Assembly: GCA_028285625.1 (NCBI GenBank)
Contig: JANQOX010000014.1
Coordinates: forward strand, 302,429 to 366,428
Source of the DNA: Myxococcota bacterium
Lineage (GTDB): Bacteria > Myxococcota_A > UBA9160 > UBA6930
Reading direction: 5' to 3'
Length of the DNA stretch: 64,000 nucleotides
The notes beneath the pieces were generated by a model, which saw only the letters and a program-made list of their open reading frames with translations, was not told the origin of the DNA and made no database searches. Within the stretch, counting starts at the first letter, position 1. The number at the start of each line of letters is the position of its first letter. Below, in pieces: positions 1-64,000 of the stretch. The translations under genes were made by a program, and so were the position numbers.

Positions 1-1940
1 GCGAGCGCGTCCGCGAGCGTCCCTCGGGCCGCGAGCTCGCACACGAGCAGGGGTGCGCCATCCCACCACTCCGTCGTGTAGACCGCTGCGAGATGCTGGT
101 GGCTCAGGCGAGCCATGACGTGCGCCTCCTGGAGCAGCCGTTCGGCGGCGCGGGGATCGGACACCGGAAGCGTCTTGATCGCGACGGGTCGACCGAGGGA
201 CTCGTCGCGCGCACGGTAGACGACCCCCATGCTTCCCCGGCCGATCCGCCGCTCCATGCGGAACTTGCCGGAGAGCAGGTGAGGGACCGGAGCAACGGCC
301 ATGGGTCGGCCGCATACGCTGCACGCGTCTCCGCGCTCTTCCACCCTCCCGCACCCGGCGCATTCCATCGCGGCGCGCGTCGGGTGGCGGTCGCCCTGCC
401 TCGCGGCCTCGATTCTCGCGGAGGCCGCCGAGGCGACCGCAGTCAGTGCTTCGCGGTCCGTGGGCGTGAAGGGCAGGCGGCCCTGTCGCTCGCCCAGGAG
501 CAGGGCACCCAGGAGCTGGTCGCGACTACCCCGGATGGGGACCAGCAGGGAGAAGTCGCTGGCGCCGGGCCAGTCTGCGCGCTGCGACGCCTCGATCTCG
601 AGCGGGGCGTCCGCTTCGGCCAGCTCCCGGACGACGCTCGCCTCCATGGGGAGATGCGCGGACCCGTCGGGTGAATCCAGCGTCTTGCCGTCGTCGCTCT
701 TGAGCCAGACCTCGCACCCTCCCGGTTCGAGTGCGCGCGAGACCTCCTCTTGGAGCGATTCCGCGAGATGCGTATCGGTCGATCTCCGCATCCTGTCGGC
801 GACGTCCGCCACCAGGCGGGCTGGGTCGTAGCGGTTCCGCCCGAATGCGCGGTCGAGGGATCGCGCGAGCGTGTGGCGACCCAGGTAGGCCGCGAACCCG
901 AGCACGCCGAACACCAGGGGAACGGTGACGCGTGTGTCGCTCGCCAGCTCGGCGATCGTCGCGTCTCGCTGCCGGAACAGGAAGTAGCCGAAGGCGCTCG
1001 CCGGCAGGGACAGGAGCGCCAGTAGCGCGAGGCGCGCCATGCCATGGCGCGCCTGGGCGCTGCCCTCCACGCGCACCGAGAGCGCGCCGAACGTGAGCGT
1101 CGTATAGACCGTCGCGATGGGGATCGCGACCACCACGAGCATCGTGAAGCTGAGCGTGGTCGGCCCGAAACCAGGGGTGTCGAAAGAGACCTCGTTCGCG
1201 ACGCTGAACACCGTGTGGAGCCCCTGGAGAAGCGCGGCGGCGAGGAACACCGACAGAAACAGCGCCAGCTGTCGTCGTCGTTGCGGGCCGACGACGAAGG
1301 GGGCGATCGCGAGCGGCAGCAGCGCTGCAAGGGCGGGGCGATAGGTCCAGAGCCAGAAGGCCGACGTGAAGTTGTCGGAGCGCTTGACGTTGAAGGGGTC
1401 GTCGGAGAGTCCGTACTCGAAGCGGACGTTCTCGTAGACGAGCCACACACCGATGGCGACGCTGATCGCAATGGCCGCATGAAAGCACTGGACGACACGG
1501 CGGCCCCAGCCTTCTCGCGCCAGGTACAGAAGGAACGTCCACAGGATCGCCGGCAGGAAGGCGTCGGGCGGGACCGCCACCAGGGCGCGAAGCGCGGGGC
1601 CCCCGATTCCCGCATCGACCAAGGCGCGCGTGCCCGCGTACGAGAACCCGAAGGCGCCGACCGCGAGCAGCAGCAAGCCGAACATGCGCGCCGCGCGATC
1701 GAGTCCTCGCAGCGCGAGCCAGACGCCGGCAGGCGCGAAGGCCGCGACCTGAACCACGTGGATGAGCCAGCGCTCCGGTCGCTGGAGCGCGACGTTCGGG
1801 CTCAGAACGCCGGCGAGGATCCCCACCACCCCGACGGCCACCTGCACCGAGACCACCGCGATGGCGGCTCGGAGCCACACCGGGGGGCGTTCGGACGGCT
1901 CGCGCCCGATCGTTCCGCTCGACGACTCGGGATCCAGCAT
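1..1940 (-). CDS. Membrane-anchored GAF domain / zinc-ribbon / serine-threonine protein kinase (3' end truncated by window edge)
   Basis: Reading frame from ATG (revcomp 1940-1938) MLDPESSSGTIGREP... stays open to the window edge; hydrophobic N-terminal half, GAF-like segment, CAGCGRVEERGDACSVCGRP zinc ribbon, then FRMERRIGRGSMGVVYRARDESLGRPVAIKTL (kinase P-loop and VAIK lysine). Not in the ORF track because no stop lies inside the window. Confidence 0.85.
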   Translation of the reverse strand, partial: MLDPESSSGTIGREPSERPPVWLRAAIAVVSVQVAVGVVGILAGVLSPNVALQRPERWLIHVVQVAAFAPAGVWLALRGLDRAARMFGLLLLAVGAFGFSYAGTRALVDAGIGGPALRALVAVPPDAFLPAILWTFLLYLAREGWGRRVVQCFHAAIAISVAIGVWLVYENVRFEYGLSDDPFNVKRSDNFTSAFWLWTYRPALAALLPLAIAPFVVGPQRRRQLALFLSVFLAAALLQGLHTVFSVANEVSFDTPGFGPTTLSFTMLVVVAIPIATVYTTLTFGALSVRVEGSAQARHGMARLALLALLSLPASAFGYFLFRQRDATIAELASDTRVTVPLVFGVLGFAAYLGRHTLARSLDRAFGRNRYDPARLVADVADRMRRSTDTHLAESLQEEVSRALEPGGCEVWLKSDDGKTLDSPDGSAHLPMEASVVRELAEADAPLEIEASQRADWPGASDFSLLVPIRGSRDQLLGALLLGERQGRLPFTPTDREALTAVASAASARIEAARQGDRHPTRAAMECAGCGRVEERGDACSVCGRPMAVAPVPHLLSGKFRMERRIGRGSMGVVYRARDESLGRPVAIKTLPVSDPRAAERLLQEAHVMARLSHQHLAAVYTTEWWDGAPLLVCELAARGTLADAL

Positions 1941-2166
1941 CGTTCGCCACGATACTGCGCCCCACGGGGCCAGGGCACCCGGGTCAGGGGTTCTCGCCGC
2001 AGCCTCTCGGGTGTCCGCGATCGCGTACGGCAGGTCCGCTGCATTGGACGGTCGGCGAGCGATCCCGCGAGCGCGGCTCTCGGAGAGCTGGCACGCCCCT
2101 TGCTCTGACCGTGCGCCAGGAGCGCACCGCGCTGGGAGAACGCCCTTGAGTACCGCCAGGCAGACC

Positions 2167-3807
2167 ATGAGCAGAGCGACCCCGACGCTTCGCCGGCTCG
2201 CCGCCGCTCTGATCGTCATCGGAAACCTCGGGTGCGGGACGATCTACCTGCACAACGACGAACACCAGAAGCTGACGCGAGGTGCGTCGGACGAGTTCGC
2301 GAAAGCCGAGACCGAAGCGCTCTTCGAACAGGCCGGCTCGCGCCTCGAGTCGACGCTTGCGGCCGAGCGGACGGCCGCCAGGCGACGGCTGAACGCGGCG
2401 CGGGACACGATGCTGACGGGAGTGATCGACGGAGGCTCCATCTCGGTCGGCGAGCTGATCCGGCTCCATGCCGAGACGCGGCTGGCCGAGCTCGTCGACT
2501 CGGCCGGCGCCGACGGCCTGCTGGCGATGGGTCGGCTCGGTATCGAGAGAGATCTGAGCCAGACGACCGTCGGGCTGCTCAGCGCGACCCGCACTGCCTT
2601 GAATGGCCTCAGGACGCAGTACCAACAGCAGAGCGGGAAGAGCACCAACGTCTGTAGCGACCCATCGCGACCGATGTCACCGTTGGTTCCGGGTGGCGAC
2701 GCCGGACGTGCGCGTCAGATCTACCCTCTCCTACAGCGTGCCTGTACGCGGTGGATTCGCGCCACGGCAGAGCAGACCGAACTGCACCGAGTCATCGGCG
2801 CGAGCGGGCAGTACGGTCTCGTGCTCCAGCGGCTCGAAGAGCTTCGCGGGCAGCGGGCCGCCCTCGAGGACACGCGCGCCGGGCTGAAGGCAACCCTGGA
2901 CGCGCTCGAGGCCCGGTACGAAGCGGCCGTCAGGGAGGCCGCGACCCCAGCAGACCTCGCGGCGTTCGTCGCGAAGCGCGACACCATTCGGGACGAGCTG
3001 GGCCAGGTTCTGTCGGGACTCGGCGATGCGACCGCGGTTGTCGCCCTGCTCGCAAACCACCCGGGCGGAGGAGGCGTTTCGGAGGCTGTGGCGGCTGGTT
3101 TCGGGAGGCTCGTTCAGGCGGAGTTCCTGGGCACGAACCTCCAGAGCCTCCTCACCGTGTCGCTCGAGGCGGATGCCGATCCCCCCGACGAGGCCGGCCG
3201 GGTGGCGCGCAGCTACCACGCGCTGGTCGTGAACAGCGTCGACCACCTCGCGCGCCTCGACCGTGCGCTCGACCCCGAAGCCATCCCTCCCGCGAATGCG
3301 CTTCTGGTCCGCCTCGCCTACCAGAGACACCGCGAGGCCGGAGCCCGGCTGGTGCTGGCCGAGCATCGGGCGCGTCTCCAGGCCACCGAGCTCGAGGCTC
3401 GGGGGATGACCAACGAGATCTACTACCTCTGGCGGGCCCACCGTCACGCGTCCCGGCTCCGGGACCTGCCGGGTTCCTGTGGACGTCCATCCACGGGCGA
3501 GGCGATCGGAATGGCTGCCTATCTGGAGGCGTGCCCCGACTCGGATGGTTCTGCGGCACTGGTCGCGCTGGATCACGCGTGGACCCGAGGTCGCCAGCTG
3601 TCGATGGAGTCGGCCTTCGCGCGTACCTCCGTGGCGCAGCGCGCGGCGCTGGCGCGCACGCGTGCCAACGCCGATGTCTGGTTCGATCTGCTGGAGCCGG
3701 CCCTCGCCGAGCTCGTCGCCTATGGCGAGGGCGGCATCCGTACCGAGACGATCATCGAGCTGTTCAAGGCGACCGGCCTGGCCGCCATCGCCGTGGGGGT
3801 CTACTGA
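2167..3807 (+). CDS. Hypothetical coiled-coil-rich lipoprotein (546 aa)
   Basis: MSRATPTLRRLAAALIVIGNLGCGTIYL signal peptide with lipobox; long helical, charged sequence; ATGA overlap with next gene. Confidence 0.75.
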   Translation: MSRATPTLRRLAAALIVIGNLGCGTIYLHNDEHQKLTRGASDEFAKAETEALFEQAGSRLESTLAAERTAARRRLNAARDTMLTGVIDGGSISVGELIRLHAETRLAELVDSAGADGLLAMGRLGIERDLSQTTVGLLSATRTALNGLRTQYQQQSGKSTNVCSDPSRPMSPLVPGGDAGRARQIYPLLQRACTRWIRATAEQTELHRVIGASGQYGLVLQRLEELRGQRAALEDTRAGLKATLDALEARYEAAVREAATPADLAAFVAKRDTIRDELGQVLSGLGDATAVVALLANHPGGGGVSEAVAAGFGRLVQAEFLGTNLQSLLTVSLEADADPPDEAGRVARSYHALVVNSVDHLARLDRALDPEAIPPANALLVRLAYQRHREAGARLVLAEHRARLQATELEARGMTNEIYYLWRAHRHASRLRDLPGSCGRPSTGEAIGMAAYLEACPDSDGSAALVALDHAWTRGRQLSMESAFARTSVAQRAALARTRANADVWFDLLEPALAELVAYGEGGIRTETIIELFKATGLAAIAVGVY

Positions 3808-4409
3808 TGAGACGATCCGCCTGTACCGTACTCCTGCTGAGCGCAGTGGCGTCCACCACCGCGTGCCGGACGCCCGGCGCGGTGGCGGAGACTGCGACCC
3901 TCGTGATGGGCCACTCGGCAAAGCTCAGTGAGCAGCTGGTCGCATTCGAGCGGGGCTACCGTCGCGCCGACCAGGCGCGCGCCCAACGCACCGCTGCGTT
4001 GGGCGATGCGGCCGCGTTCGACGAGGAGCTCGTCGAAGAGAGGCGGCGGGTCTGGTTGGTCGGCGACGACGAGGTCGCCCTTCGTCTGTTCGACGGTCTG
4101 GCGGCGACACGGCCCGAGGTGGCCACGCCCGACTACCGGCTTCCTGGTGGCGAGGCCCGTGCGCCGAAGCCCAAGGCGCTCTACGACCCGAAGCCCATCG
4201 AAGAGATGATCAAGAAGCTCCAGGAGCTCGTCGACGGGTCGGACTCCGCGCGCGCGACGCTCGCCTTCCTCGCCGCGGTTGCGCGAGGTCTCCAGGAGGA
4301 TCAGTCCGCGGCCGTCGCGTCGGCCACCGATGCGGGCCAGTCGGCCGAGGGCGAGCTGAGCAAGGCCATGGAGATGGCGCCCGAAACGCGCTCGAAGGAC
4401 GTCCAATGA
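3807..4409 (+). CDS. Hypothetical lipoprotein (200 aa)
   Basis: MRRSACTVLLLSAVASTTACRTPG lipobox; start overlaps upstream stop and stop overlaps downstream start (ATGA). Confidence 0.75.
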   Translation: MRRSACTVLLLSAVASTTACRTPGAVAETATLVMGHSAKLSEQLVAFERGYRRADQARAQRTAALGDAAAFDEELVEERRRVWLVGDDEVALRLFDGLAATRPEVATPDYRLPGGEARAPKPKALYDPKPIEEMIKKLQELVDGSDSARATLAFLAAVARGLQEDQSAAVASATDAGQSAEGELSKAMEMAPETRSKDVQ

Positions 4410-4765
4410 CCGACGAACAGTTCAACGCCTGGCTCGCCGCGCATGAGATGATCGGATTCTATCTCGATGCGACGCGCGCCCTCGACCGTCTCTACCGTTC
4501 CGAAGCCATCGATCGCACGCGCTACCGCAGCGAGAGAGCTGCGCTCGATGTGAGCCGGATCCAATGGGAGGAGAGGGCGCGTGCTCTCGAGGAGGGATGG
4601 TCGCCGATCACCGGCCCGACCGAGGCGCAGGTCGCCGAGCTCTCTTCTGCCATCGAGAGCCTGGGCCGATCGGTCGCCGCGTCCAACGCCGTCGACGGGC
4701 TTCTCGGCACCATCGCAGACGCCGCGACGACCGCACGGTCTCTCGCCGCGGGCCCGGCCGCATGA
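4406..4765 (+). CDS. Hypothetical small helical protein (119 aa)
   Basis: ATGA-coupled at both ends within the operon; MTDEQFNAWLAAHEMIGFYLDATRAL... Confidence 0.7.
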   Translation: MTDEQFNAWLAAHEMIGFYLDATRALDRLYRSEAIDRTRYRSERAALDVSRIQWEERARALEEGWSPITGPTEAQVAELSSAIESLGRSVAASNAVDGLLGTIADAATTARSLAAGPAA

Positions 4766-5733
4766 GTTCGCCGAACCCCTACGAGTTCGAACGAAGCCTG
4801 AGGCTGATCCAGCGCAACCGTACGGGTCGACACCTGGAGTCCGATCTCGCCGAGTTCCTGAGGCGAATCGGAGTCGATGGGCTCGAGGGCCGGGACGGCG
4901 AGGTCGCGCGGCGTTTCGTGGCTGCCGCCCATGAGAACGCGACCTGGTACGTGCTGCAACGACGGCAGGAGTCCATCAAGCGGGTCGCCTACATGGTCTT
5001 GACCGTGGCTTTGGTGGTTCTGCTCCCGATCGTCACCTGGTTCATGCCGGCCGCTTCGGCGATGGCTCTCGATCGGGCCGGTGTGTCGCAGGCGGACCCA
5101 ACCAGTGCCGCGATCATCACCGCACAGCTGACGGCCCTGCTCAGTGGCTTCTTCGGCATCCACCGCCTGGTGACGGCATGGATGTTCCGTCGCAACTCGG
5201 CGTATGCGTTCTGGAAGGCGAGTACGGAGCTGAAGGCGCTGATCTACTCGATCGAGGACGGCTTCCGCCTGGCAGCCGAGAATGGGGCGCCGGGCCGGGT
5301 GCGTCAGGTCTTGCGTGGTGGCATCCAGAAGGCAGAGGCGATCGTGCAGGAGGAGCGCGAGACGTTCTTCCGGTCGCTCGAGGCTACGGCGGTGGATCTC
5401 GATCGGCTCGTGGCGCGGTCGACGGAGTCTGCGCAAACCCTGGTGACTCGCGTGAGCCAGCCCATCATCGAAGAGATCGCTTCGAAGCAGGTCGCCGCGG
5501 AGCAGCACGCTGGCGAACTGCGAACGGCGAAGCGTCGGCTGCTCGAGGCGCTGACGAAGCGCCGTCTCCACGAGGAGCGCCTACGGCGTCTCCGCGCGCG
5601 TCGCGCGTACGTTGCGGGTGCCGACGAGGCGCCTCTCGAGGCGAACATCGAGGCCCAGGCCCAACGTCTCGCGGAGTCCGAGCTCGAGGTGGTCGGGGTG
5701 AAGGCGAGCTGGAAGGCGGTCTCCAGCGCCTGA
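4762..5733 (+). CDS. Hypothetical membrane protein with two TM helices and C-terminal coiled coil (323 aa)
   Basis: MSSPNPYEFERSLRLIQRN...; TM segments VAYMVLTVALVVLLPIVTWFM and AAIITAQLTALLSGFFGI; ATGA overlap with upstream gene. Confidence 0.75.
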   Translation: MSSPNPYEFERSLRLIQRNRTGRHLESDLAEFLRRIGVDGLEGRDGEVARRFVAAAHENATWYVLQRRQESIKRVAYMVLTVALVVLLPIVTWFMPAASAMALDRAGVSQADPTSAAIITAQLTALLSGFFGIHRLVTAWMFRRNSAYAFWKASTELKALIYSIEDGFRLAAENGAPGRVRQVLRGGIQKAEAIVQEERETFFRSLEATAVDLDRLVARSTESAQTLVTRVSQPIIEEIASKQVAAEQHAGELRTAKRRLLEALTKRRLHEERLRRLRARRAYVAGADEAPLEANIEAQAQRLAESELEVVGVKASWKAVSSA

Positions 5734-5748
5734 CGGGCTCCCTGCTTG

Positions 5749-6444
5749 CTACTCGAGCCGACAGACCACCCGCGAGAGGCGCTCGCGGACGTCCGCTACG
5801 CCGCTGGGCCCGGTGCAGACGATGCGCTTCTCGTGCAGCCCGAGGTCGCGCAGCTCGGCCTCGCGGCCCTGGTCGCGTAGCTCCTGCACGTACGGGATCT
5901 CGCCCAGGGTGTCGATCTCCTCGAGCGTGAGTCCGGCGCGCCGTTCGCTGGGGATGCCTGAGACGCGGCCGGCGAAGACGTCGTCGACGTAGTCCCAATC
6001 GACGCCCTCGCGGTCGCGCAGCTCGGCGATGCGTCGCGCCTGCTCGCGCGCCAGGCGCGCGTCCGAGTCTCCGGACGCATGCGCGGTGCGCCCCATGGGC
6101 GGCCCCGCCGACACCGCCGGCGACGGGTTCGTGCGCGCGAAGACGCGACGGACTACGGGCTCCGAAGGCCGCGGCTCGTTACCAGCGGGCCGCTCCGCAC
6201 CGCCCTCGCGCGCCAGCTCGCGCCGCATCTCGGCCTCGAACCAGGTGGCCAGCAGCTCCGGGTCGTCCAGTGTCGGAGGGCGTGACGCGTCGCCCTCGGC
6301 CTGGCTCGTCGTGGCCGGGGCGGCCGCAGGCAAGGTGCCGTCCGACCCGCGGTCGCCGGTACCCAGGCCCGCCGCGACCCCGAACGCTGCGAGTACGAGG
6401 AGAACGATGGGCAGGACGGTCGTGAGCCAACCGCGAAGGCGCAT
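5749..6444 (-). CDS. Hypothetical single-pass membrane/secreted protein (231 aa)
   Basis: MRLRGWLTTVLPIVLLVLAAFGVAAGLG N-terminal TM; convergent with the upstream operon. Confidence 0.6.
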   Translation of the reverse strand: MRLRGWLTTVLPIVLLVLAAFGVAAGLGTGDRGSDGTLPAAAPATTSQAEGDASRPPTLDDPELLATWFEAEMRRELAREGGAERPAGNEPRPSEPVVRRVFARTNPSPAVSAGPPMGRTAHASGDSDARLAREQARRIAELRDREGVDWDYVDDVFAGRVSGIPSERRAGLTLEEIDTLGEIPYVQELRDQGREAELRDLGLHEKRIVCTGPSGVADVRERLSRVVCRLE

Positions 6445-6535
6445 CGCCGTAGGATCGCCGGTAGCGCGATGCCTTGGGAATCCGAGCGGAGGCGCTTCGG
6501 TGACAGTTCGGCGAAGGCGATCCCCGGAGGACCGC

Positions 6536-8098
6536 TCAGGCGCCCAGGGCGCCCCGCGCGACGTCGGTGAGCGCGCCCAGGGCGGCCACGGCACCGAAGA
6601 AGAACACCCACGACGAGGTCGCGCCCACTCGGAGCTCCACGTGCCGACGCACGTTGATGACGACCGTGAAGACGGCCAGGATCCACACCGCCATCGCGAA
6701 CCGGCCGGCCAGGTCGCCACTCGCCCCGGACTCGATCCAGCCCCCGAGGCTCGCACCTGCGGCGATGCCCAGCAGCACGAGGCCTACGCGGACGAATGCC
6801 GGAAGGCCGCCCCACGCGCGGGCGAGCGCGCTGCGCGGAGGCGTCGGCGCGTCGGTGGACTCGGTGGTCGGCTGGCTCGCCTCTACGGCGGCCTCGTTGG
6901 GCGGTGTGCCCGCCTCGATGGCCGTCTCGAATGCCCGGGCGCGCGTGAGCGCCCGCTGCGCCCGTTCGCGCAGGTCGGGGGCGACGTCGGCCTCGGGGTC
7001 GAAGGGGCCGAGCTGGCGGTTCGCAAGCTCGAGCGTGGCCCGGTGGCGGAACTCTTCGTTGCGCCCCATCACGAGATCGACCATGCCCACGTAGCCCGCC
7101 GGCAGCACGGGCGCCTCGTCGAACACGCGCAGCTGCTGGAAAGGTCGCGCCGGAAACGCGTGGTGATCGGCATGGCGCGACAGGCCGGTGAGCCCGTAGT
7201 ACGTGAACCAGGCGTGGGTGTCCCACGAGTCGACCGGCCGCACCTTGCGCTGCCTGCGCACCAGCCCCCAGTGCTCGAAGTAGTTCACCGCCTCGAGCAG
7301 CCGGATGGCCGTGAACGCCTGGAGCAGGAAGGCGAAGAACGCCGCGAAGCCGAAGGCCGCCCACGCGGCGAAGGCCATGGCCCAGCCCACTGCGATGCCG
7401 TGGAGGATGCGATTGCCCAGCATGCGGCGATCGAAGAGCTTCATGTCCTCGTCGCCCAGCCGCCGCGCTTCGAGGCGCCAGGCGCTCGCGAACTGCGCGG
7501 GCACCGTGCGGCGAAAGAACGGTTCGAAGCGCTCGCCGAAGCGCGCGGTGGCCGGGTCGGCCGGTGTGCCCACGCGCACGTGGTGGCCGCGCAGGTGCTC
7601 GGTGTAGAAGTGCTCGTAGAGCACCGTGCAAAGAAGCAGTCGCCCGAGCAGCCGCTCCCAGGCCTTGGTACGGTGGATCAGCTCGTGGGCGGTGATGATC
7701 GAGAAGCCCGAGCTCGACCCCACCACCAGGAAGATCATCACCGAGTCCACCGAGAAGATGGCCTGGGTCTGGTACATGCGGCAGAGCTCGAACACGACCA
7801 GGAACTGGAGGCCCGCGAGGGTGTAGACCAGCGCATCGAAGGGCCAGGCCGGCAGGCTCGCCACCGGCTGTCGGCGCTCTTCGAGCGTGCGCGTATCGAG
7901 CGCGAACGCCACCACCAACGGCGCCAGGAACAGCGCGGCCACCCACCAGGCGTGGGGGCCGGTCCAGACGAAGGCGAGCGCCACCGCCGGAAAGGCGAGG
8001 GACGTGAGATGCTTGGCGAAGATCCAAGCGACCTGACCCGCGCTGGGGGTCGGCGCGGCGCCCGCGTCGGGGCGCGCGGTAGGTGCCGCTGCAGTCAT
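6536..8098 (-). CDS. AlkB-type membrane di-iron alkane monooxygenase / fatty-acid-desaturase-like, with C-terminal membrane extension
   Basis: Histidine boxes HELIHR, EHLRGHH, LSRHADHH and NYFEHWGL as in AlkB; extra C-terminal hydrophobic segments. Confidence 0.85.
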   Translation of the reverse strand: MTAAAPTARPDAGAAPTPSAGQVAWIFAKHLTSLAFPAVALAFVWTGPHAWWVAALFLAPLVVAFALDTRTLEERRQPVASLPAWPFDALVYTLAGLQFLVVFELCRMYQTQAIFSVDSVMIFLVVGSSSGFSIITAHELIHRTKAWERLLGRLLLCTVLYEHFYTEHLRGHHVRVGTPADPATARFGERFEPFFRRTVPAQFASAWRLEARRLGDEDMKLFDRRMLGNRILHGIAVGWAMAFAAWAAFGFAAFFAFLLQAFTAIRLLEAVNYFEHWGLVRRQRKVRPVDSWDTHAWFTYYGLTGLSRHADHHAFPARPFQQLRVFDEAPVLPAGYVGMVDLVMGRNEEFRHRATLELANRQLGPFDPEADVAPDLRERAQRALTRARAFETAIEAGTPPNEAAVEASQPTTESTDAPTPPRSALARAWGGLPAFVRVGLVLLGIAAGASLGGWIESGASGDLAGRFAMAVWILAVFTVVINVRRHVELRVGATSSWVFFFGAVAALGALTDVARGALGA

Positions 8099-8134
8099 GG
8101 GGGCTCCATCGGGCGACTCGTAGCAGCCATTGAG

Positions 8135-8150
8135 CTTACCGACCGGTAAG
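8135..8150. promoter_or_regulatory. Inverted repeat CTTACCG-AC-CGGTAAG, TetR-type operator candidate
   Basis: Perfect 7-2-7 dyad 36 bp upstream of the AlkB-like start codon. Confidence 0.5.
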
Positions 8151-8362
8151 TGCGAGTGCCACGGCACGGCGCTGTGCGGGGCCGGTCCGCATCCCGGGCG
8201 CACGCCGCAAGGGTGCGCGTCGTGCGGTCGACGCAACGCGGGAGGTGCTCGGCTTGACACCCATGCGGTGGTGCCGACGCATTGTTCGTCCGGCGCCGCA
8301 GGGCGGTCCACGAGGCCCGCCACCGCTGGCCCGCTCGGACCGCGAAGACAAAGGAGATCCAC

Positions 8363-8824
8363 ATGGCTCAGATCAGCCCGTCTCGACACGGCGGCGTCGA
8401 CCCCTGGCGCGACTTCGACCGGCTGCGCCGGGAGATGAACGCGCTGCTCGGAAACTTCGGCTCGGCATCGCCGCTCGCGAGTGGACACCGCGGGGTGTAC
8501 CCCGCCGTGAACCTCTACGAGACCGACGACGCGTACGTCCTCACGGCGGAGCTGCCCGGGGTGGCCGGTGACGACATCCGCGTGCTCGTCGAGGGCAACA
8601 CCGTCACCGTCGAGGGCGCCCGACAGGTCGCCTACGCCGACGAAGAAGGCGTCAGCCTGCATCGGCGCGAACGCCAATCGGGCCGCTTTCGCCGCGCGTT
8701 CGAGCTGCCGGCCGCGATCGCAGCCGACGCCGTCGAGGCCGTCCATCGCAACGGCGTCCTCGAGTTGCGCCTCACCAAGACCCCCGAAGCCCAGCCGCGC
8801 CAGATCTCGGTAAAGGCGGGTTGA
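8363..8824 (+). CDS. Hsp20/alpha-crystallin family small heat shock protein
   Basis: YPAVNLYETDDAYVLTAELPGV...NGVLELRLTKTPEAQPRQISV typical Hsp20 core; RBS aaggag. Confidence 0.9.
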   Translation: MAQISPSRHGGVDPWRDFDRLRREMNALLGNFGSASPLASGHRGVYPAVNLYETDDAYVLTAELPGVAGDDIRVLVEGNTVTVEGARQVAYADEEGVSLHRRERQSGRFRRAFELPAAIAADAVEAVHRNGVLELRLTKTPEAQPRQISVKAG

Positions 8825-8838
8825 AGGAGAGACGAACC

Positions 8839-9237
8839 ATGACCGAAGCCCACGAACTGCAGACGCGAGAGAAGCACGAACTCGAAGGGGAGGGCACCCG
8901 CCCCGGCCCCGTGTTCCGCCCGGACGTCGACATCCTCGAGCGCCAGGATGCCTACGTGATCTACGCCGATCTCCCCGGTGTGGATGATCGTTCGATCGAC
9001 GTACGGCTCGACCGCGGCGAGCTCACCCTCGATGCGCGGCAGGCCGCGCCTCCCGACGCGGGCTGGCGGCCCCTGCACGCGGAGTACCGGCTCGGCTCCT
9101 ACCACCGGGTCTTCCGCGTGTCCGAGGACATCGACGGCGAGGCCGTGACGGCGCGCATGAACGCCGGCGTCCTGGAGCTCACGCTGCCCAAGAGCGCCGC
9201 GCGCAAGCCGCGGGCCATCCCGGTGCGGCCGGGCTAG
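8839..9237 (+). CDS. Hsp20/alpha-crystallin family small heat shock protein (second copy)
   Basis: FRPDVDILERQDAYVIYADLPGVDDRSIDVRLDRGELTL...NAGVLELTLPKSAARKPRAIPV; 14 bp after previous gene. Confidence 0.88.
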   Translation: MTEAHELQTREKHELEGEGTRPGPVFRPDVDILERQDAYVIYADLPGVDDRSIDVRLDRGELTLDARQAAPPDAGWRPLHAEYRLGSYHRVFRVSEDIDGEAVTARMNAGVLELTLPKSAARKPRAIPVRPG

Positions 9238-9254
9238 GCCCAGCCGGCCGCGTG

Positions 9255-9280
9255 GACCCCGGGGCATTCGCCCCGGGGTC
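9255..9280 (+). terminator. Hairpin terminator without U-tract
   Basis: GACCCCGGGGC-ATTC-GCCCCGGGGTC perfect 11-bp stem immediately after the sHsp pair. Confidence 0.6.
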
Positions 9281-9341
9281 TCCCCGCGCGGTGCCGGGTT
9301 GGTTCCGGCTTTCCGCGCGCCAGCTTCGGTATCGTGGCGTA

Positions 9342-9935
9342 ATGGCGCAGACCAAGGAACACGAGATCGTCTCGATCTACCCCTTCACCGACGAAGAGGT
9401 AGATCAGCTCATGACCCACGCCGGCGAGGCCGTGCTCATGTGGGCCACGCGCGATGGCTGGCCGGTGGGCGTGACCCACGCCTTCTTCTGGAAGGACGGC
9501 AAGATCTGGCTCACGTTCGCCGCGCACCGCCATCGCGCGGCCGCCATCCGGCGCGACCCGCGCGTCTCGGTGAACGTGAGTTCGGCGAGCTACATGCCGA
9601 GCGCGCCCAAGGGGTTGCCGTCGGGTGCGATCACCTTCAAGGGAACGGCCGAGTTCCTGGACGACGACGCGACGAAGGCGTGGTTCTACCCGGCGCTCGC
9701 GAAGAAGGTGAGCCCCACCAACGAGGCCTTCGAGACGTTCTTCCAGAACCTGCTCGACACGCCACTGAGGACGATCGTCGCCGTCACGCCCGTCAAGCGC
9801 ATCATGTACAACGCGGGGATGGCGAACCGCCACATGGCGGGCACGATCACCGAAGAAGAGCTGGGCGAACGCCTCGAGAGCGACGCCGTACGCATGAACG
9901 CCCTCCGCAAGGAGAAGGGCCTGGAGCCGGTCTGA
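9342..9935 (+). CDS. Pyridoxamine 5'-phosphate oxidase (FMN-binding split barrel) family protein
   Basis: GEAVLMWATRDGWPVGVTHAFFWKDGKIWLTFAAHRHRAAAIRRDPRVSV fold signature. Confidence 0.7.
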   Translation: MAQTKEHEIVSIYPFTDEEVDQLMTHAGEAVLMWATRDGWPVGVTHAFFWKDGKIWLTFAAHRHRAAAIRRDPRVSVNVSSASYMPSAPKGLPSGAITFKGTAEFLDDDATKAWFYPALAKKVSPTNEAFETFFQNLLDTPLRTIVAVTPVKRIMYNAGMANRHMAGTITEEELGERLESDAVRMNALRKEKGLEPV

Positions 9936-10837
9936 CCCCGGCAGACGCCTACGCGTCGATCGCCGCCGAGTTCGGGGGGCGGTTGCTGCGTCGCTGGCCG
10001 CTGCGGGGCGGCGTGTCGGCCGACGTGCAGGCGCTTGCGATTGCACTGCCCGAGGGAGGCGAGCGCGAGATCGTCGTGCGCCGGCACGGCGCCAGCGGTT
10101 GGAAACCCCAGGAGGCTGGCGTGACCTCGGTGGAGTACGCCGTCCTGGGCGCGCTCCACCGTGCGGGGCTCCCGGTGCCCGAGCCCCTTGGGCTCGATCT
10201 CTCGGGCGAGCGGCTGCCCGGGCCCTACCTGGTGGTCGACTTCGTGAAAGGACGGGCCGAGCCGCGCGACCTCGAGGCAGGCCTCGTCGCCATGGCGCGC
10301 TTTCTCGTGGCGCTGCACGCGCTCGACGTCGCATCGCTCGAGCTGCCCGACTCGTTCCCCGTGCGGGAAGACCCGATCGCCGAGCTTCCGCAGTACCTGC
10401 CCGACGCGCTCACCGCGGTGGGCCGAGCCCTCTCCGAGAGGACGCTCGCGCCCGTGCCCATCGCGTTGCTGCACGGCGACTTCTGGCCGGGCAACGTGCT
10501 GTGGCAGGGCAACCAGATCGCCGCGGTTCTCGACTGGGAGGACACGGCCCTCGGCGACCCGGCCTGCGACCTCGCCGGAGCGCGCGTCGAGCTGACGTGG
10601 AAGTACGGGCCGGATGCGGCCGAGACCTTCGCCACCGCCTACCGAGAAGCGGGAGGCCCCGCGATCGGCGCCGAGCGGCTCGCGGTCTGGGAGCTCTTCG
10701 TCACCGCCGCGGGGCTGGCCTTCATGGACCGTTGGGGCCTCGAGCCCCAGGTGGAAGCCAGCATGCGCGAGCGATCCCAGACGCTACTCGAATCGGCGGC
10801 CTCGGTGCTTGCCGATGGGTCGGGGCCCGTGGCGTGA
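9932..10837 (+). CDS. Aminoglycoside phosphotransferase-like (APH/choline kinase family)
   Basis: LLHGDFWPGNVLWQGNQIAAVLDWEDTALGDPACDLA matches APH catalytic HGDxxxxN and DxD regions; likely non-AUG start (CTG at 9932). Confidence 0.8.
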   Translation: MTPADAYASIAAEFGGRLLRRWPLRGGVSADVQALAIALPEGGEREIVVRRHGASGWKPQEAGVTSVEYAVLGALHRAGLPVPEPLGLDLSGERLPGPYLVVDFVKGRAEPRDLEAGLVAMARFLVALHALDVASLELPDSFPVREDPIAELPQYLPDALTAVGRALSERTLAPVPIALLHGDFWPGNVLWQGNQIAAVLDWEDTALGDPACDLAGARVELTWKYGPDAAETFATAYREAGGPAIGAERLAVWELFVTAAGLAFMDRWGLEPQVEASMRERSQTLLESAASVLADGSGPVA

Positions 10838-11904
10838 TCCGCATGGCGGCCCGGCTCGCTCGCGCACGCCGCCCCCAAGCGGTGGCTCTGCTGGACCAGT
10901 CGGCCATACCAGTCGAAGGTCCCGGTCCGCGCGTCGCGCCGGACGGACCGGCAGGTGGCGGCGATCAGGCGGCGTAGCCGGGGTGTCGCCTCGGCTTTCT
11001 GGAGCTCGATGCTGGGGTCCCAGAGCTCGAAGCTCGCCGGCGCCAGGCGCTGGGCGTCGTGCATGCCATACGCCAAGGGCCAGAGCGCGCCCTCGGCGTC
11101 GAGCACCACGGGGTTCGCCAGCCCGGCCAGCCGGTCCGCGCCTGCGCGGGCCTGGCCGGGCGCCGCGCGCCGCTCGATGGCGACCAGCGCGCTGCGTTGC
11201 GCCAGGTCCACCTGGAACCCGAGCGTCGGGTAGCGCACGTCCAACAGCGCGGCGATGAGCGCGACGCGGTCGAGGTCTGCCGGGCGGAGACGAAGCGCAT
11301 CGCATGCGTAGGCCGCTCGACCGACCATCGTGAGCGGATGGAGCTGCAGTGCGTGCGCGCCCTGGTCGACGGCGAACCCCGCCAGCCACGGAAGATCCTG
11401 GATCGACGCGCGGGTGAAGCAGTGCGAGATGGCGAAGGGAACGCTCGCCTCTCGCAGTCGCGCCAAGCCCTGCGCGACCTTCTCCAGTCGCCCTGCGCGC
11501 CCGCGCAGGGCGTCATGCCTTTCGGCGGCACCCTCGACACTGACCCCGATCGAGCAGGCGAACCGGGCGAGCGTTTCGATGCGGCGTGCTTCGAGCAGCG
11601 TGCCGTTGGTGATCAGCGTGATGCGATAGCCGAGCGCGCGTGCGTCGGCGAGGATCTCGGGGAGTTCGGGGTGCAGCAGGGGCTCGCCCCCGGAGAAGCT
11701 CGCCACCGTATAGCCTTCCCAGCGAAGGCGCTCGAGGCGATGTTGCAGGCCTCGCCGGCTCATCCGCTCTCGGCGCGCGGGTCCCGAGGTCGAGTAGCAG
11801 TGCTCGCACCGCAGGTTGCACTGCAGGGACAGGTGCACCTGGACCGTCGGGTCGGAGAGGAGCCCGGCCGGCGCCGAGGCGCCGGCCGGGGTGTGCTCGC
11901 GCAC
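10639..11904 (-). CDS. Radical SAM protein
   Basis: CNLRCEHC (CX3CX2C) cluster motif, SFSGGEPLLHPELPEI, ITLITNGTLL; 3' end overlaps the convergent APH-like gene. Confidence 0.85.
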   Translation of the reverse strand: MREHTPAGASAPAGLLSDPTVQVHLSLQCNLRCEHCYSTSGPARRERMSRRGLQHRLERLRWEGYTVASFSGGEPLLHPELPEILADARALGYRITLITNGTLLEARRIETLARFACSIGVSVEGAAERHDALRGRAGRLEKVAQGLARLREASVPFAISHCFTRASIQDLPWLAGFAVDQGAHALQLHPLTMVGRAAYACDALRLRPADLDRVALIAALLDVRYPTLGFQVDLAQRSALVAIERRAAPGQARAGADRLAGLANPVVLDAEGALWPLAYGMHDAQRLAPASFELWDPSIELQKAEATPRLRRLIAATCRSVRRDARTGTFDWYGRLVQQSHRLGAACASEPGRHADHATGPDPSASTEAADSSSVWDRSRMLASTWGSRPQRSMKASPAAVTKSSQTASRSAPIAGPPASR

Positions 11905-11914
11905 GATGCCCTTC

Positions 11915-12220
11915 CTAACCCTCGCGGTCGAGAACGTGCTCGACCTGCACCAGGAAGCCCTCGGGCAGGATGATCCCCTTCGGGAAGATCCGCATCGGAC
12001 CGAGAAGCGGGTTGCTCCGGAGCTTGTCGAGAAGCTCGGTCAGGCCGTCGCGATCCACGTAGTAGTCGAGGCAGATTCCATAGGTGCAGATGTCGACGTC
12101 GATCGGGGGCCGTCCGATCGGTGTCACTTCTCGAACGAGATTCGAGAGCGCGGTATCGCTCACGCCCTGCGAAGCCAACCGCTTGGCGAGCGCGCCGGCG
12201 AGCTCTTCCATTTCACGCAT
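11915..12220 (-). CDS. Small unknown protein (101 aa), possible precursor or partner of the radical SAM enzyme
   Basis: MREMEELAGALAKRLASQGVSDTALSNLVREVTPIGRPPIDVDICTYGICLDYYVDRDGLTELL...; 10 nt upstream of the radical SAM start. Confidence 0.65.
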   Translation of the reverse strand: MREMEELAGALAKRLASQGVSDTALSNLVREVTPIGRPPIDVDICTYGICLDYYVDRDGLTELLDKLRSNPLLGPMRIFPKGIILPEGFLVQVEHVLDREG

Positions 12221-12524
12221 GTCCAGTCTCCCGGTGTTCGCGCAACCCGTTCGCGGGCCGCTGCCGTCCGGAAGAGCAAGAAAGGTGCCAGGCGGAGAGG
12301 AGGCTCCGAGGCGTCGAGACGCATCCGTTGGCCGATGGAACCGGTCCGAGAGTGGTCGCGGCTCATCCCGGTTGGACGCCCCGTCCACCCTGGTGGACAC
12401 CGTCTGCGTCGCGGATGCTGTGCCGCGGCCGAGCCGACGCGGCGGTCGGCTCTGTCGCGCGGTGATCGTCGTCCGCGTACGGGGGTGCGGAGATGGCCGC
12501 GGTGCCATCCCGAAAGGGGGGCAG

Positions 12525-12546
12525 GCGCGGGGCCGGGGCCCCGCGC
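12525..12546. terminator. GC hairpin between small-protein/rSAM operon and PEP-CTERM gene
   Basis: GCGCGGGGCC-GG-GGCCCCGCGC perfect stem, no U-tract; just after the 12561 stop on the minus strand. Confidence 0.45.
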
Positions 12547-12560
12547 GGTATGCTCGGGGC

Positions 12561-13310
12561 CTAGCGGCGGCGGCCCCGCGCAGCGGCGAGTGCGGCCGCG
12601 GCGAGTCCGAGCATGCCCAGGGCAGCCGGCTCGGGGGCCGTGAAGAGCGACCCGTCGAGATCGACCTCGGTGATCGAGAACCAGCCGCCCTCGGTGCCGG
12701 GCGTCACGATCTGCGAGAGCGTGACCGCGAAAGCACCCACGCCGTCGAGCGACGAGCCCGTGAGGTCGATGCGGTCGTTCACGGGCACGCCGAGAGAGCT
12801 GTTCACGGCCCCGAAGGGCGTGGTCGCGAAGGTCTCGGACACGGTCGTGAAGTCGGTCTTCAGCAGCGTGACCGTCACCTGCGTGATGGCCCCGGGGATG
12901 CCGTTGACGGAGTTGTCGCTGCCGAAGATCTCGATGGTGTCCACCGAGTGCGCGAAGGGCAGGGTGAAGGTGATGAACGGCGCGAAGGTCGTGCCATCGG
13001 TGGCCGTGGGGCCGGTCACGAAGAGCTGCGTCTCGGCCTCCCCGGCGCTCACGACGCCGTCGGTGAGCGTCCCGCCACCTACGCCCGAGTAGAGTGCGCG
13101 CGTACCCGGGAACCCCTGGTGCGTGAAGGCCACATTCGGCGTGATCGTGCCCGTGTACGTGTGCGACCACGACCCGCCGCCGTGGCCCGAGAGGGCGGCG
13201 TCGCCGATGTCGTAGCCCGAGATGGGAATGGGGGCCGCGGTAGCGGGGGCCGCGAAGCCGAGGGCGAACAACAACAGAGCAGGCAACCAGAGCGTTCGAG
13301 GGGTCGACAT
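12561..13310 (-). CDS. PEP-CTERM sorting domain protein
   Basis: Signal peptide MSTPRTLWLPALLLFALGFAAPATAA; C-terminus APEPAALGMLGLAAAALAAARGRRR. Confidence 0.85.
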   Translation of the reverse strand: MSTPRTLWLPALLLFALGFAAPATAAPIPISGYDIGDAALSGHGGGSWSHTYTGTITPNVAFTHQGFPGTRALYSGVGGGTLTDGVVSAGEAETQLFVTGPTATDGTTFAPFITFTLPFAHSVDTIEIFGSDNSVNGIPGAITQVTVTLLKTDFTTVSETFATTPFGAVNSSLGVPVNDRIDLTGSSLDGVGAFAVTLSQIVTPGTEGGWFSITEVDLDGSLFTAPEPAALGMLGLAAAALAAARGRRR

Positions 13311-13570
13311 GGTGGTGTCCTCGTTGGGTTCCCAAGCGTGGGCGCCCTCGCGCGCAGCGAGCTGCGCACGAGCGCACGGCAGTGGGTGGGTGCCCCGGAG
13401 CCTCACGAAGGTGACGCCGTGCCGCATAACGTCCCGAGACGCCAGCGGGTTCGGCCGTTGAAAGGCTGGGGCCGCCTCGGCTGTGCCGGCCCCACGGGGC
13501 TCGGCGCCCTGCCATGGTGCGGACGCGCCGATTTGCCGCGCCCGGGGCCGGTGACTAGGTTTGGGGCCTT

Positions 13571-13935
13571 GGGGGCGATCGGCTTCGACGGGTGGTCGAA
13601 GGCGGACGCTGCGTGTCGAGGTCGTCACCTACCTCGTGAAACCGGTGGCAACTGGTACTACAAGTGCCGACGACAACTACGCTCTCGCTGCCTAGCTGAA
13701 ACTAGCGCCAGCGACGTCCATCCCTGACGTCTCCTAGGGGGTCATGGACGTCATCTTGGAGACTCTGCCCCCGGCCGCTGGCAGGCCGCATCCGGGGGCG
13801 AGACACATGTCTGCCAAGGTGGGCGCTTCTCCGGTCCCGGCGACTGGCCCCATCGAGATCGAGCTGGGACTACACACGTAGACGCGGGCGCTGGACGTCA
13901 TGCGGACGCGGGTTCGATTCCCGCCGCCTCCACCA
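13571..13935 (+). ncRNA. ssrA: tmRNA
   Basis: 5' GGGGGCGATCGGCTTCGACGG pairs with 3' CGCCTCC of GCGGGTTCGATTCCCGCCGCCTCCACCA; internal tag ORF ends GCC GAC GAC AAC TAC GCT CTC GCT GCC TAG (ADDNYALAA*). Confidence 0.96.
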
Positions 13936-13946
13936 ATTCTTCAACG

Positions 13947-13976
13947 AAAGCAGCCACTTGCGTGGCTGCTTTTTCG
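13947..13976 (+). terminator. Rho-independent terminator of ssrA
   Basis: AAAGCAGCCAC-TTGC-GTGGCTGCTTT followed by TT. Confidence 0.85.
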
Positions 13977-14000
13977 TTTGAGGCACCTCTGAGGCAGTTC

Positions 14001-14031
14001 CCGCAGGGTTCGAGTCCCTCCCGGCGTGCCA
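14001..14031 (+). other. tRNA 3'-end-like fragment (T-arm plus acceptor remnant)
   Basis: ccgCAGGGTTCGAGTCCCTCCCGGCGTGCCA; no complete tRNA upstream. Confidence 0.4.
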
Positions 14032-14051
14032 TCTGGTTCTTCGAAGTCGGC

Positions 14052-14462
14052 TCACTTCCCCGATCGAATTCGGTCGGGAGCCATCTCGAGGAGGACGAAG
14101 AGCTCGGGATGCTCTTTCCATGCCGCGTACTCGGCTGCGCGGCCGGGATGTTCGAGGTCCCAGTACCGTTTGGCGAGTCGTAGCGCGAGATCCCCTCCGC
14201 CCTCCTCGGCGATCTTCAGGTCTCCGTCGAACGCCAGCCAGGCCTCTGGCTCGCCGACGTCGTTGACGACGAGCAGTGAAGCGCGTGGGTCATCGCGCAG
14301 CCGCTTCACCTTCCGGCTCTCGCGCGATGCGATGAGGCGCAGCGTCGTACCGTCCCAGTCGAACCAGACGGGGAGCCCCAGGGCCGAGCCGTTCGCGCGG
14401 TTCGCGACCAGGATCCCGATCCTTGGCCGCTGCAGGAGGTGGAGATTGTTCTCGGTACTCAT
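14052..14462 (-). CDS. Pyridoxamine 5'-phosphate oxidase family protein (136 aa)
   Basis: GLPVWFDWDGTTLRLIASRESRKVKRLRDDPRASLLVVND; ATG overlap with the Rieske gene stop. Confidence 0.8.
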   Translation of the reverse strand: MSTENNLHLLQRPRIGILVANRANGSALGLPVWFDWDGTTLRLIASRESRKVKRLRDDPRASLLVVNDVGEPEAWLAFDGDLKIAEEGGGDLALRLAKRYWDLEHPGRAAEYAAWKEHPELFVLLEMAPDRIRSGK

Positions 14463-15640
14463 GCGCCACGCACTCCGTCTTCGAGTCGCTGCGCGAGATA
14501 GCGATAGAAGTAGAGCAGGCAGCGCTCCATCTCACAGAGCAGTCCCGGCTCGGCGTGGGCCGACGCGGCGTTTCGCTGCAGCCCGACCATCGCGGAGGCG
14601 TCCTCGCTGTTGACTCGATCGATCGAAGCCGCGTTGGAATCACGAAGCGCGGCGTCCGCTTCCAGCGCCTTGTAGAGGTCTGGGTGCACTAGGTTGCCAC
14701 CGATGACGCGAGTGCGGTCGACATCGATGGGCAGGAAGGTCAGCCAGATCGCGTTGAACTGGGTGCACGAGACCGCGCAGTTCGGAAAGAACCCGAACTG
14801 GGGCACGGTGGTCTGATCCTTTCCAGTCAACCGGTCCGCGAACGGGCGGTACACCTCGAACTCCCCTTTGAACACCGTCTCCATCCGGAAGAGGGTCCAC
14901 TGCTCGGATGTCGCTTCGAACGCCGTCCCCCGACTCGGCATGAACGATGCGAAGGTTTCGGGGTGGAGGCCGTTCACGTGATACCCCTCGAGCGCGGTCT
15001 CCATCGCGAGCTTCCAGTTCCCGGGCCACTCTTCGTCGACCCATGGCGAGACCCGCCATTCTTCGACGCCGAGTGCGCTCCAGTGGGGCTCCGCGTCGGC
15101 AAGGCGCGGAAGCAGGGGTTCGGCGTCGGGATCCAGGTTCACGAAGATGAAGCCCAGCCACGTCTCGAGCGGGAGCTGCGGGAGTCGATCGGACTGACCC
15201 CGCTTCCTGAGCTCTTCGACGGCGTCCATGTGCGGTGCGCCGCGGAGGCAGCCATCCAGACCGTATCCCCATTTGTGGTAGGGGCAGCTGAACACCTTGG
15301 CGTTGCCCGCACCCTCGACCACCGAGTAGTAGCGGTGCCGACAAACGGCGCTCATCGCGCGCAGGACGCCTTCACGGTCGCGCACGACGACGACGGGTTC
15401 GCCGAGCAACTCGACCGTGAAATAGTCGCCTGGAGCCTCGACCTGCTCGAGACGGCCGACGCACAGCCATTCGCGCTTCAGGACGTGCTCGCGCTCGGCG
15501 TCCAGGAGTGCCTTCGAGGTGTACATCTCCATCGGGAGTGCGCGGGCGGTGCCGATGTCCTGCTCGAGGTAGCCAGCCAGCTTCGCGATCAGCGGCGCGA
15601 CCTCTCCGGCCTCGGGGTTCTGATTCGTCATCTGCGTCAT
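14459..15640 (-). CDS. Rieske [2Fe-2S] aromatic ring-hydroxylating oxygenase alpha subunit
   Basis: CRHRYYSVVEGAGNAKVFSCPYHKWGYGLDG (CXH-X15-18-CXXH) and NWKLAMETALEGYHVNGLHPET catalytic Fe site. Confidence 0.92.
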   Translation of the reverse strand: MTQMTNQNPEAGEVAPLIAKLAGYLEQDIGTARALPMEMYTSKALLDAEREHVLKREWLCVGRLEQVEAPGDYFTVELLGEPVVVVRDREGVLRAMSAVCRHRYYSVVEGAGNAKVFSCPYHKWGYGLDGCLRGAPHMDAVEELRKRGQSDRLPQLPLETWLGFIFVNLDPDAEPLLPRLADAEPHWSALGVEEWRVSPWVDEEWPGNWKLAMETALEGYHVNGLHPETFASFMPSRGTAFEATSEQWTLFRMETVFKGEFEVYRPFADRLTGKDQTTVPQFGFFPNCAVSCTQFNAIWLTFLPIDVDRTRVIGGNLVHPDLYKALEADAALRDSNAASIDRVNSEDASAMVGLQRNAASAHAEPGLLCEMERCLLYFYRYLAQRLEDGVRGA

Positions 15641-15661
15641 ATCGACCTCCGGCCCTAAATA

Positions 15662-15676
15662 TAGGTCGTTGACCTA
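15662..15676. promoter_or_regulatory. Inverted repeat TAGGTC-GTT-GACCTA in divergent promoter region
   Basis: Perfect 6-3-6 dyad between divergent Rieske and dehydrogenase genes; TetR regulator encoded in the same cluster. Confidence 0.5.
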
Positions 15677-15713
15677 CTTCGGCAAGGGCGATAGCCTGCC
15701 CGAGGGAGGCGAG

Positions 15714-16676
15714 ATGAAGGCACTGACCCTTTCCTATTCCGAGCCCGGGTCCGCCCCGCCGACCCGCAAGCTCGTGGATCTACCGATCCCCGAGCCCCGC
15801 GCCGGGGAGCTGCGAGTCCGCGTGCACTACGCCGGCTTGAGCTACATCGATTTCGAGACATCGAACGGTGAGCACCGCCGGGCCGTCGAGCGCGCGCTCA
15901 AGAAGTCGCCGGTCGTCTCGGGCATCGAGATGGCGGGCATCGCGGAGACCGATGGGCGGAAGATCAAGCAAGGGGATCCGGTGTTCGGCTACACCCACAT
16001 CACTCGGGGCCCCTTCTATCACGCCCAGGCCGTTTCGACGCCCGAGAGCAATCTCGCGGTCGTGCCCGCCAACATGTCGCTCGAAGGCGCCGCCTCCATC
16101 GTGGGCGGGGCGCTCACTTCGATCAACGCACTCGAACGCATCGCAAAGCTCGAGCGAGGCGCCCGCGTTCTCGTGACGGCCGCAACCGGCAGCGTCGGGA
16201 CGGCGGCCCTCCAGTTGGCTCGGCACCTCGGTGCCGAAGTCTCGGCGGTTTGCCACTCATCGCAGCGCGAGTTCGCGATGTCACTCGGCGCGTCGAGCGC
16301 CTTCGCGTATGACGACGGAGAACTGCCGAAGCCGGAGGGACAGTTCGACGTGGTCTTCGATGCTGCGCCTTCGCTCTCATTCACCCTCGCGCGACCGTTC
16401 CTTCGCACAGACGGGCTATACGTCTCGACCATGCCTCATCGAGACGTGACAGGGTGGGTGCGGAGTCTCTTCTCGAGGCGCCGGTGGGGCTTCCTGCTCG
16501 AGCACGATACCGACGCGACACGTATGGAACAGCTTCGAACTCTCATCGCGGCCGGCGCGTTCTCTCAGACGATCGACAGCATCTTCCCGCTGAAGGACGC
16601 GGCGCAGGCGTTCGCCCGGCAAGGGATGTCCGGCAAGCGCGGCAAGATCCTTCTGGACTTCCGAGACTTCGAATGA
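15714..16676 (+). CDS. Zinc-type alcohol dehydrogenase / quinone oxidoreductase (MDR family)
   Basis: LERGARVLVTAATGSVGTAALQLARHLGAEVSAVC nucleotide-binding motif; MDR N-terminal domain. Confidence 0.88.
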   Translation: MKALTLSYSEPGSAPPTRKLVDLPIPEPRAGELRVRVHYAGLSYIDFETSNGEHRRAVERALKKSPVVSGIEMAGIAETDGRKIKQGDPVFGYTHITRGPFYHAQAVSTPESNLAVVPANMSLEGAASIVGGALTSINALERIAKLERGARVLVTAATGSVGTAALQLARHLGAEVSAVCHSSQREFAMSLGASSAFAYDDGELPKPEGQFDVVFDAAPSLSFTLARPFLRTDGLYVSTMPHRDVTGWVRSLFSRRRWGFLLEHDTDATRMEQLRTLIAAGAFSQTIDSIFPLKDAAQAFARQGMSGKRGKILLDFRDFE

Positions 16677-17266
16677 CGAGTGCGGTCCGGAGACAGACTC
16701 GGGGTGAGGCTTCGCGCGCACGCATCCTCGAAGAGGCCCGAAGCGTCCTCGTCGAGAAGGGGTACGACGCCCTCGTGCTGCGGCAGCTCGCCACGAGTCT
16801 CGACATGCGACTGGGCAATCTGCAGTACTACTTCCCGAACCGGCAGGCTCTCGTGGCCGCGCTGATCGAGGCCGAAGTCGCGGCGGACATCGAGGCGCTG
16901 CAGCGTGCGGTTCGAGGCGCCGAGCCGGAGGAGGCGCTCGCAAGGATCGTTCGCACGCTGCTCGGCCGTTGGCGAAGCGAATCGGGTGTCGTCTTCGCAA
17001 CGATGACGTTCCTCGCGACTCAGAGCGACGACATCCGGGCGGTCTATCTGCGCACCTACGACGCGTTCTACGCAGAGATCGAACGCGTGCTCGAGAGCAT
17101 CGATCCGGGGCATTCGGCGAGCGTGTACGCGACTCGCGGGCGACTCGTGACGGCGCTCCTCGACGGAGCGGCGATGCAGACGAGAGTGGGAGAACGTCGA
17201 GGCTTCCTGCGTGCCGTCACCGAAGCGGCGACGGCGATCGCGATGCCCGGTCGAGAGCCACGATGA
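16673..17266 (+). CDS. TetR/AcrR family transcriptional regulator
   Basis: ARILEEARSVLVEKGYDALVLRQLATSLDMRLGNLQYYFPNRQALVAALIE HTH; ATGA overlap with dehydrogenase. Confidence 0.9.
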   Translation: MTSAVRRQTRGEASRARILEEARSVLVEKGYDALVLRQLATSLDMRLGNLQYYFPNRQALVAALIEAEVAADIEALQRAVRGAEPEEALARIVRTLLGRWRSESGVVFATMTFLATQSDDIRAVYLRTYDAFYAEIERVLESIDPGHSASVYATRGRLVTALLDGAAMQTRVGERRGFLRAVTEAATAIAMPGREPR

Positions 17267-17367
17267 TCTCGTTCCTGCCGCCTCAGGGTCGGGGGTTCGA
17301 CGCCCGCCAGGCTGGAGGACCTAGCGGATCGCGATCTTGCGCAGCCGGCAATCGAACTCCCACACAA

Positions 17368-17497
17368 CCCAACACCTGGGTCATATGACCTTGGATTTGG
17401 GTGATTCGTCGAGGCGGCCCGGGAGGCACCCGATTCGGACGTAAGTCCCTGATTTCATTGAGTCGGAGACGGGTTCGATTCCCGCCGCCTCCACCAA
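17368..17497 (+). repeat. Repeat copy R1 ending in ssrA 3'-end duplicate (att-like scar)
   Basis: Ends CGGGTTCGATTCCCGCCGCCTCCACCAA, a 28-nt perfect copy of 13909-13936; upstream part related to 43051-43144. Confidence 0.75.
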
Positions 17498-17621
17498 CTC
17501 CATCTCTCATGGCGAGCAGTGAGGAGCAGGCCCAAGGGCCGACGCGCAAGGACCCCGTGGCCTGGGTGCGCGAGCAGTACGCGCGCCACCGGCCGCCATC
17601 GGCCGAGGTCCGCACCGAGGG

Positions 17622-17924
17622 TTAGAGCACGACCTCGAAGCCCTCGAACTGCGGGTGACCCAGGTAGGTGCCCTTCGGCGCGCGCGCCTGGGCGTGGGCC
17701 TTCTTGAATGCGTCGGACTCGGTCCACGCCTCGAAGGCCGCCCGCGACTCCCAGACCGTGTGGGATGCGTACAGCGTCTCGCTGTCCCCGCTCGGGCCGC
17801 GCAACAGCCGGAACTCGCGGACCCCGGGCACGCCGTCCAGGTGCGAGTCCCGCTCGCGCCACAGCGTCTCGAAGCCGTCCTCGAAGCCCGCGGCAATGCG
17901 GAAGCGGTTCATCGCGATGAACAA
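17622..17924 (-). CDS. Antibiotic biosynthesis monooxygenase (ABM) / HmoA-like family protein
   Basis: MFIAMNRFRIAAGFEDGFETLWRERDSHLDGVPGVREFRLLRG...SHTVWESRAAFEAWTESDAFKKAH. Confidence 0.82.
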   Translation of the reverse strand: MFIAMNRFRIAAGFEDGFETLWRERDSHLDGVPGVREFRLLRGPSGDSETLYASHTVWESRAAFEAWTESDAFKKAHAQARAPKGTYLGHPQFEGFEVVL

Positions 17925-17957
17925 GGGGAGCCCTCCGGCAGACTGGGTCGCCGGAGT

Positions 17958-18776
17958 CTAGCGGCGGCGGCGGCACCACCCCGCGATCGCCAGGCCGAGC
18001 CCGGTCAGTGCTGCCAGCCCCGGCTCCGGCACCGACCCCACGATCTGTCCGGAGAACGTGATCGTCTCAAGGGGCGCCAGGTCGATGTCGCCCTGCGTCA
18101 CCACCTTGCCGGGCAGGGCATCCCCGTCCTCTGAGATCAGGATGTCGATGATCCCCGACTCGCCCTGCTCGAGCTTGCCCAGCAAGAACGACAGTCCGAC
18201 GGCGACGTCGTCGGGCGCGGACTGCTGGACCCCGTTGGTCCCATCGAGCTGACCGTCCCGCAGGTTGTCGAAGAGGTCCCCGAACACGAAGCCCGGCTCG
18301 TCGACTTCCCAGCCCTGGCCGGGGCCGAGCGGCCCGGTCACGTCGGCGAACTCGTCGAAGAACGGCGGCTCGTCGATCTCGGCGTCGATGAACGAGAGGA
18401 AGGTCACGCCGTCCAGCGCCGCACCGGTGTCGTTGGAGATCAGGTAGCGGAGGATCAGGTCCGTCGAGTCGCCCGACAGGAACGGAGTCATCTCCACCGT
18501 CAGGCCGGCCGGCAGCGGATCCACCGACAGCTGCGCGGCCACGCCGGGCGTCGCACCGTTCAGGTCCTGCCCGTCGATCGCGAGGAACGCGTCGAGTTGC
18601 TCGACGGCACCGGTCGCCCCGATGGTCAGGGTCTGCCCGTTGACGCGCCCGCCCTCTCCATTGGGTCCGAAAGCCCCGAACGAAATCGCGTGGGCAGCCG
18701 GCGCCAGCAACCCTAGGGTCGGCGTCAGCAGCAGAATCAGAGTCGGGATCAACAGCAGTCGGCGGGTCATTGTCAC
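17958..18776 (-). CDS. PEP-CTERM sorting domain protein
   Basis: Signal peptide; C-terminus VPEPGLAALTGLGLAIAGWCRRRR. Confidence 0.85.
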   Translation of the reverse strand: MTMTRRLLLIPTLILLLTPTLGLLAPAAHAISFGAFGPNGEGGRVNGQTLTIGATGAVEQLDAFLAIDGQDLNGATPGVAAQLSVDPLPAGLTVEMTPFLSGDSTDLILRYLISNDTGAALDGVTFLSFIDAEIDEPPFFDEFADVTGPLGPGQGWEVDEPGFVFGDLFDNLRDGQLDGTNGVQQSAPDDVAVGLSFLLGKLEQGESGIIDILISEDGDALPGKVVTQGDIDLAPLETITFSGQIVGSVPEPGLAALTGLGLAIAGWCRRRR

Positions 18777-18860
18777 TTCCTCTCACATCGGGGACGCAGA
18801 GAAGTGAGTGGCCGGTTCTCCGGTCGGGTTACGCCCCCTGGGGGAGATTTCGCTCAGTAC

Positions 18861-18890
18861 TTGACCCTAGGAGCGCCGTCAGCGTAGATT
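18861..18890 (+). promoter_or_regulatory. Putative sigma70-type promoter of giant-protein operon
   Basis: TTGACC - 18 nt - TAGATT, 58 nt upstream of the ATG at 18949. Confidence 0.35.
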
Positions 18891-18948
18891 CCTCTTTGCA
18901 GTCCACCGCGTGTAACCCCGCGCGGCACCTCACCCGTTCGCGGATCCC

Positions 18949-21900
18949 ATGCTGAAGCTCCCCGGAAGCCTCCGACCGCGGTCGGGGCTCCTGCTCGTCT
19001 GTTGCCTGCTCCTAGCCGCCTGCGAGAAGCCGCCGGAGGAATTCTCCGAGCTGTCGTGTCGCGTGGCCGGCGATGCGATCGAGTTGAGCTGGAGCGACGA
19101 CGTCGGCGCGGAGGGCTACCGCGTCTACCGGGCGCTGGGCGACGGGGACGCGGCGCCGATCAGCGACACGCGGCAGACGCGCTTCGTCGATCCGGTCGCG
19201 GACCTGACCGAGGTGCCGGAGTACGAGGTGCGTGCCTTCGACGCCGAAGGGCGCGAGTACGCGGGTACCCCGAGCTGCGTTCCCGGCGAGTCCTCGGCGG
19301 GCTTCGCGGTCAACCAGGACACGCCGGAGCCCCCGCAGCAGCTGGTCTGCCGCGGCAAGAACGGCAAGGTCGACCTGCTGTGGGAGCCGTCCCAGGGGGC
19401 GGCGACCTACCGGGTCTACCGCTCGATCGACGACGGACTGCCGGGCGTCGACCAGATCGCCGAGGTCGCCGAGACCGCGTACCAGGACCTGCCCGTCGCC
19501 AACGGCACGATGCACTCCTACCAGTTGACCGCGGTGAGCCCGGGCGGCGTCGAGTCGAGCCCGACCGACTTCTGCGACGCGACGCCGCGCTCGCAGGGAG
19601 ACGACGGCCCGGCGCCGACGGCCGTGGGCGCGCTCCGCTGCCGCGCGAAGAACGACAAGGTGAACGTGTCGTGGGCGCCGGTCGACGGAGCCGCGTTCTA
19701 CCGCGTGGAGCGCACCACCCCCACCGCCACGACGCGGGCCGGCCAGGTTCTCGATCCCGCGTTCGCGGACTTCGGGCTCGAGATCGGCGTGCCGGTCTCG
19801 TACACGGTCATCGCGATCGCGGCCTCGGGCGCCGAGGCAGAGCCGTGCCAGGCCTGCGAGGTCACGCCCACCGAGCTGGGCGACGGCAACCTCGCTCCGT
19901 TCATCACGACCGAGCCGCTGACGACCGGGCTCGAGCTCCACCTCTACTACTACGACGTCGCGGCGGAGGACCCCGAGGGCGAGGAGGTCACCTACTCGCT
20001 CGAGACCGCGCCGGAAGGCATGGCGATCGTGCCCGAGACGGGCTTCATCTCCTGGCGTCCGACCGAGCCCCAGGTGGGCCCGCATCCGGTCGAGGTCCGC
20101 GCGACCGACCCGCTCGGCGCCTACGGCGTGCAGGCCTTCAGCGTCGACGTGGCCGCATACAACCGCCCGCCGAAGATCACTTCCATCCCGGTGCGGTACG
20201 CCCGAGTCGGCGACGGCTACGACTACGACGCCGACGCATTCGACAAGGAGGGCGAGACGCTCTCCTGGAGCTTCGCCGAGGCCGCGCCGCTCGGCATGGC
20301 GATCGACCCGGGCAGTGGCGAGATCTCGTGGGACGCGCCGCTGGCGGCCGTAGGCCAGGTCGACGTGGCCGTCCGCGTGGCCGACCCGTCGGGTGGGTTC
20401 GACACGCAGACCTATCCGCTGGACGTCGTCGCCGACCCGCTCGTCGTCGAAGCGCCGAGCGGCACCGTCCAGATCCTGGTCGGCGAGACGTTCGAGGTGG
20501 ATGCGCGCGCGAACTACGCCGGAGCCGGCTTCCGCGCCGTCCCGCTGCCGGCCAACGCGACGCTAGCCGGCCGCAGGTTCGCGTTCACGCCCGACGACGG
20601 TCAGGAAGGCACCTACGACGTCGGCTTCGAGGCCTCGTTCGCCGGAATGCGCGCGGCCAGCGTGCTTACGGTCGAAGTGGTGCGCCCGAACGCCGGCCCG
20701 ACGATCGACCCGGTCGGCCCGTTCGAGGTCGCCGAGGGACGCGAGCTGCGCTTCGAGATCACCGGAGCCGACGACGACGGAGATCCGCTGGTGTTCTCCG
20801 CGCCGGGGCTCGCGATCGACAACGCGGTCTTCGACGAGATCGACCGCGTGTTCCGCTTCCGCCCGAACTTCGACCAGGCCGGCAGCTACGAGGTCGTCTT
20901 CGACGTCAGCGACGGGCGCGACTTCGCGCAGACCACGGCGCAGATCGTCGTCACCGAGTCCGCGCCGCCGCTCGACGCGCTCGACCTGGTGCTCGATCCG
21001 GTGCAGAGCCCGACGTTCCAGAACCGCCAGGGCATCTCGGGCTCGATCGTCGGCGAGATCGCGGCCGGTCCGGGCGACGCCGGTCTCGGGCCGCTGGTCG
21101 TCGGGATGGATCCGGCCATCGGGCGACAGGGCGTCGTGCTCGAGGTCCTGCTGACGGGCCAGGATACGGCCTTCGAGCAGGGCGCCGCGCAGCCGAGCTT
21201 CGGGGCCGGCATCGACGTTCTCGAGGTGGAGGTGCTGTCACCCACCTCGTTGAAGGCCATCGTCGAGGTGCTGCCCGATGCGGAGCTCGGCGCGCGCCGC
21301 GTCCGCGTCCAGCAGGCCGGCCGCTCGGTCCCGTCGGTGATCGGGTTCAACGTGCGCCGCGGCGCATCGGCGATCTCCGGCACCATCCTCGACAGCTTCA
21401 CCGGCCAGCCGCTGGTCGGCGCGCGGGTCCGCGTCAACGGCAGCGACGCCGAGGCCGTGACCGACGAGAACGGCAAGTTCGAACTGGTCGGCGCTCCGTC
21501 GGGGCCGCAGACGCTCGTCTTCCACACGCAGAACTACGGCATCCGCCGCACCGAGCTGACGGTGCTCGAGAACCAGCGCGTCGCGTTCGAGGACCCGTTC
21601 GAGCTCGACGCACTCGCACGGCCCTTCAATCCCGGCGGATCGATCCCGCGCGCGGCCACGGTCGCCAGCGTGCTCGATCGCGGGCTGGGCAGCGTCGCCG
21701 GCGGACTCGACCTCGAGCAGGCGAAGGCGCTGGTCGCGGACACGATCCTCGCGCTGGGCACGGACGAGATGGGCGTGCGCGACGAGGCCGGCAACCAGCT
21801 GAACCCGCTGATGACCGACGACGGGCTCTTCACGTTGAGTCCCGTCGGCCTCGAGGTCATCGCCCGGCGCTGGCAGGAAGGCCACGTCTACGACCTGGGC

Positions 21901-24900
21901 ACGCTGCTCGGCAACCTGGACGGCTTCGTCGGCTTCGCGCTCGAGTTCGACTACGAAGGGTCGCTGGCGAGGCTCCAGCAGGGGGTGGACGAGGCCTGGG
22001 CCAACCCCGGTGATCCGCGGTCCGCGCTGCCGATCCTGCTCTTCAACCAGGGCACGTCGCTGTCGCCGCTGCCGCCGATCCTGACGTCGGCGACGCCGAT
22101 GAACGCACTGCAGGCCTACCTGCTGACGACCAGCTTCATCGCGCGCCACGCGGTGCAGATCGACGCGGCGGTGGACCGCCTGCTCGAGAGCGCCGGCGCC
22201 GAAGGCGCTGCGGCCGGCCAGCTCTTCCGGGGCGACGGCGATGCACTGGCCGGGATCGGAACGCCGGAGGAGCAGGAGCGCGCTCATCTCCATGCCCTCG
22301 CCAAGGCCGTGCTCGGCCTGCTCGTCGCACGCCCGGCCCACGCGCAGGAGGCCCCGGAAGGCGAGGAGATCCTGCCCAACGCCAACAACCCGCCCGCCGA
22401 CAGCTGGACCGACTTCCTGTGGAACTCGCTGCCGGACGCGAAGGGGGCGGCCATTGCCGCAGCGGTCGCGTTGGGCATCACGGCGATCTTCTTCGTGATC
22501 GGCGGCGGGGCCGCGGCGCTGTTGACCGGGGCATTCCTCCTCGCCGCCGGGACCGCGATCGCGACCGGCCTGGCGCTCGGGATCATGGCCAAGATGTACT
22601 CGACGCTGGTCATCCCCGGCACGCGGAACTCGGTGCGACCGGAGGCACCCATCGCGGACAGCTTTGCCGTGTCGCGGCTTCCGGGGTCCGAGGACAAGAT
22701 CACCATCAAGTTCCAGCGCTCCACGTCGGACATCGCCGTCGAGAACGCCCGCGAAGCCGGCACGACGAGCGTGCTGCCGTACGTTCGAGGCCTGAGCGAC
22801 CTGGCGGATCTCTTCGGCCCGGGCATCAACCCGCAGTTCTTCGAGTTCGAGTACCACCTCTGGCGCTTCTCGAGGGCCGACGACACCAACCTGCAGACGG
22901 GCACGCTGCTGTCGCAGATCTCGCTGCCGGTCCGCGACAGCGACACCGTGCGCCAGTTCGTGATCCGCGCCGACGCGCTCCCGGAAGGAGACAGCTTCTT
23001 CCGCATCTCGACGATCCAGATGTACGACAGCTTCTTCACGCGCAGCATCGGATCGCAGGGCCAGCGCGAGGTCTATCCGATCGAGCTCGTCTACCAGGAC
23101 TTCGGCCTGCGGCCGCCCAGCGGCTCGACGGCGGTGACCAAGTCCGCGCTCGACTTCGGAGCGTCCGTCCCCAACGGCGTGATCCAGGCCCAGATCCTCG
23201 CGACGGAGGCGGAGATCGCGACGCTCCAGGCCCGCTACGCGGCGCTGACCGACGATCTGATGGTCCAGGACGGCGTCACGCGCGAGCTCCAGGGAATGCA
23301 GCGCGAGCTCCGCGGGGCGCGTGTCGCGCTCGAGCAGTCGATCCAAGAGCTGACGTTCAAGCTCCGCCGGCACACGGAGCTGATGGAGGTGCTCGACCAG
23401 CACATCCGCGACAGCTTCGCTCGGAACCTGGGGCCCGACGCCACCGTCGCCGCGCTCGATCAGCCGTTCGGCGGCGTCGGAGAACGCCTGCGGTCGATCG
23501 CCGGCGCCGAGGCCTATGCACAAGCCGAGCCCCACCTGAAGGCCGCCGCGAGGAACGCCTACCAGCTCGAGACGGGCCTTAGGATCGAACGCATCCAGGA
23601 AGCCAACCTGAAGACGCTGACGCGCCAATCCGCGGAGCTCGACGATGCGTTCCGCGCGATCGCAGAACAGGACAACGTCGTCCGATCGGTGGTCTTCGAC
23701 TTCTCGCGCGACAACCACGTCGACCCGCGCGTCCCCGACACGTCTCCGGTCGTTCGGACGGAGTTCATCGCCACGATCATCAAGAAGCCCGGCGAGCCTC
23801 CGCGAGTGATCGGCGTACCGGGGGTGTCGACCCCCTCCGAACTCGCGGAACTGGTGGATGGCTACCTCGACTTCGCGAACGAGCGGCTCGACGCCTCGCG
23901 ACGCGTCAATCGTGAGATCACCGACGCCGTCGACGAAGCCCTCGACCGGAACACGCTGATCAGTCCCGAGGAGCTCCAGCGCTACGTCGACGCCAAGGGC
24001 CGAGTGGATGCGGAGTCGGAGACCATCCGCAAGCAGATCTACGAGTCGCAGCGAGCCCAGGGTGAGATCGCTGACGAGCGCTCCAAGGTCAACCAACGGC
24101 GGAGTGGCGCCCAGGCCAAGAACGCGCAGCTCTCCGAGGTCGCGGAGCCTCGCAAGAACGCGCCGAAGACGAAGGGCCGGCTCACCCGCCAGGTGCTCGG
24201 CACGACCGCCGAGGTGTTCGGAGCCGCCGCGGACGTCGCCGATGCGTCGATCCAGGTGCGCGACGGCATCAAGGTCATCCCGAGCCCGCTGTCGCCGCCG
24301 TACTTCGTGCGCAAGGAAGGCGACGAGATCCAGTACGACTTCTTCGACGGCATCCTGCGCCCGATCTCCCGGCTGGCCCCCGCGCCCGACTCGGCCGAGG
24401 CCCGCGTCCGCCTCGCGATGGCGGAGCGGGACTGGGCGATCGGAGACGGCAGCGAGGAGAGCGCGGCGGCGCTGGCCGCCGTGGGCACGCGCTTCGTCGC
24501 CGACGTCGTACCGGCGATCCACGTCGGCCCGCCGGGCTTCCCGGTGCAGCGGGTGCAGGCCACCGGGATCGGCCTGGCGCCGAAGTTCGAGACCGACTGG
24601 CGGCCGGAATACTGGCGGGCGTTCATCCGCACGGCCGGCGACGCCGAGAACCCGAAGGCCGGGTATCTGTTCCGGGACCATCTGATGGGCCCGACGGACC
24701 CCGAGCCCACCAGTGCCGGCTTCCCCTCTGCCGTGATCGCGCTGGACTCCAAGGGCCGTGTCTACCTGAACAACTCCAGCTCGAACTCGCGCTTCGGCGG
24801 CCGGATGTTCCGCTTCTTCGGCGATCCGGTCACGCGCGAGCTGGTGGGGACGATCAACTACTACAGCTCACTCCTCGGGGTCTCGCGCGCAGCCGCTCCG

Positions 24901-25788
24901 GTCGCGATGGACATCGGGTCCTACGAGGACACCACCTACGGCCTGGTCGAGGACCTGTTCATCGCCAACCGGGACGGCAACCGGCGCTTCAACGGCAGCA
25001 TCGCGCCCAACCGGGTGCTGCGCCTGCCGGTCCACCTGATCGACAACCACCCCGGGTTTGCGGCCGGCCAGCGCGACCGCATCGTCGGCCAGCCCTACGC
25101 CGACCACGAGGATTTCCGCTTCACCGGTCCGTCCGATCTCGAGGTCGACCGTCGCAACGCGCTGGAAGACGGCCCCAGCACCCTCTACCTGTCCGACGAA
25201 GAGGTGCTCTACGCGCTGCTGCCGCCGGAGACGCCAGGCGGCGGCGCCATCGTGAAGGAAGTCCTCCGGATCGACGGGCGGCGCTGGTCGGGCATCGCGG
25301 TCGACGCGAACGGACACATGCTGTTCGCCGACTGGAACGCGGGCGAGGTCTTCCTGCTGACCGCCGACGAACTCGAGCGCATCCTCGCCGGCGGACCGAT
25401 CACGAGCAACAGCGACCTCGACGAGCGGGGCTTCCTGCTGAAGGTCGGCCTGAACCGACCGACGGACATCGAGCTCGACGCGCACGAGGCGCGATACGTC
25501 GTGTCGACGCCGGACGGCTTCCAGCCCTTCAATCTGTCCGTGGTCGGGCGGTTCGGGGCCAACGTCCGCGAGGTGCGGCTCGTCGTGGCCGGTCGCGAGC
25601 TGCCGGTCACCCGGCGCCCCGACCGCGGCAACATCTTCATCGCCGGCTTCGCGAGCGAACGCACGCTGGGCAAGACCGCGATCCTGAAGACCCGCATGAT
25701 CGACCCCGGCTCGGGTCGGGAGTTCTGGGCCAAGCGCGAGATCCAGCTCTCGCTGTTCGGCGCCTCGCCGCTGGAGGAGCCCCTCTAG
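18949..25788 (+). CDS. Giant lipoprotein with fibronectin-III/Ig-like domains, TM/helical region and C-terminal beta-propeller-like region (2279 aa)
   Basis: Lipobox LLAAC; repeated FN3-like AxxYRVYR motifs; Ig-like DPEGEEVTYSLETAPEGMAI; carboxypeptidase-regulatory-like SGTILDSFTGQPLVGARVRV; NHL-like segments near the C-terminus. Confidence 0.85.
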   Translation: MLKLPGSLRPRSGLLLVCCLLLAACEKPPEEFSELSCRVAGDAIELSWSDDVGAEGYRVYRALGDGDAAPISDTRQTRFVDPVADLTEVPEYEVRAFDAEGREYAGTPSCVPGESSAGFAVNQDTPEPPQQLVCRGKNGKVDLLWEPSQGAATYRVYRSIDDGLPGVDQIAEVAETAYQDLPVANGTMHSYQLTAVSPGGVESSPTDFCDATPRSQGDDGPAPTAVGALRCRAKNDKVNVSWAPVDGAAFYRVERTTPTATTRAGQVLDPAFADFGLEIGVPVSYTVIAIAASGAEAEPCQACEVTPTELGDGNLAPFITTEPLTTGLELHLYYYDVAAEDPEGEEVTYSLETAPEGMAIVPETGFISWRPTEPQVGPHPVEVRATDPLGAYGVQAFSVDVAAYNRPPKITSIPVRYARVGDGYDYDADAFDKEGETLSWSFAEAAPLGMAIDPGSGEISWDAPLAAVGQVDVAVRVADPSGGFDTQTYPLDVVADPLVVEAPSGTVQILVGETFEVDARANYAGAGFRAVPLPANATLAGRRFAFTPDDGQEGTYDVGFEASFAGMRAASVLTVEVVRPNAGPTIDPVGPFEVAEGRELRFEITGADDDGDPLVFSAPGLAIDNAVFDEIDRVFRFRPNFDQAGSYEVVFDVSDGRDFAQTTAQIVVTESAPPLDALDLVLDPVQSPTFQNRQGISGSIVGEIAAGPGDAGLGPLVVGMDPAIGRQGVVLEVLLTGQDTAFEQGAAQPSFGAGIDVLEVEVLSPTSLKAIVEVLPDAELGARRVRVQQAGRSVPSVIGFNVRRGASAISGTILDSFTGQPLVGARVRVNGSDAEAVTDENGKFELVGAPSGPQTLVFHTQNYGIRRTELTVLENQRVAFEDPFELDALARPFNPGGSIPRAATVASVLDRGLGSVAGGLDLEQAKALVADTILALGTDEMGVRDEAGNQLNPLMTDDGLFTLSPVGLEVIARRWQEGHVYDLGTLLGNLDGFVGFALEFDYEGSLARLQQGVDEAWANPGDPRSALPILLFNQGTSLSPLPPILTSATPMNALQAYLLTTSFIARHAVQIDAAVDRLLESAGAEGAAAGQLFRGDGDALAGIGTPEEQERAHLHALAKAVLGLLVARPAHAQEAPEGEEILPNANNPPADSWTDFLWNSLPDAKGAAIAAAVALGITAIFFVIGGGAAALLTGAFLLAAGTAIATGLALGIMAKMYSTLVIPGTRNSVRPEAPIADSFAVSRLPGSEDKITIKFQRSTSDIAVENAREAGTTSVLPYVRGLSDLADLFGPGINPQFFEFEYHLWRFSRADDTNLQTGTLLSQISLPVRDSDTVRQFVIRADALPEGDSFFRISTIQMYDSFFTRSIGSQGQREVYPIELVYQDFGLRPPSGSTAVTKSALDFGASVPNGVIQAQILATEAEIATLQARYAALTDDLMVQDGVTRELQGMQRELRGARVALEQSIQELTFKLRRHTELMEVLDQHIRDSFARNLGPDATVAALDQPFGGVGERLRSIAGAEAYAQAEPHLKAAARNAYQLETGLRIERIQEANLKTLTRQSAELDDAFRAIAEQDNVVRSVVFDFSRDNHVDPRVPDTSPVVRTEFIATIIKKPGEPPRVIGVPGVSTPSELAELVDGYLDFANERLDASRRVNREITDAVDEALDRNTLISPEELQRYVDAKGRVDAESETIRKQIYESQRAQGEIADERSKVNQRRSGAQAKNAQLSEVAEPRKNAPKTKGRLTRQVLGTTAEVFGAAADVADASIQVRDGIKVIPSPLSPPYFVRKEGDEIQYDFFDGILRPISRLAPAPDSAEARVRLAMAERDWAIGDGSEESAAALAAVGTRFVADVVPAIHVGPPGFPVQRVQATGIGLAPKFETDWRPEYWRAFIRTAGDAENPKAGYLFRDHLMGPTDPEPTSAGFPSAVIALDSKGRVYLNNSSSNSRFGGRMFRFFGDPVTRELVGTINYYSSLLGVSRAAAPVAMDIGSYEDTTYGLVEDLFIANRDGNRRFNGSIAPNRVLRLPVHLIDNHPGFAAGQRDRIVGQPYADHEDFRFTGPSDLEVDRRNALEDGPSTLYLSDEEVLYALLPPETPGGGAIVKEVLRIDGRRWSGIAVDANGHMLFADWNAGEVFLLTADELERILAGGPITSNSDLDERGFLLKVGLNRPTDIELDAHEARYVVSTPDGFQPFNLSVVGRFGANVREVRLVVAGRELPVTRRPDRGNIFIAGFASERTLGKTAILKTRMIDPGSGREFWAKREIQLSLFGASPLEEPL

Positions 25789-25790
25789 CC

Positions 25791-28700
25791 ATGCGCGCCC
25801 GGGCTCGAGTCAATGCCGTCTCGCTGCTGCTGGCCGCGCTGGTCGTGCTCGCGGGGCTCGGCCTGCGCGCCTCCGCGGAGCCCACGATCACGCTGTCCGG
25901 GCCGCAGATGCGCGGGCCCGTCACGGCCGACTCGGAGGGCCGCTTCGACTTCGGGCAGATTCCGCTGAAGAGCAACTCCGTCAACACCTTCACCGTCACG
26001 GCGACCGACGACTTCGGCAACGAGCAGTCGAAGGAGATCTCGATCACCCAGCTGTCGCTCGACAAGGTGGTGGTGGCCAGCGTCACGAGCCGCCCGCTGA
26101 CGGTGCAAGAGGTGGAGACGCTGGTCGAGGACGGCGTCATCGACCTGGACGACCCCGAGAACTTCAACGTCTCCTCGTTCAACATCGTGCTGACGATCGC
26201 GAAGGAGCCGGTCTCGTTCGCGATCCCGCTCGTGGTGCCGAAGGCCGAGCCCGAGGAGGGGTTCGAGAACCCGAAGTTCAAGACGGGTCGGGTGACGGGG
26301 GGCGGCTCACCGAAGATTCCCGACACCGAGATCATCATCACCGAGATCAATCCGCCCGGTGCGCCCCAGGGATTCGTCCCGATTCCGGGCGTCATCATCA
26401 TCGAGGGCGACATCAAGACCCTGAAGGAGTTCTTTTCGGTCCGCCTGCTGCTGATGAACATCTCGGGGATCTTCACGCTCGCCGACGTGCGGGCGATGAT
26501 CACGTTCCCCCAGGGCGGCCTCAGCGCGACGCTGCCGGCCGACGGCGTAGTGCGCTTCGGGGACATCCTGCCGGGCACCGCGGCGTCCCCGGGCCAGGGC
26601 GAGCGCGAGTTCATCGTCCGCGGCGACGAGATCGGCGACCAGCCGGTGCGCGTCGAGTTCTCCGGCGAGATCACCGGGCCCGGCATCCCGGCGGACGAGG
26701 CCATCCCGTTCAGCGGCGGCGCGAACACGACTGTCGCCGTGAAGGGACCGCCCACGTTCGACGTGCGCGTATTCCACCCGCCGGAGGTGCTCGCGCTCGA
26801 CCCCTACGAGCTGGTCGTCGAGATCACGAACACCGGCGAGGCCCCCGCGCTGTACTCGAGCCTCGAGCTCAACGTGGGCGCCGACGCGAAGCTCGTGCGC
26901 TGCGAGCCGGGCGCGACGGCCGACGACGATCCGGTCTGCGAGGACGTCGAAGGGCCCGAGGTCCGCGCATTCGGCCACGTCTTCCCGGGTGACCGTGTGC
27001 GCGAGTCGTTCACCGTGCTGCCGCTGACGAGCGGTCCGATCAGCTCGTGCATCGGGATCTCGGACCAGAACATCGCGCTCGAGGTCCAGGTCGGGAACAT
27101 CGGCTGCATCGTCGGCCACTTCCCGCCGCCGCGAGAGAGCCCCGACGGCATCCCCATCGTGTCGGTGCTGCCGTTCGCCAACGCGTTCGGAATCAGCACG
27201 GACTCCGCCGTGACGGCCTTCTTCAGCGAGCTGATGGACGAGACGTCCATCAACGGCGGGTCCTTCCAGGTCATCGACGACGCCGGCGAGCAGGTGCCCG
27301 GCCAGCTCCGCTTCGTCGAGCTGAGCGAACGCACGATCGCAATCTGGCAGGTCTTCGGAACTGCGTCGAACCGCCTCGACGGCAACACGAAGTTCACCGT
27401 CTTCCTGTCCGACGACATCCGGGATCTCGAGGGCAATCCCCTCGCGAACGAGTGGACCAGCACGTTCCGGACCACGTCGTCCATCGACGACATCGATCCG
27501 CCGATCCTGTCGCTGTCGATCGAGCCGCCCGTGGATCCGCTCGAGGTCATCCCGGGCCAGCTGGTCGAGCTCGACGCCTACCCCACGGACCAGGGCAGCG
27601 GCGTCGCGCGCGTCGAGGTGCGGCTCGAGAACGTGTCCGACCCGGACGCCGAGATCGAGTTCATCGACCAGAAGACCGTCTTCGACCAGACCACACTGCC
27701 CTGTCTGTTCGCGGTCGACTCGGCGCTGCTCGATCCGGGCAGCACGTACCGATTCCTGGCCGCGGCCTACGACGTGGCCGGCAACCGCGCGGACGCGACG
27801 CTCGACTTCACGCTCTCGACGACGGGCGTCCCGCCGATCGTGCAGCTTCCCGAGGACCCCGCGGTCCCGGCGCTGCAGGGCATCTCGATCGACCTGACGC
27901 CCGACGTCGTCAGCTCGTCGGGCCGCATCGTCCGCTTCTTCCTCGACGGCGCCGGGCTACCGTTCGCGACGACGACGCTGCCGCCCTACCAGGCGGTGCT
28001 GCGCACGACCGACCTGCCTCTGGGCCCGCACACCGTGCGCGCCGAGGTCGAGGACGGGCTGGGCCAGCTCGGACAGGACGAGTTCTCCTTCGAGCTGGCG
28101 ATCAACCCGTCGCGCCCGGTCGTCGACTTCGGCGACCTGCCGGACGGCGTGCGCTTCGTGAAGGGCGCGGAGGTTCCGATCGCGGCGACCATCGAGGACC
28201 CGCTGGGCATCACCGACGTGGCCTTCCTGCTGGACGACCCGGCCGGCGTTCCGTTGGCGACCGGCTTCGCACCGTTCACGCTCGACACGACCGACCTCTC
28301 GCTGGGCGAGCACCGGCTCTATCTGCTGGCCACGAACCCGCTCGGCAACCAGAACGACCCGGTCGACCCCCGCTCGTTCCTCGTGTTCGAGATCCTCGAT
28401 GCCGCCGGGACCGGCGGTCCGCCCGCGCCGCCGCTGCTCGACCCGCTGGCTCCGCCGGAGCGGGGCCTGGTCGGCATCGCCGGCGTGGCGCCCGCCGGCA
28501 GCCAGGTGATCATCGCGAACCTCTCGCAGGGCCTGCAGATCTCGACCGGCGTCGACGCCGCGGGCCGCTTCTCGACGCAACTCGCCGCCGAGGTGGGCGA
28601 CCTCGTGCAGGCCGTCGTGATCGACCTGTCGGTCGCCGTCGACCCGAGCGCGCCGGCCGCGGCGACCGTCCCGGCCCCGCCCGCGTTGGTGGCGCTCGAG

Positions 28701-31700
28701 GTCGCCCCGCCGACCCTGCTCTTCGATGTCGCCGGCCAGTCGGCCGACCTCGCCGTCACCGCCGTCTACGACGACGGGGCCCGGATCGACGTCACCGAGG
28801 ACGCGTCGTTCGAAAGCTCGAACACGGCCGCGCTCTCGGTCAACGGCTCGGGCCGCGCCGTCGCGATCGCGCTCGGAACCGGCGACGTCACGGTCACGTT
28901 CGACGGGACGTCGCAGGGGGTTCCTTTCGACGTCGACATCGTCACGCTGGTGTCGCTCGAGGTCGATCCCACGTCGATCGCCTTCACGTTCCTCGGCGAG
29001 CAGCGCACGCTGGTCGTCGACGGCGTCTACAGCGACGGGTCCCGCGCCCCCCCGGCCGGCCTGACCTTCCAGACCGGCAGCGCGAGCGTCGCCAGCGTCG
29101 ATGGCTCGGGCCTGGTCACCGCGCTCGGGTCCGGCAGCACGACGATCGTCGCGCGTGTCCCCACCGAGCCCGGCGTCCTGCCGGCCACCGTTTCGATCAC
29201 CGTCGAGGCGAGCGACCCCCCGCCGACGGTCGAGTTCCTCTCTCCCGCCGCCGGCGCCGACTACGAGCGTGGCGACGTCGTCTCCGTCACCGTCCGCGCG
29301 GCGGACCTGGGCGGCGGCGTCGCCTCCGTCGATCTCGAGGTGACCGGTGCGTTCGGCTACCAGGAGACCCGTCCGGTCGCGCCGCCCGAGGCATCGACGG
29401 ACCTGGTCTTCACGATCCCGGTGCCCGACGACGCGCCGGTGCCCGGCACGCTGAACCTGGTCGCGACCGCCACCGACTCGAACGCGTCCACGTCGACGCC
29501 CGCCCTCCGGTCGCTCGACCTGGTGGACGCCACCGCGCCGACGGTCGGCATCGTCAGCCCGGCCCCGGACGCGCTCTACAACTTCGGCGACACGATCACC
29601 GTCGACGTGATCGGCTCGGACGGCGTCGGCGTCACCGAGCTTCGCCTCGAAGTAACCGGCGCCATCTCGGAGACCCTGACCGAGGTCGTCGCCCCGCCGG
29701 CCGAGTCCACGGGGCGCTCGTTCGAGGTCGAGGTCCCGTTCGGCCTGCTCGACCCCGAGGTCAGTCTGCGCGCCTACGCACTCGACGCGGCGGGCAACGA
29801 GACGCCCTCGACCCCGGTGCCGATCTTCATCACCGGGGCCGACATCACGCCGCCGGAGACGATGGTGACGGCCGTCTCGAACCCCGGCGCCGGGGCCACG
29901 GTCACCGTCAGCTACGAGGTGACGTCGGGCGCCGGCGATCTGGACCACGTCGAGCTCTACTTCCGGCGCAACGGCCACGGCACCTTCAATCGCTACACCG
30001 ACGAGGCCGGCGGCAACCCGGACGGGCTCTACACGCCGCAGGCGGGGTCGACCGGCACGATCGTGTTCGACGGCACGAGGATGGGCGGCGACGGCACCTA
30101 CGAGTTCGCCACGCTCGGCGTCGACAGCGCGGGCAACCGCGAAGCGCTGCCCGAGTCGGGCGGCCTGCCCACCGGCGACCCGGCCGGCAACGCGACGTTC
30201 GCCACCGGCGTGCCAGTCAACGTGGTGACGACGGACCAGGAGCTGATCGGCCCGGCGTTCGATGACGAGAACCTGCGCGTCGACGGCGCCGTGCTGACGG
30301 TGGTCGGGTCCCATGCCTTCCGCAATGTCGAGCTGCTGAACGGCGCCGTGCTGACGCACCGCGAGACGACCGACACGGACGAGTACTCGCTGGATCTCTC
30401 GGCCTGGACGCTCACGATCGACGACACCAGCGCCATCGACCTGGATGGTCGCGGCTACATCGGCGGCCGCAGCTTCAACGAGTCCGGCCGGACGGTGGGC
30501 AACGTCTTCGGATCCGAAGCGAACGCCGGCGGCAGCCACGGCGGGCTCGGTGGAAGCAACGCGAGCGCCGACCCGAACCCGGTCTACGGCAGCGTGACCA
30601 GCCCCGGCGCCCTCGGCAGCGGCGGCGGCGCCAGCGGCAACTCGGACGGCAGTGACGGCGGCGGTCTTCTCCTGCTGAACGCGATCAACGTCGTCGTCGA
30701 CGGCGCGATCCGCAGCAACGGCGGCACCGTGGGCGGCTCGGCCTCGGGTCTCGGCTCCGGCGGCTCGATCAACGCCGTCGTCCGGACGGTCTCGGGCGTC
30801 GGTCCGATCTCGGCCGACGGCGGAACGACCGGCGGCACGAACAACGTCGGCGGCGGCGGCGGACGCGTCGCGCTTCGCTACCTGGACATCGAGACCTACG
30901 ACCCGGCCGGGCTGACGGCCGACGGCGGCGACGGCTTCTACGGCGACGACGGGGCCAACGGCACGGTCTTCCTGCTGCAGGAGGGCGACGCGACCGGCGA
31001 GCTGGTCATCAACGGCCAGGGCCCGGGCAGCCCGTTCACGAACCTGGTGCTTCCGCCGGGCGAGTCCTTCTCGTCGCTGACGCTGCAGAACGGTGCTCGC
31101 GTCATCGCCCAGGGCGCGATCACGCTGACGGAACGCCTGCTGCTGCGCGGCGATTCGGTGCTGACGCACCCTGACGGCGACCTGGCGGGGCTCCAGATCA
31201 CCGCGGCGCGGGTCGTCGTCGAGGAGGGGAGCGCAATCGACGCGACGGGCCGCGGCTACGCGCCTGGGACCGGCTTCAACTCGCCCGGCACGACCCTCGG
31301 CGGCACGACGGGCTCGTCGAGCCAGGCCGGCGGCAGCCACGGCGGGCTCGGAGCCGCGAACACCAGCAGGTCGGTGGCTCTCACCTACGGCAACCCGCGC
31401 CAGCCCACCGCGCTCGGTGGCGGCGGCGGTGCGAACGGCAACACCGACGGCGGCGCCGGCGGCGGTGCGATCCGCATCGTCGCCAGCGATGCCGTCGTCG
31501 TCCACGGCGCGGTCCGTGCCGACGGCGGAGTCGGACCTGCCTCCCCGGCCGGCATGGGCGCCGGAGGCTCGGTCTGGATCACCACATCCCGCATCGCGGG
31601 CAACGGCACGATCTCCGCGGACGGCGGCGACCTCGGCGGGGTCAACAACGTCGGCGGTGGCGGTGGACGCGTCGCGATCGAGGCCGACTTCGTGGACGCC

Positions 31701-34685
31701 GGCGCGGACCTCGCCGCCGGCCGGAACGTGACGGCCAAGCAGGGATCCGGGTTCTACGACGCGACCGACGCCACGGCGGGCACGGTGTACTGGAACGTCG
31801 GCGGTCAGCCCTTCGGCGACTTGATCTTCGACGCCGGACTGGCCACGACGCAGGTGCCGGCGACGCCGTTGCTCCCGATCGGCCCGGGCGTCGCGCAAGC
31901 GGCCGATGCCACCACGCTGACGCTCGACGGCGGGGTCGCGATCCACCCGGACGCCCTGGTCGGAATCCGGCTGAACCCGGACCTCGCGCAGAACGAGACG
32001 TTCGAGATCGTCGGCAACACGGACACCGTCGTGACCGTGGCGACGCCGAACGAGAACGGCGTCGCGTTCGCCGACGTGGCTTCGGTCGGAGCCAACTACG
32101 CAGGCGCATGGCGCTTCGACACGCTGCGCCTGCGAGGCGGTACGCGACTGGCGATGGCCGACCCGCTCCGTGTCGACGACCTGCTCGCGATCGAGGAGAG
32201 CTCGATCCTCACGCACCCGCGGACGACGGACGATTACGAAGCAGCGCTCGACGTGACGGCCACGACCGTCGACGTCGAGGTGGACTCGTCGATCGACGTC
32301 TCCGGCCTTGGATACCGCGCCGGCCAGGACTTCAACGAGCCGGGGCGGACGCTGGACCAGGCGGCCGGCTCGGTCGCGCAGACCGGCGGCAGCCACGGCG
32401 GTCTCGGCGGCGGCAACGGATCCGCACCGGTCTACGGCTCGACCGAGATGCCGGTCACGCTCGGCAGCGGCGGTGGCGCCAGCGGCAACACCGACGGCGG
32501 CGCCGGCGGCGGACGCATCCGACTCTTCGTCGACACGTTGCTCCTCGACGGCGCCATCCGGTCGGACGGCGGCTTCGGACCGGGCTCACCGGCCGGGCTG
32601 GGCTCAGGCGGAAGCGTCTGGGTCGATGCCCGGATCGCCACCGGCAGCGGTGCGATCTCGGCCGACGGCGGCAACCGGGATGGCGTGGACAACGCCGGTG
32701 GCGGAGGCGGCCGCGTCGCGCTGTACGTAGGCGAGCAGAACGCATTGGCTCCGACGCAGCTCTCGGCCCGCGGCGGCGACGGCTTCTACGCGGACGGCGG
32801 CGCCGGCACCGTGTTCCTCCGCGGACCCGGACAGGCGCAGGGCGACCTGATCCTGGACGCGTTCGGTCGACCGCACCCGGCCGACTCGACCCCGTTGCCG
32901 GCCGGCGTGCTGTTCCGCGACGTGACGCTGCGCGGCGGCATCCAGGTCGTCGCCACCGACGCACTCGAGCTGACGGGCCGCCTGACTCTCGCCGAGAGCT
33001 CGGTGCTGTCACATCCGCAGGGCCAGCTGACGGGACTCTCCATCACCGCGGACGAGGTCATCGTCGAGCCCGGCAGTGCGATCGACGTGTCGGGTCGCGG
33101 ATACAGCGGCGGACTCGGGTTCAACTCCCCCGGCATCACGCTCGGCGGGGTCGGCGGTGCGGCGGCCCAGAGCGGCGGCAGCCACGGTGGGTCCGGTGCG
33201 GTCCGGAGCGGCACGCCCGCGAACGTCTACGGCGACCCGCGTCGACCCACCGCGCTCGGCGGCGGCGGCGGCGCCACTGGCAATACCGATGGCGGCCACG
33301 GCGGCGGATTCATCCGGATCGACGCGGCCTCCGCGGTCGTCGTCGATGGTGCGATCCGCGCCGACGGAGGACGCGGACCGCTCTCCACCTCCGGAATGGG
33401 CGCCGGCGGCTCCATCTGGATCACGACGGCCCGGATCGCCGGAGACGGCACGGTCTCGGCCGACGGCGGCAACCTCGACGGCGTCAACAACGTCGGTGGC
33501 GGCGGCGGGCGCGTGGCGATCGAGGCCGACTTCCTCGACCCGACCTCGGACCTTTCCGGCGGTCGCAACGTCACCGCGGCGCGCGGCGTCGGCTTCTACG
33601 ACACGCGGGGCGCCAGCGCGGGCACCGTGTACTGGAACCTCGGCAGCCAGCCGTACGGCGAGCTGATCATCGATTCGGGCGAGGCGGCGGGAACGACCGG
33701 CCCCGCACCGACCCCCCTGCTCCCGATCGGACCGGGCCTCGCCCAGGCGGTGACCGCGGCCAGCCTGACGCTGGACGGCGGGGTGACGGTCCTCCCGGAC
33801 GGGCTGGTCGGCATCCGCTTGAACCCGGACGCGACGCAGGACGAGACGTTCGAGATCGTCGGCAACACCGCGAGCGAGATCACCGTCATCACGCCCAACG
33901 AGAACGGCATCGCGTTCGGCGACGTCGCGGCGATCGGGGCCACCTACACCGGCCAGTGGCGGTTCGACGACGTGCGACTGCGAGGCGGCGCGCACGTCAC
34001 CCTCGCCGACCCGCTGATCGTCATGGGAACGCTGTCGCTGACCGAGGACTCGCTGCTGACCCACCCGCCGGCGACGCTCGACTACGAGCCGGATCTCGTG
34101 ATCGAGGCCGACACGATCGAGATCGACGCGTCCTCGTCGATCGACGTCAGCGCCAAGGGCTACCTCGGCGGTCAGGGCTTCAACTCGCCCGGCCGGACGC
34201 TCGGCAATGCGACGGGTGCGGCCGCACGCGCGGGCGGTAGCTACGGCGGTCTGGGCGGAGAACTGTCGGGCGCAACCAACCCCACCTACGGCTCGGAGAC
34301 CTTCCCGCGCGACCTCGGCAGCGGCGGCGGCGCCACCGGCAACACCGACGGCGGGCGCGGCGGCGGCCGCGTCTACCTCGTGGTCGACGCGCTGGTCGTC
34401 GACGGCGCCATCCGGGCCGACGGCGGAGGGGCCCCGTCGTCCCAGTCGGGACTGGGCTCCGGCGGTAGCGTCGATGTCGACGCCCGGATCGTGAACGGCA
34501 CCGGGGCGATCTCCGCGAACGGTGGCACCACGGCAGGCTTCAACAACGTCGGCGGCGGCGGCGGGCGCGTGGCCATCCACGCCTCGCAGCAGAACACGCT
34601 ACCCCCGGCCAACGTGACGACCACCGGCGGCGACGGCTTCTACGCCGACGGCACGGACGGCACGGTGTTCCTGGACGGGCCCTAG
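25791..34685 (+). CDS. Giant secreted Ig-like/BIG2-containing protein with C-terminal Gly-rich repeat array (2964 aa)
   Basis: Signal peptide; Ig-like/BIG2-type segments (VSLEVDPTSIAFTFLGEQRTLVVDGVYSDGS); five GGSHGGLG...GGGASGNTDGG repeats; 2 bp after the previous gene. Confidence 0.85.
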   Translation: MRARARVNAVSLLLAALVVLAGLGLRASAEPTITLSGPQMRGPVTADSEGRFDFGQIPLKSNSVNTFTVTATDDFGNEQSKEISITQLSLDKVVVASVTSRPLTVQEVETLVEDGVIDLDDPENFNVSSFNIVLTIAKEPVSFAIPLVVPKAEPEEGFENPKFKTGRVTGGGSPKIPDTEIIITEINPPGAPQGFVPIPGVIIIEGDIKTLKEFFSVRLLLMNISGIFTLADVRAMITFPQGGLSATLPADGVVRFGDILPGTAASPGQGEREFIVRGDEIGDQPVRVEFSGEITGPGIPADEAIPFSGGANTTVAVKGPPTFDVRVFHPPEVLALDPYELVVEITNTGEAPALYSSLELNVGADAKLVRCEPGATADDDPVCEDVEGPEVRAFGHVFPGDRVRESFTVLPLTSGPISSCIGISDQNIALEVQVGNIGCIVGHFPPPRESPDGIPIVSVLPFANAFGISTDSAVTAFFSELMDETSINGGSFQVIDDAGEQVPGQLRFVELSERTIAIWQVFGTASNRLDGNTKFTVFLSDDIRDLEGNPLANEWTSTFRTTSSIDDIDPPILSLSIEPPVDPLEVIPGQLVELDAYPTDQGSGVARVEVRLENVSDPDAEIEFIDQKTVFDQTTLPCLFAVDSALLDPGSTYRFLAAAYDVAGNRADATLDFTLSTTGVPPIVQLPEDPAVPALQGISIDLTPDVVSSSGRIVRFFLDGAGLPFATTTLPPYQAVLRTTDLPLGPHTVRAEVEDGLGQLGQDEFSFELAINPSRPVVDFGDLPDGVRFVKGAEVPIAATIEDPLGITDVAFLLDDPAGVPLATGFAPFTLDTTDLSLGEHRLYLLATNPLGNQNDPVDPRSFLVFEILDAAGTGGPPAPPLLDPLAPPERGLVGIAGVAPAGSQVIIANLSQGLQISTGVDAAGRFSTQLAAEVGDLVQAVVIDLSVAVDPSAPAAATVPAPPALVALEVAPPTLLFDVAGQSADLAVTAVYDDGARIDVTEDASFESSNTAALSVNGSGRAVAIALGTGDVTVTFDGTSQGVPFDVDIVTLVSLEVDPTSIAFTFLGEQRTLVVDGVYSDGSRAPPAGLTFQTGSASVASVDGSGLVTALGSGSTTIVARVPTEPGVLPATVSITVEASDPPPTVEFLSPAAGADYERGDVVSVTVRAADLGGGVASVDLEVTGAFGYQETRPVAPPEASTDLVFTIPVPDDAPVPGTLNLVATATDSNASTSTPALRSLDLVDATAPTVGIVSPAPDALYNFGDTITVDVIGSDGVGVTELRLEVTGAISETLTEVVAPPAESTGRSFEVEVPFGLLDPEVSLRAYALDAAGNETPSTPVPIFITGADITPPETMVTAVSNPGAGATVTVSYEVTSGAGDLDHVELYFRRNGHGTFNRYTDEAGGNPDGLYTPQAGSTGTIVFDGTRMGGDGTYEFATLGVDSAGNREALPESGGLPTGDPAGNATFATGVPVNVVTTDQELIGPAFDDENLRVDGAVLTVVGSHAFRNVELLNGAVLTHRETTDTDEYSLDLSAWTLTIDDTSAIDLDGRGYIGGRSFNESGRTVGNVFGSEANAGGSHGGLGGSNASADPNPVYGSVTSPGALGSGGGASGNSDGSDGGGLLLLNAINVVVDGAIRSNGGTVGGSASGLGSGGSINAVVRTVSGVGPISADGGTTGGTNNVGGGGGRVALRYLDIETYDPAGLTADGGDGFYGDDGANGTVFLLQEGDATGELVINGQGPGSPFTNLVLPPGESFSSLTLQNGARVIAQGAITLTERLLLRGDSVLTHPDGDLAGLQITAARVVVEEGSAIDATGRGYAPGTGFNSPGTTLGGTTGSSSQAGGSHGGLGAANTSRSVALTYGNPRQPTALGGGGGANGNTDGGAGGGAIRIVASDAVVVHGAVRADGGVGPASPAGMGAGGSVWITTSRIAGNGTISADGGDLGGVNNVGGGGGRVAIEADFVDAGADLAAGRNVTAKQGSGFYDATDATAGTVYWNVGGQPFGDLIFDAGLATTQVPATPLLPIGPGVAQAADATTLTLDGGVAIHPDALVGIRLNPDLAQNETFEIVGNTDTVVTVATPNENGVAFADVASVGANYAGAWRFDTLRLRGGTRLAMADPLRVDDLLAIEESSILTHPRTTDDYEAALDVTATTVDVEVDSSIDVSGLGYRAGQDFNEPGRTLDQAAGSVAQTGGSHGGLGGGNGSAPVYGSTEMPVTLGSGGGASGNTDGGAGGGRIRLFVDTLLLDGAIRSDGGFGPGSPAGLGSGGSVWVDARIATGSGAISADGGNRDGVDNAGGGGGRVALYVGEQNALAPTQLSARGGDGFYADGGAGTVFLRGPGQAQGDLILDAFGRPHPADSTPLPAGVLFRDVTLRGGIQVVATDALELTGRLTLAESSVLSHPQGQLTGLSITADEVIVEPGSAIDVSGRGYSGGLGFNSPGITLGGVGGAAAQSGGSHGGSGAVRSGTPANVYGDPRRPTALGGGGGATGNTDGGHGGGFIRIDAASAVVVDGAIRADGGRGPLSTSGMGAGGSIWITTARIAGDGTVSADGGNLDGVNNVGGGGGRVAIEADFLDPTSDLSGGRNVTAARGVGFYDTRGASAGTVYWNLGSQPYGELIIDSGEAAGTTGPAPTPLLPIGPGLAQAVTAASLTLDGGVTVLPDGLVGIRLNPDATQDETFEIVGNTASEITVITPNENGIAFGDVAAIGATYTGQWRFDDVRLRGGAHVTLADPLIVMGTLSLTEDSLLTHPPATLDYEPDLVIEADTIEIDASSSIDVSAKGYLGGQGFNSPGRTLGNATGAAARAGGSYGGLGGELSGATNPTYGSETFPRDLGSGGGATGNTDGGRGGGRVYLVVDALVVDGAIRADGGGAPSSQSGLGSGGSVDVDARIVNGTGAISANGGTTAGFNNVGGGGGRVAIHASQQNTLPPANVTTTGGDGFYADGTDGTVFLDGP
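30430..34680 (+). repeat. Coding Gly-rich repeat array, five alternating A/B units
   Basis: Five occurrences of S[SA]ID[VLA][DST]..G[RL]GY..G..FN[SE][PS]G.T[VL]...GGS[HY]GG.G; units 1/3/5 carry LGSGGG, units 2/4 carry TALGGGGG...GAIRI/GFIRI. Confidence 0.85.
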
Positions 34686-34833
34686 ACCGGTTCCGCGAAC
34701 GCGCGCCTAGCTGTCCGTCCCAAGAACGCGGGCCAAGCGTGCGCGCGAGTGGGGACCGAGATGAACGCCGAGGCCGACGGACAGCCAGTTCTGCTCGAAG
34801 CCATGGGACGGCCCTTCCCCTTGGTCGTCGTGC

Positions 34834-36243
34834 TCAGTCCAGCGTGTTCTTGTAGATCACGCCGTCCTTCATGATCAGGCGCATCGTCTCGATCTCTCCT
34901 GCTGCACGGCCCGGTGCGCCGTACTGGTCGGCGCTCGCGCCGAGAACAGTGATGTCCTCGAGCGGGTTCCCGTCGACGATCAGCAGGTCGGCGTAGGATC
35001 CCTTCTGGACGACGCCGAGAGGGCCATCCGGATACGGGTTCCACTTGCCGGTGAGAGCTGCGACCTTCCCGCCGATCGAAGTCATCGACTTCAGCGCAGA
35101 CAGGTTGCCGAAGTTCTCGGCCCAGAAATACATCTCGTAGTCCCTGTTGCGGCGCGCGTCCTCCGGCGAGACCGTGACGATGTCGACACCGAAGACGGTC
35201 AACGCCATCAGCTCCGGCATGTCCTTCAGGATCTTCACGACGTTGGCCATGCCCTTCTGCGCGACCCGGGCCTTGGCCTTGTTCACGGATTCCTCGGGCC
35301 CGAAGATCACCTCGAGGGACTCGGGCTTCGAAGCCGAGAGCTGCGTGTTGTAGTAGACGCCGTTCTTGACGAAGACCTTCGCCGTCTCGCGATCGAGGAA
35401 CGGAACGTGGAGGATCTCCTTGAGGCCGAGTCGGATCGCCCGCTGGGCGTGCTCGGGCAGATAGATGTGCGCGGTGACGTAGGTGTCCCACGCTGCCGCG
35501 ACTTCGACCACGGCGCGGATCTCTTCGTCGGAGCTCTGCCGGGAGTGCAGTGGATCCTTCGATGAGAAGATCCCTCCGCCCATCATCATCTTCAGGAAGC
35601 TCGCTCCGTTCGCGAGGTTCTGGCGCGCGGCGCTGAGCGTTGCGGCCCTCCCGTCGACGATGTGGGTCATGCCCAGCTCGCCAGCCCGGAAGGTGGTCCG
35701 GTCCTCCAGCCGGCGCTGTCCCTTGAGGCGAAAGTCTCCGTGACCGCCGGTCTGCCCGATCACAGCCGTGGCCTGGTAGAGCCTCGGTCCGATGATCTCG
35801 CCCCTGTCGATCACGGATCGGATGCCCGTGAGCGATGCGCCGGGATCACGAATCGTCGTGAAGCCGTCGAGAAGGAGCGCGCGCGCCGTGCCCGCGGCCA
35901 TCGCGCCGATTTCCTGCCAGTCGCGGAGCTCGATGGTGTCGTAGCCACCGATCATGTGCTGGTAGTTCAGGTGCACGTGGCTCTCGATGAGCCCCGGCAT
36001 GAGCGTCCGGCCACCTCCGTCGATGACGATCGCTCCCTCGGCCGCCACCGCGGTCGTTGAGACCTCTCGGATCAGATTCCCTTGGATCAGCACTTTCATC
36101 GGCTCGCTGAGCGTGTCTCTCGTTCCGTCCCAGACCCGAACGTCCTCGAAGAGGGTCTGTGGGGCCAGCACCTCTGCATGGGTCGGCATGGCCCAGGGCA
36201 GAACTGCGGTCAACATCACGACCACCTTGTGCTTGATCCTCAT
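34834..36243 (-). CDS. Secreted amidohydrolase family protein
   Basis: Signal peptide; LMPGLIESHVHLNYQHM; ...GSYADLLIVDGNPLEDI. Confidence 0.9.
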   Translation of the reverse strand: MRIKHKVVVMLTAVLPWAMPTHAEVLAPQTLFEDVRVWDGTRDTLSEPMKVLIQGNLIREVSTTAVAAEGAIVIDGGGRTLMPGLIESHVHLNYQHMIGGYDTIELRDWQEIGAMAAGTARALLLDGFTTIRDPGASLTGIRSVIDRGEIIGPRLYQATAVIGQTGGHGDFRLKGQRRLEDRTTFRAGELGMTHIVDGRAATLSAARQNLANGASFLKMMMGGGIFSSKDPLHSRQSSDEEIRAVVEVAAAWDTYVTAHIYLPEHAQRAIRLGLKEILHVPFLDRETAKVFVKNGVYYNTQLSASKPESLEVIFGPEESVNKAKARVAQKGMANVVKILKDMPELMALTVFGVDIVTVSPEDARRNRDYEMYFWAENFGNLSALKSMTSIGGKVAALTGKWNPYPDGPLGVVQKGSYADLLIVDGNPLEDITVLGASADQYGAPGRAAGEIETMRLIMKDGVIYKNTLD

Positions 36244-36326
36244 CTCACTCCTCCTCGACTCCCTCGATTCGAGCCACGTAGAGGGTAGTCACACGCTCTC
36301 TCGCGGGCGGCGGCGGAGCTTGTCAT

Positions 36327-37376
36327 TTGGTGCCAGGGCTGGGACCTTCTGGACCGATGTCCAGGCCGGCGTTCCAGCCTCCGGGGTCGCCTTTCGCACT
36401 TCCCCTCGTGCGCGTGAGCGTGATCCAACCTTTCCTCGCGTGGCTCGAGCACGAGGGGATCCCGAGACACAGCTATCTCCACCGAGCGGGCCTCCCGGGC
36501 GAGCCCGAAGAGTTCCCCCAGGCATTCGTCGCAGGGCTGCCGGTCCGCGAACTGCTTGCCGATCTCGCACGGCGCGAAGCAGGTCCAGCGCTCGGTTGGA
36601 GGGTTGGCGACGTGACCGAGGCACGCGAGCTTGGGCCTCTCGTTCGGGTCCTTCCGGCGTGCAGGAACCTCGGTGACTCCATCGGCGCGTTCTGCAGAGA
36701 GCTGCGACGGGACTCCCCGTCCGCAGACTTCGGCCTTCTCCTGGTCCCGTCAGGTGCGTGGTTCTGGCGGCGTCCCGGTCCGGGCGTGCGCCCGGACCTG
36801 ATGGAGCAATACGTTGCGGTCATGATGGTGAAGCTCGTCCGCGTCGTCGCCGGCCACGGATGGAACCCGCGGCGGGTGCGGCTCCAGGCTCCACAGGTCG
36901 ATGCCATGGGCAGAGCGTTGCTCGGCGACCCGGAGATCACGCTGGGAGCCGCGCTCACAGCCATCCATCTACCGAGCGACACCCTCGCGCTTCCCGTGGA
37001 CACCGGGGCGCTCCGCGGTGGGGCGCATGTGGCGGAGTCGCCGGGAGCGAACGCCGAGCTCATCGCGGCCCTCCGTCAAGTGCTCCCGATGGCGCTGTCC
37101 GGAGCACCGGGAATCGACTGGGGCGCGGCAGCTACGGGACTGAGCAGGCGAACGCTACAGCGCCGACTGTCCGAGCGGGGGCTCACGTGGGCCACTCTCC
37201 TGGATGAGGTGCGAATGGAGGTCGCTTGCCGAGAGCTCGAGACATCGCGCCGCTCCGTTCGTGAGGTCGCTCGTCGAACCGGCTATCGCGATGCGGCCAA
37301 CTTCACCCGAGCCTTCCGGCGTTGGACCGGCTCCACGCCTCGAGAGTTCCGCGGTGCGCTGAGAGGGGACGTTTAA
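36327..37376 (+). CDS. AraC family transcriptional regulator (start uncertain, 36327 or 36357)
   Basis: C-terminal LSRRTLQRRLSERGLTWATLLDEVRMEVACRELETSRRSVREVARRTGYRDAANFTRAFRRWTGSTPREFR. Confidence 0.9.
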   Translation: MVPGLGPSGPMSRPAFQPPGSPFALPLVRVSVIQPFLAWLEHEGIPRHSYLHRAGLPGEPEEFPQAFVAGLPVRELLADLARREAGPALGWRVGDVTEARELGPLVRVLPACRNLGDSIGAFCRELRRDSPSADFGLLLVPSGAWFWRRPGPGVRPDLMEQYVAVMMVKLVRVVAGHGWNPRRVRLQAPQVDAMGRALLGDPEITLGAALTAIHLPSDTLALPVDTGALRGGAHVAESPGANAELIAALRQVLPMALSGAPGIDWGAAATGLSRRTLQRRLSERGLTWATLLDEVRMEVACRELETSRRSVREVARRTGYRDAANFTRAFRRWTGSTPREFRGALRGDV

Positions 37377-37510
37377 AGAAGAGTCTCCAGAGAGGCGCCG
37401 TCCAGTGCCGTCCCGCGAGCTGGTGCCGCCAAAACGACACCGCCGTGCACCCTATTTCACTCCCCTGCACAGCAACGAGACGTAACCCAGCATCACTTCT
37501 TCTTCTTGGG

Positions 37511-37559
37511 CCAGGCTTCGAACCTGGGGGTCAGGGGTTCGAATCCCTCCCGGCCGCAC
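37511..37559 (+). other. Partial tRNA-like remnant (anticodon-arm-like hairpin, T-arm, acceptor 3' strand)
   Basis: CCAGG-CTTCGAA-CCTGG hairpin followed by CAGGGGTTCGAATCCCTCCCGGCCGCA; no matching 5' acceptor strand found. Confidence 0.4.
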
Positions 37560-37593
37560 GGGCCGCTCCAACCCGAGCAGCCTCAACGACATG

Positions 37594-38016
37594 TCATGTG
37601 CCTTGGTCGCTCACAAAGCCTTCGAAGGATTGAGTGACACTGTTGAATTCTGGACACCAATCAGGTCGATGCTTCGTCTGAAGCACCATTTGAGGTCCTA
37701 GGAAGTTCGGATCATCAAAACAACCTGGCGCAATCATGTGCATGCCCGGGGACGCGACAGGATTGATCCAATGGACCGTTGTGCCACAGGTACTGCAGAA
37801 GTACTTCTCAGCTCCAGGGTACTTTGGGAATTGGTCGAAGGTCGTAGTCGACCCCTCGATCGAGACGATGTCCTCTTCCAAATACATGGCAGCAAAGAGC
37901 GCAATCGATCCAGTCGCCCTTTGGCAATCATCGCAGTGGCACGCCCAACATATCTGTGGTTCTCCACGAACAGTGACTCTCACGTCGCCACATGCGCACG
38001 AAGCGTTTCGGTTCAT
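37594..38016 (-). CDS. GFA/CENP-V family zinc-binding protein
   Basis: CACGDVRVTV...CWACHCDDCQRATGSIALFAA...KYFCSTCGTTVHW. Confidence 0.9.
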   Translation of the reverse strand: MNRNASCACGDVRVTVRGEPQICWACHCDDCQRATGSIALFAAMYLEEDIVSIEGSTTTFDQFPKYPGAEKYFCSTCGTTVHWINPVASPGMHMIAPGCFDDPNFLGPQMVLQTKHRPDWCPEFNSVTQSFEGFVSDQGT

Positions 38017-38319
38017 TGATACCTCCAAGGCGTACAACGAGAGTTTCGCAGCGATTCTACAAAGCCACATGCGATGGCGCCTGGAGTGAAGCGATACCTC
38101 TCGCTGCGTGAGACATTCACTCTTCACGAACGGATCGCGGCCTGCTCTGCAGGCAGCAGCGGTGTTCCGCCGGGCCGTCTCCTCTGAACAGGCGTTCGGG
38201 CACGAACCCCGCTGCGCCGGCGACGCCGAACCGCGCGGTGAGAGCCTCCCTCTGGCTGTGATGAGGTTGTCCCCGAATTCCGGCTCACTGGGAGTCGCGT
38301 AGCTGCTCGGATCTCCTCC

Positions 38320-39183
38320 TCAGTCGCCGCGCAGCCGGCTTGGCGCGGTCGCGAGCCGCAGGCCCGGGCGCTCGAGCGGCTGTAGGCAGCCCTCGTACGT
38401 CCGGCCGCGCACGCTCGTGAAGCCGTACTCCGCGAGCGGGAGGTCGGCGATGGGCTTGCAGTGTGCGCTCGCCATGTGGAGCGTGATGACGCGGCGGTGG
38501 CCCGACGTGCGGTTGCCGCCCGTCCTGTGGAGCGTATGCGGAGAGAAGAGGACGCAGTCGCCGGGCGGCAGCTCGAGCGAGACGGCCCGGTCGTGGAACT
38601 CCGCGTTGCCCTCGATGCCCTCGGCGGCGAGCGCGCCGAAGTTGATGCCCTCGCGCACGGCGTGCTTCTGCGTCTCCAAGCGATGCGAGCCGGGGACGAC
38701 CGTGAGCGTGCCGTTCGCCTCGGCGACCGGGTCGAGCGGGATCCAGACGCCGATGCACTGGTCGTGCGGGGAGAATGGGAAGTAGAGCGCGTCCTGGTGG
38801 AAGGGATGCTCGGAGCCCGGCACGCCCGGCGGCTTGTAGATGAACATCAGCAGGAACGCGAGGATGTCGTCGCCGAGCAGGCTCGAGACGGCGTCGAGCA
38901 CCTTCGGAAAGCGCAGCGCCTCCGCAAAGAGCGGGTCGAAGCGGTCGGGGTTGATGATCTTCCAGACCGCGTGCTCGGGATCCTCCGGCAGCGGGAGCCG
39001 GCCCTTCGCGAACGCGATGTCCCTCACGACGCGGTTGCGCGCCTCCTCCGGCGCGTCGCCGAGGGAGATCGCGCGGGCGCGCTCGCGGTAGCGCTCGATC
39101 TCGTCGTCTTCGAGCACGCCGGGGACGACGACATAGCCCTGCTCGGCGTAGTGCGCGATCTGCTCCTGGCTGAGGCTACCCAT
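38320..39183 (-). CDS. Phytanoyl-CoA dioxygenase (PhyH) family protein
   Basis: HPFHQDALYFPFSPHDQCIGVWIPLDPVAEANGTLTVVPGSHR (HxD) and later H/R residues. Confidence 0.9.
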   Translation of the reverse strand: MGSLSQEQIAHYAEQGYVVVPGVLEDDEIERYRERARAISLGDAPEEARNRVVRDIAFAKGRLPLPEDPEHAVWKIINPDRFDPLFAEALRFPKVLDAVSSLLGDDILAFLLMFIYKPPGVPGSEHPFHQDALYFPFSPHDQCIGVWIPLDPVAEANGTLTVVPGSHRLETQKHAVREGINFGALAAEGIEGNAEFHDRAVSLELPPGDCVLFSPHTLHRTGGNRTSGHRRVITLHMASAHCKPIADLPLAEYGFTSVRGRTYEGCLQPLERPGLRLATAPSRLRGD

Positions 39184-39487
39184 CCCGGCTCCTTGGCGGC
39201 TCCTTAAACTAGGATCATAGTATCCGGACTCGGCCCACCGGTCGAGATCCCGACCCGCCGCGGCCCACCCGAGCCCATGGCGCGCCCGCCGGTGACCACT
39301 TCAGCGGCTGCATTCGGTCGCGCGTTCGACGAGAGGGGCGCCCGGCTAGCGGGCGCGGAAGAACTTGATGAGGACGGGGTTGCCCCGCAGCCGAGCCGAG
39401 TCGAAGACCTCGCCTCGATCATCCGGCGCGACTTCCTTCCATTTCATCTGCGCCTGGGCGCCGCCGCCGTCGTGTTCGCGACCGGAG

Positions 39488-40654
39488 TCAGACGGGTTCT
39501 TCCGTCGCGCCGACGTTCTGGAACCGCTCGTAGATCATGCGCACGCCGGGGGCCACCTTCGCCACCCATGCAACGAAGGCGGTGCCGACGAGCCAGCCCG
39601 GCAAGAACGCCCCGGCCGCGATCCATGCCGCCGCGAACAGGCCGATCCGGATGAACGCGTTCCGCTGTCGTCGGAGGACCGTATCCCCCTCGCCGGCGCG
39701 CTGGTCGAAGAACACCGGGCCGAGGAACCACCCGTTGGCCAACACCAGCAGGATGAACAGCGGAAAGGGGACCGCGGGCGTGTCCATCTCGGGGTTCTGG
39801 TCGGGCGGGGCGTCCGGGGCGCCGCTGGGCTCGAGACGAGCCACCTGGACACGGCTCCACACGTGGCCCGCGGTCGGACGCGAGATTGCGCCACCGACGT
39901 TCTTTCGAGTGGGCCGCGAACGCCAGCGATAGAGGACGCGCCCCGTCGGGTCGAGCACCAGCACCCCGGGCTGGAAGTAGCCCTTGGGATGGGCGACCCA
40001 ATCGGACGTCGGTCTCTCGGCCTCTCGGTGCCCGAATTCGTTCACGAAGAGCGACAGCCAACCCCGTTCGGCGCAGGCCGCCGAGATCTCGTGGTGGGGA
40101 TCGCCGATGTGCACCAGCCCGGTCTCCCAGTCCTCCTGCGCGTTCCGGGCGAGCGTCTGCGGCTCGCTGGTGATTGCATAGATCTCACCGCCCGCCTCTC
40201 GGATCGCCTGGGCCACTCCGTTCTTCGCATAGCCGCGCAACTCGCGGCGACAGGGAGGTCACCAGAATCCCCGATAGAACAGGAGCACGACGAACGCGTG
40301 CCGACCCATCACCTCGTCGACCCAGCCCGCGCGAGCGCCGACTGGCGGGTCCAACAGCGGGGCAGGGGAGGCCAGCGAATCGTTCGCGTCGACGAGATGT
40401 TCGACGGCATACCCCTCCCCGCGAGTCGCGACGACGAACCGCTCTCGCAAGCACACGTCATGGCCGTCGCGCTCGCCGCAGAGGATCAGTTGGAGCTGGT
40501 GCGGGCCAGGCCCCACGTCCGAGGAACCCGCTGCGACGGGATCCACGATCCCGGTGACCTTGAAGTCCGCGCCTTGCTCGGACGAGAACCAGGCCCGCGC
40601 GGCCTCCGAAGCCTCGGCGAGATGAATGGGAATCGACTCTTCGATCTGCGGCAT
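39488..40654 (-). CDS. Putative selenoprotein: peroxiredoxin-like (AhpC/TSA, UxxC) with N-terminal domain and C-terminal TM segments; Sec encoded by UGA at 40261-40259
   Basis: ORFs 40259-40654 and 39488-40240 are in one frame; joined they give ...HAFVVLLFYRGFW-U-PPCRRELRGYAKNGVAQAI..., matching Prx-like (F/Y)RGxWCPxCRxxL; SECIS-like stem-loop follows. Confidence 0.82.
40232..40248 (-). promoter_or_regulatory. Candidate bacterial SECIS stem-loop
   Basis: Minus strand GCCGCG-AGTTG-CGCGGC; apical loop begins 17 nt after UGA, G at second loop position. Confidence 0.65.
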
Positions 40655-40669
40655 GGATGAGCCTCGTTT

Positions 40670-41296
40670 CTACCTTCGCTCGACTCGTTGGGCGCCGAAG
40701 ACACGATCCAGCAGGAGCCCCACGCAGAGCAGCAGCAGAAAAGGGACCACGCGAATGCCGACGCCCCAGATTTGGGGGACCGAGGGCATCGTTTGGGTCC
40801 TGCCAAGCGCAGCCCACTTGTGCTCGATGCCGACCCGGGTCTCGAGGAAGATCTCCATGAAGTCGCGGCGGCTTCGGTAGCGAGCCAAAGCGACGCGATC
40901 CCAATCCGGGCGCTCGGAGTTTCCTTCGCCCGCGATCGTGAGAATCGGGTCGACCACGACTACTGGATGACACGCGCGCTTGAGAAGCTTGGGAACCACG
41001 TCTACCAGGTAGCGTTGCTCGACCTCCCTCGGAGACTGATCGACCTCTCGCCCGTCTTCGTACTTCGCCTGCTCCCGGTACATGTTCAGGTTCACCATCA
41101 CGAATTCTCTGCCGTCGTCGCTCGAGGCGAACTCCCGGAAGCGCTTCTCGACGTCAGGCCCGCCCACTTCCCTGGCGCGCGACGCGTAGTGCTCGACTTC
41201 GTCCGCGGAAAGAGGGCTGCCGTTTCCCCCGTACCAGACGTGAAAGACGGCGTAGACGAGGAAGATCACGACCCAACGAATGCGAGATGCGGTCAC
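40670..41296 (-). CDS. Hypothetical membrane protein (208 aa), two terminal TM segments
   Basis: IRWVVIFLVYAVFHVWY and VGIRVVPFLLLLCVGLLLDRVF; upstream of the selenoprotein, ATGA overlap with TetR gene. Confidence 0.75.
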   Translation of the reverse strand: MTASRIRWVVIFLVYAVFHVWYGGNGSPLSADEVEHYASRAREVGGPDVEKRFREFASSDDGREFVMVNLNMYREQAKYEDGREVDQSPREVEQRYLVDVVPKLLKRACHPVVVVDPILTIAGEGNSERPDWDRVALARYRSRRDFMEIFLETRVGIEHKWAALGRTQTMPSVPQIWGVGIRVVPFLLLLCVGLLLDRVFGAQRVERR

Positions 41297-42009
41297 TGTT
41301 CGTTTGCCCCTTCCGCGTCTTCGATGGCCTGCCGGCTCGCGAGGCGCACCAGGGCGGTTTCGAACTCTCTCCTCGCGGCTGCCGTGAGGAAGGGGAACAG
41401 GATCGCGAAGTGGTGCTGCAGGCCTCGCTCCTGGTCGGCCCAGGTCACGCGCGCCAAGCCATCGGTCTCACGCAGGTGATCCATCCAGTAGCGGCTGATG
41501 ACGAAGAGGGACCGAGCGAGTACACCGAGATCGACCTGGAGGTCTCTGCGGAACATCCCCTCCTTGCTCATACGCCGAAGGTGTTCTCGGAGGAGTTCCA
41601 GATCCGTGGCCATGTCGCGATCGGGTCCGCGAGCTCGAGTGCCATCGTGATATTGAGCGCGGTCTCGGAAGAGGAACCGGTTCTCCCAGGTCATGCTCAT
41701 TCCGAATCGCAGGATCTCGACGTAGTCGCTCGCGATCGCTCCAGTCAGGAGCTCCGTGCGGGCCTGGCGCAATCCCTGTCTTGCTCGCTTCTCCAGTTCT
41801 TCGGCCAGCTGTCGCTTCGTTGCGAAGTGGTAGGTGAGATTTCCGGTGGCAATGCCAACGCGGGCCGCGATCTCCGAGACGGGCGTCGCCGCGTAGCCGT
41901 TCTCGTTGAAGAGCTCTCGGCTGGCTTCGAGGATGCGCTCGCGCGTGGTCGAACGATCGGACAAGGCCGGGGCACCCCTGCGAACCGATGGGGGATCATC
42001 GATCGACAA
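41293..42009 (-). CDS. TetR/AcrR family transcriptional regulator
   Basis: TRERILEASRELFNENGYAATPVSEIAARVGIATGNLTYHFATKRQLAEEL; TTG start predicted. Confidence 0.9.
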   Translation of the reverse strand: MSIDDPPSVRRGAPALSDRSTTRERILEASRELFNENGYAATPVSEIAARVGIATGNLTYHFATKRQLAEELEKRARQGLRQARTELLTGAIASDYVEILRFGMSMTWENRFLFRDRAQYHDGTRARGPDRDMATDLELLREHLRRMSKEGMFRRDLQVDLGVLARSLFVISRYWMDHLRETDGLARVTWADQERGLQHHFAILFPFLTAAARREFETALVRLASRQAIEDAEGANEQ

Positions 42010-42010
42010 A

Positions 42011-42042
42011 ATAGGATGTAGGTCCTATCCGTAGGACACATC
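42011..42042. promoter_or_regulatory. Dyad-symmetric operator candidate upstream of TetR-membrane protein-selenoprotein operon
   Basis: ATAGGATGTAGGTCCTATCCGTAGGACACATC: GTCCTA-TCCG-TAGGAC core plus GATGT/ACATC flanks. Confidence 0.5.
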
Positions 42043-42129
42043 TCCTAGATTGCCAAGAGGAGCCCTGAGCCACTCGCTCTGCGCTCTTCGACAGGCCCGG
42101 CCTCCTTCGAGTTCTCGGAGTCGAAGCGC

Positions 42130-42687
42130 CTACCGGCCCGCGGTCTCGCGTAGCCGCCGCTCGAACTCCCGGTAGCGCTCCTCACCATGAGGCCGCTCGC
42201 CTTGCGCCCACCGCTCGATGCGCCTCCGGTCGACGGGATGCCGAGTTGCGACCTGGAGAGCTTGTTCGAGGCACTCCGTGTCCGCGTCGTGGAAGTACCA
42301 GGTGAGCCGGTCCATGACGCACTCGGTGGGGGCCAGCAGTCGCAGCGTCCCCATCCGCGTCTCGCGCTCGGCGAAGGTACGTATCGTTTCCTCTCCAATG
42401 GCGACCGGACCGGGCGGGAACTCGACCCAGTAGCGGCTCTTCGGATGCGTCCAGTGCCGCTGGGTCTTCTCGAAGCCGAGGGACTCCATGGCGGCATCGA
42501 CCCTTCGGGCGAGGCCCGTGGGAACGAAATCGAGATCGTACGAGACGTACTCCGCGTCGGAGTAGATCGATACGACCGCTCCGCCAGAGAGGACGACCGA
42601 GATGCCGTGTTCTTCGAGCGTCGTGCAGACGAGGGCCGCCAGGTCTTCGAGAGAGGTGCGCCCGTTGATTCGATGCTTCGCGCTCAA
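42130..42687 (-). CDS. Nucleotidyltransferase-fold protein (AbiEii/DUF6036-like), possible toxin
   Basis: VVLSGGAVVSIYSDAEYVSYDLDFVPTGLARRVDAAMESLGF (GG...D.D pattern); TTG start overlaps upstream TGA. Confidence 0.65.
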   Translation of the reverse strand: MSAKHRINGRTSLEDLAALVCTTLEEHGISVVLSGGAVVSIYSDAEYVSYDLDFVPTGLARRVDAAMESLGFEKTQRHWTHPKSRYWVEFPPGPVAIGEETIRTFAERETRMGTLRLLAPTECVMDRLTWYFHDADTECLEQALQVATRHPVDRRRIERWAQGERPHGEERYREFERRLRETAGR

Positions 42688-43055
42688 AGCGGCTTGCCCG
42701 CTCGACGCGGTCGCCGTCTCTCGGTGAAGTAGCGCTTGCGCTCGGAAGCCGGCAGTTGGTCGAGCGCCTTGCGGAGAAGGGCGCGCAGTTCGCGACGGAA
42801 CGGGTAGCGGGGGCTCCAGGTGTAGAGGCGGGTGCGGCCCTGGAGTGAGCTCACGAGAGCACCAGCCCGCTCGAATCGCTCCAGCTGCCGCTGCGCCATG
42901 TTGAGCGAGAGGTCGTCGAAGGTCCGCGCGATCGCGGTCGCGTAGCCTTCTTCGTACTGCTCGAGGTAGAGCAGGACCTTCTCGGCGCTGGCGTTTCCGA
43001 AGATGCCTTCGAGCATGCTGATCAACCCATTCGGAAGATCGGAAGAATAACCCAA
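42684..43055 (-). CDS. Winged-helix transcriptional regulator, putative antitoxin partner
   Basis: MLEGIFGNASAEKVLLYLEQYEEGYATAIARTFDDLSLNMAQRQLERFERAGALVSSLQGRTRLYTWSPRYPFRRELRALL. Confidence 0.75.
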   Translation of the reverse strand: MGYSSDLPNGLISMLEGIFGNASAEKVLLYLEQYEEGYATAIARTFDDLSLNMAQRQLERFERAGALVSSLQGRTRLYTWSPRYPFRRELRALLRKALDQLPASERKRYFTERRRPRRAGKPL

Positions 43056-43174
43056 TATCTAGGTTATATGACCTTGAAAATGGGTGATCGCGAAGTCGGT
43101 GCAAGAGGCACCGACTACGGGAGTAAGTCCCTGATTTCGTTGGGCCGCGCGCGGGCTCGATCCCCGCCGCCTCC
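43051..43174 (+). repeat. Repeat copy R2 ending in diverged ssrA 3'-end copy (att-like scar)
   Basis: Shares ATATGACCTTG, TGGGTGAT, GTAAGTCCCTGATTTC and CCCGCCGCCTCC with R1 (17368-17497); T-arm GCGGGCTCGATCCCCGC. Confidence 0.65.
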
Positions 43175-43453
43175 TTGGATCCGCGGCGGAGCCCATCGAC
43201 TTCCTCACGGAGCGCGTCCGGCCCTCCGCTCCCACCGGGGCTAGAGATCCCCATGGGCTGCGAGTAGGGTGCAACTCCGAGCTGGTAGAGTGGTGAACTA
43301 GCGACGATCCGGAGAAGCAGCATGACGCGAATCACGACGTTTCGAGCACCGCAGCCCGGCAGGGCCCGATGGATCACGAGCTCGGGGATGACCCGTGCCT
43401 GGACCGTGAAGCCGGTCGTCGCGGAACCGGGAAGGGCGCGCCCCGGAAAGCCC

Positions 43454-44275
43454 ATGCAGTCGAGAATCGCCGCGGTTGCTGCCGCCTGGGGCCTTGCGAC
43501 GGCCCTTGCGGTCTTGCCCGGCGCGGCCGCTTCGATGCCGGTGATGGTGAATAGCTTCTCCACGTTCTCCGACCTGGTCTCCGACAGCTCGCACGCGGTC
43601 CACAACGCGACCCTGCTCGGCAACGACCGCCCGACGACCCTCGGCCTGACCTACGATGGCGATGCGTATCGTCAGCTGTGGTTGGAGACCGATGGCAGCT
43701 TGAGGATGGGCAGCTTCTATACGTTCTCCGATCTCGTCAGCGGCTCTCAACACTCCGTGCACAACATGAGCCTGTTGGGAAACGATCGGCCGACCACGCT
43801 TGCGCTGACCTACGACGGTGGCTCGTACCGCCAGCTATGGCTGGAGACCGATGGCCGCGTGAAGATGAGCAGCTTCTCCACGTTCTCCAATCTCGTCAGC
43901 GGCGCCCAGCACTCCGTTCACAACCTGAGCCTGTTGGGCAACGATCGGCCCACGACGCTTGCTCTGACCCATGACGGTAGTTCGTACCGGCAGATGTGGT
44001 TGGAGACCGATGGTCGCGTGAAGATGAGCAGCTTCTCCACCATCTCGGACCTCATTTCGGGGAGCCAGCACTCGGTGCACAACATGTCGCTGCTCGGCAA
44101 TGATCGCCCCGGCACTCTGGGGCTGCTGCGCGACGACTCGTCCTACCGTCAGATGTGGACGACGCCTGCGGCCGTCCCGGAACCGGGTCTATCGACCTTG
44201 GCCCTGATCGGATCGATCATCATGGGCGGCTCGGCCACACGACCCCGTCGGGCCGACCGCCGCCGCAGGGGTTGA
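43454..44275 (+). CDS. PEP-CTERM protein with four 53-aa tandem repeats
   Basis: (F)STFSDLVS.S.H.VHN..LLGNDRPTTL.LTYDG..YRQLWLETDG x4; C-terminus VPEPGLSTLALIGSIIMGGSATRPRRADRRRRG. Confidence 0.85.
   Translation: MQSRIAAVAAAWGLATALAVLPGAAASMPVMVNSFSTFSDLVSDSSHAVHNATLLGNDRPTTLGLTYDGDAYRQLWLETDGSLRMGSFYTFSDLVSGSQHSVHNMSLLGNDRPTTLALTYDGGSYRQLWLETDGRVKMSSFSTFSNLVSGAQHSVHNLSLLGNDRPTTLALTHDGSSYRQMWLETDGRVKMSSFSTISDLISGSQHSVHNMSLLGNDRPGTLGLLRDDSSYRQMWTTPAAVPEPGLSTLALIGSIIMGGSATRPRRADRRRRG
43562..44170 (+). repeat. 159-bp coding tandem repeat
   Basis: Equivalent repeat positions at 43562, 43721, 43880 and 44039 (exact 159-bp spacing). Confidence 0.9.
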
Positions 44276-44328
44276 TTGCCGCAAGCTTCTGGCCGACCCC
44301 AGCCTGTCGCGGCGCAGCCCGACTTCTC

Positions 44329-46083
44329 GTGCATCGTCGCATCCGAATACTCGTTGGGGCCGTTTTCATCGCGCTGCTCTCCTGCGCGACACCGCGAATC
44401 GATGGGCCGGGTGCCGACCACGTCTTCGTCGACGGCGCCGTCTACACGCTGAATGACGAGCAGCCCTGGGCCAGCGCCGTCGTGGTCGACGATGGGCGGA
44501 TCACCTTCGTGGGCGACGACTCGGAGGCGCGCGGGTTCATCGGACGAGAGACCGCCGTGCACAAGCTCGGTGGCCACATGCTGCTCCCCGGTTTCATCGA
44601 TACCCACGCCCACCCGATCCTGGTGGCCGGGGCCGGGGACAGCCTTCGGATCGATCCCGAAGACGATGCCGACGCGATCCAGAAGGCGGTCGCCCGGTAT
44701 GCGCGCAAGCACCCGGATCTCGCCGTCATCCGGGGCTTCGGTTTCGGCGTGGCCCAGTTCGGCCCGGGCGGTCCGAGCAAGCACGTGCTCGACGAAGCGG
44801 TCCGCGATCGACCGGTGATCCTCGTCGACAACGGCGGACACAGCGCTTGGGGGAACAGCCGGACCTTCGAGATCCTGGGGATCGACCGGGAGACACCCGA
44901 CCCGATTCCGGGTTCGCACTACTACAAGCGCGACGCCGAAGGCGAGCCCACCGGCTGGATGCTCGAATCGCAGACCTTCATGCCGGCCATGGCGAAGCTC
45001 GGCAGTGCCACGGTCGAGAGCACGGTCTCGGGAGCGGCGCAGCCGTTTGCACTGTGGTCGGCGATGGGCGTGACGACCGTGTTCGATGCCGGGATGTCGG
45101 CCTTCGAGCCGACGGGCTTCGAGGCCATCGCGCAGCTCGACCGCGAGGGACGGCTGCCGTTCCGGCTCGTGACCTCCCACATGATCCAGCACCCCGACCA
45201 GGTGGACGCGGCCGTCGATCGCTTCCACGAGCTCCGCCAGCGCTACACGACCGACCGCGTTCAGGTCGGAAGTGTCAAGATCCACAACGACGGAACGCTC
45301 GAGGCGCGCACGGCTGCCGTGCTGGATCCGTGGGTCGGCGAGCCCGACAACCGTGGCGGGGTGCTGCTGGAGCGCGACGCGCTTCGAGCCTTCGTCACCC
45401 GCCTCGACGCCGCAGGCATCGACATGCACATCCACGTGATCGGAGACCGCGCGGTGCGCGATGCACTGGATGCCGTCGAGGCGGCGCGAGCGGCGAATGG
45501 AGAGACGGGCGTGCGGGTCACCTTGTGCCACGTCGAGCTGGTCGCCGACGACGACCTCCCGCGCTTTGCCCCGCTCGGCGTCATCGTGCAGACGACCCCG
45601 GTCTGGCACGCGCCACCCCCGCCGGAGTGGATGCCCTCCCTCGGCCCAGACCGCTTGGCGCGCCTCGAACGCTTCGCGCCGCTGGCTCGCGACGGTGTGC
45701 GCCTCACCTTCGGCAGTGATTTCCCCGCGTCGGGAACGATTCGTGGGATCTCACCCCTCCACAACATCGAGACGGGCATGACGCGTCAGCGCTTCGGAGA
45801 GCCCGAGGGCGAGATCCTCGGCGGGCCGCAGATGCGCCTCGACCTCGAAACCCTACTTCGCGGCTACACACGCGATGCCGCCTACCAACTCCGGCTGGAG
45901 CACGAAGTCGGTTCGATCGAAGTCGGCAAGCAGGCCGACCTCGTCGTGCTGGATGCCAACCTCTTCGACGTCCGCCCTCACGCGATCCACCGGGTGAAGG
46001 TCCGCCTGACCATGACGGCCGGAGAGATCGTCCACGAGCGCGGAATTCGCGACTGGTTCGTCGACTGGGCTCTCGGGCTGTAG
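44329..46083 (+). CDS. YtcJ-like amidohydrolase (lipoprotein)
   Basis: GTG start, ALLSCATPR lipobox-like; LPGFIDTHAHPILVAG; GIDMHIHVIGDRAVRDALDAVEAAR; LTFGSDFPASG. Confidence 0.9.
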   Translation: MHRRIRILVGAVFIALLSCATPRIDGPGADHVFVDGAVYTLNDEQPWASAVVVDDGRITFVGDDSEARGFIGRETAVHKLGGHMLLPGFIDTHAHPILVAGAGDSLRIDPEDDADAIQKAVARYARKHPDLAVIRGFGFGVAQFGPGGPSKHVLDEAVRDRPVILVDNGGHSAWGNSRTFEILGIDRETPDPIPGSHYYKRDAEGEPTGWMLESQTFMPAMAKLGSATVESTVSGAAQPFALWSAMGVTTVFDAGMSAFEPTGFEAIAQLDREGRLPFRLVTSHMIQHPDQVDAAVDRFHELRQRYTTDRVQVGSVKIHNDGTLEARTAAVLDPWVGEPDNRGGVLLERDALRAFVTRLDAAGIDMHIHVIGDRAVRDALDAVEAARAANGETGVRVTLCHVELVADDDLPRFAPLGVIVQTTPVWHAPPPPEWMPSLGPDRLARLERFAPLARDGVRLTFGSDFPASGTIRGISPLHNIETGMTRQRFGEPEGEILGGPQMRLDLETLLRGYTRDAAYQLRLEHEVGSIEVGKQADLVVLDANLFDVRPHAIHRVKVRLTMTAGEIVHERGIRDWFVDWALGL

Positions 46084-46093
46084 CGCCTCTGGC

Positions 46094-46801
46094 CTACGAC
46101 GCATGCGGAGGTCGTGGAAGATCTCCGCGGCGGGTGTGGAGGAGGCGGCGGCGCCCTGCCTGGGCGCCTAGTGCCGCCGCGAGCAGGAGCCCCGTTGCCG
46201 GCTCGGGAACGGAGTTGAGATGGATGTCGTCGAAGAAGTAGTTGTCACCGCCCCCGTCGCCGCGAAAGGTCAGCTGTGAGACGGGTGCGTCGAAGATGAA
46301 TCGGACGAACCGGACGTTGCCGGCGGTCGTGAGTGCCGACAGGTCGAGCTCTTCGTCGCCGTTCCCCTCGTCGTAGACGAGGCTGACGTCCCCAACGCTC
46401 TGCTGGAGATTGATGAGGAGCACGCCGAACCGAGAAACGGGCACGGAGAAGTCGAAGACTACGTTCGACGTCGAGTTCGTGAGGACGCCGTTCTCGAACT
46501 CGAAGTTGATGAACTGGAGTGTGCCGTTGCCCGTGATGCTGAGGTCGGTCGAGAGCGTCAGCGCAAGCGTCGTCCCGCCAAGGTTCTGCGGGACCGCGAA
46601 GCTCTCGAAGTCGATCACCTCGGATCCTGCGGGCTCCGAAGACAGGAAGTCGGCTTCGTCGAGGTAGATGGCGACCGAGATCGCCTGGGCAGTCGGCGAG
46701 TCGACCACGAGCACGAGTGCGAGCGCCCAGACCGAGACCAGGTAGCGGCGCAGATTCCAACCGAAAGCAGAAGGCACGACAGCATCCTCCTCAGGAGCCA
46801 C
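46094..46801 (-). CDS. PEP-CTERM sorting domain protein
   Basis: Signal-like N-terminus and VPEPATGLLLAAALGAQAGRRR near C-terminus (atypical extra C-tail). Confidence 0.8.
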   Translation of the reverse strand: MAPEEDAVVPSAFGWNLRRYLVSVWALALVLVVDSPTAQAISVAIYLDEADFLSSEPAGSEVIDFESFAVPQNLGGTTLALTLSTDLSITGNGTLQFINFEFENGVLTNSTSNVVFDFSVPVSRFGVLLINLQQSVGDVSLVYDEGNGDEELDLSALTTAGNVRFVRFIFDAPVSQLTFRGDGGGDNYFFDDIHLNSVPEPATGLLLAAALGAQAGRRRLLHTRRGDLPRPPHAS

Positions 46802-47040
46802 CAGCCTACACGACTTCGCTCGCCCGTTGGTGGTTTTTTCCCGCAGGCCAGAGGTCGTCGAAGGCGAAGTCGCTCCCGGTCACCTCGGTCGAGACGTTGA
46901 CGAGCTCGATGGTGGCGGAGACGGCGACGCCCGAGTCCCACTGGGCGGTGTACTGCTGCCAGACGCCCGCAGGGCCCGGCGCGTCTCCGGGGGCGGCTCC
47001 TCCCTTATTGGAGCGGGTTCGAATCTGGCCGCTGGCGCGG
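46801..47040 (-). pseudogene. Fragment of secreted DUF642/PEP-CTERM-like protein
   Basis: Frame reads GVWQQYTAQWDSGVAVSATIELVNVSTEVTGSDFAFDDLWPAG... then stop; no start or N-terminal domain found. Confidence 0.4.
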
Positions 47041-47057
47041 GCTCCGTGACAACGCAG

Positions 47058-47121
47058 GCGCCCGGCTCGCGAGGGCGAGCCGGGCGCGTAGTCGGCGGAT
47101 CGCGCCCGAGCGATCCGCCGA
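47058..47121. terminator. Two adjacent strong hairpins
   Basis: GCGCCCGGCTCGC-GAGG-GCGAGCCGGGCGC and TCGGCGGATCGC-GCCCGA-GCGATCCGCCGA, downstream of the 47136 stop. Confidence 0.65.
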
Positions 47122-47135
47122 TGGCGTACCGGGGA

Positions 47136-47711
47136 TCAGGAGGACGGTGCGTAGGGCAGGGACGAGTCGTGCAGCACGATGCGCAGGGTGCCGTTCGCGT
47201 CGCGCACGTAGCCGAACGAGTACTCGACCTTCACCTCTTCACCACCGCCCGCGGGCGTGAAGTAGTAGTTGCCCATCGCGACGGCCATGCCGTTCTCGAT
47301 CCGGGTGCCGATGTTCTCCCAGCGAACCTGCGTCCACGGGCGAATCGCGAAGCCCTTGTCCTCGGGGTGGTTGGGATCCGAACCGACGAAGTACGAGAGC
47401 GCCTCGTCGAACGTGGTACGGAACTGGTCCTCCGAGGCGAGGGTCGGCTTGAAGAGCACCTCACCCATCTCGTAGCCGTAGTGATCGCGGATGTGCTGCT
47501 CGGCCTTCTGGCGCGCGGCGTCGAAGCCGTCCTGGGTGTATGCCTGGCCGATCGCGACGATGCCATTGCCCCATGCGCGCTGGGCCTCGGTGACCTCCTC
47601 GGCGGAGATCGTGGCCTTGTTGCCGTACGAGGCGTTCGCCGTCGCGGGAAGCGCGAGCAGCAGCGAGGCGCTTGCGAGGGCGAGGATCGGGATTCTGCGG
47701 ATCGGGTTCAT
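47136..47711 (-). CDS. Secreted SnoaL/DUF4440-like protein
   Basis: Signal peptide; NTF2-like ending ...MGNYYFTPAGGGEEVKVEYSFGYVRDANGTLRIVLHDSSLP. Confidence 0.7.
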   Translation of the reverse strand: MNPIRRIPILALASASLLLALPATANASYGNKATISAEEVTEAQRAWGNGIVAIGQAYTQDGFDAARQKAEQHIRDHYGYEMGEVLFKPTLASEDQFRTTFDEALSYFVGSDPNHPEDKGFAIRPWTQVRWENIGTRIENGMAVAMGNYYFTPAGGGEEVKVEYSFGYVRDANGTLRIVLHDSSLPYAPSS

Positions 47712-47903
47712 CGAAGTTCCTCCGTGGGGGGCCCACGGGTTTGTGGGCTTCGATACGGAATCTTCCCGTTCGATCGAGGCTCGGCAAATAGGAAGTGTCG
47801 AGTTTTTCCATCGAAAATGACGATGTATTTCCTTGCCCCGGAAGCCCCGCGTTCTCGCCTCTCGGGGGCCGCGGCCCCCCTGCCGGTCGTCACCGCCGCT
47901 TGG

Positions 47904-48896
47904 TCAGGGCAGGCGTTCGTCGAGCTCGGCCCGGATCAGCGACGCCACCTCGTCGGGAATCTCCATCGGCAGGAAGTGGGTCTTGTCGGGGAAGTGGATC
48001 TCGCGGCCTCTCGGGAACTCGGCGGCCAGGCCCGGCCAGGTCGGTGAGGTCGAGAACGCCATCGGGCCACTCAGATCTTCCCTGGGTTCCTGTGCACGAA
48101 GCACGAGCACCGGCATCTCGAGCGAGCGCGCGCTGTCGTACACGCCGCCATTGGTGCGGCTGGACATGTAGACGCTCGCCTCGATCTCGGGCGGACAGGC
48201 CAGGACGAACCCGTCTCCGTCATCGGCGGGCCGGATCCCATGCTCGCAGTAGTCGCGGAGGATCTTCGGATCGAAGAGCGGGAACGAGCTGCGACCCCTC
48301 AGTCGCTCGTACATCGCGTCGGCGGAGTCGAAGCGATTGCGTCGCTTGGCAGCGGGATGCATCTCGCCCTCGGCGAGGTTCCACGAGTTCGGGTTGCCGA
48401 CGTAGGCTTCGGGTGCGGCCACCACGGGATCGATCAGGACCAGCCTTCGGAACCGCCCGGGGCTCGCCGCGGCTGCATCGATCATCGCGTGGGCGCCCAT
48501 CGAGTGGCCGACCCCAACGATGTCGTCGAGGTCGAGCGCCTCGACAAGCGCTGCCTGGTCCTGGCCCATCACGTTCCAGTGCAGGATGGGCTTCTTTTCG
48601 CTGCGGCCGTGCCCGCGCTGGTCCAGCGCGACGCTGTGCAGGGGCGGCAGCCGCGAGATGATCTGGTCCCACACGCGGGCGTGGAACCCCGTCGCGTGCA
48701 CGAAGAGCAGGGTCGGGCCGCGCCCCTTCTGTTCCGGGTGGCGCTCGAAGTACGCGAGCTCGCACTCGTCTCGCTGGAGGCGGTGCAGGGTGGGCTCCGC
48801 GGCTGGCTGTGTGACGTGCTTCACGTGTTCGAGCTTTCTTGGCGGGCCCGACTCGAGATCGGCGTTCGTGCGGGACGCTTCTCGCACTCGGGGCAT
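47904..48896 (-). CDS. Alpha/beta hydrolase
   Basis: LLFVHATGFHARVWDQII...VGVGHSMGAHAMIDAAAASPGRFRRLVLIDPV...PDKTHFLPME. Confidence 0.9.
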   Translation of the reverse strand: MPRVREASRTNADLESGPPRKLEHVKHVTQPAAEPTLHRLQRDECELAYFERHPEQKGRGPTLLFVHATGFHARVWDQIISRLPPLHSVALDQRGHGRSEKKPILHWNVMGQDQAALVEALDLDDIVGVGHSMGAHAMIDAAAASPGRFRRLVLIDPVVAAPEAYVGNPNSWNLAEGEMHPAAKRRNRFDSADAMYERLRGRSSFPLFDPKILRDYCEHGIRPADDGDGFVLACPPEIEASVYMSSRTNGGVYDSARSLEMPVLVLRAQEPREDLSGPMAFSTSPTWPGLAAEFPRGREIHFPDKTHFLPMEIPDEVASLIRAELDERLP

Positions 48897-48912
48897 GGGG
48901 GCTCCTCGCCGC

Positions 48913-49368
48913 TCAAGCGGCCGTATCCGACCTGTGGAACTCGATCCTCGGCTTCTGGGCCGCGGGCGGGGGAGACGTCGCCTGCAGCAGCTCGAGCGCC
49001 TCCTTCGCGTCGTCCTCCGTGAGCCGCTTCGTGAGCATGGCGAACTCGACCACGTTGCCGTCCGGGTCCTCGGTGTAGATCGAGTGGATCCATCCGTGGT
49101 CGATCTCGAGCACGTCCTTGCCAAGATCGAGGAGCCGTTGCCTGCGACGGTCCAGGTCCTCGGAGCCATCCGCCTGGAACGCGAAGTGGTTCGTCATCGG
49201 ATCGAGTCCGAGGTCGCGGTTCAGGTAGCCCGTCGAGTAGAAGACGTGACGGTTGAAGCCGCCTTTCTGAGGGTTGATCGGCGGGGACGGGGCGAACAGC
49301 AGGAACGCTGCGAGCGCGAGTGCGGCGACTGCGATCCGTCGCGCGTTCGTATTGCCCTCAGCGCTCAC
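48913..49368 (-). CDS. Membrane-anchored partial VOC (glyoxalase-like) protein
   Basis: N-terminal TM then ...DLGLDPMTNHFAFQADGSEDLDRRRQRLLDLG...GWIHSIYTEDPDGNVVEFAM. Confidence 0.65.
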   Translation of the reverse strand: MSAEGNTNARRIAVAALALAAFLLFAPSPPINPQKGGFNRHVFYSTGYLNRDLGLDPMTNHFAFQADGSEDLDRRRQRLLDLGKDVLEIDHGWIHSIYTEDPDGNVVEFAMLTKRLTEDDAKEALELLQATSPPPAAQKPRIEFHRSDTAA

Positions 49369-49446
49369 GCGGCGACGATATCGGAAGCCATGCTGGGAGG
49401 CCGGCCGTTCCCCGGCCCTTCCATGAGGTCGCCAGGAGAGCGGTCG

Positions 49447-49881
49447 CTACTTCAGGGTGATCTCGATCGCATGCGGCAGCGCCTGGATCTCGATCAGCGC
49501 CTCCTCGTACGAGGCCGCGCCGCTCTTCCAGGCCCCGCTGAAGCCGTAGGGCTCTCGGGGGATCGTCAGGAAGTTCCGATCGAGCTTGCCGTTCTCGTTC
49601 AGGTCCTGGTAGACGGCAATCGCGTACTGTCCGGGGGCAAGGCCTTCGATCTCGACACTCATCTGAGTCTCCGTGGCCGGCGCGTCGACGCCGTGCGCCG
49701 GCTGCCCTTCGGAGAACTCCTCCCGATGGGCTTCGTCGAAGGCGCCGACTCGGAGGATGCCTTCGCCGGCCTTGACCCCCCGAACGGTGACCCGCAGGCC
49801 ATCCGCAAGCACGAGGGACGGCAGAGCCAACAGAAGGGCCGACAGACAGATTGCACGCTTCAGGGCTTTCGTTCGGTTCAT
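49447..49881 (-). CDS. DUF2141 family secreted protein
   Basis: Signal peptide; LAPGQYAIAVYQDLNENGKLDRNFLTIPREPYGFSG. Confidence 0.88.
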   Translation of the reverse strand: MNRTKALKRAICLSALLLALPSLVLADGLRVTVRGVKAGEGILRVGAFDEAHREEFSEGQPAHGVDAPATETQMSVEIEGLAPGQYAIAVYQDLNENGKLDRNFLTIPREPYGFSGAWKSGAASYEEALIEIQALPHAIEITLK

Positions 49882-49883
49882 CT

Positions 49884-51443
49884 CTAGTCTCTCACTCGCT
49901 CGATCATCTTGCTCAAGATGGGGAGGAATTCCGAATCGCCGCTGACTCGAAGTCGACCCGCTGCGACGGCCTCCTGCGTGTCGCTGCGCCCGCTGCAGAG
50001 TTCGAGCCACACCTCTACGGGGCACTGGATGGTCATGGTCGCGTTCCCGACCGACCCCCGGCGCGCATCGCAGCCGGAGTCGTGAACGTCGAGAAAGTAC
50101 AACCCCCCGCCTCGTCCGCCCAGGATCAGCTGCACCGTCGCACGGACATTGCCCGCGTCCAGGGAGGCGAAGGCGTCGGGCAGTCGCTGCATGATCGCGT
50201 CCAGGTCGGTCGAAGGCGAGTCTCCCTCGGCGGGCTCTGGGCGGGGAAAGAGTCGCAAGAGCTCCGCGATGAGCCGCTGCGAGCCGATGGCCTCGTACTT
50301 GCCCTCGGTGAAGGCGTCGAGTGCATCCAGCGAACCCATTCCGATGTCGTACCAGACCTCGTAGGGCGTGCTCACGGTCAAGCTGGGGATGGCCGTCAGG
50401 CCCTGCTTGGCGATGCAGCCAGAATCTCCAATCTCGAGGTACCAGTCCAGAGCACCCGGATCGAAGCGCAGCTCGCCGTTCCGCTCGAGGGTGAGTGCAG
50501 GCGGGGCGATATGGAACTGGATGGTCGCCCTGAGGTTCGGGATCGCCGCTGGATCGTACATGGCAGCCATCGTCTGCATGAGGATCTCGTTGGGGACGTA
50601 GGTGCGATCGGCTGCGTGTACGCGGCCGACGACCTCGTCGCTGCCTGCAGAAGGCGTCGCGGGGCTGTCCATGTCGCCGGCGAGGAGCGGCGCCACGTGC
50701 CGGAGTTCCTCCGGCACGCTGGCCTTGTCCATCTGGGCGGTCCAGAAGTCGTTCGCGACCTCGTGGAACGCATCCGCGCCACCCGGAAAGAGGTCCTGGC
50801 CCAGCTCCGCCTGCAGCGCATCGCTGATCCCTCCCTCGCGGATCAGCTCTTCGCCCGCTCTGCGCACTCGGGCGTAGTACTCGCCGAAAAGGGGCTGTAG
50901 GGAAGGGCGGCTGAGCGGCTCGGCGGCTGGGCGCAGGATCTCACCCATGTACTCCCATCCTTCCATGCGAGCGATCTGCTTGAAGGTGGTGACGAGCGCT
51001 TCGAAGTGATCGAACTCGGGGAAGCCACAGGGGGAGACGAGGAACATCCTGGTGGGCTTGCGGAATCGTTCGGGGTGACCGCTGACGTTCGGCACGGAGG
51101 GATGGGGGATGAGCCAAGGCTCGAACCGCGGGAGGAGCCGGTCGATGAAGTCCTTCATGATTCCGGTCATCGAGTAGTGGTAGAGGGACGTGCCGAAGAC
51201 GACGATGTCGGCCTCGTTGAACTTCTTCAACGCGGGGGACATACCGTCCCGGTGAACGCACTCGCCTGGCGTGCGCACCCAGCAGTTGTAACAGCCGATG
51301 CAGGCCTCCAGGCTGAGGCGTCGAATGTGGACCACCTCGGTCTCCGCACCCGCCACCTCCATGCCCTCCAGCAGCGGCGTGAGGATGCGGTAGGTGCTGC
51401 TCGCCTTCATTCGAGGCGATCCGTTGAGTGCCAGCACCTTCAT
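49884..51443 (-). CDS. NADPH-dependent FMN reductase/flavodoxin-like protein fused to SCP2 sterol-carrier-like domains
   Basis: MKVLALNGSPRMKASSTYRILTPLLEGME...CIGCYNCW...DIVVFGTSLYHYSMTGIMKDFIDR; C-terminal half has two ATIQFHI/ATVQLIL...YEVWYDI/VEVWLEL SCP2-like units. Confidence 0.8.
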   Translation of the reverse strand: MKVLALNGSPRMKASSTYRILTPLLEGMEVAGAETEVVHIRRLSLEACIGCYNCWVRTPGECVHRDGMSPALKKFNEADIVVFGTSLYHYSMTGIMKDFIDRLLPRFEPWLIPHPSVPNVSGHPERFRKPTRMFLVSPCGFPEFDHFEALVTTFKQIARMEGWEYMGEILRPAAEPLSRPSLQPLFGEYYARVRRAGEELIREGGISDALQAELGQDLFPGGADAFHEVANDFWTAQMDKASVPEELRHVAPLLAGDMDSPATPSAGSDEVVGRVHAADRTYVPNEILMQTMAAMYDPAAIPNLRATIQFHIAPPALTLERNGELRFDPGALDWYLEIGDSGCIAKQGLTAIPSLTVSTPYEVWYDIGMGSLDALDAFTEGKYEAIGSQRLIAELLRLFPRPEPAEGDSPSTDLDAIMQRLPDAFASLDAGNVRATVQLILGGRGGGLYFLDVHDSGCDARRGSVGNATMTIQCPVEVWLELCSGRSDTQEAVAAGRLRVSGDSEFLPILSKMIERVRD

Positions 51444-51701
51444 GGAGCACCTCCCTGGCCATAGTACGAACTGCGTTCGCTCGTCGTCCGTCGACCGACT
51501 CGCGTTCAGGGTGCTTCCCGTAGCACGGAGTCGGGCAATCTGCCGGGCTCGAATCTCTGCCAGGGCAACGTCCATCAGATCGGAGCGGCCCGCGGTGCGG
51601 GTCGTTCCGGACAGAACCCTCGGGATCGGCGCGGACGAGGGCGCTCGCATCGTGCTGGTCGCGCGCGCCGACGGCACCGACAGCCCGCTCGAGTGCGGCG
51701 A

Positions 51702-54700
51702 TCAGCCCCGGGCCGCTCGCCGCCGCACTGCAAGCCCCAGCAGCGGTGCCAGGATCGGCACGAGACCCGGGCCGATGCCGCAGCCCGTGGGCGGGGCCAC
51801 GGGTGGACCCTGTCCGTCGTTGGCCACGACCTCGACGCCCAGCTCTTGGCAGGTCGGGTCGGCGGGGACCCTCTGGTCGAGCACGCAGAAGCCGTTGCTG
51901 TTGCAGGCCGCTCCGTCGCAGTCGCCCGAGTCGCCGCAAGGGCGCGGCATGGCCGACTCTTCGCACAAACCGTCCACGCACGACACCAGGCAATCCGTGC
52001 GCTCTACACAAGGCAGGCCTTCGCGGGGCCCGCCGAAGCAGAAGCCGTCGCAATCGGCGAACTGCGTTCCCGTGCAGAAGAGGTCGTTCGCGCAGGTGCG
52101 CGGCCCTTCGAGACCGAGGTCGGCGGTGCCGTCGCCCTCGTTGTCGATGCCGTCCGCGCACGACGGGTCTTCGGCCGTGTCCGAGGGCGCGCCGCAGCCC
52201 GGATCGTCCCCGTCGACCGTGCCGTCCTGGTCGTTGTCCTCACCGTCGTCGCAGGCCGGGCTCTCTTCGTCGCTCTGGGCCGTGGCGCAGCCGGGGTCGT
52301 CGGGGTAGTCGATCAGCCCATCGCCGTCGTCGTCGAGCCCGTTGGCACACGCCGGTGCCCCCTCCAGATCGTGATAGGGGGCGAGGCACTCCGGATCGTC
52401 GGCGTCCACCATGCCATCGCCGTCGTCGTCCACGCCGTCGTCGCACTCCGGGTCCTCCCGCGGCGAGAGGCGCGAGAGGCAACCCGGGTCGGCCGGGAAG
52501 TCGCGCATGCCGTCGGCGTCGCCGTCGAGGCCGTCTGCGCAGGGCGCCACCTCCGACGGGGTGATGCCCGACACGCACTGCGGGTCGCCTACGTCCAGGG
52601 TGCCGTCGCCGTCGTTGTCGAGCCCGTCCTGGCAGTCGGGCTCTTCCGAGAGATCCAGGTCGCCTGCGCAGCCGAAGTCGGCCGCGTCCACGTCGCCGTC
52701 GCCGTCGTCGTCGACGCCGTTGTTGCAGGCGGTGGGCGGGGGCACCGCGGCGCTTCCGGCTCCGGCCACGTCCTCGCCCCCTGCCGCGAAGTCGAACGAG
52801 ACGTCGTCGACGTAGAACGACGCGATGAACTGCGCCACCTGGTCCTGGTTGGCGTCGACCTTGTCTGCCGAGATCGCGATCACGCCCACGCTCGGTAGCT
52901 CGAGCGTGCCCAGGGGGTCGCGTACGACGACGCTACGGGCGTCTTCGATCTCGGTGAGGATCGTCTCCTGGGCGCCGTCGACCGGGTTCACGCGCAGCAG
53001 CGCGGCTTGTTCACCGGGCGCGGCGTCGTTCAGCCACAGCACGCGCCCGTCGGGGGCGACGGCGAGGTCGAGGGCGGCAGCGAGCCCGCCGCCGCTGGCC
53101 CGCTGGATCAGCGCGCCGGTGGCCGGGTTCATCTCGTAGAGCGTGCCCACGCCCGACGCCGCGCAGTCGGCCACGTAGACCACGTTGCCGTCGGCGGCCA
53201 GCGCGGTCGGATTGGCGAGCAGGCCCGAGGTCAGCTCGAAGACCGCGCCGCTCGCGGGCTCGACGCGAAGAACCTGGCCGTCGGGCGTATCGTCTTCGAG
53301 TGCGCCGCGGTCGGCCACCAGCAGCGCGCTTCCCCCGACGAAGACCACGTCCGACGGCGCAACCGCGCCCGGCTTGCCCGAGAGCCCGCCGAGGTTCACG
53401 ACCGGTCGCGGAGTGCCCGCGGCGATGCGCCAGACCGTCACGACGTCATCGAAGTAGGTGTCGTCTTCGCTCACGCCGACCACACCGCCATCGCGGTCGT
53501 TCCAGAGCCCGCCGATCACCACGGGCAGCCGCACGTCGCCGCTCTCGAAGACCACCAGCGGGTCGCTGCCCTGGGGTGCGAGGGCCACCACGCGCGTGGT
53601 CTCGTTGGCGGTGGCATCGAGGATGGGGACGAGTACGTGCGCGGGAGTGAGCGGCTCTGCGGGCGGGCCCGGTGGCGTGTAGACGTACTGGACCGTGAGG
53701 GCGCCCGTGAAGCTCGGAGGCCCGAGGACCAGCAGGCCCGGTGTGAGGGGCACGCCGGGAAGGCCGCGCAGGTCGAACTGGATGCCGGGATCGCCGGGAA
53801 CCGGAAGCGCGAGGAAGTCGGCGCGGGTGCCCACCACCGACGTGGGCGGCTGGAACACCGGGCCTCCGACGAAAGGGATCGCGAAGCCCAGCAGATCGGT
53901 GGCCTCGGTGAACGAGAAGCGAACCAGGATGCCGGTGGGGGAGGGCTGAGACGGTGCGAAGCCCTGCATGCGGAACTGGGCGGAGCTGTCGAAGGAGAAC
54001 CCGCGCCCGGCGAGCCCGGCGACGTCGAGCTCGCCCGTGAGGGCGTAGAAGCTCTGCGAGAGGCCACCCAGCCCGGCCATGCCGGTGAGCGAGCCGCGAA
54101 GCTCCACGACCACCCGGTCGAGGGTGCCGAGGCTCGGGTCGAACGGTGCGACGGCCACCGTGTCGAGCGTGCCCGAGACGTTTCGCGTCTGCGTGATCAG
54201 CTCGGCTGCGTCCGCCGAAGCAGGCGCGAACGCGATACCCAGCGCGATCAGCGCGGCTGGCGTCGCCCCGCCGCCTGCCCGGATGCGCAGGCTCTGCTTC
54301 CGGCGCGATCGCGCCAGGCCCTGCAAGGCCAGCAGCAGGCTCGCGACCAGCATGGCGGCGGCCAGCCCCGGCTCGGGCGTGGGGCGGATCGCGAGGGTGA
54401 GGCGCCCGATGCCCGGTAGCGAACTCGAGGGCAGGAGCGACGTGCGCAGCACCACCGGCGTCACCAGGTTGAGCACCGTAGGGCCTGCGCCAGCGGGGGT
54501 GGCGCCACCGGTGGCGGCCACGCTCGACACGAAGGCCCCTTGCACGGTGCGGACGGCTCCCACGCGCCCCGTGGTCCAGCCGCCGCCGATCACCTGGGCC
54601 GTGGCCGCGAGCGCGGTCTGCGTGGCGGTCGCGGCGTTGGCGCCGCCCACCGGCGACAGCGGCACGGCCAGTGTCGCCAGCGGGTTTCCGAAGCTCCCGA

Positions 54701-55136
54701 GCACACCGACGCCCAGCAGGCCCGAGAGTCCACCGCGCCCGTGCAGCGCCGCGGTGCCGGCGCAGCTCACCAGCGGGTGTCCACTGGCACAGGGCGGCTG
54801 CCCGGCGCTCAGCACGATCTCGCCGTTCGCACCAGCGACCTCGAACTGCACGATGGGGTCGAGTGGCGCCAGCGGTGCGAGGATCGCCGTGGTGGCGAAG
54901 GCACCGGCCGGGATCTCGACGCGGGTGATCGCCCCGCCCAGCGGGTCCGGCCCGAAGAACTCGCCGACACCTGCGCCGCTCACCACGATCGGGGGCAGCA
55001 CTCCGAAGGCCAGCCGAAGCGTGCCGTCGAAGCCCAGCAGGTCGCCGCGTGCTGGTGCGGCCGGCACGGCGAGCAGTAGCGCCACGAGGGCGAGGCGCGC
55101 GAGCCCCCCGGGCCCGAGGGACCGAGCAGGAGACAT
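51702..55136 (-). CDS. Large secreted protein with internal PEP-CTERM-like segment, Ca-binding D-D-D-G-D-G repeats and C-terminal Cys-containing CTERM-like anchor
   Basis: Internal RPTPEPGLAAAMLVASLLLALQGLARSRRKQ; repeated CxxGxDDDGDGxxDxxDPxC; C-terminus GCGIGPGLVPILAPLLGLAVRRRAARG. Confidence 0.75.
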   Translation of the reverse strand: MSPARSLGPGGLARLALVALLLAVPAAPARGDLLGFDGTLRLAFGVLPPIVVSGAGVGEFFGPDPLGGAITRVEIPAGAFATTAILAPLAPLDPIVQFEVAGANGEIVLSAGQPPCASGHPLVSCAGTAALHGRGGLSGLLGVGVLGSFGNPLATLAVPLSPVGGANAATATQTALAATAQVIGGGWTTGRVGAVRTVQGAFVSSVAATGGATPAGAGPTVLNLVTPVVLRTSLLPSSSLPGIGRLTLAIRPTPEPGLAAAMLVASLLLALQGLARSRRKQSLRIRAGGGATPAALIALGIAFAPASADAAELITQTRNVSGTLDTVAVAPFDPSLGTLDRVVVELRGSLTGMAGLGGLSQSFYALTGELDVAGLAGRGFSFDSSAQFRMQGFAPSQPSPTGILVRFSFTEATDLLGFAIPFVGGPVFQPPTSVVGTRADFLALPVPGDPGIQFDLRGLPGVPLTPGLLVLGPPSFTGALTVQYVYTPPGPPAEPLTPAHVLVPILDATANETTRVVALAPQGSDPLVVFESGDVRLPVVIGGLWNDRDGGVVGVSEDDTYFDDVVTVWRIAAGTPRPVVNLGGLSGKPGAVAPSDVVFVGGSALLVADRGALEDDTPDGQVLRVEPASGAVFELTSGLLANPTALAADGNVVYVADCAASGVGTLYEMNPATGALIQRASGGGLAAALDLAVAPDGRVLWLNDAAPGEQAALLRVNPVDGAQETILTEIEDARSVVVRDPLGTLELPSVGVIAISADKVDANQDQVAQFIASFYVDDVSFDFAAGGEDVAGAGSAAVPPPTACNNGVDDDGDGDVDAADFGCAGDLDLSEEPDCQDGLDNDGDGTLDVGDPQCVSGITPSEVAPCADGLDGDADGMRDFPADPGCLSRLSPREDPECDDGVDDDGDGMVDADDPECLAPYHDLEGAPACANGLDDDGDGLIDYPDDPGCATAQSDEESPACDDGEDNDQDGTVDGDDPGCGAPSDTAEDPSCADGIDNEGDGTADLGLEGPRTCANDLFCTGTQFADCDGFCFGGPREGLPCVERTDCLVSCVDGLCEESAMPRPCGDSGDCDGAACNSNGFCVLDQRVPADPTCQELGVEVVANDGQGPPVAPPTGCGIGPGLVPILAPLLGLAVRRRAARG

Positions 55137-55243
55137 GGGGAGCAGTGGCTCGGGGTGGGCCCTTGTGGCGTTCCCGGTCCCCTGGGGAGCCCCCACGCTC
55201 ACGAGCACCCGTTCGTGGCCTGGTCGTCCCGTGCGCGCCCGGC

Positions 55244-56020
55244 TCAGCGGGGCCGTGCTCCCCGAGAGCTCGGCCGCCCGGCCCGGGCCGCGCGCAAGAG
55301 CACCGCGAGTCCGGCCAACAGCGCCAGGCCGCAGGCGTACTGAGCTGGGGTGAGTCCCAGGTAGCGCGTCTCGCCGACGCGTAGGAAGTCGAGGCCGAAG
55401 CGCACCGGCGCGTAGAGGGTGAAGAAGAGGCCGAGGTAGAACCCCGACGGCCGGGGCTTGCGCGCGAGCCACGCGAAGGCGGTGGCGATCGGAACGGTCG
55501 CCAGGAACTCGAGCAGCCCCACGTCGAAGCGCGGTCCGTCGGGGAAGGCCACGGCGAGGGCGTGATCCGAAGCGATGCCCAGGTGGTCGTGGGCGAGGCT
55601 GCAGCCCAGGCGTCCGAAGAGCCAGGCGAATGGGAAGGCGAAGGCCAGCAGATCGAGGAAGCGCCAGCGGTCCGCCGTCGCCATGTCACGGCGGTGCATG
55701 ACGTAGAGCGCCGCGGCCAGCCCGCCCGCGATGCCGCCCGTGGACGACATACTGCCGGCGACGCGCAGCACCTCCAACGGGTCGTGGCGGAGGACCTCGG
55801 GCCGGTAGGCGAGCACGTCGAACACGTGGCTGCCCACGAAGCCCAGAGCGATGGTCCAGGCGAGCAGCGAGGCCGTGGCCTCTCGGGCGAGGCCGAAGCG
55901 CGGCGCGGCCCAGGTGGCCACTCCGAAGCCCGTGGCCGTAGCCACGCACACCAGCAGCTCGAAGGCGGTGACCTCGACCGGCCCCAGTGCGAAACGCGGC
56001 ATCTCGACGTAGGGAAGCAT
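55244..56020 (-). CDS. lgt: Prolipoprotein diacylglyceryl transferase-like protein
   Basis: GSHVFDVLAYRPEVLRHDPLEVLRVAGSMSSTGGIAGGLAAALYV...FAWLFGRLGCSLAHDHLG...RFGLDFLRVGE. Confidence 0.85.
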   Translation of the reverse strand: MLPYVEMPRFALGPVEVTAFELLVCVATATGFGVATWAAPRFGLAREATASLLAWTIALGFVGSHVFDVLAYRPEVLRHDPLEVLRVAGSMSSTGGIAGGLAAALYVMHRRDMATADRWRFLDLLAFAFPFAWLFGRLGCSLAHDHLGIASDHALAVAFPDGPRFDVGLLEFLATVPIATAFAWLARKPRPSGFYLGLFFTLYAPVRFGLDFLRVGETRYLGLTPAQYACGLALLAGLAVLLRAARAGRPSSRGARPR

Positions 56021-56119
56021 CCGGCCCCGAGCGTACGAGGCTCTTCGCCTAATGACACATTCGAGATGGCGGGGCCACAAGAGAGTGGGCCGGATTACGC
56101 CCGGCCCGAGGGAGCCCGG

Positions 56120-56986
56120 ATGCGCCGCCACCCCCAAGCGTCGGGATGGATGCTCGCATGCGTGATCCTGGCCATGCCAGGCGTCGCGGTGGCGCTGCCC
56201 TTCGAGCTCGTCGTGGATCCTGCGCGCAGCTCCATCGAGATTCTCGCGAGCTCGACGGCCACCGTCGACCTCGGGACCGGCTCGCCCCAGGTGGTGCCCG
56301 TCGGCCCCGGCGCGGGTGCAGGCGGGCCCTTGCCCGGCGGCGGAACGAGCAGTGGGCTGCGAACGAGTCTCTCCGGCACGGTCGTGGCCGACATCACCCC
56401 GACGACGATCGGGTTCCCGCGGCTGCTCGGGGAGCTGCGGATCGACGACAGCGGATCCTGGTTGCCCGGTGGCGGCGGGACGCCCGAGCCCGGCCAGCTC
56501 GCTCTTTCGCTCGACGCCGGGAGCCTGCAGGTGACGACCGCCATGCGCGACGCGGCCGCCGTGTACACGGCCGGGCCCGTGCCCTATGCGAACGCGGGGT
56601 CGGGTCTCTTCTCGTTCGTGCCCGTCGGCTTCTTCGCACTCGACGAGGCCGTCCTGTCGACCTCGATGACCGGCGCGCCCGACTTCTCGAGCCCCTTCAC
56701 CGGCGCCGGCGTCCTGTTCGGGACGGCGAACACAGGGAGCATCCGGTTGCTTCCCGGCGGCGGTATCGAGGTGGTGGTCGATCTCCAGACGCAGCTTCTC
56801 CTGAATGCGGCGCAGCTGGGCTCCCCCGTGCCGATCGACGTCACGCTCGACGTCTCCGCCACCATCGTGGCTTCCCAGGCGGTGGCGCCAGAGCCGTCCG
56901 GAGTCGGTCTGGTGGCGGTCGCGCTGCTGGCGACAGCGGCGCGGTCGCGCCATGCGTTCCGACGAGGGAGGCCCCGATGCGCGTGA
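56120..56986 (+). CDS. PEP-CTERM sorting domain protein
   Basis: Signal peptide GWMLACVILAMPGVAVA; C-terminus APEPSGVGLVAVALLATAARSRHAFRRGR. Confidence 0.8.
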   Translation: MRRHPQASGWMLACVILAMPGVAVALPFELVVDPARSSIEILASSTATVDLGTGSPQVVPVGPGAGAGGPLPGGGTSSGLRTSLSGTVVADITPTTIGFPRLLGELRIDDSGSWLPGGGGTPEPGQLALSLDAGSLQVTTAMRDAAAVYTAGPVPYANAGSGLFSFVPVGFFALDEAVLSTSMTGAPDFSSPFTGAGVLFGTANTGSIRLLPGGGIEVVVDLQTQLLLNAAQLGSPVPIDVTLDVSATIVASQAVAPEPSGVGLVAVALLATAARSRHAFRRGRPRCA

Positions 56987-58209
56987 TCCTCGCTTCGCTG
57001 GCGGCGGCGCTCGCGCTGCCCCTGGCCGCGGTGCTGCTGGACGCGACGCTCGGCTGCACGGTCGTGGTCGAGGAAGGCCAGCCGGTTGTGACCGAAGGTG
57101 CTGCGCTCACCGACTGCTCGGCGGCAGCCGATGCCAACGGCACCGTGGACGAGACGAACACGCCCGTGCAGGACCAGTGCCGCGCCGCCGCGACGGCCCC
57201 GGTGCCGGGCGGCGAGTCCACGGTGGAGACCGAGGCCGGCCTCGATGGTGGCGACGTCCCCGTCAACGGCGGGGGTGGCGTCAACCTCCAGGTGCAGGTG
57301 CGGCAGGACATCCTCAACGAGGATGCGGGGGATCCCGACCCGTTCGACGGCGCGTCGCGGTCCGACGGCTCGGCGACTGCGTCCTTCGGCTACGCGAGCC
57401 TCGGCTTGCCCGTGTCCAGGATCCCCATGCGCCTCGACCACGTGGCGCTCGGCGGGCCCGACCGGGCCGAGGTCCGGGCCGACGTCCAGTGCGACGGGCT
57501 GCCCGTGTCGTCGCTGGCCGTCGGCGTGACCCGGGAGGTTTCGGTCGCTCCCGATGCCAGCGGGTCGGGGGCGTGTACGATCGGCATGCTCGCGGTGCTC
57601 GAGTCGAGCGAGCCCGGGGAGTTCTCGGCGGTCGCCACGGCCACCGTCTTCTTCAACTCGACCGTCTGCCGGACCGACGAGGACTGCACCGACGACCCCA
57701 ACGGCGGGATCTGCGGCGCCGGGGTGTGCCACGACGGCAGCACCGGCTCGCGCTGCAGCAACCACGACGACTGCGCCGCACCGCTCTCGTGCAGCCCCGC
57801 CGGGTCCTGCGCGACCGGGGACTTCGGCGACCCGTGTGCCTACGACAGCCAGTGCTCGCCCTTCCTCGTCTGCGCCGGCACCACCTGCGCCGAGCCGCCT
57901 CCCTGTGATCCGCTCGACTCCGCGACGTGCCCGGTCGGCGACAAGTGCGACGGTGGGCCCGCGCTTCCGCGCCAGTACTTCTGCATGCAGCCCGGTGTCG
58001 GCGCGCCGGGCGACCTCTGCCAGAACCCCATCGAGTGCCAGGTGGGAACGACCTGCATTCCGCCCGTCTGCCAGGCCTACTGCGAAGCGAACGACGACTG
58101 CGCGTCGGACGAATTCTGCGACTTCGACGCGTTCGAGGTGGAAGCGTTCGAGGAGGGCACCCGCGGCATCTGCACCCCGGGCGACGGGGGCATCTTCGGG
58201 GGCGGCTGA
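56977..58209 (+). CDS. Cys-rich secreted lipoprotein (EB/Dickkopf-like Cys modules)
   Basis: LLDATLGCTVVVEEG; C-terminal repeats CRTDEDCTDDPNGGICGAGVC, CSNHDDCAAPLSCSPAGSC, CQAYCEANDDCASDEFC; overlaps previous gene by 10 nt. Confidence 0.75.
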   Translation: MRVILASLAAALALPLAAVLLDATLGCTVVVEEGQPVVTEGAALTDCSAAADANGTVDETNTPVQDQCRAAATAPVPGGESTVETEAGLDGGDVPVNGGGGVNLQVQVRQDILNEDAGDPDPFDGASRSDGSATASFGYASLGLPVSRIPMRLDHVALGGPDRAEVRADVQCDGLPVSSLAVGVTREVSVAPDASGSGACTIGMLAVLESSEPGEFSAVATATVFFNSTVCRTDEDCTDDPNGGICGAGVCHDGSTGSRCSNHDDCAAPLSCSPAGSCATGDFGDPCAYDSQCSPFLVCAGTTCAEPPPCDPLDSATCPVGDKCDGGPALPRQYFCMQPGVGAPGDLCQNPIECQVGTTCIPPVCQAYCEANDDCASDEFCDFDAFEVEAFEEGTRGICTPGDGGIFGGG

Positions 58210-58315
58210 GCCTGCTCGCACGCCATGTCTTGGTCGGCGCCGCGCCCCGCGCGACGGGCCCTTGGATGCGCCGCGTCCGGAATCCCGCGCGCCCCTCGCA
58301 TGAGCGGGCGTCCGG

Positions 58316-59101
58316 CTACTCGGGCGAGCCCTCCGCGACAACATGTTCGACCAGGTTGCTGAAGGCTTCCGGCTTCTCGAAGTAGGGAGAGTGGCCGGAC
58401 GCCTCGAACTCGACGCAGCGTGCGCCGGGGATGAGCATCGCGAAGTGGTGCATCACCGCCGGCGGGACGAGGCTGTCGTAGCGGCCCGTGACCGTCGTGA
58501 CGGGGCAGGTGATCTCCTGCAACCGCTCGGGCGGAAGCAGGATCTCGGGCGCGAGAATCGTCGGCGCCAGCTCGGGGCGGAGATCGAGGTTGAAGGAGGC
58601 GATGGTCTCATAGAGCTGCATCCGGCTGGCATCTTCGCGCGAGGCGGGCGCGAAGGTCTCGCGGATTCCGTCTGCACCCATTCGCGCGATCCGGACCGCC
58701 CCTTGGGCCACCTTCTCGATGGCGAGCGCATCCGCGATCCCGAGCGGCGAATTGCAGAGCACGAGCGACCGGACCCGCCCGGGCGAATGGAGCGCGAGTC
58801 GAACCGCCGTGAGCGCTCCAAGCGACTGCGCGACCACGTGGACACGGGATACGCCGAGGGCGTCCAGCACCGCGCGCGCGTCGTCTGCGTAGAGATCGGG
58901 CTCGAAGCGCTCGGCTTCGTAGCGAGAGCGTCCGAAGCCCCGGTGATCGAAGGTGATGCACTGGTGGTTCGCACGAAGGTACGCGACCTGCCCGAACCAA
59001 CTGGCAGCGTTCCCGCCCCCGCCGTGCGCAAACAGGATCGGCGTACCTTCGCCCTCGGACGCGTAGTAGATCTCGATGCCGTGGGACCGCACGAACGGCA
59101 T
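58316..59101 (-). CDS. Alpha/beta hydrolase
   Basis: ILFAHGGGGNAASWFGQVAYL...VHVVAQSLGALTAVRLALHSPGRVRSLVLCNSP...FEASGHSPYFEKP. Confidence 0.9.
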   Translation of the reverse strand: MPFVRSHGIEIYYASEGEGTPILFAHGGGGNAASWFGQVAYLRANHQCITFDHRGFGRSRYEAERFEPDLYADDARAVLDALGVSRVHVVAQSLGALTAVRLALHSPGRVRSLVLCNSPLGIADALAIEKVAQGAVRIARMGADGIRETFAPASREDASRMQLYETIASFNLDLRPELAPTILAPEILLPPERLQEITCPVTTVTGRYDSLVPPAVMHHFAMLIPGARCVEFEASGHSPYFEKPEAFSNLVEHVVAEGSPE

Positions 59102-59111
59102 GGGTGCTTCC

Positions 59112-60089
59112 TCAGGCGCCGGCGAGGCGGCTTGCGACTCGCGGAAGGAGGCTCAGTGCGTTGTCGTGTTCGATCCGCTGGCGCGCAGCCGCGTCGAACG
59201 CGTCGAAGGACCGCACGCCCTCGACCGTGACGCCGGTGATGGGCTCGGGGGCGAAGGGGTAGTCGCTTCCAAAGAGGATCCGTTCCGGGCCCACGAGCTC
59301 GCCGAGCGATCGGAGCGCGTGCGGATTGGCAGACAACGCGGTGTCGTAGTAGAGCTGTTTCAGGTATTGCATCCCCCCCTTCGGAGCGCGCTCGACGAGA
59401 TCCGGCTCGCGAAGCCACAGGAGGCTGAACCGCCAGGCCAGGTACGGCACGGTCCCGCCCGCATGCGAGAGGACGAAGCGGATCCCGGGGTAGCGCTCCA
59501 GGGCGCCCGTGTAGGCCAGGTTGAAGACGGCGCGTGTCGTGTCGAAGGTGAACTCCATCGCGAACACCGGAATGTCCACCGCGATGTGGGGCAAGCTCGC
59601 CGGGATCGCGGGGTGGATGAACGCCACGGCACGGCGCCGATCGAGCTCTGCGAGAAGCTCGTCGAAGGCGGGATCGCCGAGGTAGCGACCATCGTTTTGC
59701 GAAGCCAGCAGCACGACGCCGTCCAGCTCGAGGTTGTCGAGCGCGTACTCCAGCTCTGCGAGCGCGCCGTCGACATCGGGGAGCGGAAGCACGGCAAACC
59801 CGCCGAAGCGTCCCGGGTGCTTGGCGATGAGTTCGGCCGATGCCTCGTTGCAGAGGCGCGCCAGGGTGCGCGCCTTCGTGGCGTCGCCTAGATGGACGCC
59901 CGGCGCCGAGATCGAGCCGATCGCCACCTCGATGCCGTGCTTGTCCATGACCTCGAGCGAGAGCTCGGCGCTCCAGGGAGGGCGCTCGACGCCCGCAACG
60001 AGCGAGTAGCCCGCGGCGTCGAGGGCCTTCGCGTACTGCTCGGGGATGACGTGGTGGTGAACGTCGATTCGATGAGGTCGTGTGGTCAT
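59112..60089 (-). CDS. Amidohydrolase family (ACMSD-like) decarboxylase/hydrolase
   Basis: HRIDVHHHVIPEQYAKAL...RYPGIRFVLSHAGGTVPYLAWR...ERILFGSDYPFAP. Confidence 0.9.
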   Translation of the reverse strand: MTTRPHRIDVHHHVIPEQYAKALDAAGYSLVAGVERPPWSAELSLEVMDKHGIEVAIGSISAPGVHLGDATKARTLARLCNEASAELIAKHPGRFGGFAVLPLPDVDGALAELEYALDNLELDGVVLLASQNDGRYLGDPAFDELLAELDRRRAVAFIHPAIPASLPHIAVDIPVFAMEFTFDTTRAVFNLAYTGALERYPGIRFVLSHAGGTVPYLAWRFSLLWLREPDLVERAPKGGMQYLKQLYYDTALSANPHALRSLGELVGPERILFGSDYPFAPEPITGVTVEGVRSFDAFDAAARQRIEHDNALSLLPRVASRLAGA

Positions 60090-60123
60090 GCTCACAGGCT
60101 CCTGTCGGGCGGGGGGCACTGGC

Positions 60124-60633
60124 TCAGACTGGAGGCAGCGACTCGAGGGGGTGTCGTGCGCGGGTCGAGGCGTCACCCCAGTGCGCCTTGACGAGCAGTG
60201 TGCGAAGCGTGCGTAGCTCTCCGAGGGTGAGCGAACTCCACTGCTCTCGATGGAGGGCCTTGATCGCACGCGTCAGGCGCTCGAACAGCGAACGGCCCGA
60301 CCGGGTCGGGCGGACGAGAACGACGCGCCGGTCCTGGTCCGAAGGCCGCCGCGCGACGAGGCCTTCGCGCGTGAGGCGGTCCACGAGACGGGTCGCGTCC
60401 GCCGCTCTCGTGAGCACGCCATCGGCGATCGCACGCATCGGTACGCCATCGGGATTCTCGGGGGCGTCGAGGCAGACGACCCAGAGCACCGTGTAGTGCG
60501 ACATCGTGAGGCCCTCGGCCTTGCAGACGGCCTCCACCTCCTCGGTCATGCGCCCGGCGGCGAGAAAGAGCGTGATGAACGACTCGCGGCCGATGCGATC
60601 GAGCTCCGGTTCGCGCTTCTGCGCAGGGCTCAA
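60124..60633 (-). CDS. MarR family transcriptional regulator (TTG start)
   Basis: MSHYTVLWVVCLDAPENPDGVPMRAIADGVLTRAADATRLVDRLTREGLVARRPSDQDRRVVLVRPT; TTGA overlap with FAD monooxygenase stop. Confidence 0.88.
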   Translation of the reverse strand: MSPAQKREPELDRIGRESFITLFLAAGRMTEEVEAVCKAEGLTMSHYTVLWVVCLDAPENPDGVPMRAIADGVLTRAADATRLVDRLTREGLVARRPSDQDRRVVLVRPTRSGRSLFERLTRAIKALHREQWSSLTLGELRTLRTLLVKAHWGDASTRARHPLESLPPV

Positions 60634-62423
60634 GGTGCGCCCTCCGCCATTTCGCGACGCAGGACGTGCGACAGCGCACGCCGCAGCTCGCCTTCCGGCG
60701 AGTCGCAAGCGCCGAGACTGCGCCAGGCGACGAAGCGATCCGGGCGAACGAGGACGGCCCCTTCCGGCGCAATCTCGCGCTGTTTGACCCAGCTCGAGCG
60801 CGGGTCGAAGTAGTCGCCATCCGTGTGGCCGATCGAGACGACGTCCAGGGCAACCGCGAGATCCCGCGCCACTACGCGCCCCGCGTCGGCCCAGTCCCCG
60901 GCTCGTTCCCCCGTGATGAGCAGGAAGCGACCGGGGCGTACGAGGTCCAGCGTCGATCGCCTCCGCCCGTCCTCACCTTCGACCCAGGCATGAGGAAGCG
61001 CGTGGCCCGGGAGGGTAGACGGGCGATAGATGCGGCGCGGGTCGGGCGACGGGGGCCGCGTGTCCTGTTCCGGCACGATCGCAGCGTCTGCAGCGGCGTA
61101 CGTATACCCGTACTCGACGTTGTGTTCGTTGAACTCCATCGACTGCGTGGCGAGCGCGCGTCTGGCGGCGCGTCTGAACGCTCGGTCGCTCGGGTCATCA
61201 CTCCAAAGACGCTGCAGGCACGACCAGTTCTGCTCTCCCGACGCATCCGGCCGAACCCCGAGGGTCTGGCCGACCGACATCTGGTTGAGGGCACTCTCGA
61301 CCGAACAGTCGACGTTCTGCTGGACGACCGGCTTGCGCTCGGGCTCGTAGGTCTCGAGCAGCGATTCCGATGCGTGCCCGCCGAGCACTGCGGCGAGCTT
61401 CCAGCAGATGTTGTGCGCGTCCTGGATCGCGCTGTTGAGCCCGAGTCCACCCGTGGGCGGATGGCGATGCGCCGCGTCGCCGAGCAAGAACACGCGTCCG
61501 ACCTGGAGACGCGATGCCACCACGCCTTCCAGCGACCACCGCGTGATCTTGTGGATGCGGACGGGGTGGTCGCCAATCCCGAGCGCCTGCCGCATGTCGG
61601 CCTCGATCACGCCGTCGTCGAGCGCGCGAGGGTCGTTCGATGGATAGTTGAGATGGAAGACCCACTCCTCGGAGTCCGGTCCCCAGCGCTCGGGTCCCAT
61701 CGGCACGAGAACGCAGAGCGAGCCCGGATCGGCCACCCAGATCCAGCGGATCAGCACCTCGGGATCGCGAGCCCATCGTGATAGATCGGCGGTCATGTGG
61801 ATGGAGATCTCCTGCGCAACGTCGCGCGCCCCCTCCATCTCGACACCCAGGGCCGGTCCGATCGTGCGTCCGCCGTCGCACGCGAGCACGAAGCGGGAGC
61901 GCACTTCGTACTCGCGACCGGCATCGAGATCTCGCACGGTCGTCGTCACCCCGTGCCCGTTCTGGCGGAGTCCGACGACCTCGTGGCTGAAACGGACGCG
62001 CCCTGGCGCCAGCTTCTCGGCCCGTTCGCGTAGGATCGGCTCGAGCCGGATCTGAGGCAGGTTCGTGGACGGGCGGGGGCTCGCAGCGATCCAGTCGGGG
62101 TTCGTGAATCCGGCACCCCAGGCCTCCAGCTGCGCGATCTTGCGTCCGCATCCCTCTTCGGCCCCGGCGAAGCCCGCGTACCAGGCCGTCGCCTGCATGT
62201 TCTCGAGCGGCGTCCCGCGCGCGTAGATGTCCTCGGCGACGCCGACGTCGCCAAGGATCTCCATCGCGCGCTGGTTGAGCACGTGGGCCTTGGGCAGGTC
62301 GGACGTCGACGGACGCGCGTTCACGAGGAGCGACTCCACGCCGAGCTGCGACAGCAGCATCGAGGCGGTCAGTCCCGCACCCCCACCGCCGACGATCAAT
62401 ACCGGAACTTCGATGGCGTCCAT
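60630..62423 (-). CDS. FAD-dependent aromatic monooxygenase (PheA/TfdB class)
   Basis: VPVLIVGGGGAGLTASMLLSQLGVESLLVNARPSTSDLPKAHVLNQRAMEIL; GRVFLLGDAAHRHPPTGGLGLNSAIQDAHNICWKLA. Confidence 0.93.
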   Translation of the reverse strand: MDAIEVPVLIVGGGGAGLTASMLLSQLGVESLLVNARPSTSDLPKAHVLNQRAMEILGDVGVAEDIYARGTPLENMQATAWYAGFAGAEEGCGRKIAQLEAWGAGFTNPDWIAASPRPSTNLPQIRLEPILRERAEKLAPGRVRFSHEVVGLRQNGHGVTTTVRDLDAGREYEVRSRFVLACDGGRTIGPALGVEMEGARDVAQEISIHMTADLSRWARDPEVLIRWIWVADPGSLCVLVPMGPERWGPDSEEWVFHLNYPSNDPRALDDGVIEADMRQALGIGDHPVRIHKITRWSLEGVVASRLQVGRVFLLGDAAHRHPPTGGLGLNSAIQDAHNICWKLAAVLGGHASESLLETYEPERKPVVQQNVDCSVESALNQMSVGQTLGVRPDASGEQNWSCLQRLWSDDPSDRAFRRAARRALATQSMEFNEHNVEYGYTYAAADAAIVPEQDTRPPSPDPRRIYRPSTLPGHALPHAWVEGEDGRRRSTLDLVRPGRFLLITGERAGDWADAGRVVARDLAVALDVVSIGHTDGDYFDPRSSWVKQREIAPEGAVLVRPDRFVAWRSLGACDSPEGELRRALSHVLRREMAEGAP

Positions 62424-62471
62424 CTGGTCCTCCAGGGATCGTGAGACCCCAGTGTACGTCGAGACGATAGT

Positions 62472-62481
62472 TGTTGCAACA
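62472..62481. promoter_or_regulatory. Palindrome TGTTGCAACA, candidate MarR operator
   Basis: Perfect 10-bp palindrome between divergent FAD monooxygenase and hydrolase genes. Confidence 0.4.
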
Positions 62482-62559
62482 GAGAAAAGAGGGCTCGAGC
62501 ATGCGTACGTGCACGCCGGGCAGGCGAGCGGCGGTGAGCGGGCCGCCTAAGCTCGGGGC

Positions 62560-63264
62560 GTGGCGCGCTTCGTCCTCATCCACGGCTCCTGGCATGGCGC
62601 CTGGTGCTGGGAACATTTCGTGCCGGCCATCGAGACGCGCGGACACCGCGCCGAGGCGATCGACCTGCCCGCCCATGGCGCCGACCGCACGCCCGCCTGG
62701 CGCGCGACCCTGGCGAGCTACGCCGACCGGATCCTCGAAGCGGTCGCGGCCGACGCCGAGCCGGCGATCCTGGTGGGCCACAGCATGGGTGGGATCGCGA
62801 TCACCCAGGCAGCCGCCCGGGATGCCTCGCGCCTGGCGGGGCTGGTCTACGTCTGTGCGTTCGTGCCCGAGCCGGGCGACTCGCTCGTCACGCTCGGGCG
62901 GCGCGATCCCGAGACGCTCGTGCCGAGCTCTGCGCGACCCGGTCTGGCCGGCATCGCGATCCGCCCCGAGCGCGCGGCCGACGTCTTCTACGGCACGTGC
63001 AGCGAGGCCGACGCGCGCTGGGCCACGGCCCGCCTGCGCCCCGACCCGTACCGGCCGCTGTTCCAGGGCCTGCGCGGCTCGCCGCCGGGCCGGCTGCCGC
63101 GCGCCTACGTCACCTGCGCGCGCGACCGCGCGATCTCGCTGGGCTGGCAGCGCGAGATGGCCGCGCGCCTTCCCGAAGTGCGCATGGCCGGTCTCGACTG
63201 CGATCACTCGCCCTTCCTGTCCGAGCCCGAGGCGCTCGCCGAGCTGCTCCACGGCTTCGCCTAG
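62560..63264 (+). CDS. Alpha/beta hydrolase (esterase EstC/hydroxynitrile lyase-like)
   Basis: MARFVLIHGSWHGAWCWEHFVPAIETRGHRAEAIDLPAHG...AILVGHSMGGIAITQAA...GLDCDHSPFLSEPEAL. Confidence 0.9.
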   Translation: MARFVLIHGSWHGAWCWEHFVPAIETRGHRAEAIDLPAHGADRTPAWRATLASYADRILEAVAADAEPAILVGHSMGGIAITQAAARDASRLAGLVYVCAFVPEPGDSLVTLGRRDPETLVPSSARPGLAGIAIRPERAADVFYGTCSEADARWATARLRPDPYRPLFQGLRGSPPGRLPRAYVTCARDRAISLGWQREMAARLPEVRMAGLDCDHSPFLSEPEALAELLHGFA

Positions 63265-63343
63265 CTTGTGTTCCGACGACGGTTGGCGTGCCTCTGGAGG
63301 GCACCTCCCTGCGCCCGGCGGCCGCGAGACCGCGAACGCGGGT

Positions 63344-63943
63344 TCACGTTCGGGTGGATTCGACCAGCCGGTCGCGGAGCGCGCGCACCAGCGTCGCCCA
63401 GTCCGACCGGAACGTGCGATCCGCCAGCCAGCCCGAAAGCCGGGGGCCGCTCTCGCGGGCGTGGTAGGTGATCCGCGCTCCACCGTCGGACGTGGGCACC
63501 ACCCGCCAGCGGGTCTCGACCGGGATGCGCTCGACGCCCGGCTGCTCGGGCGTGGCGGCCAGCTCGGTCGGGACGGCCTCGAGCCAGAAGCCCCCCTCGC
63601 GATCGCGCAGCTCCCGGTAGGCCACCACGTAGTCCCGGTCGGCCAGTGGCCACGGCAGGTCGAGGCGGCCGTAGACGATGGGCTCGGCGCCAGCGCGGAG
63701 GACGCGCGCCTCGGCCAGCCGCGGAAACCAGTCGGGGTAGCGTTCGAAGTCGCGCAGGATGGCGCGCAACGCCGTGACCGGTGCCTCGGCCCGTGCCTCG
63801 CCCACGTGCCACACGGAGCCCCCGACGTCGTGGATGCGGTGGGTGCCCAGATCGACGACGAGCGGGCCGGCCGGCCGACCCTCGCCCGCGGCGGTGGCGG
63901 CCAGTAGCAGCAGGGCGCAGGCCGACCAGGCCGCTCTGCTCAA
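63344..63943 (-). CDS. Secreted START/SRPBCC domain protein
   Basis: Signal peptide; LRDFERYPDWFPRLAEARVLRAG...DLPWPLADRDYVVAYR...RWRVVPTSDGGARITYHARESGPRLSGWLADR. Confidence 0.8.
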   Translation of the reverse strand: MSRAAWSACALLLLAATAAGEGRPAGPLVVDLGTHRIHDVGGSVWHVGEARAEAPVTALRAILRDFERYPDWFPRLAEARVLRAGAEPIVYGRLDLPWPLADRDYVVAYRELRDREGGFWLEAVPTELAATPEQPGVERIPVETRWRVVPTSDGGARITYHARESGPRLSGWLADRTFRSDWATLVRALRDRLVESTRT

Positions 63944-64000
63944 CGCGGCCGCTCGGACCGGACCGCCCAGAGCGATACCGCGAGCATCACCGCATCCTCG

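Follow-up and report, generated by a model that had tools for sequence, protein, structure and literature searches.

A rare two-gene unit in which a small protein of no known family accompanies a radical SAM enzyme clade without SPASM auxiliary-cluster cysteines

The window analysed here is a 64,000-nt stretch of a Myxococcota genome. It contains, on the minus strand, a gene for a small protein (P0001) followed by a gene for a radical SAM (rSAM) enzyme (P0002). The features of the locus are as follows.

about 9935-10837, plus strand: aminoglycoside-phosphotransferase-like gene (PF01636)
10639..11904, minus strand: radical SAM enzyme P0002, CX3CX2C motif intact
11905..11914, minus strand: 10-nt intergenic gap between P0001 and P0002, fitting a single transcript
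11915..12220, minus strand: 101-aa small protein P0001, not assigned to any family

The coding part of P0001 spans 12220..11918 on the minus strand with the stop codon at 11915-11917, and P0002 starts with a GTG codon at 11904. The original prediction of a 101-aa ORF with an rSAM gene beginning 10 nt past its stop agrees with these ORF coordinates, and the two genes are probably co-transcribed. The small ORF can also be read as 197 aa; homologues favour the 101-aa form, the sequence of which includes MREMEELAGALAK...DVDICTYGICLDYYVDRDG. No promoter- or terminator-like consensus sites were found, and positions 12221-12563 held no convincing candidate for an extra short precursor ORF. Just upstream of the pair lies an ORF at 12564-13628 (minus strand) with a PEP-CTERM-like C-terminus (EPAALGMLGLAAAALAAARGRRR), and its start is adjoined by a tmRNA gene at 13571-13935 (plus strand) with the tag ADDNYALAA.

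Five further pairs were found in genomes of Myxococcota and Pseudomonadota. Together with the window, the six pair rSAMs are:

the window (G000)
L030/L023 (G239, Myxococcota)
L137 (G881) and L118 (G363), from one family within the window's phylum
L031 (G491, Pseudomonadota) and L139 (G949, same order as L031)

In all six, a gene of about 100 aa belonging to one family lies directly upstream of the rSAM gene, with the small genes of L137 and L031 (2/6) cut by contig ends. The original prediction had proposed to check whether homologues of the small protein adjoin this rSAM clade, and every rSAM clade member found has such a neighbour. The same gene order with homologous proteins in five further genomes shows that the pair is beyond chance, as does the concentration of codon differences at third positions (0.26/0.25/0.55 for codon positions one to three between the window and L137, 0.47/0.37/0.67 between the window and L023). 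Similarity among the small proteins was assessed by shuffle z scores, which were 43 for window-L137, 25 for window-L023, 7 for window-L118, 12 for L023-L031, 10 for L118-L031 and 7.1 for L118-L139; the L139 protein is tied to the family mainly via L118. The six rSAMs form one clade (support 100/98), and its nearest outgroup is an rSAM from a Mycolicibacterium plasmid (support 99/95).

The two-gene unit is rare and patchy. Among 379 genomes of the window's phylum the small gene was found at a convincing score in two, the window's own and G239. A C-terminal rSAM profile, for which the sequences of the window, G239 and L031 (a relative at a contig edge) were used, set true relatives clearly apart: three matches in the phylum reached 320, 319 and 142 bits, and the next one 36. 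A sample of 278 genomes from the phylum to which L031 belongs gave no further members. Reverse searches with P0001 or the two-row profile A1 covered part of the tree, namely the window's own class (91 genomes), its phylum (379) and the order of G239 (184), and returned only paired copies above noise. Plasmid and phage tblastn searches with the small proteins found nothing, and scans of viral contigs gave no genuine pair. Two candidates from the viral-contig scans were rejected, L027 as a short chance match and L110 because its 30% identity covered the rSAM core only. Weak P0001 matches in L022, L024, L025 and L026 lay inside long unrelated frames or covered a short stretch and were attributed to chance, and L138 was set aside because its distant match covered only part of the C-terminal region (44 bits) and no paired small gene was recognised.

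As originally predicted, P0002 is a radical SAM enzyme with a CX3CX2C motif: it carries CNLRCEHC, matches PF04055 at E = 3e-21 and has the core fold of the superfamily. The three radical-SAM cysteines are invariant across the six pair rSAMs. All six lack the cysteines of seven SPASM-region columns, each of which is Cys in 94-100% of 16 other relatives; one of these columns is occupied by an unrelated tail cysteine in the window rSAM only. The C-terminal SPASM/twitch half of P0002 is kept in outline without its cluster cysteines, and by these cysteines the clade does not belong among the SPASM/twitch enzymes. No NCBIfam SPASM family model reached its cut-off for P0002, which matches generic cores only (81 NCBIfam models, weakly). 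The predicted extent of the enzyme needs correction, as homology ends near residue 345 (~10870), and the last ~66 codons of the ORF (10639-10837) run antisense to the aminoglycoside-phosphotransferase-like gene and have no counterpart in relatives.

The AlphaFold model of P0002 had a pLDDT of 76.5 and a pTM of 0.80. Its best Foldseek matches and nearest solved folds were SkfB, SuiB and anSME (TM by query 0.57-0.65). All three of these enzymes bind auxiliary clusters, whereas the pair clade has no auxiliary-cluster cysteine at all. Compared with viperin the model gave a TM of 0.73 by target length; the prokaryotic viperin family NF038283 matched P0002 over the core with 71.1 bits, below its cut-off of 180, and the PADLOC pVip model matched residues 21-143 only (77.9 bits). 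GeoRSP rSAMs (TIGR04303) gave near full-length matches in the genome scan, but they have the full set of SPASM cysteines and sit on another branch of the tree than the pair clade.

P0001 had no match in Pfam or NCBIfam at E up to 1, nor in PHROG or PADLOC, and its relatives gave only sub-threshold noise against family models. The original prediction had not recognised the small protein as a member of a known precursor family; indeed, neither Nif11, NHLP, PqqA nor any other precursor model in Pfam or NCBIfam matches it, and it falls in no known unrelated family either. There was no match to PqqD (PF05402), and hhalign of the small-protein family against two PqqD-like proteins gave a probability of 0.1%. 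Secondary structure was predicted, at low confidence, as alpha-alpha-beta-beta-alpha-beta-beta-beta, with a hairpin at CTYGIC and a strand at FPKGIILP, and a strand-helix-strand-strand pattern is common to the family. An AlphaFold model based on two sequences was poor (pLDDT 46), and a PDB fold search with this model gave no match at E <= 0.001.

Conservation extends over the full small protein. Identity in successive thirds of the window/L023 pair is fairly even (38%, 35% and 29%), the conserved segment reaches to about 10 residues from the C-terminus, and no partition into leader and core is present in these two proteins. Identity to the window is 59% for the small protein and 45% for the rSAM of L137, and 39% and 43%, respectively, for those of L023, so that the two proteins change at about equally slow rates. 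The hairpin segment, seen as CTYGIC, CMFGIC, CTLGIC or CRYGQSGVDGIC, retains Cys 45 and Cys 50 in four of the six small proteins (window, L137, L023 and L118). L031 has an arginine at the second cysteine, its first cysteine position being beyond the contig end, and the L139 protein contains no cysteine; the sole invariant residue in the alignment is one glycine. The Cys/Tyr segment that the original prediction had pointed out is accordingly not kept throughout the family. In the rSAMs, an 'HC' pair at residues 161-162 (about 11419-11424) is found in the window, L023 and L137 and is replaced in L031, L118 and L139; the rSAMs that have it are those whose small protein carries the short CTxGIC form.

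Besides the pair itself, no gene was common to the neighbourhoods examined, and specifically no RiPP transporter, protease or peptidase, or second modifying enzyme. The pair is tightly flanked in L118, with about 140 nt between the upstream gene and the start of the small gene and 15 nt between the rSAM and the end of a convergent gene, and in L139, where the corresponding distances are about 80 and 7 nt. At these two loci an overlooked precursor gene would have hardly any space, if any.

Small partners of rSAM enzymes have been described. The splicease PlpX, a SPASM-containing rSAM, acts with the small protein PlpY, a truncated RRE encoded beside precursors with Nif11 or nitrile-hydratase leaders (PMC11002830). 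PlpX/PlpY (TIGR04103 / IPR026482) likewise combine a SPASM-type rSAM with a separately encoded small partner. P0002 does not belong to this family, as it matches TIGR04103 over the core only (66.7 bits, cut-off 725); unlike in PlpXY, the small protein has no PqqD/RRE match and no precursor genes were seen nearby. A splicease reading based on the TYG in CTYGIC was rejected, since the tyrosine is a leucine or phenylalanine in close relatives. The outgroup enzyme, WP_155921908.1 on plasmid pCBMA213_1 of Mycolicibacterium sp. CBMA 213, is sister to the six rSAMs; it also lacks the cysteines at the first two SPASM columns and, as in the pairs, has a gene directly upstream, encoding a 118-aa protein (P0003). 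P0003 was rejected as a family member, having no detectable relation to the small proteins save for a weak, unconvincing similarity to L139. On the plasmid (L111) the rSAM gene occupies 4542-6068 and the 118-aa gene (GDFGTVGPRGPHGPRPH) lies 30 nt upstream, possibly a second type of small-protein/rSAM pair.

The pair is a previously unnamed and uncharacterised family, and its rSAMs make up an unnamed clade in which the small protein is a constant companion and the SPASM auxiliary-cluster cysteines have been lost. Cysteine loss and small-gene gain may each have been a single event, so that their correlation counts as one independent instance. Our preferred explanation, put forward tentatively, is a dedicated two-component rSAM system whose small protein folds and serves the enzyme as an obligate partner. 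Even conservation, a pace of change similar to that of the enzyme, the missing leader/core split, the lack of a universal reactive residue and the lack of RiPP accessory genes all make the small protein best read as a folded partner, and this reading is further favoured by the pairing in all six clade members found, by the loss of the SPASM cysteines, by the PlpX/PlpY precedent and by the likeness of the rSAM model to the peptide- and protein-modifying SkfB, SuiB and anSME. For complex formation, partner role, substrate and chemistry we infer the following. The rSAM would use one [4Fe-4S] cluster to generate a 5'-deoxyadenosyl radical, and auxiliary clusters would no longer be bound by its SPASM-like C-terminal half. 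The partner of about 100 aa, encoded by the first gene of the presumed transcript, would bind the rSAM and either provide substrate docking or complete the degenerate C-terminal half. The substrate would most likely be a peptide or protein encoded elsewhere, and with no substrate gene beside the pair this account is incomplete.

The strongest competing explanation takes the whole, folded small protein as the substrate, into which the enzyme would introduce a crosslink or another residue change to give a protein-derived cofactor or a stabilising link. The enzymes anSME and QhpD act on target proteins and would be the model for such a reaction, and the nearest folds of the rSAM model also speak for it. 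The unit would then be self-sufficient, as the flanks of L118 and L139 suggest, and in the window's sub-clade the modification would most obviously fall on the C-x(2-8)-G-I-C hairpin, which four of the six small proteins retain. We nevertheless consider this reading less likely than a folded partner, because no reactive residue is common to all six (arginine in L031, no cysteine in L139). Its more specific form, a minimal cofactor or crosslink system in which a single-cluster rSAM with a decayed SPASM half modifies its own folded partner of about 100 aa, is less likely still. If the companion does replace the lost half or serve as substrate, the pair would offer a compact test system for SPASM-type enzymes without auxiliary clusters.

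Action of the rSAM on a small molecule or tetrapyrrole, with the small protein as carrier or regulator, is improbable. The highest-scoring NCBIfam models over the P0002 core are the heme-pathway rSAMs NirJ, AhbC and AhbD (NirJ 1.9e-26, NirJ2 5e-25), but P0002 is not a NirJ, the match to TIGR04051 being confined to the core at 92.9 bits against a cut-off of 515; the SPASM cysteines are absent from the clade, and the neighbouring genes that were examined included neither heme d1 genes nor other tetrapyrrole genes. Least probable, by a little, is a classic leader-core RiPP precursor from which a C-terminal or central segment would be excised after modification: a small gene right before the rSAM and two cysteines with a tyrosine in a short segment fit it, but there is no leader/core split, the motif is not conserved, no protease or transporter is common to the loci and no precursor model matches. 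Of the RiPP-like unit originally proposed, the conserved pair therefore stands and the precursor role is not supported, and the enzyme partner that had been offered as the alternative fits better.

Elsewhere in the window, two tandem HSP20 small heat-shock genes (PF00011) lie at 8282-9237 (plus strand), adjoined by a gene for a membrane enzyme of the fatty-acid-desaturase family (PF00487) at 6539-8134 (minus strand). A 2279-aa ORF with a lipoprotein-like start (LLLAACEKPPEEFSELSCRVAGDAIELSW) occupies 18949-25785 (plus strand), and a secreted-looking ORF follows it after 5 nt.
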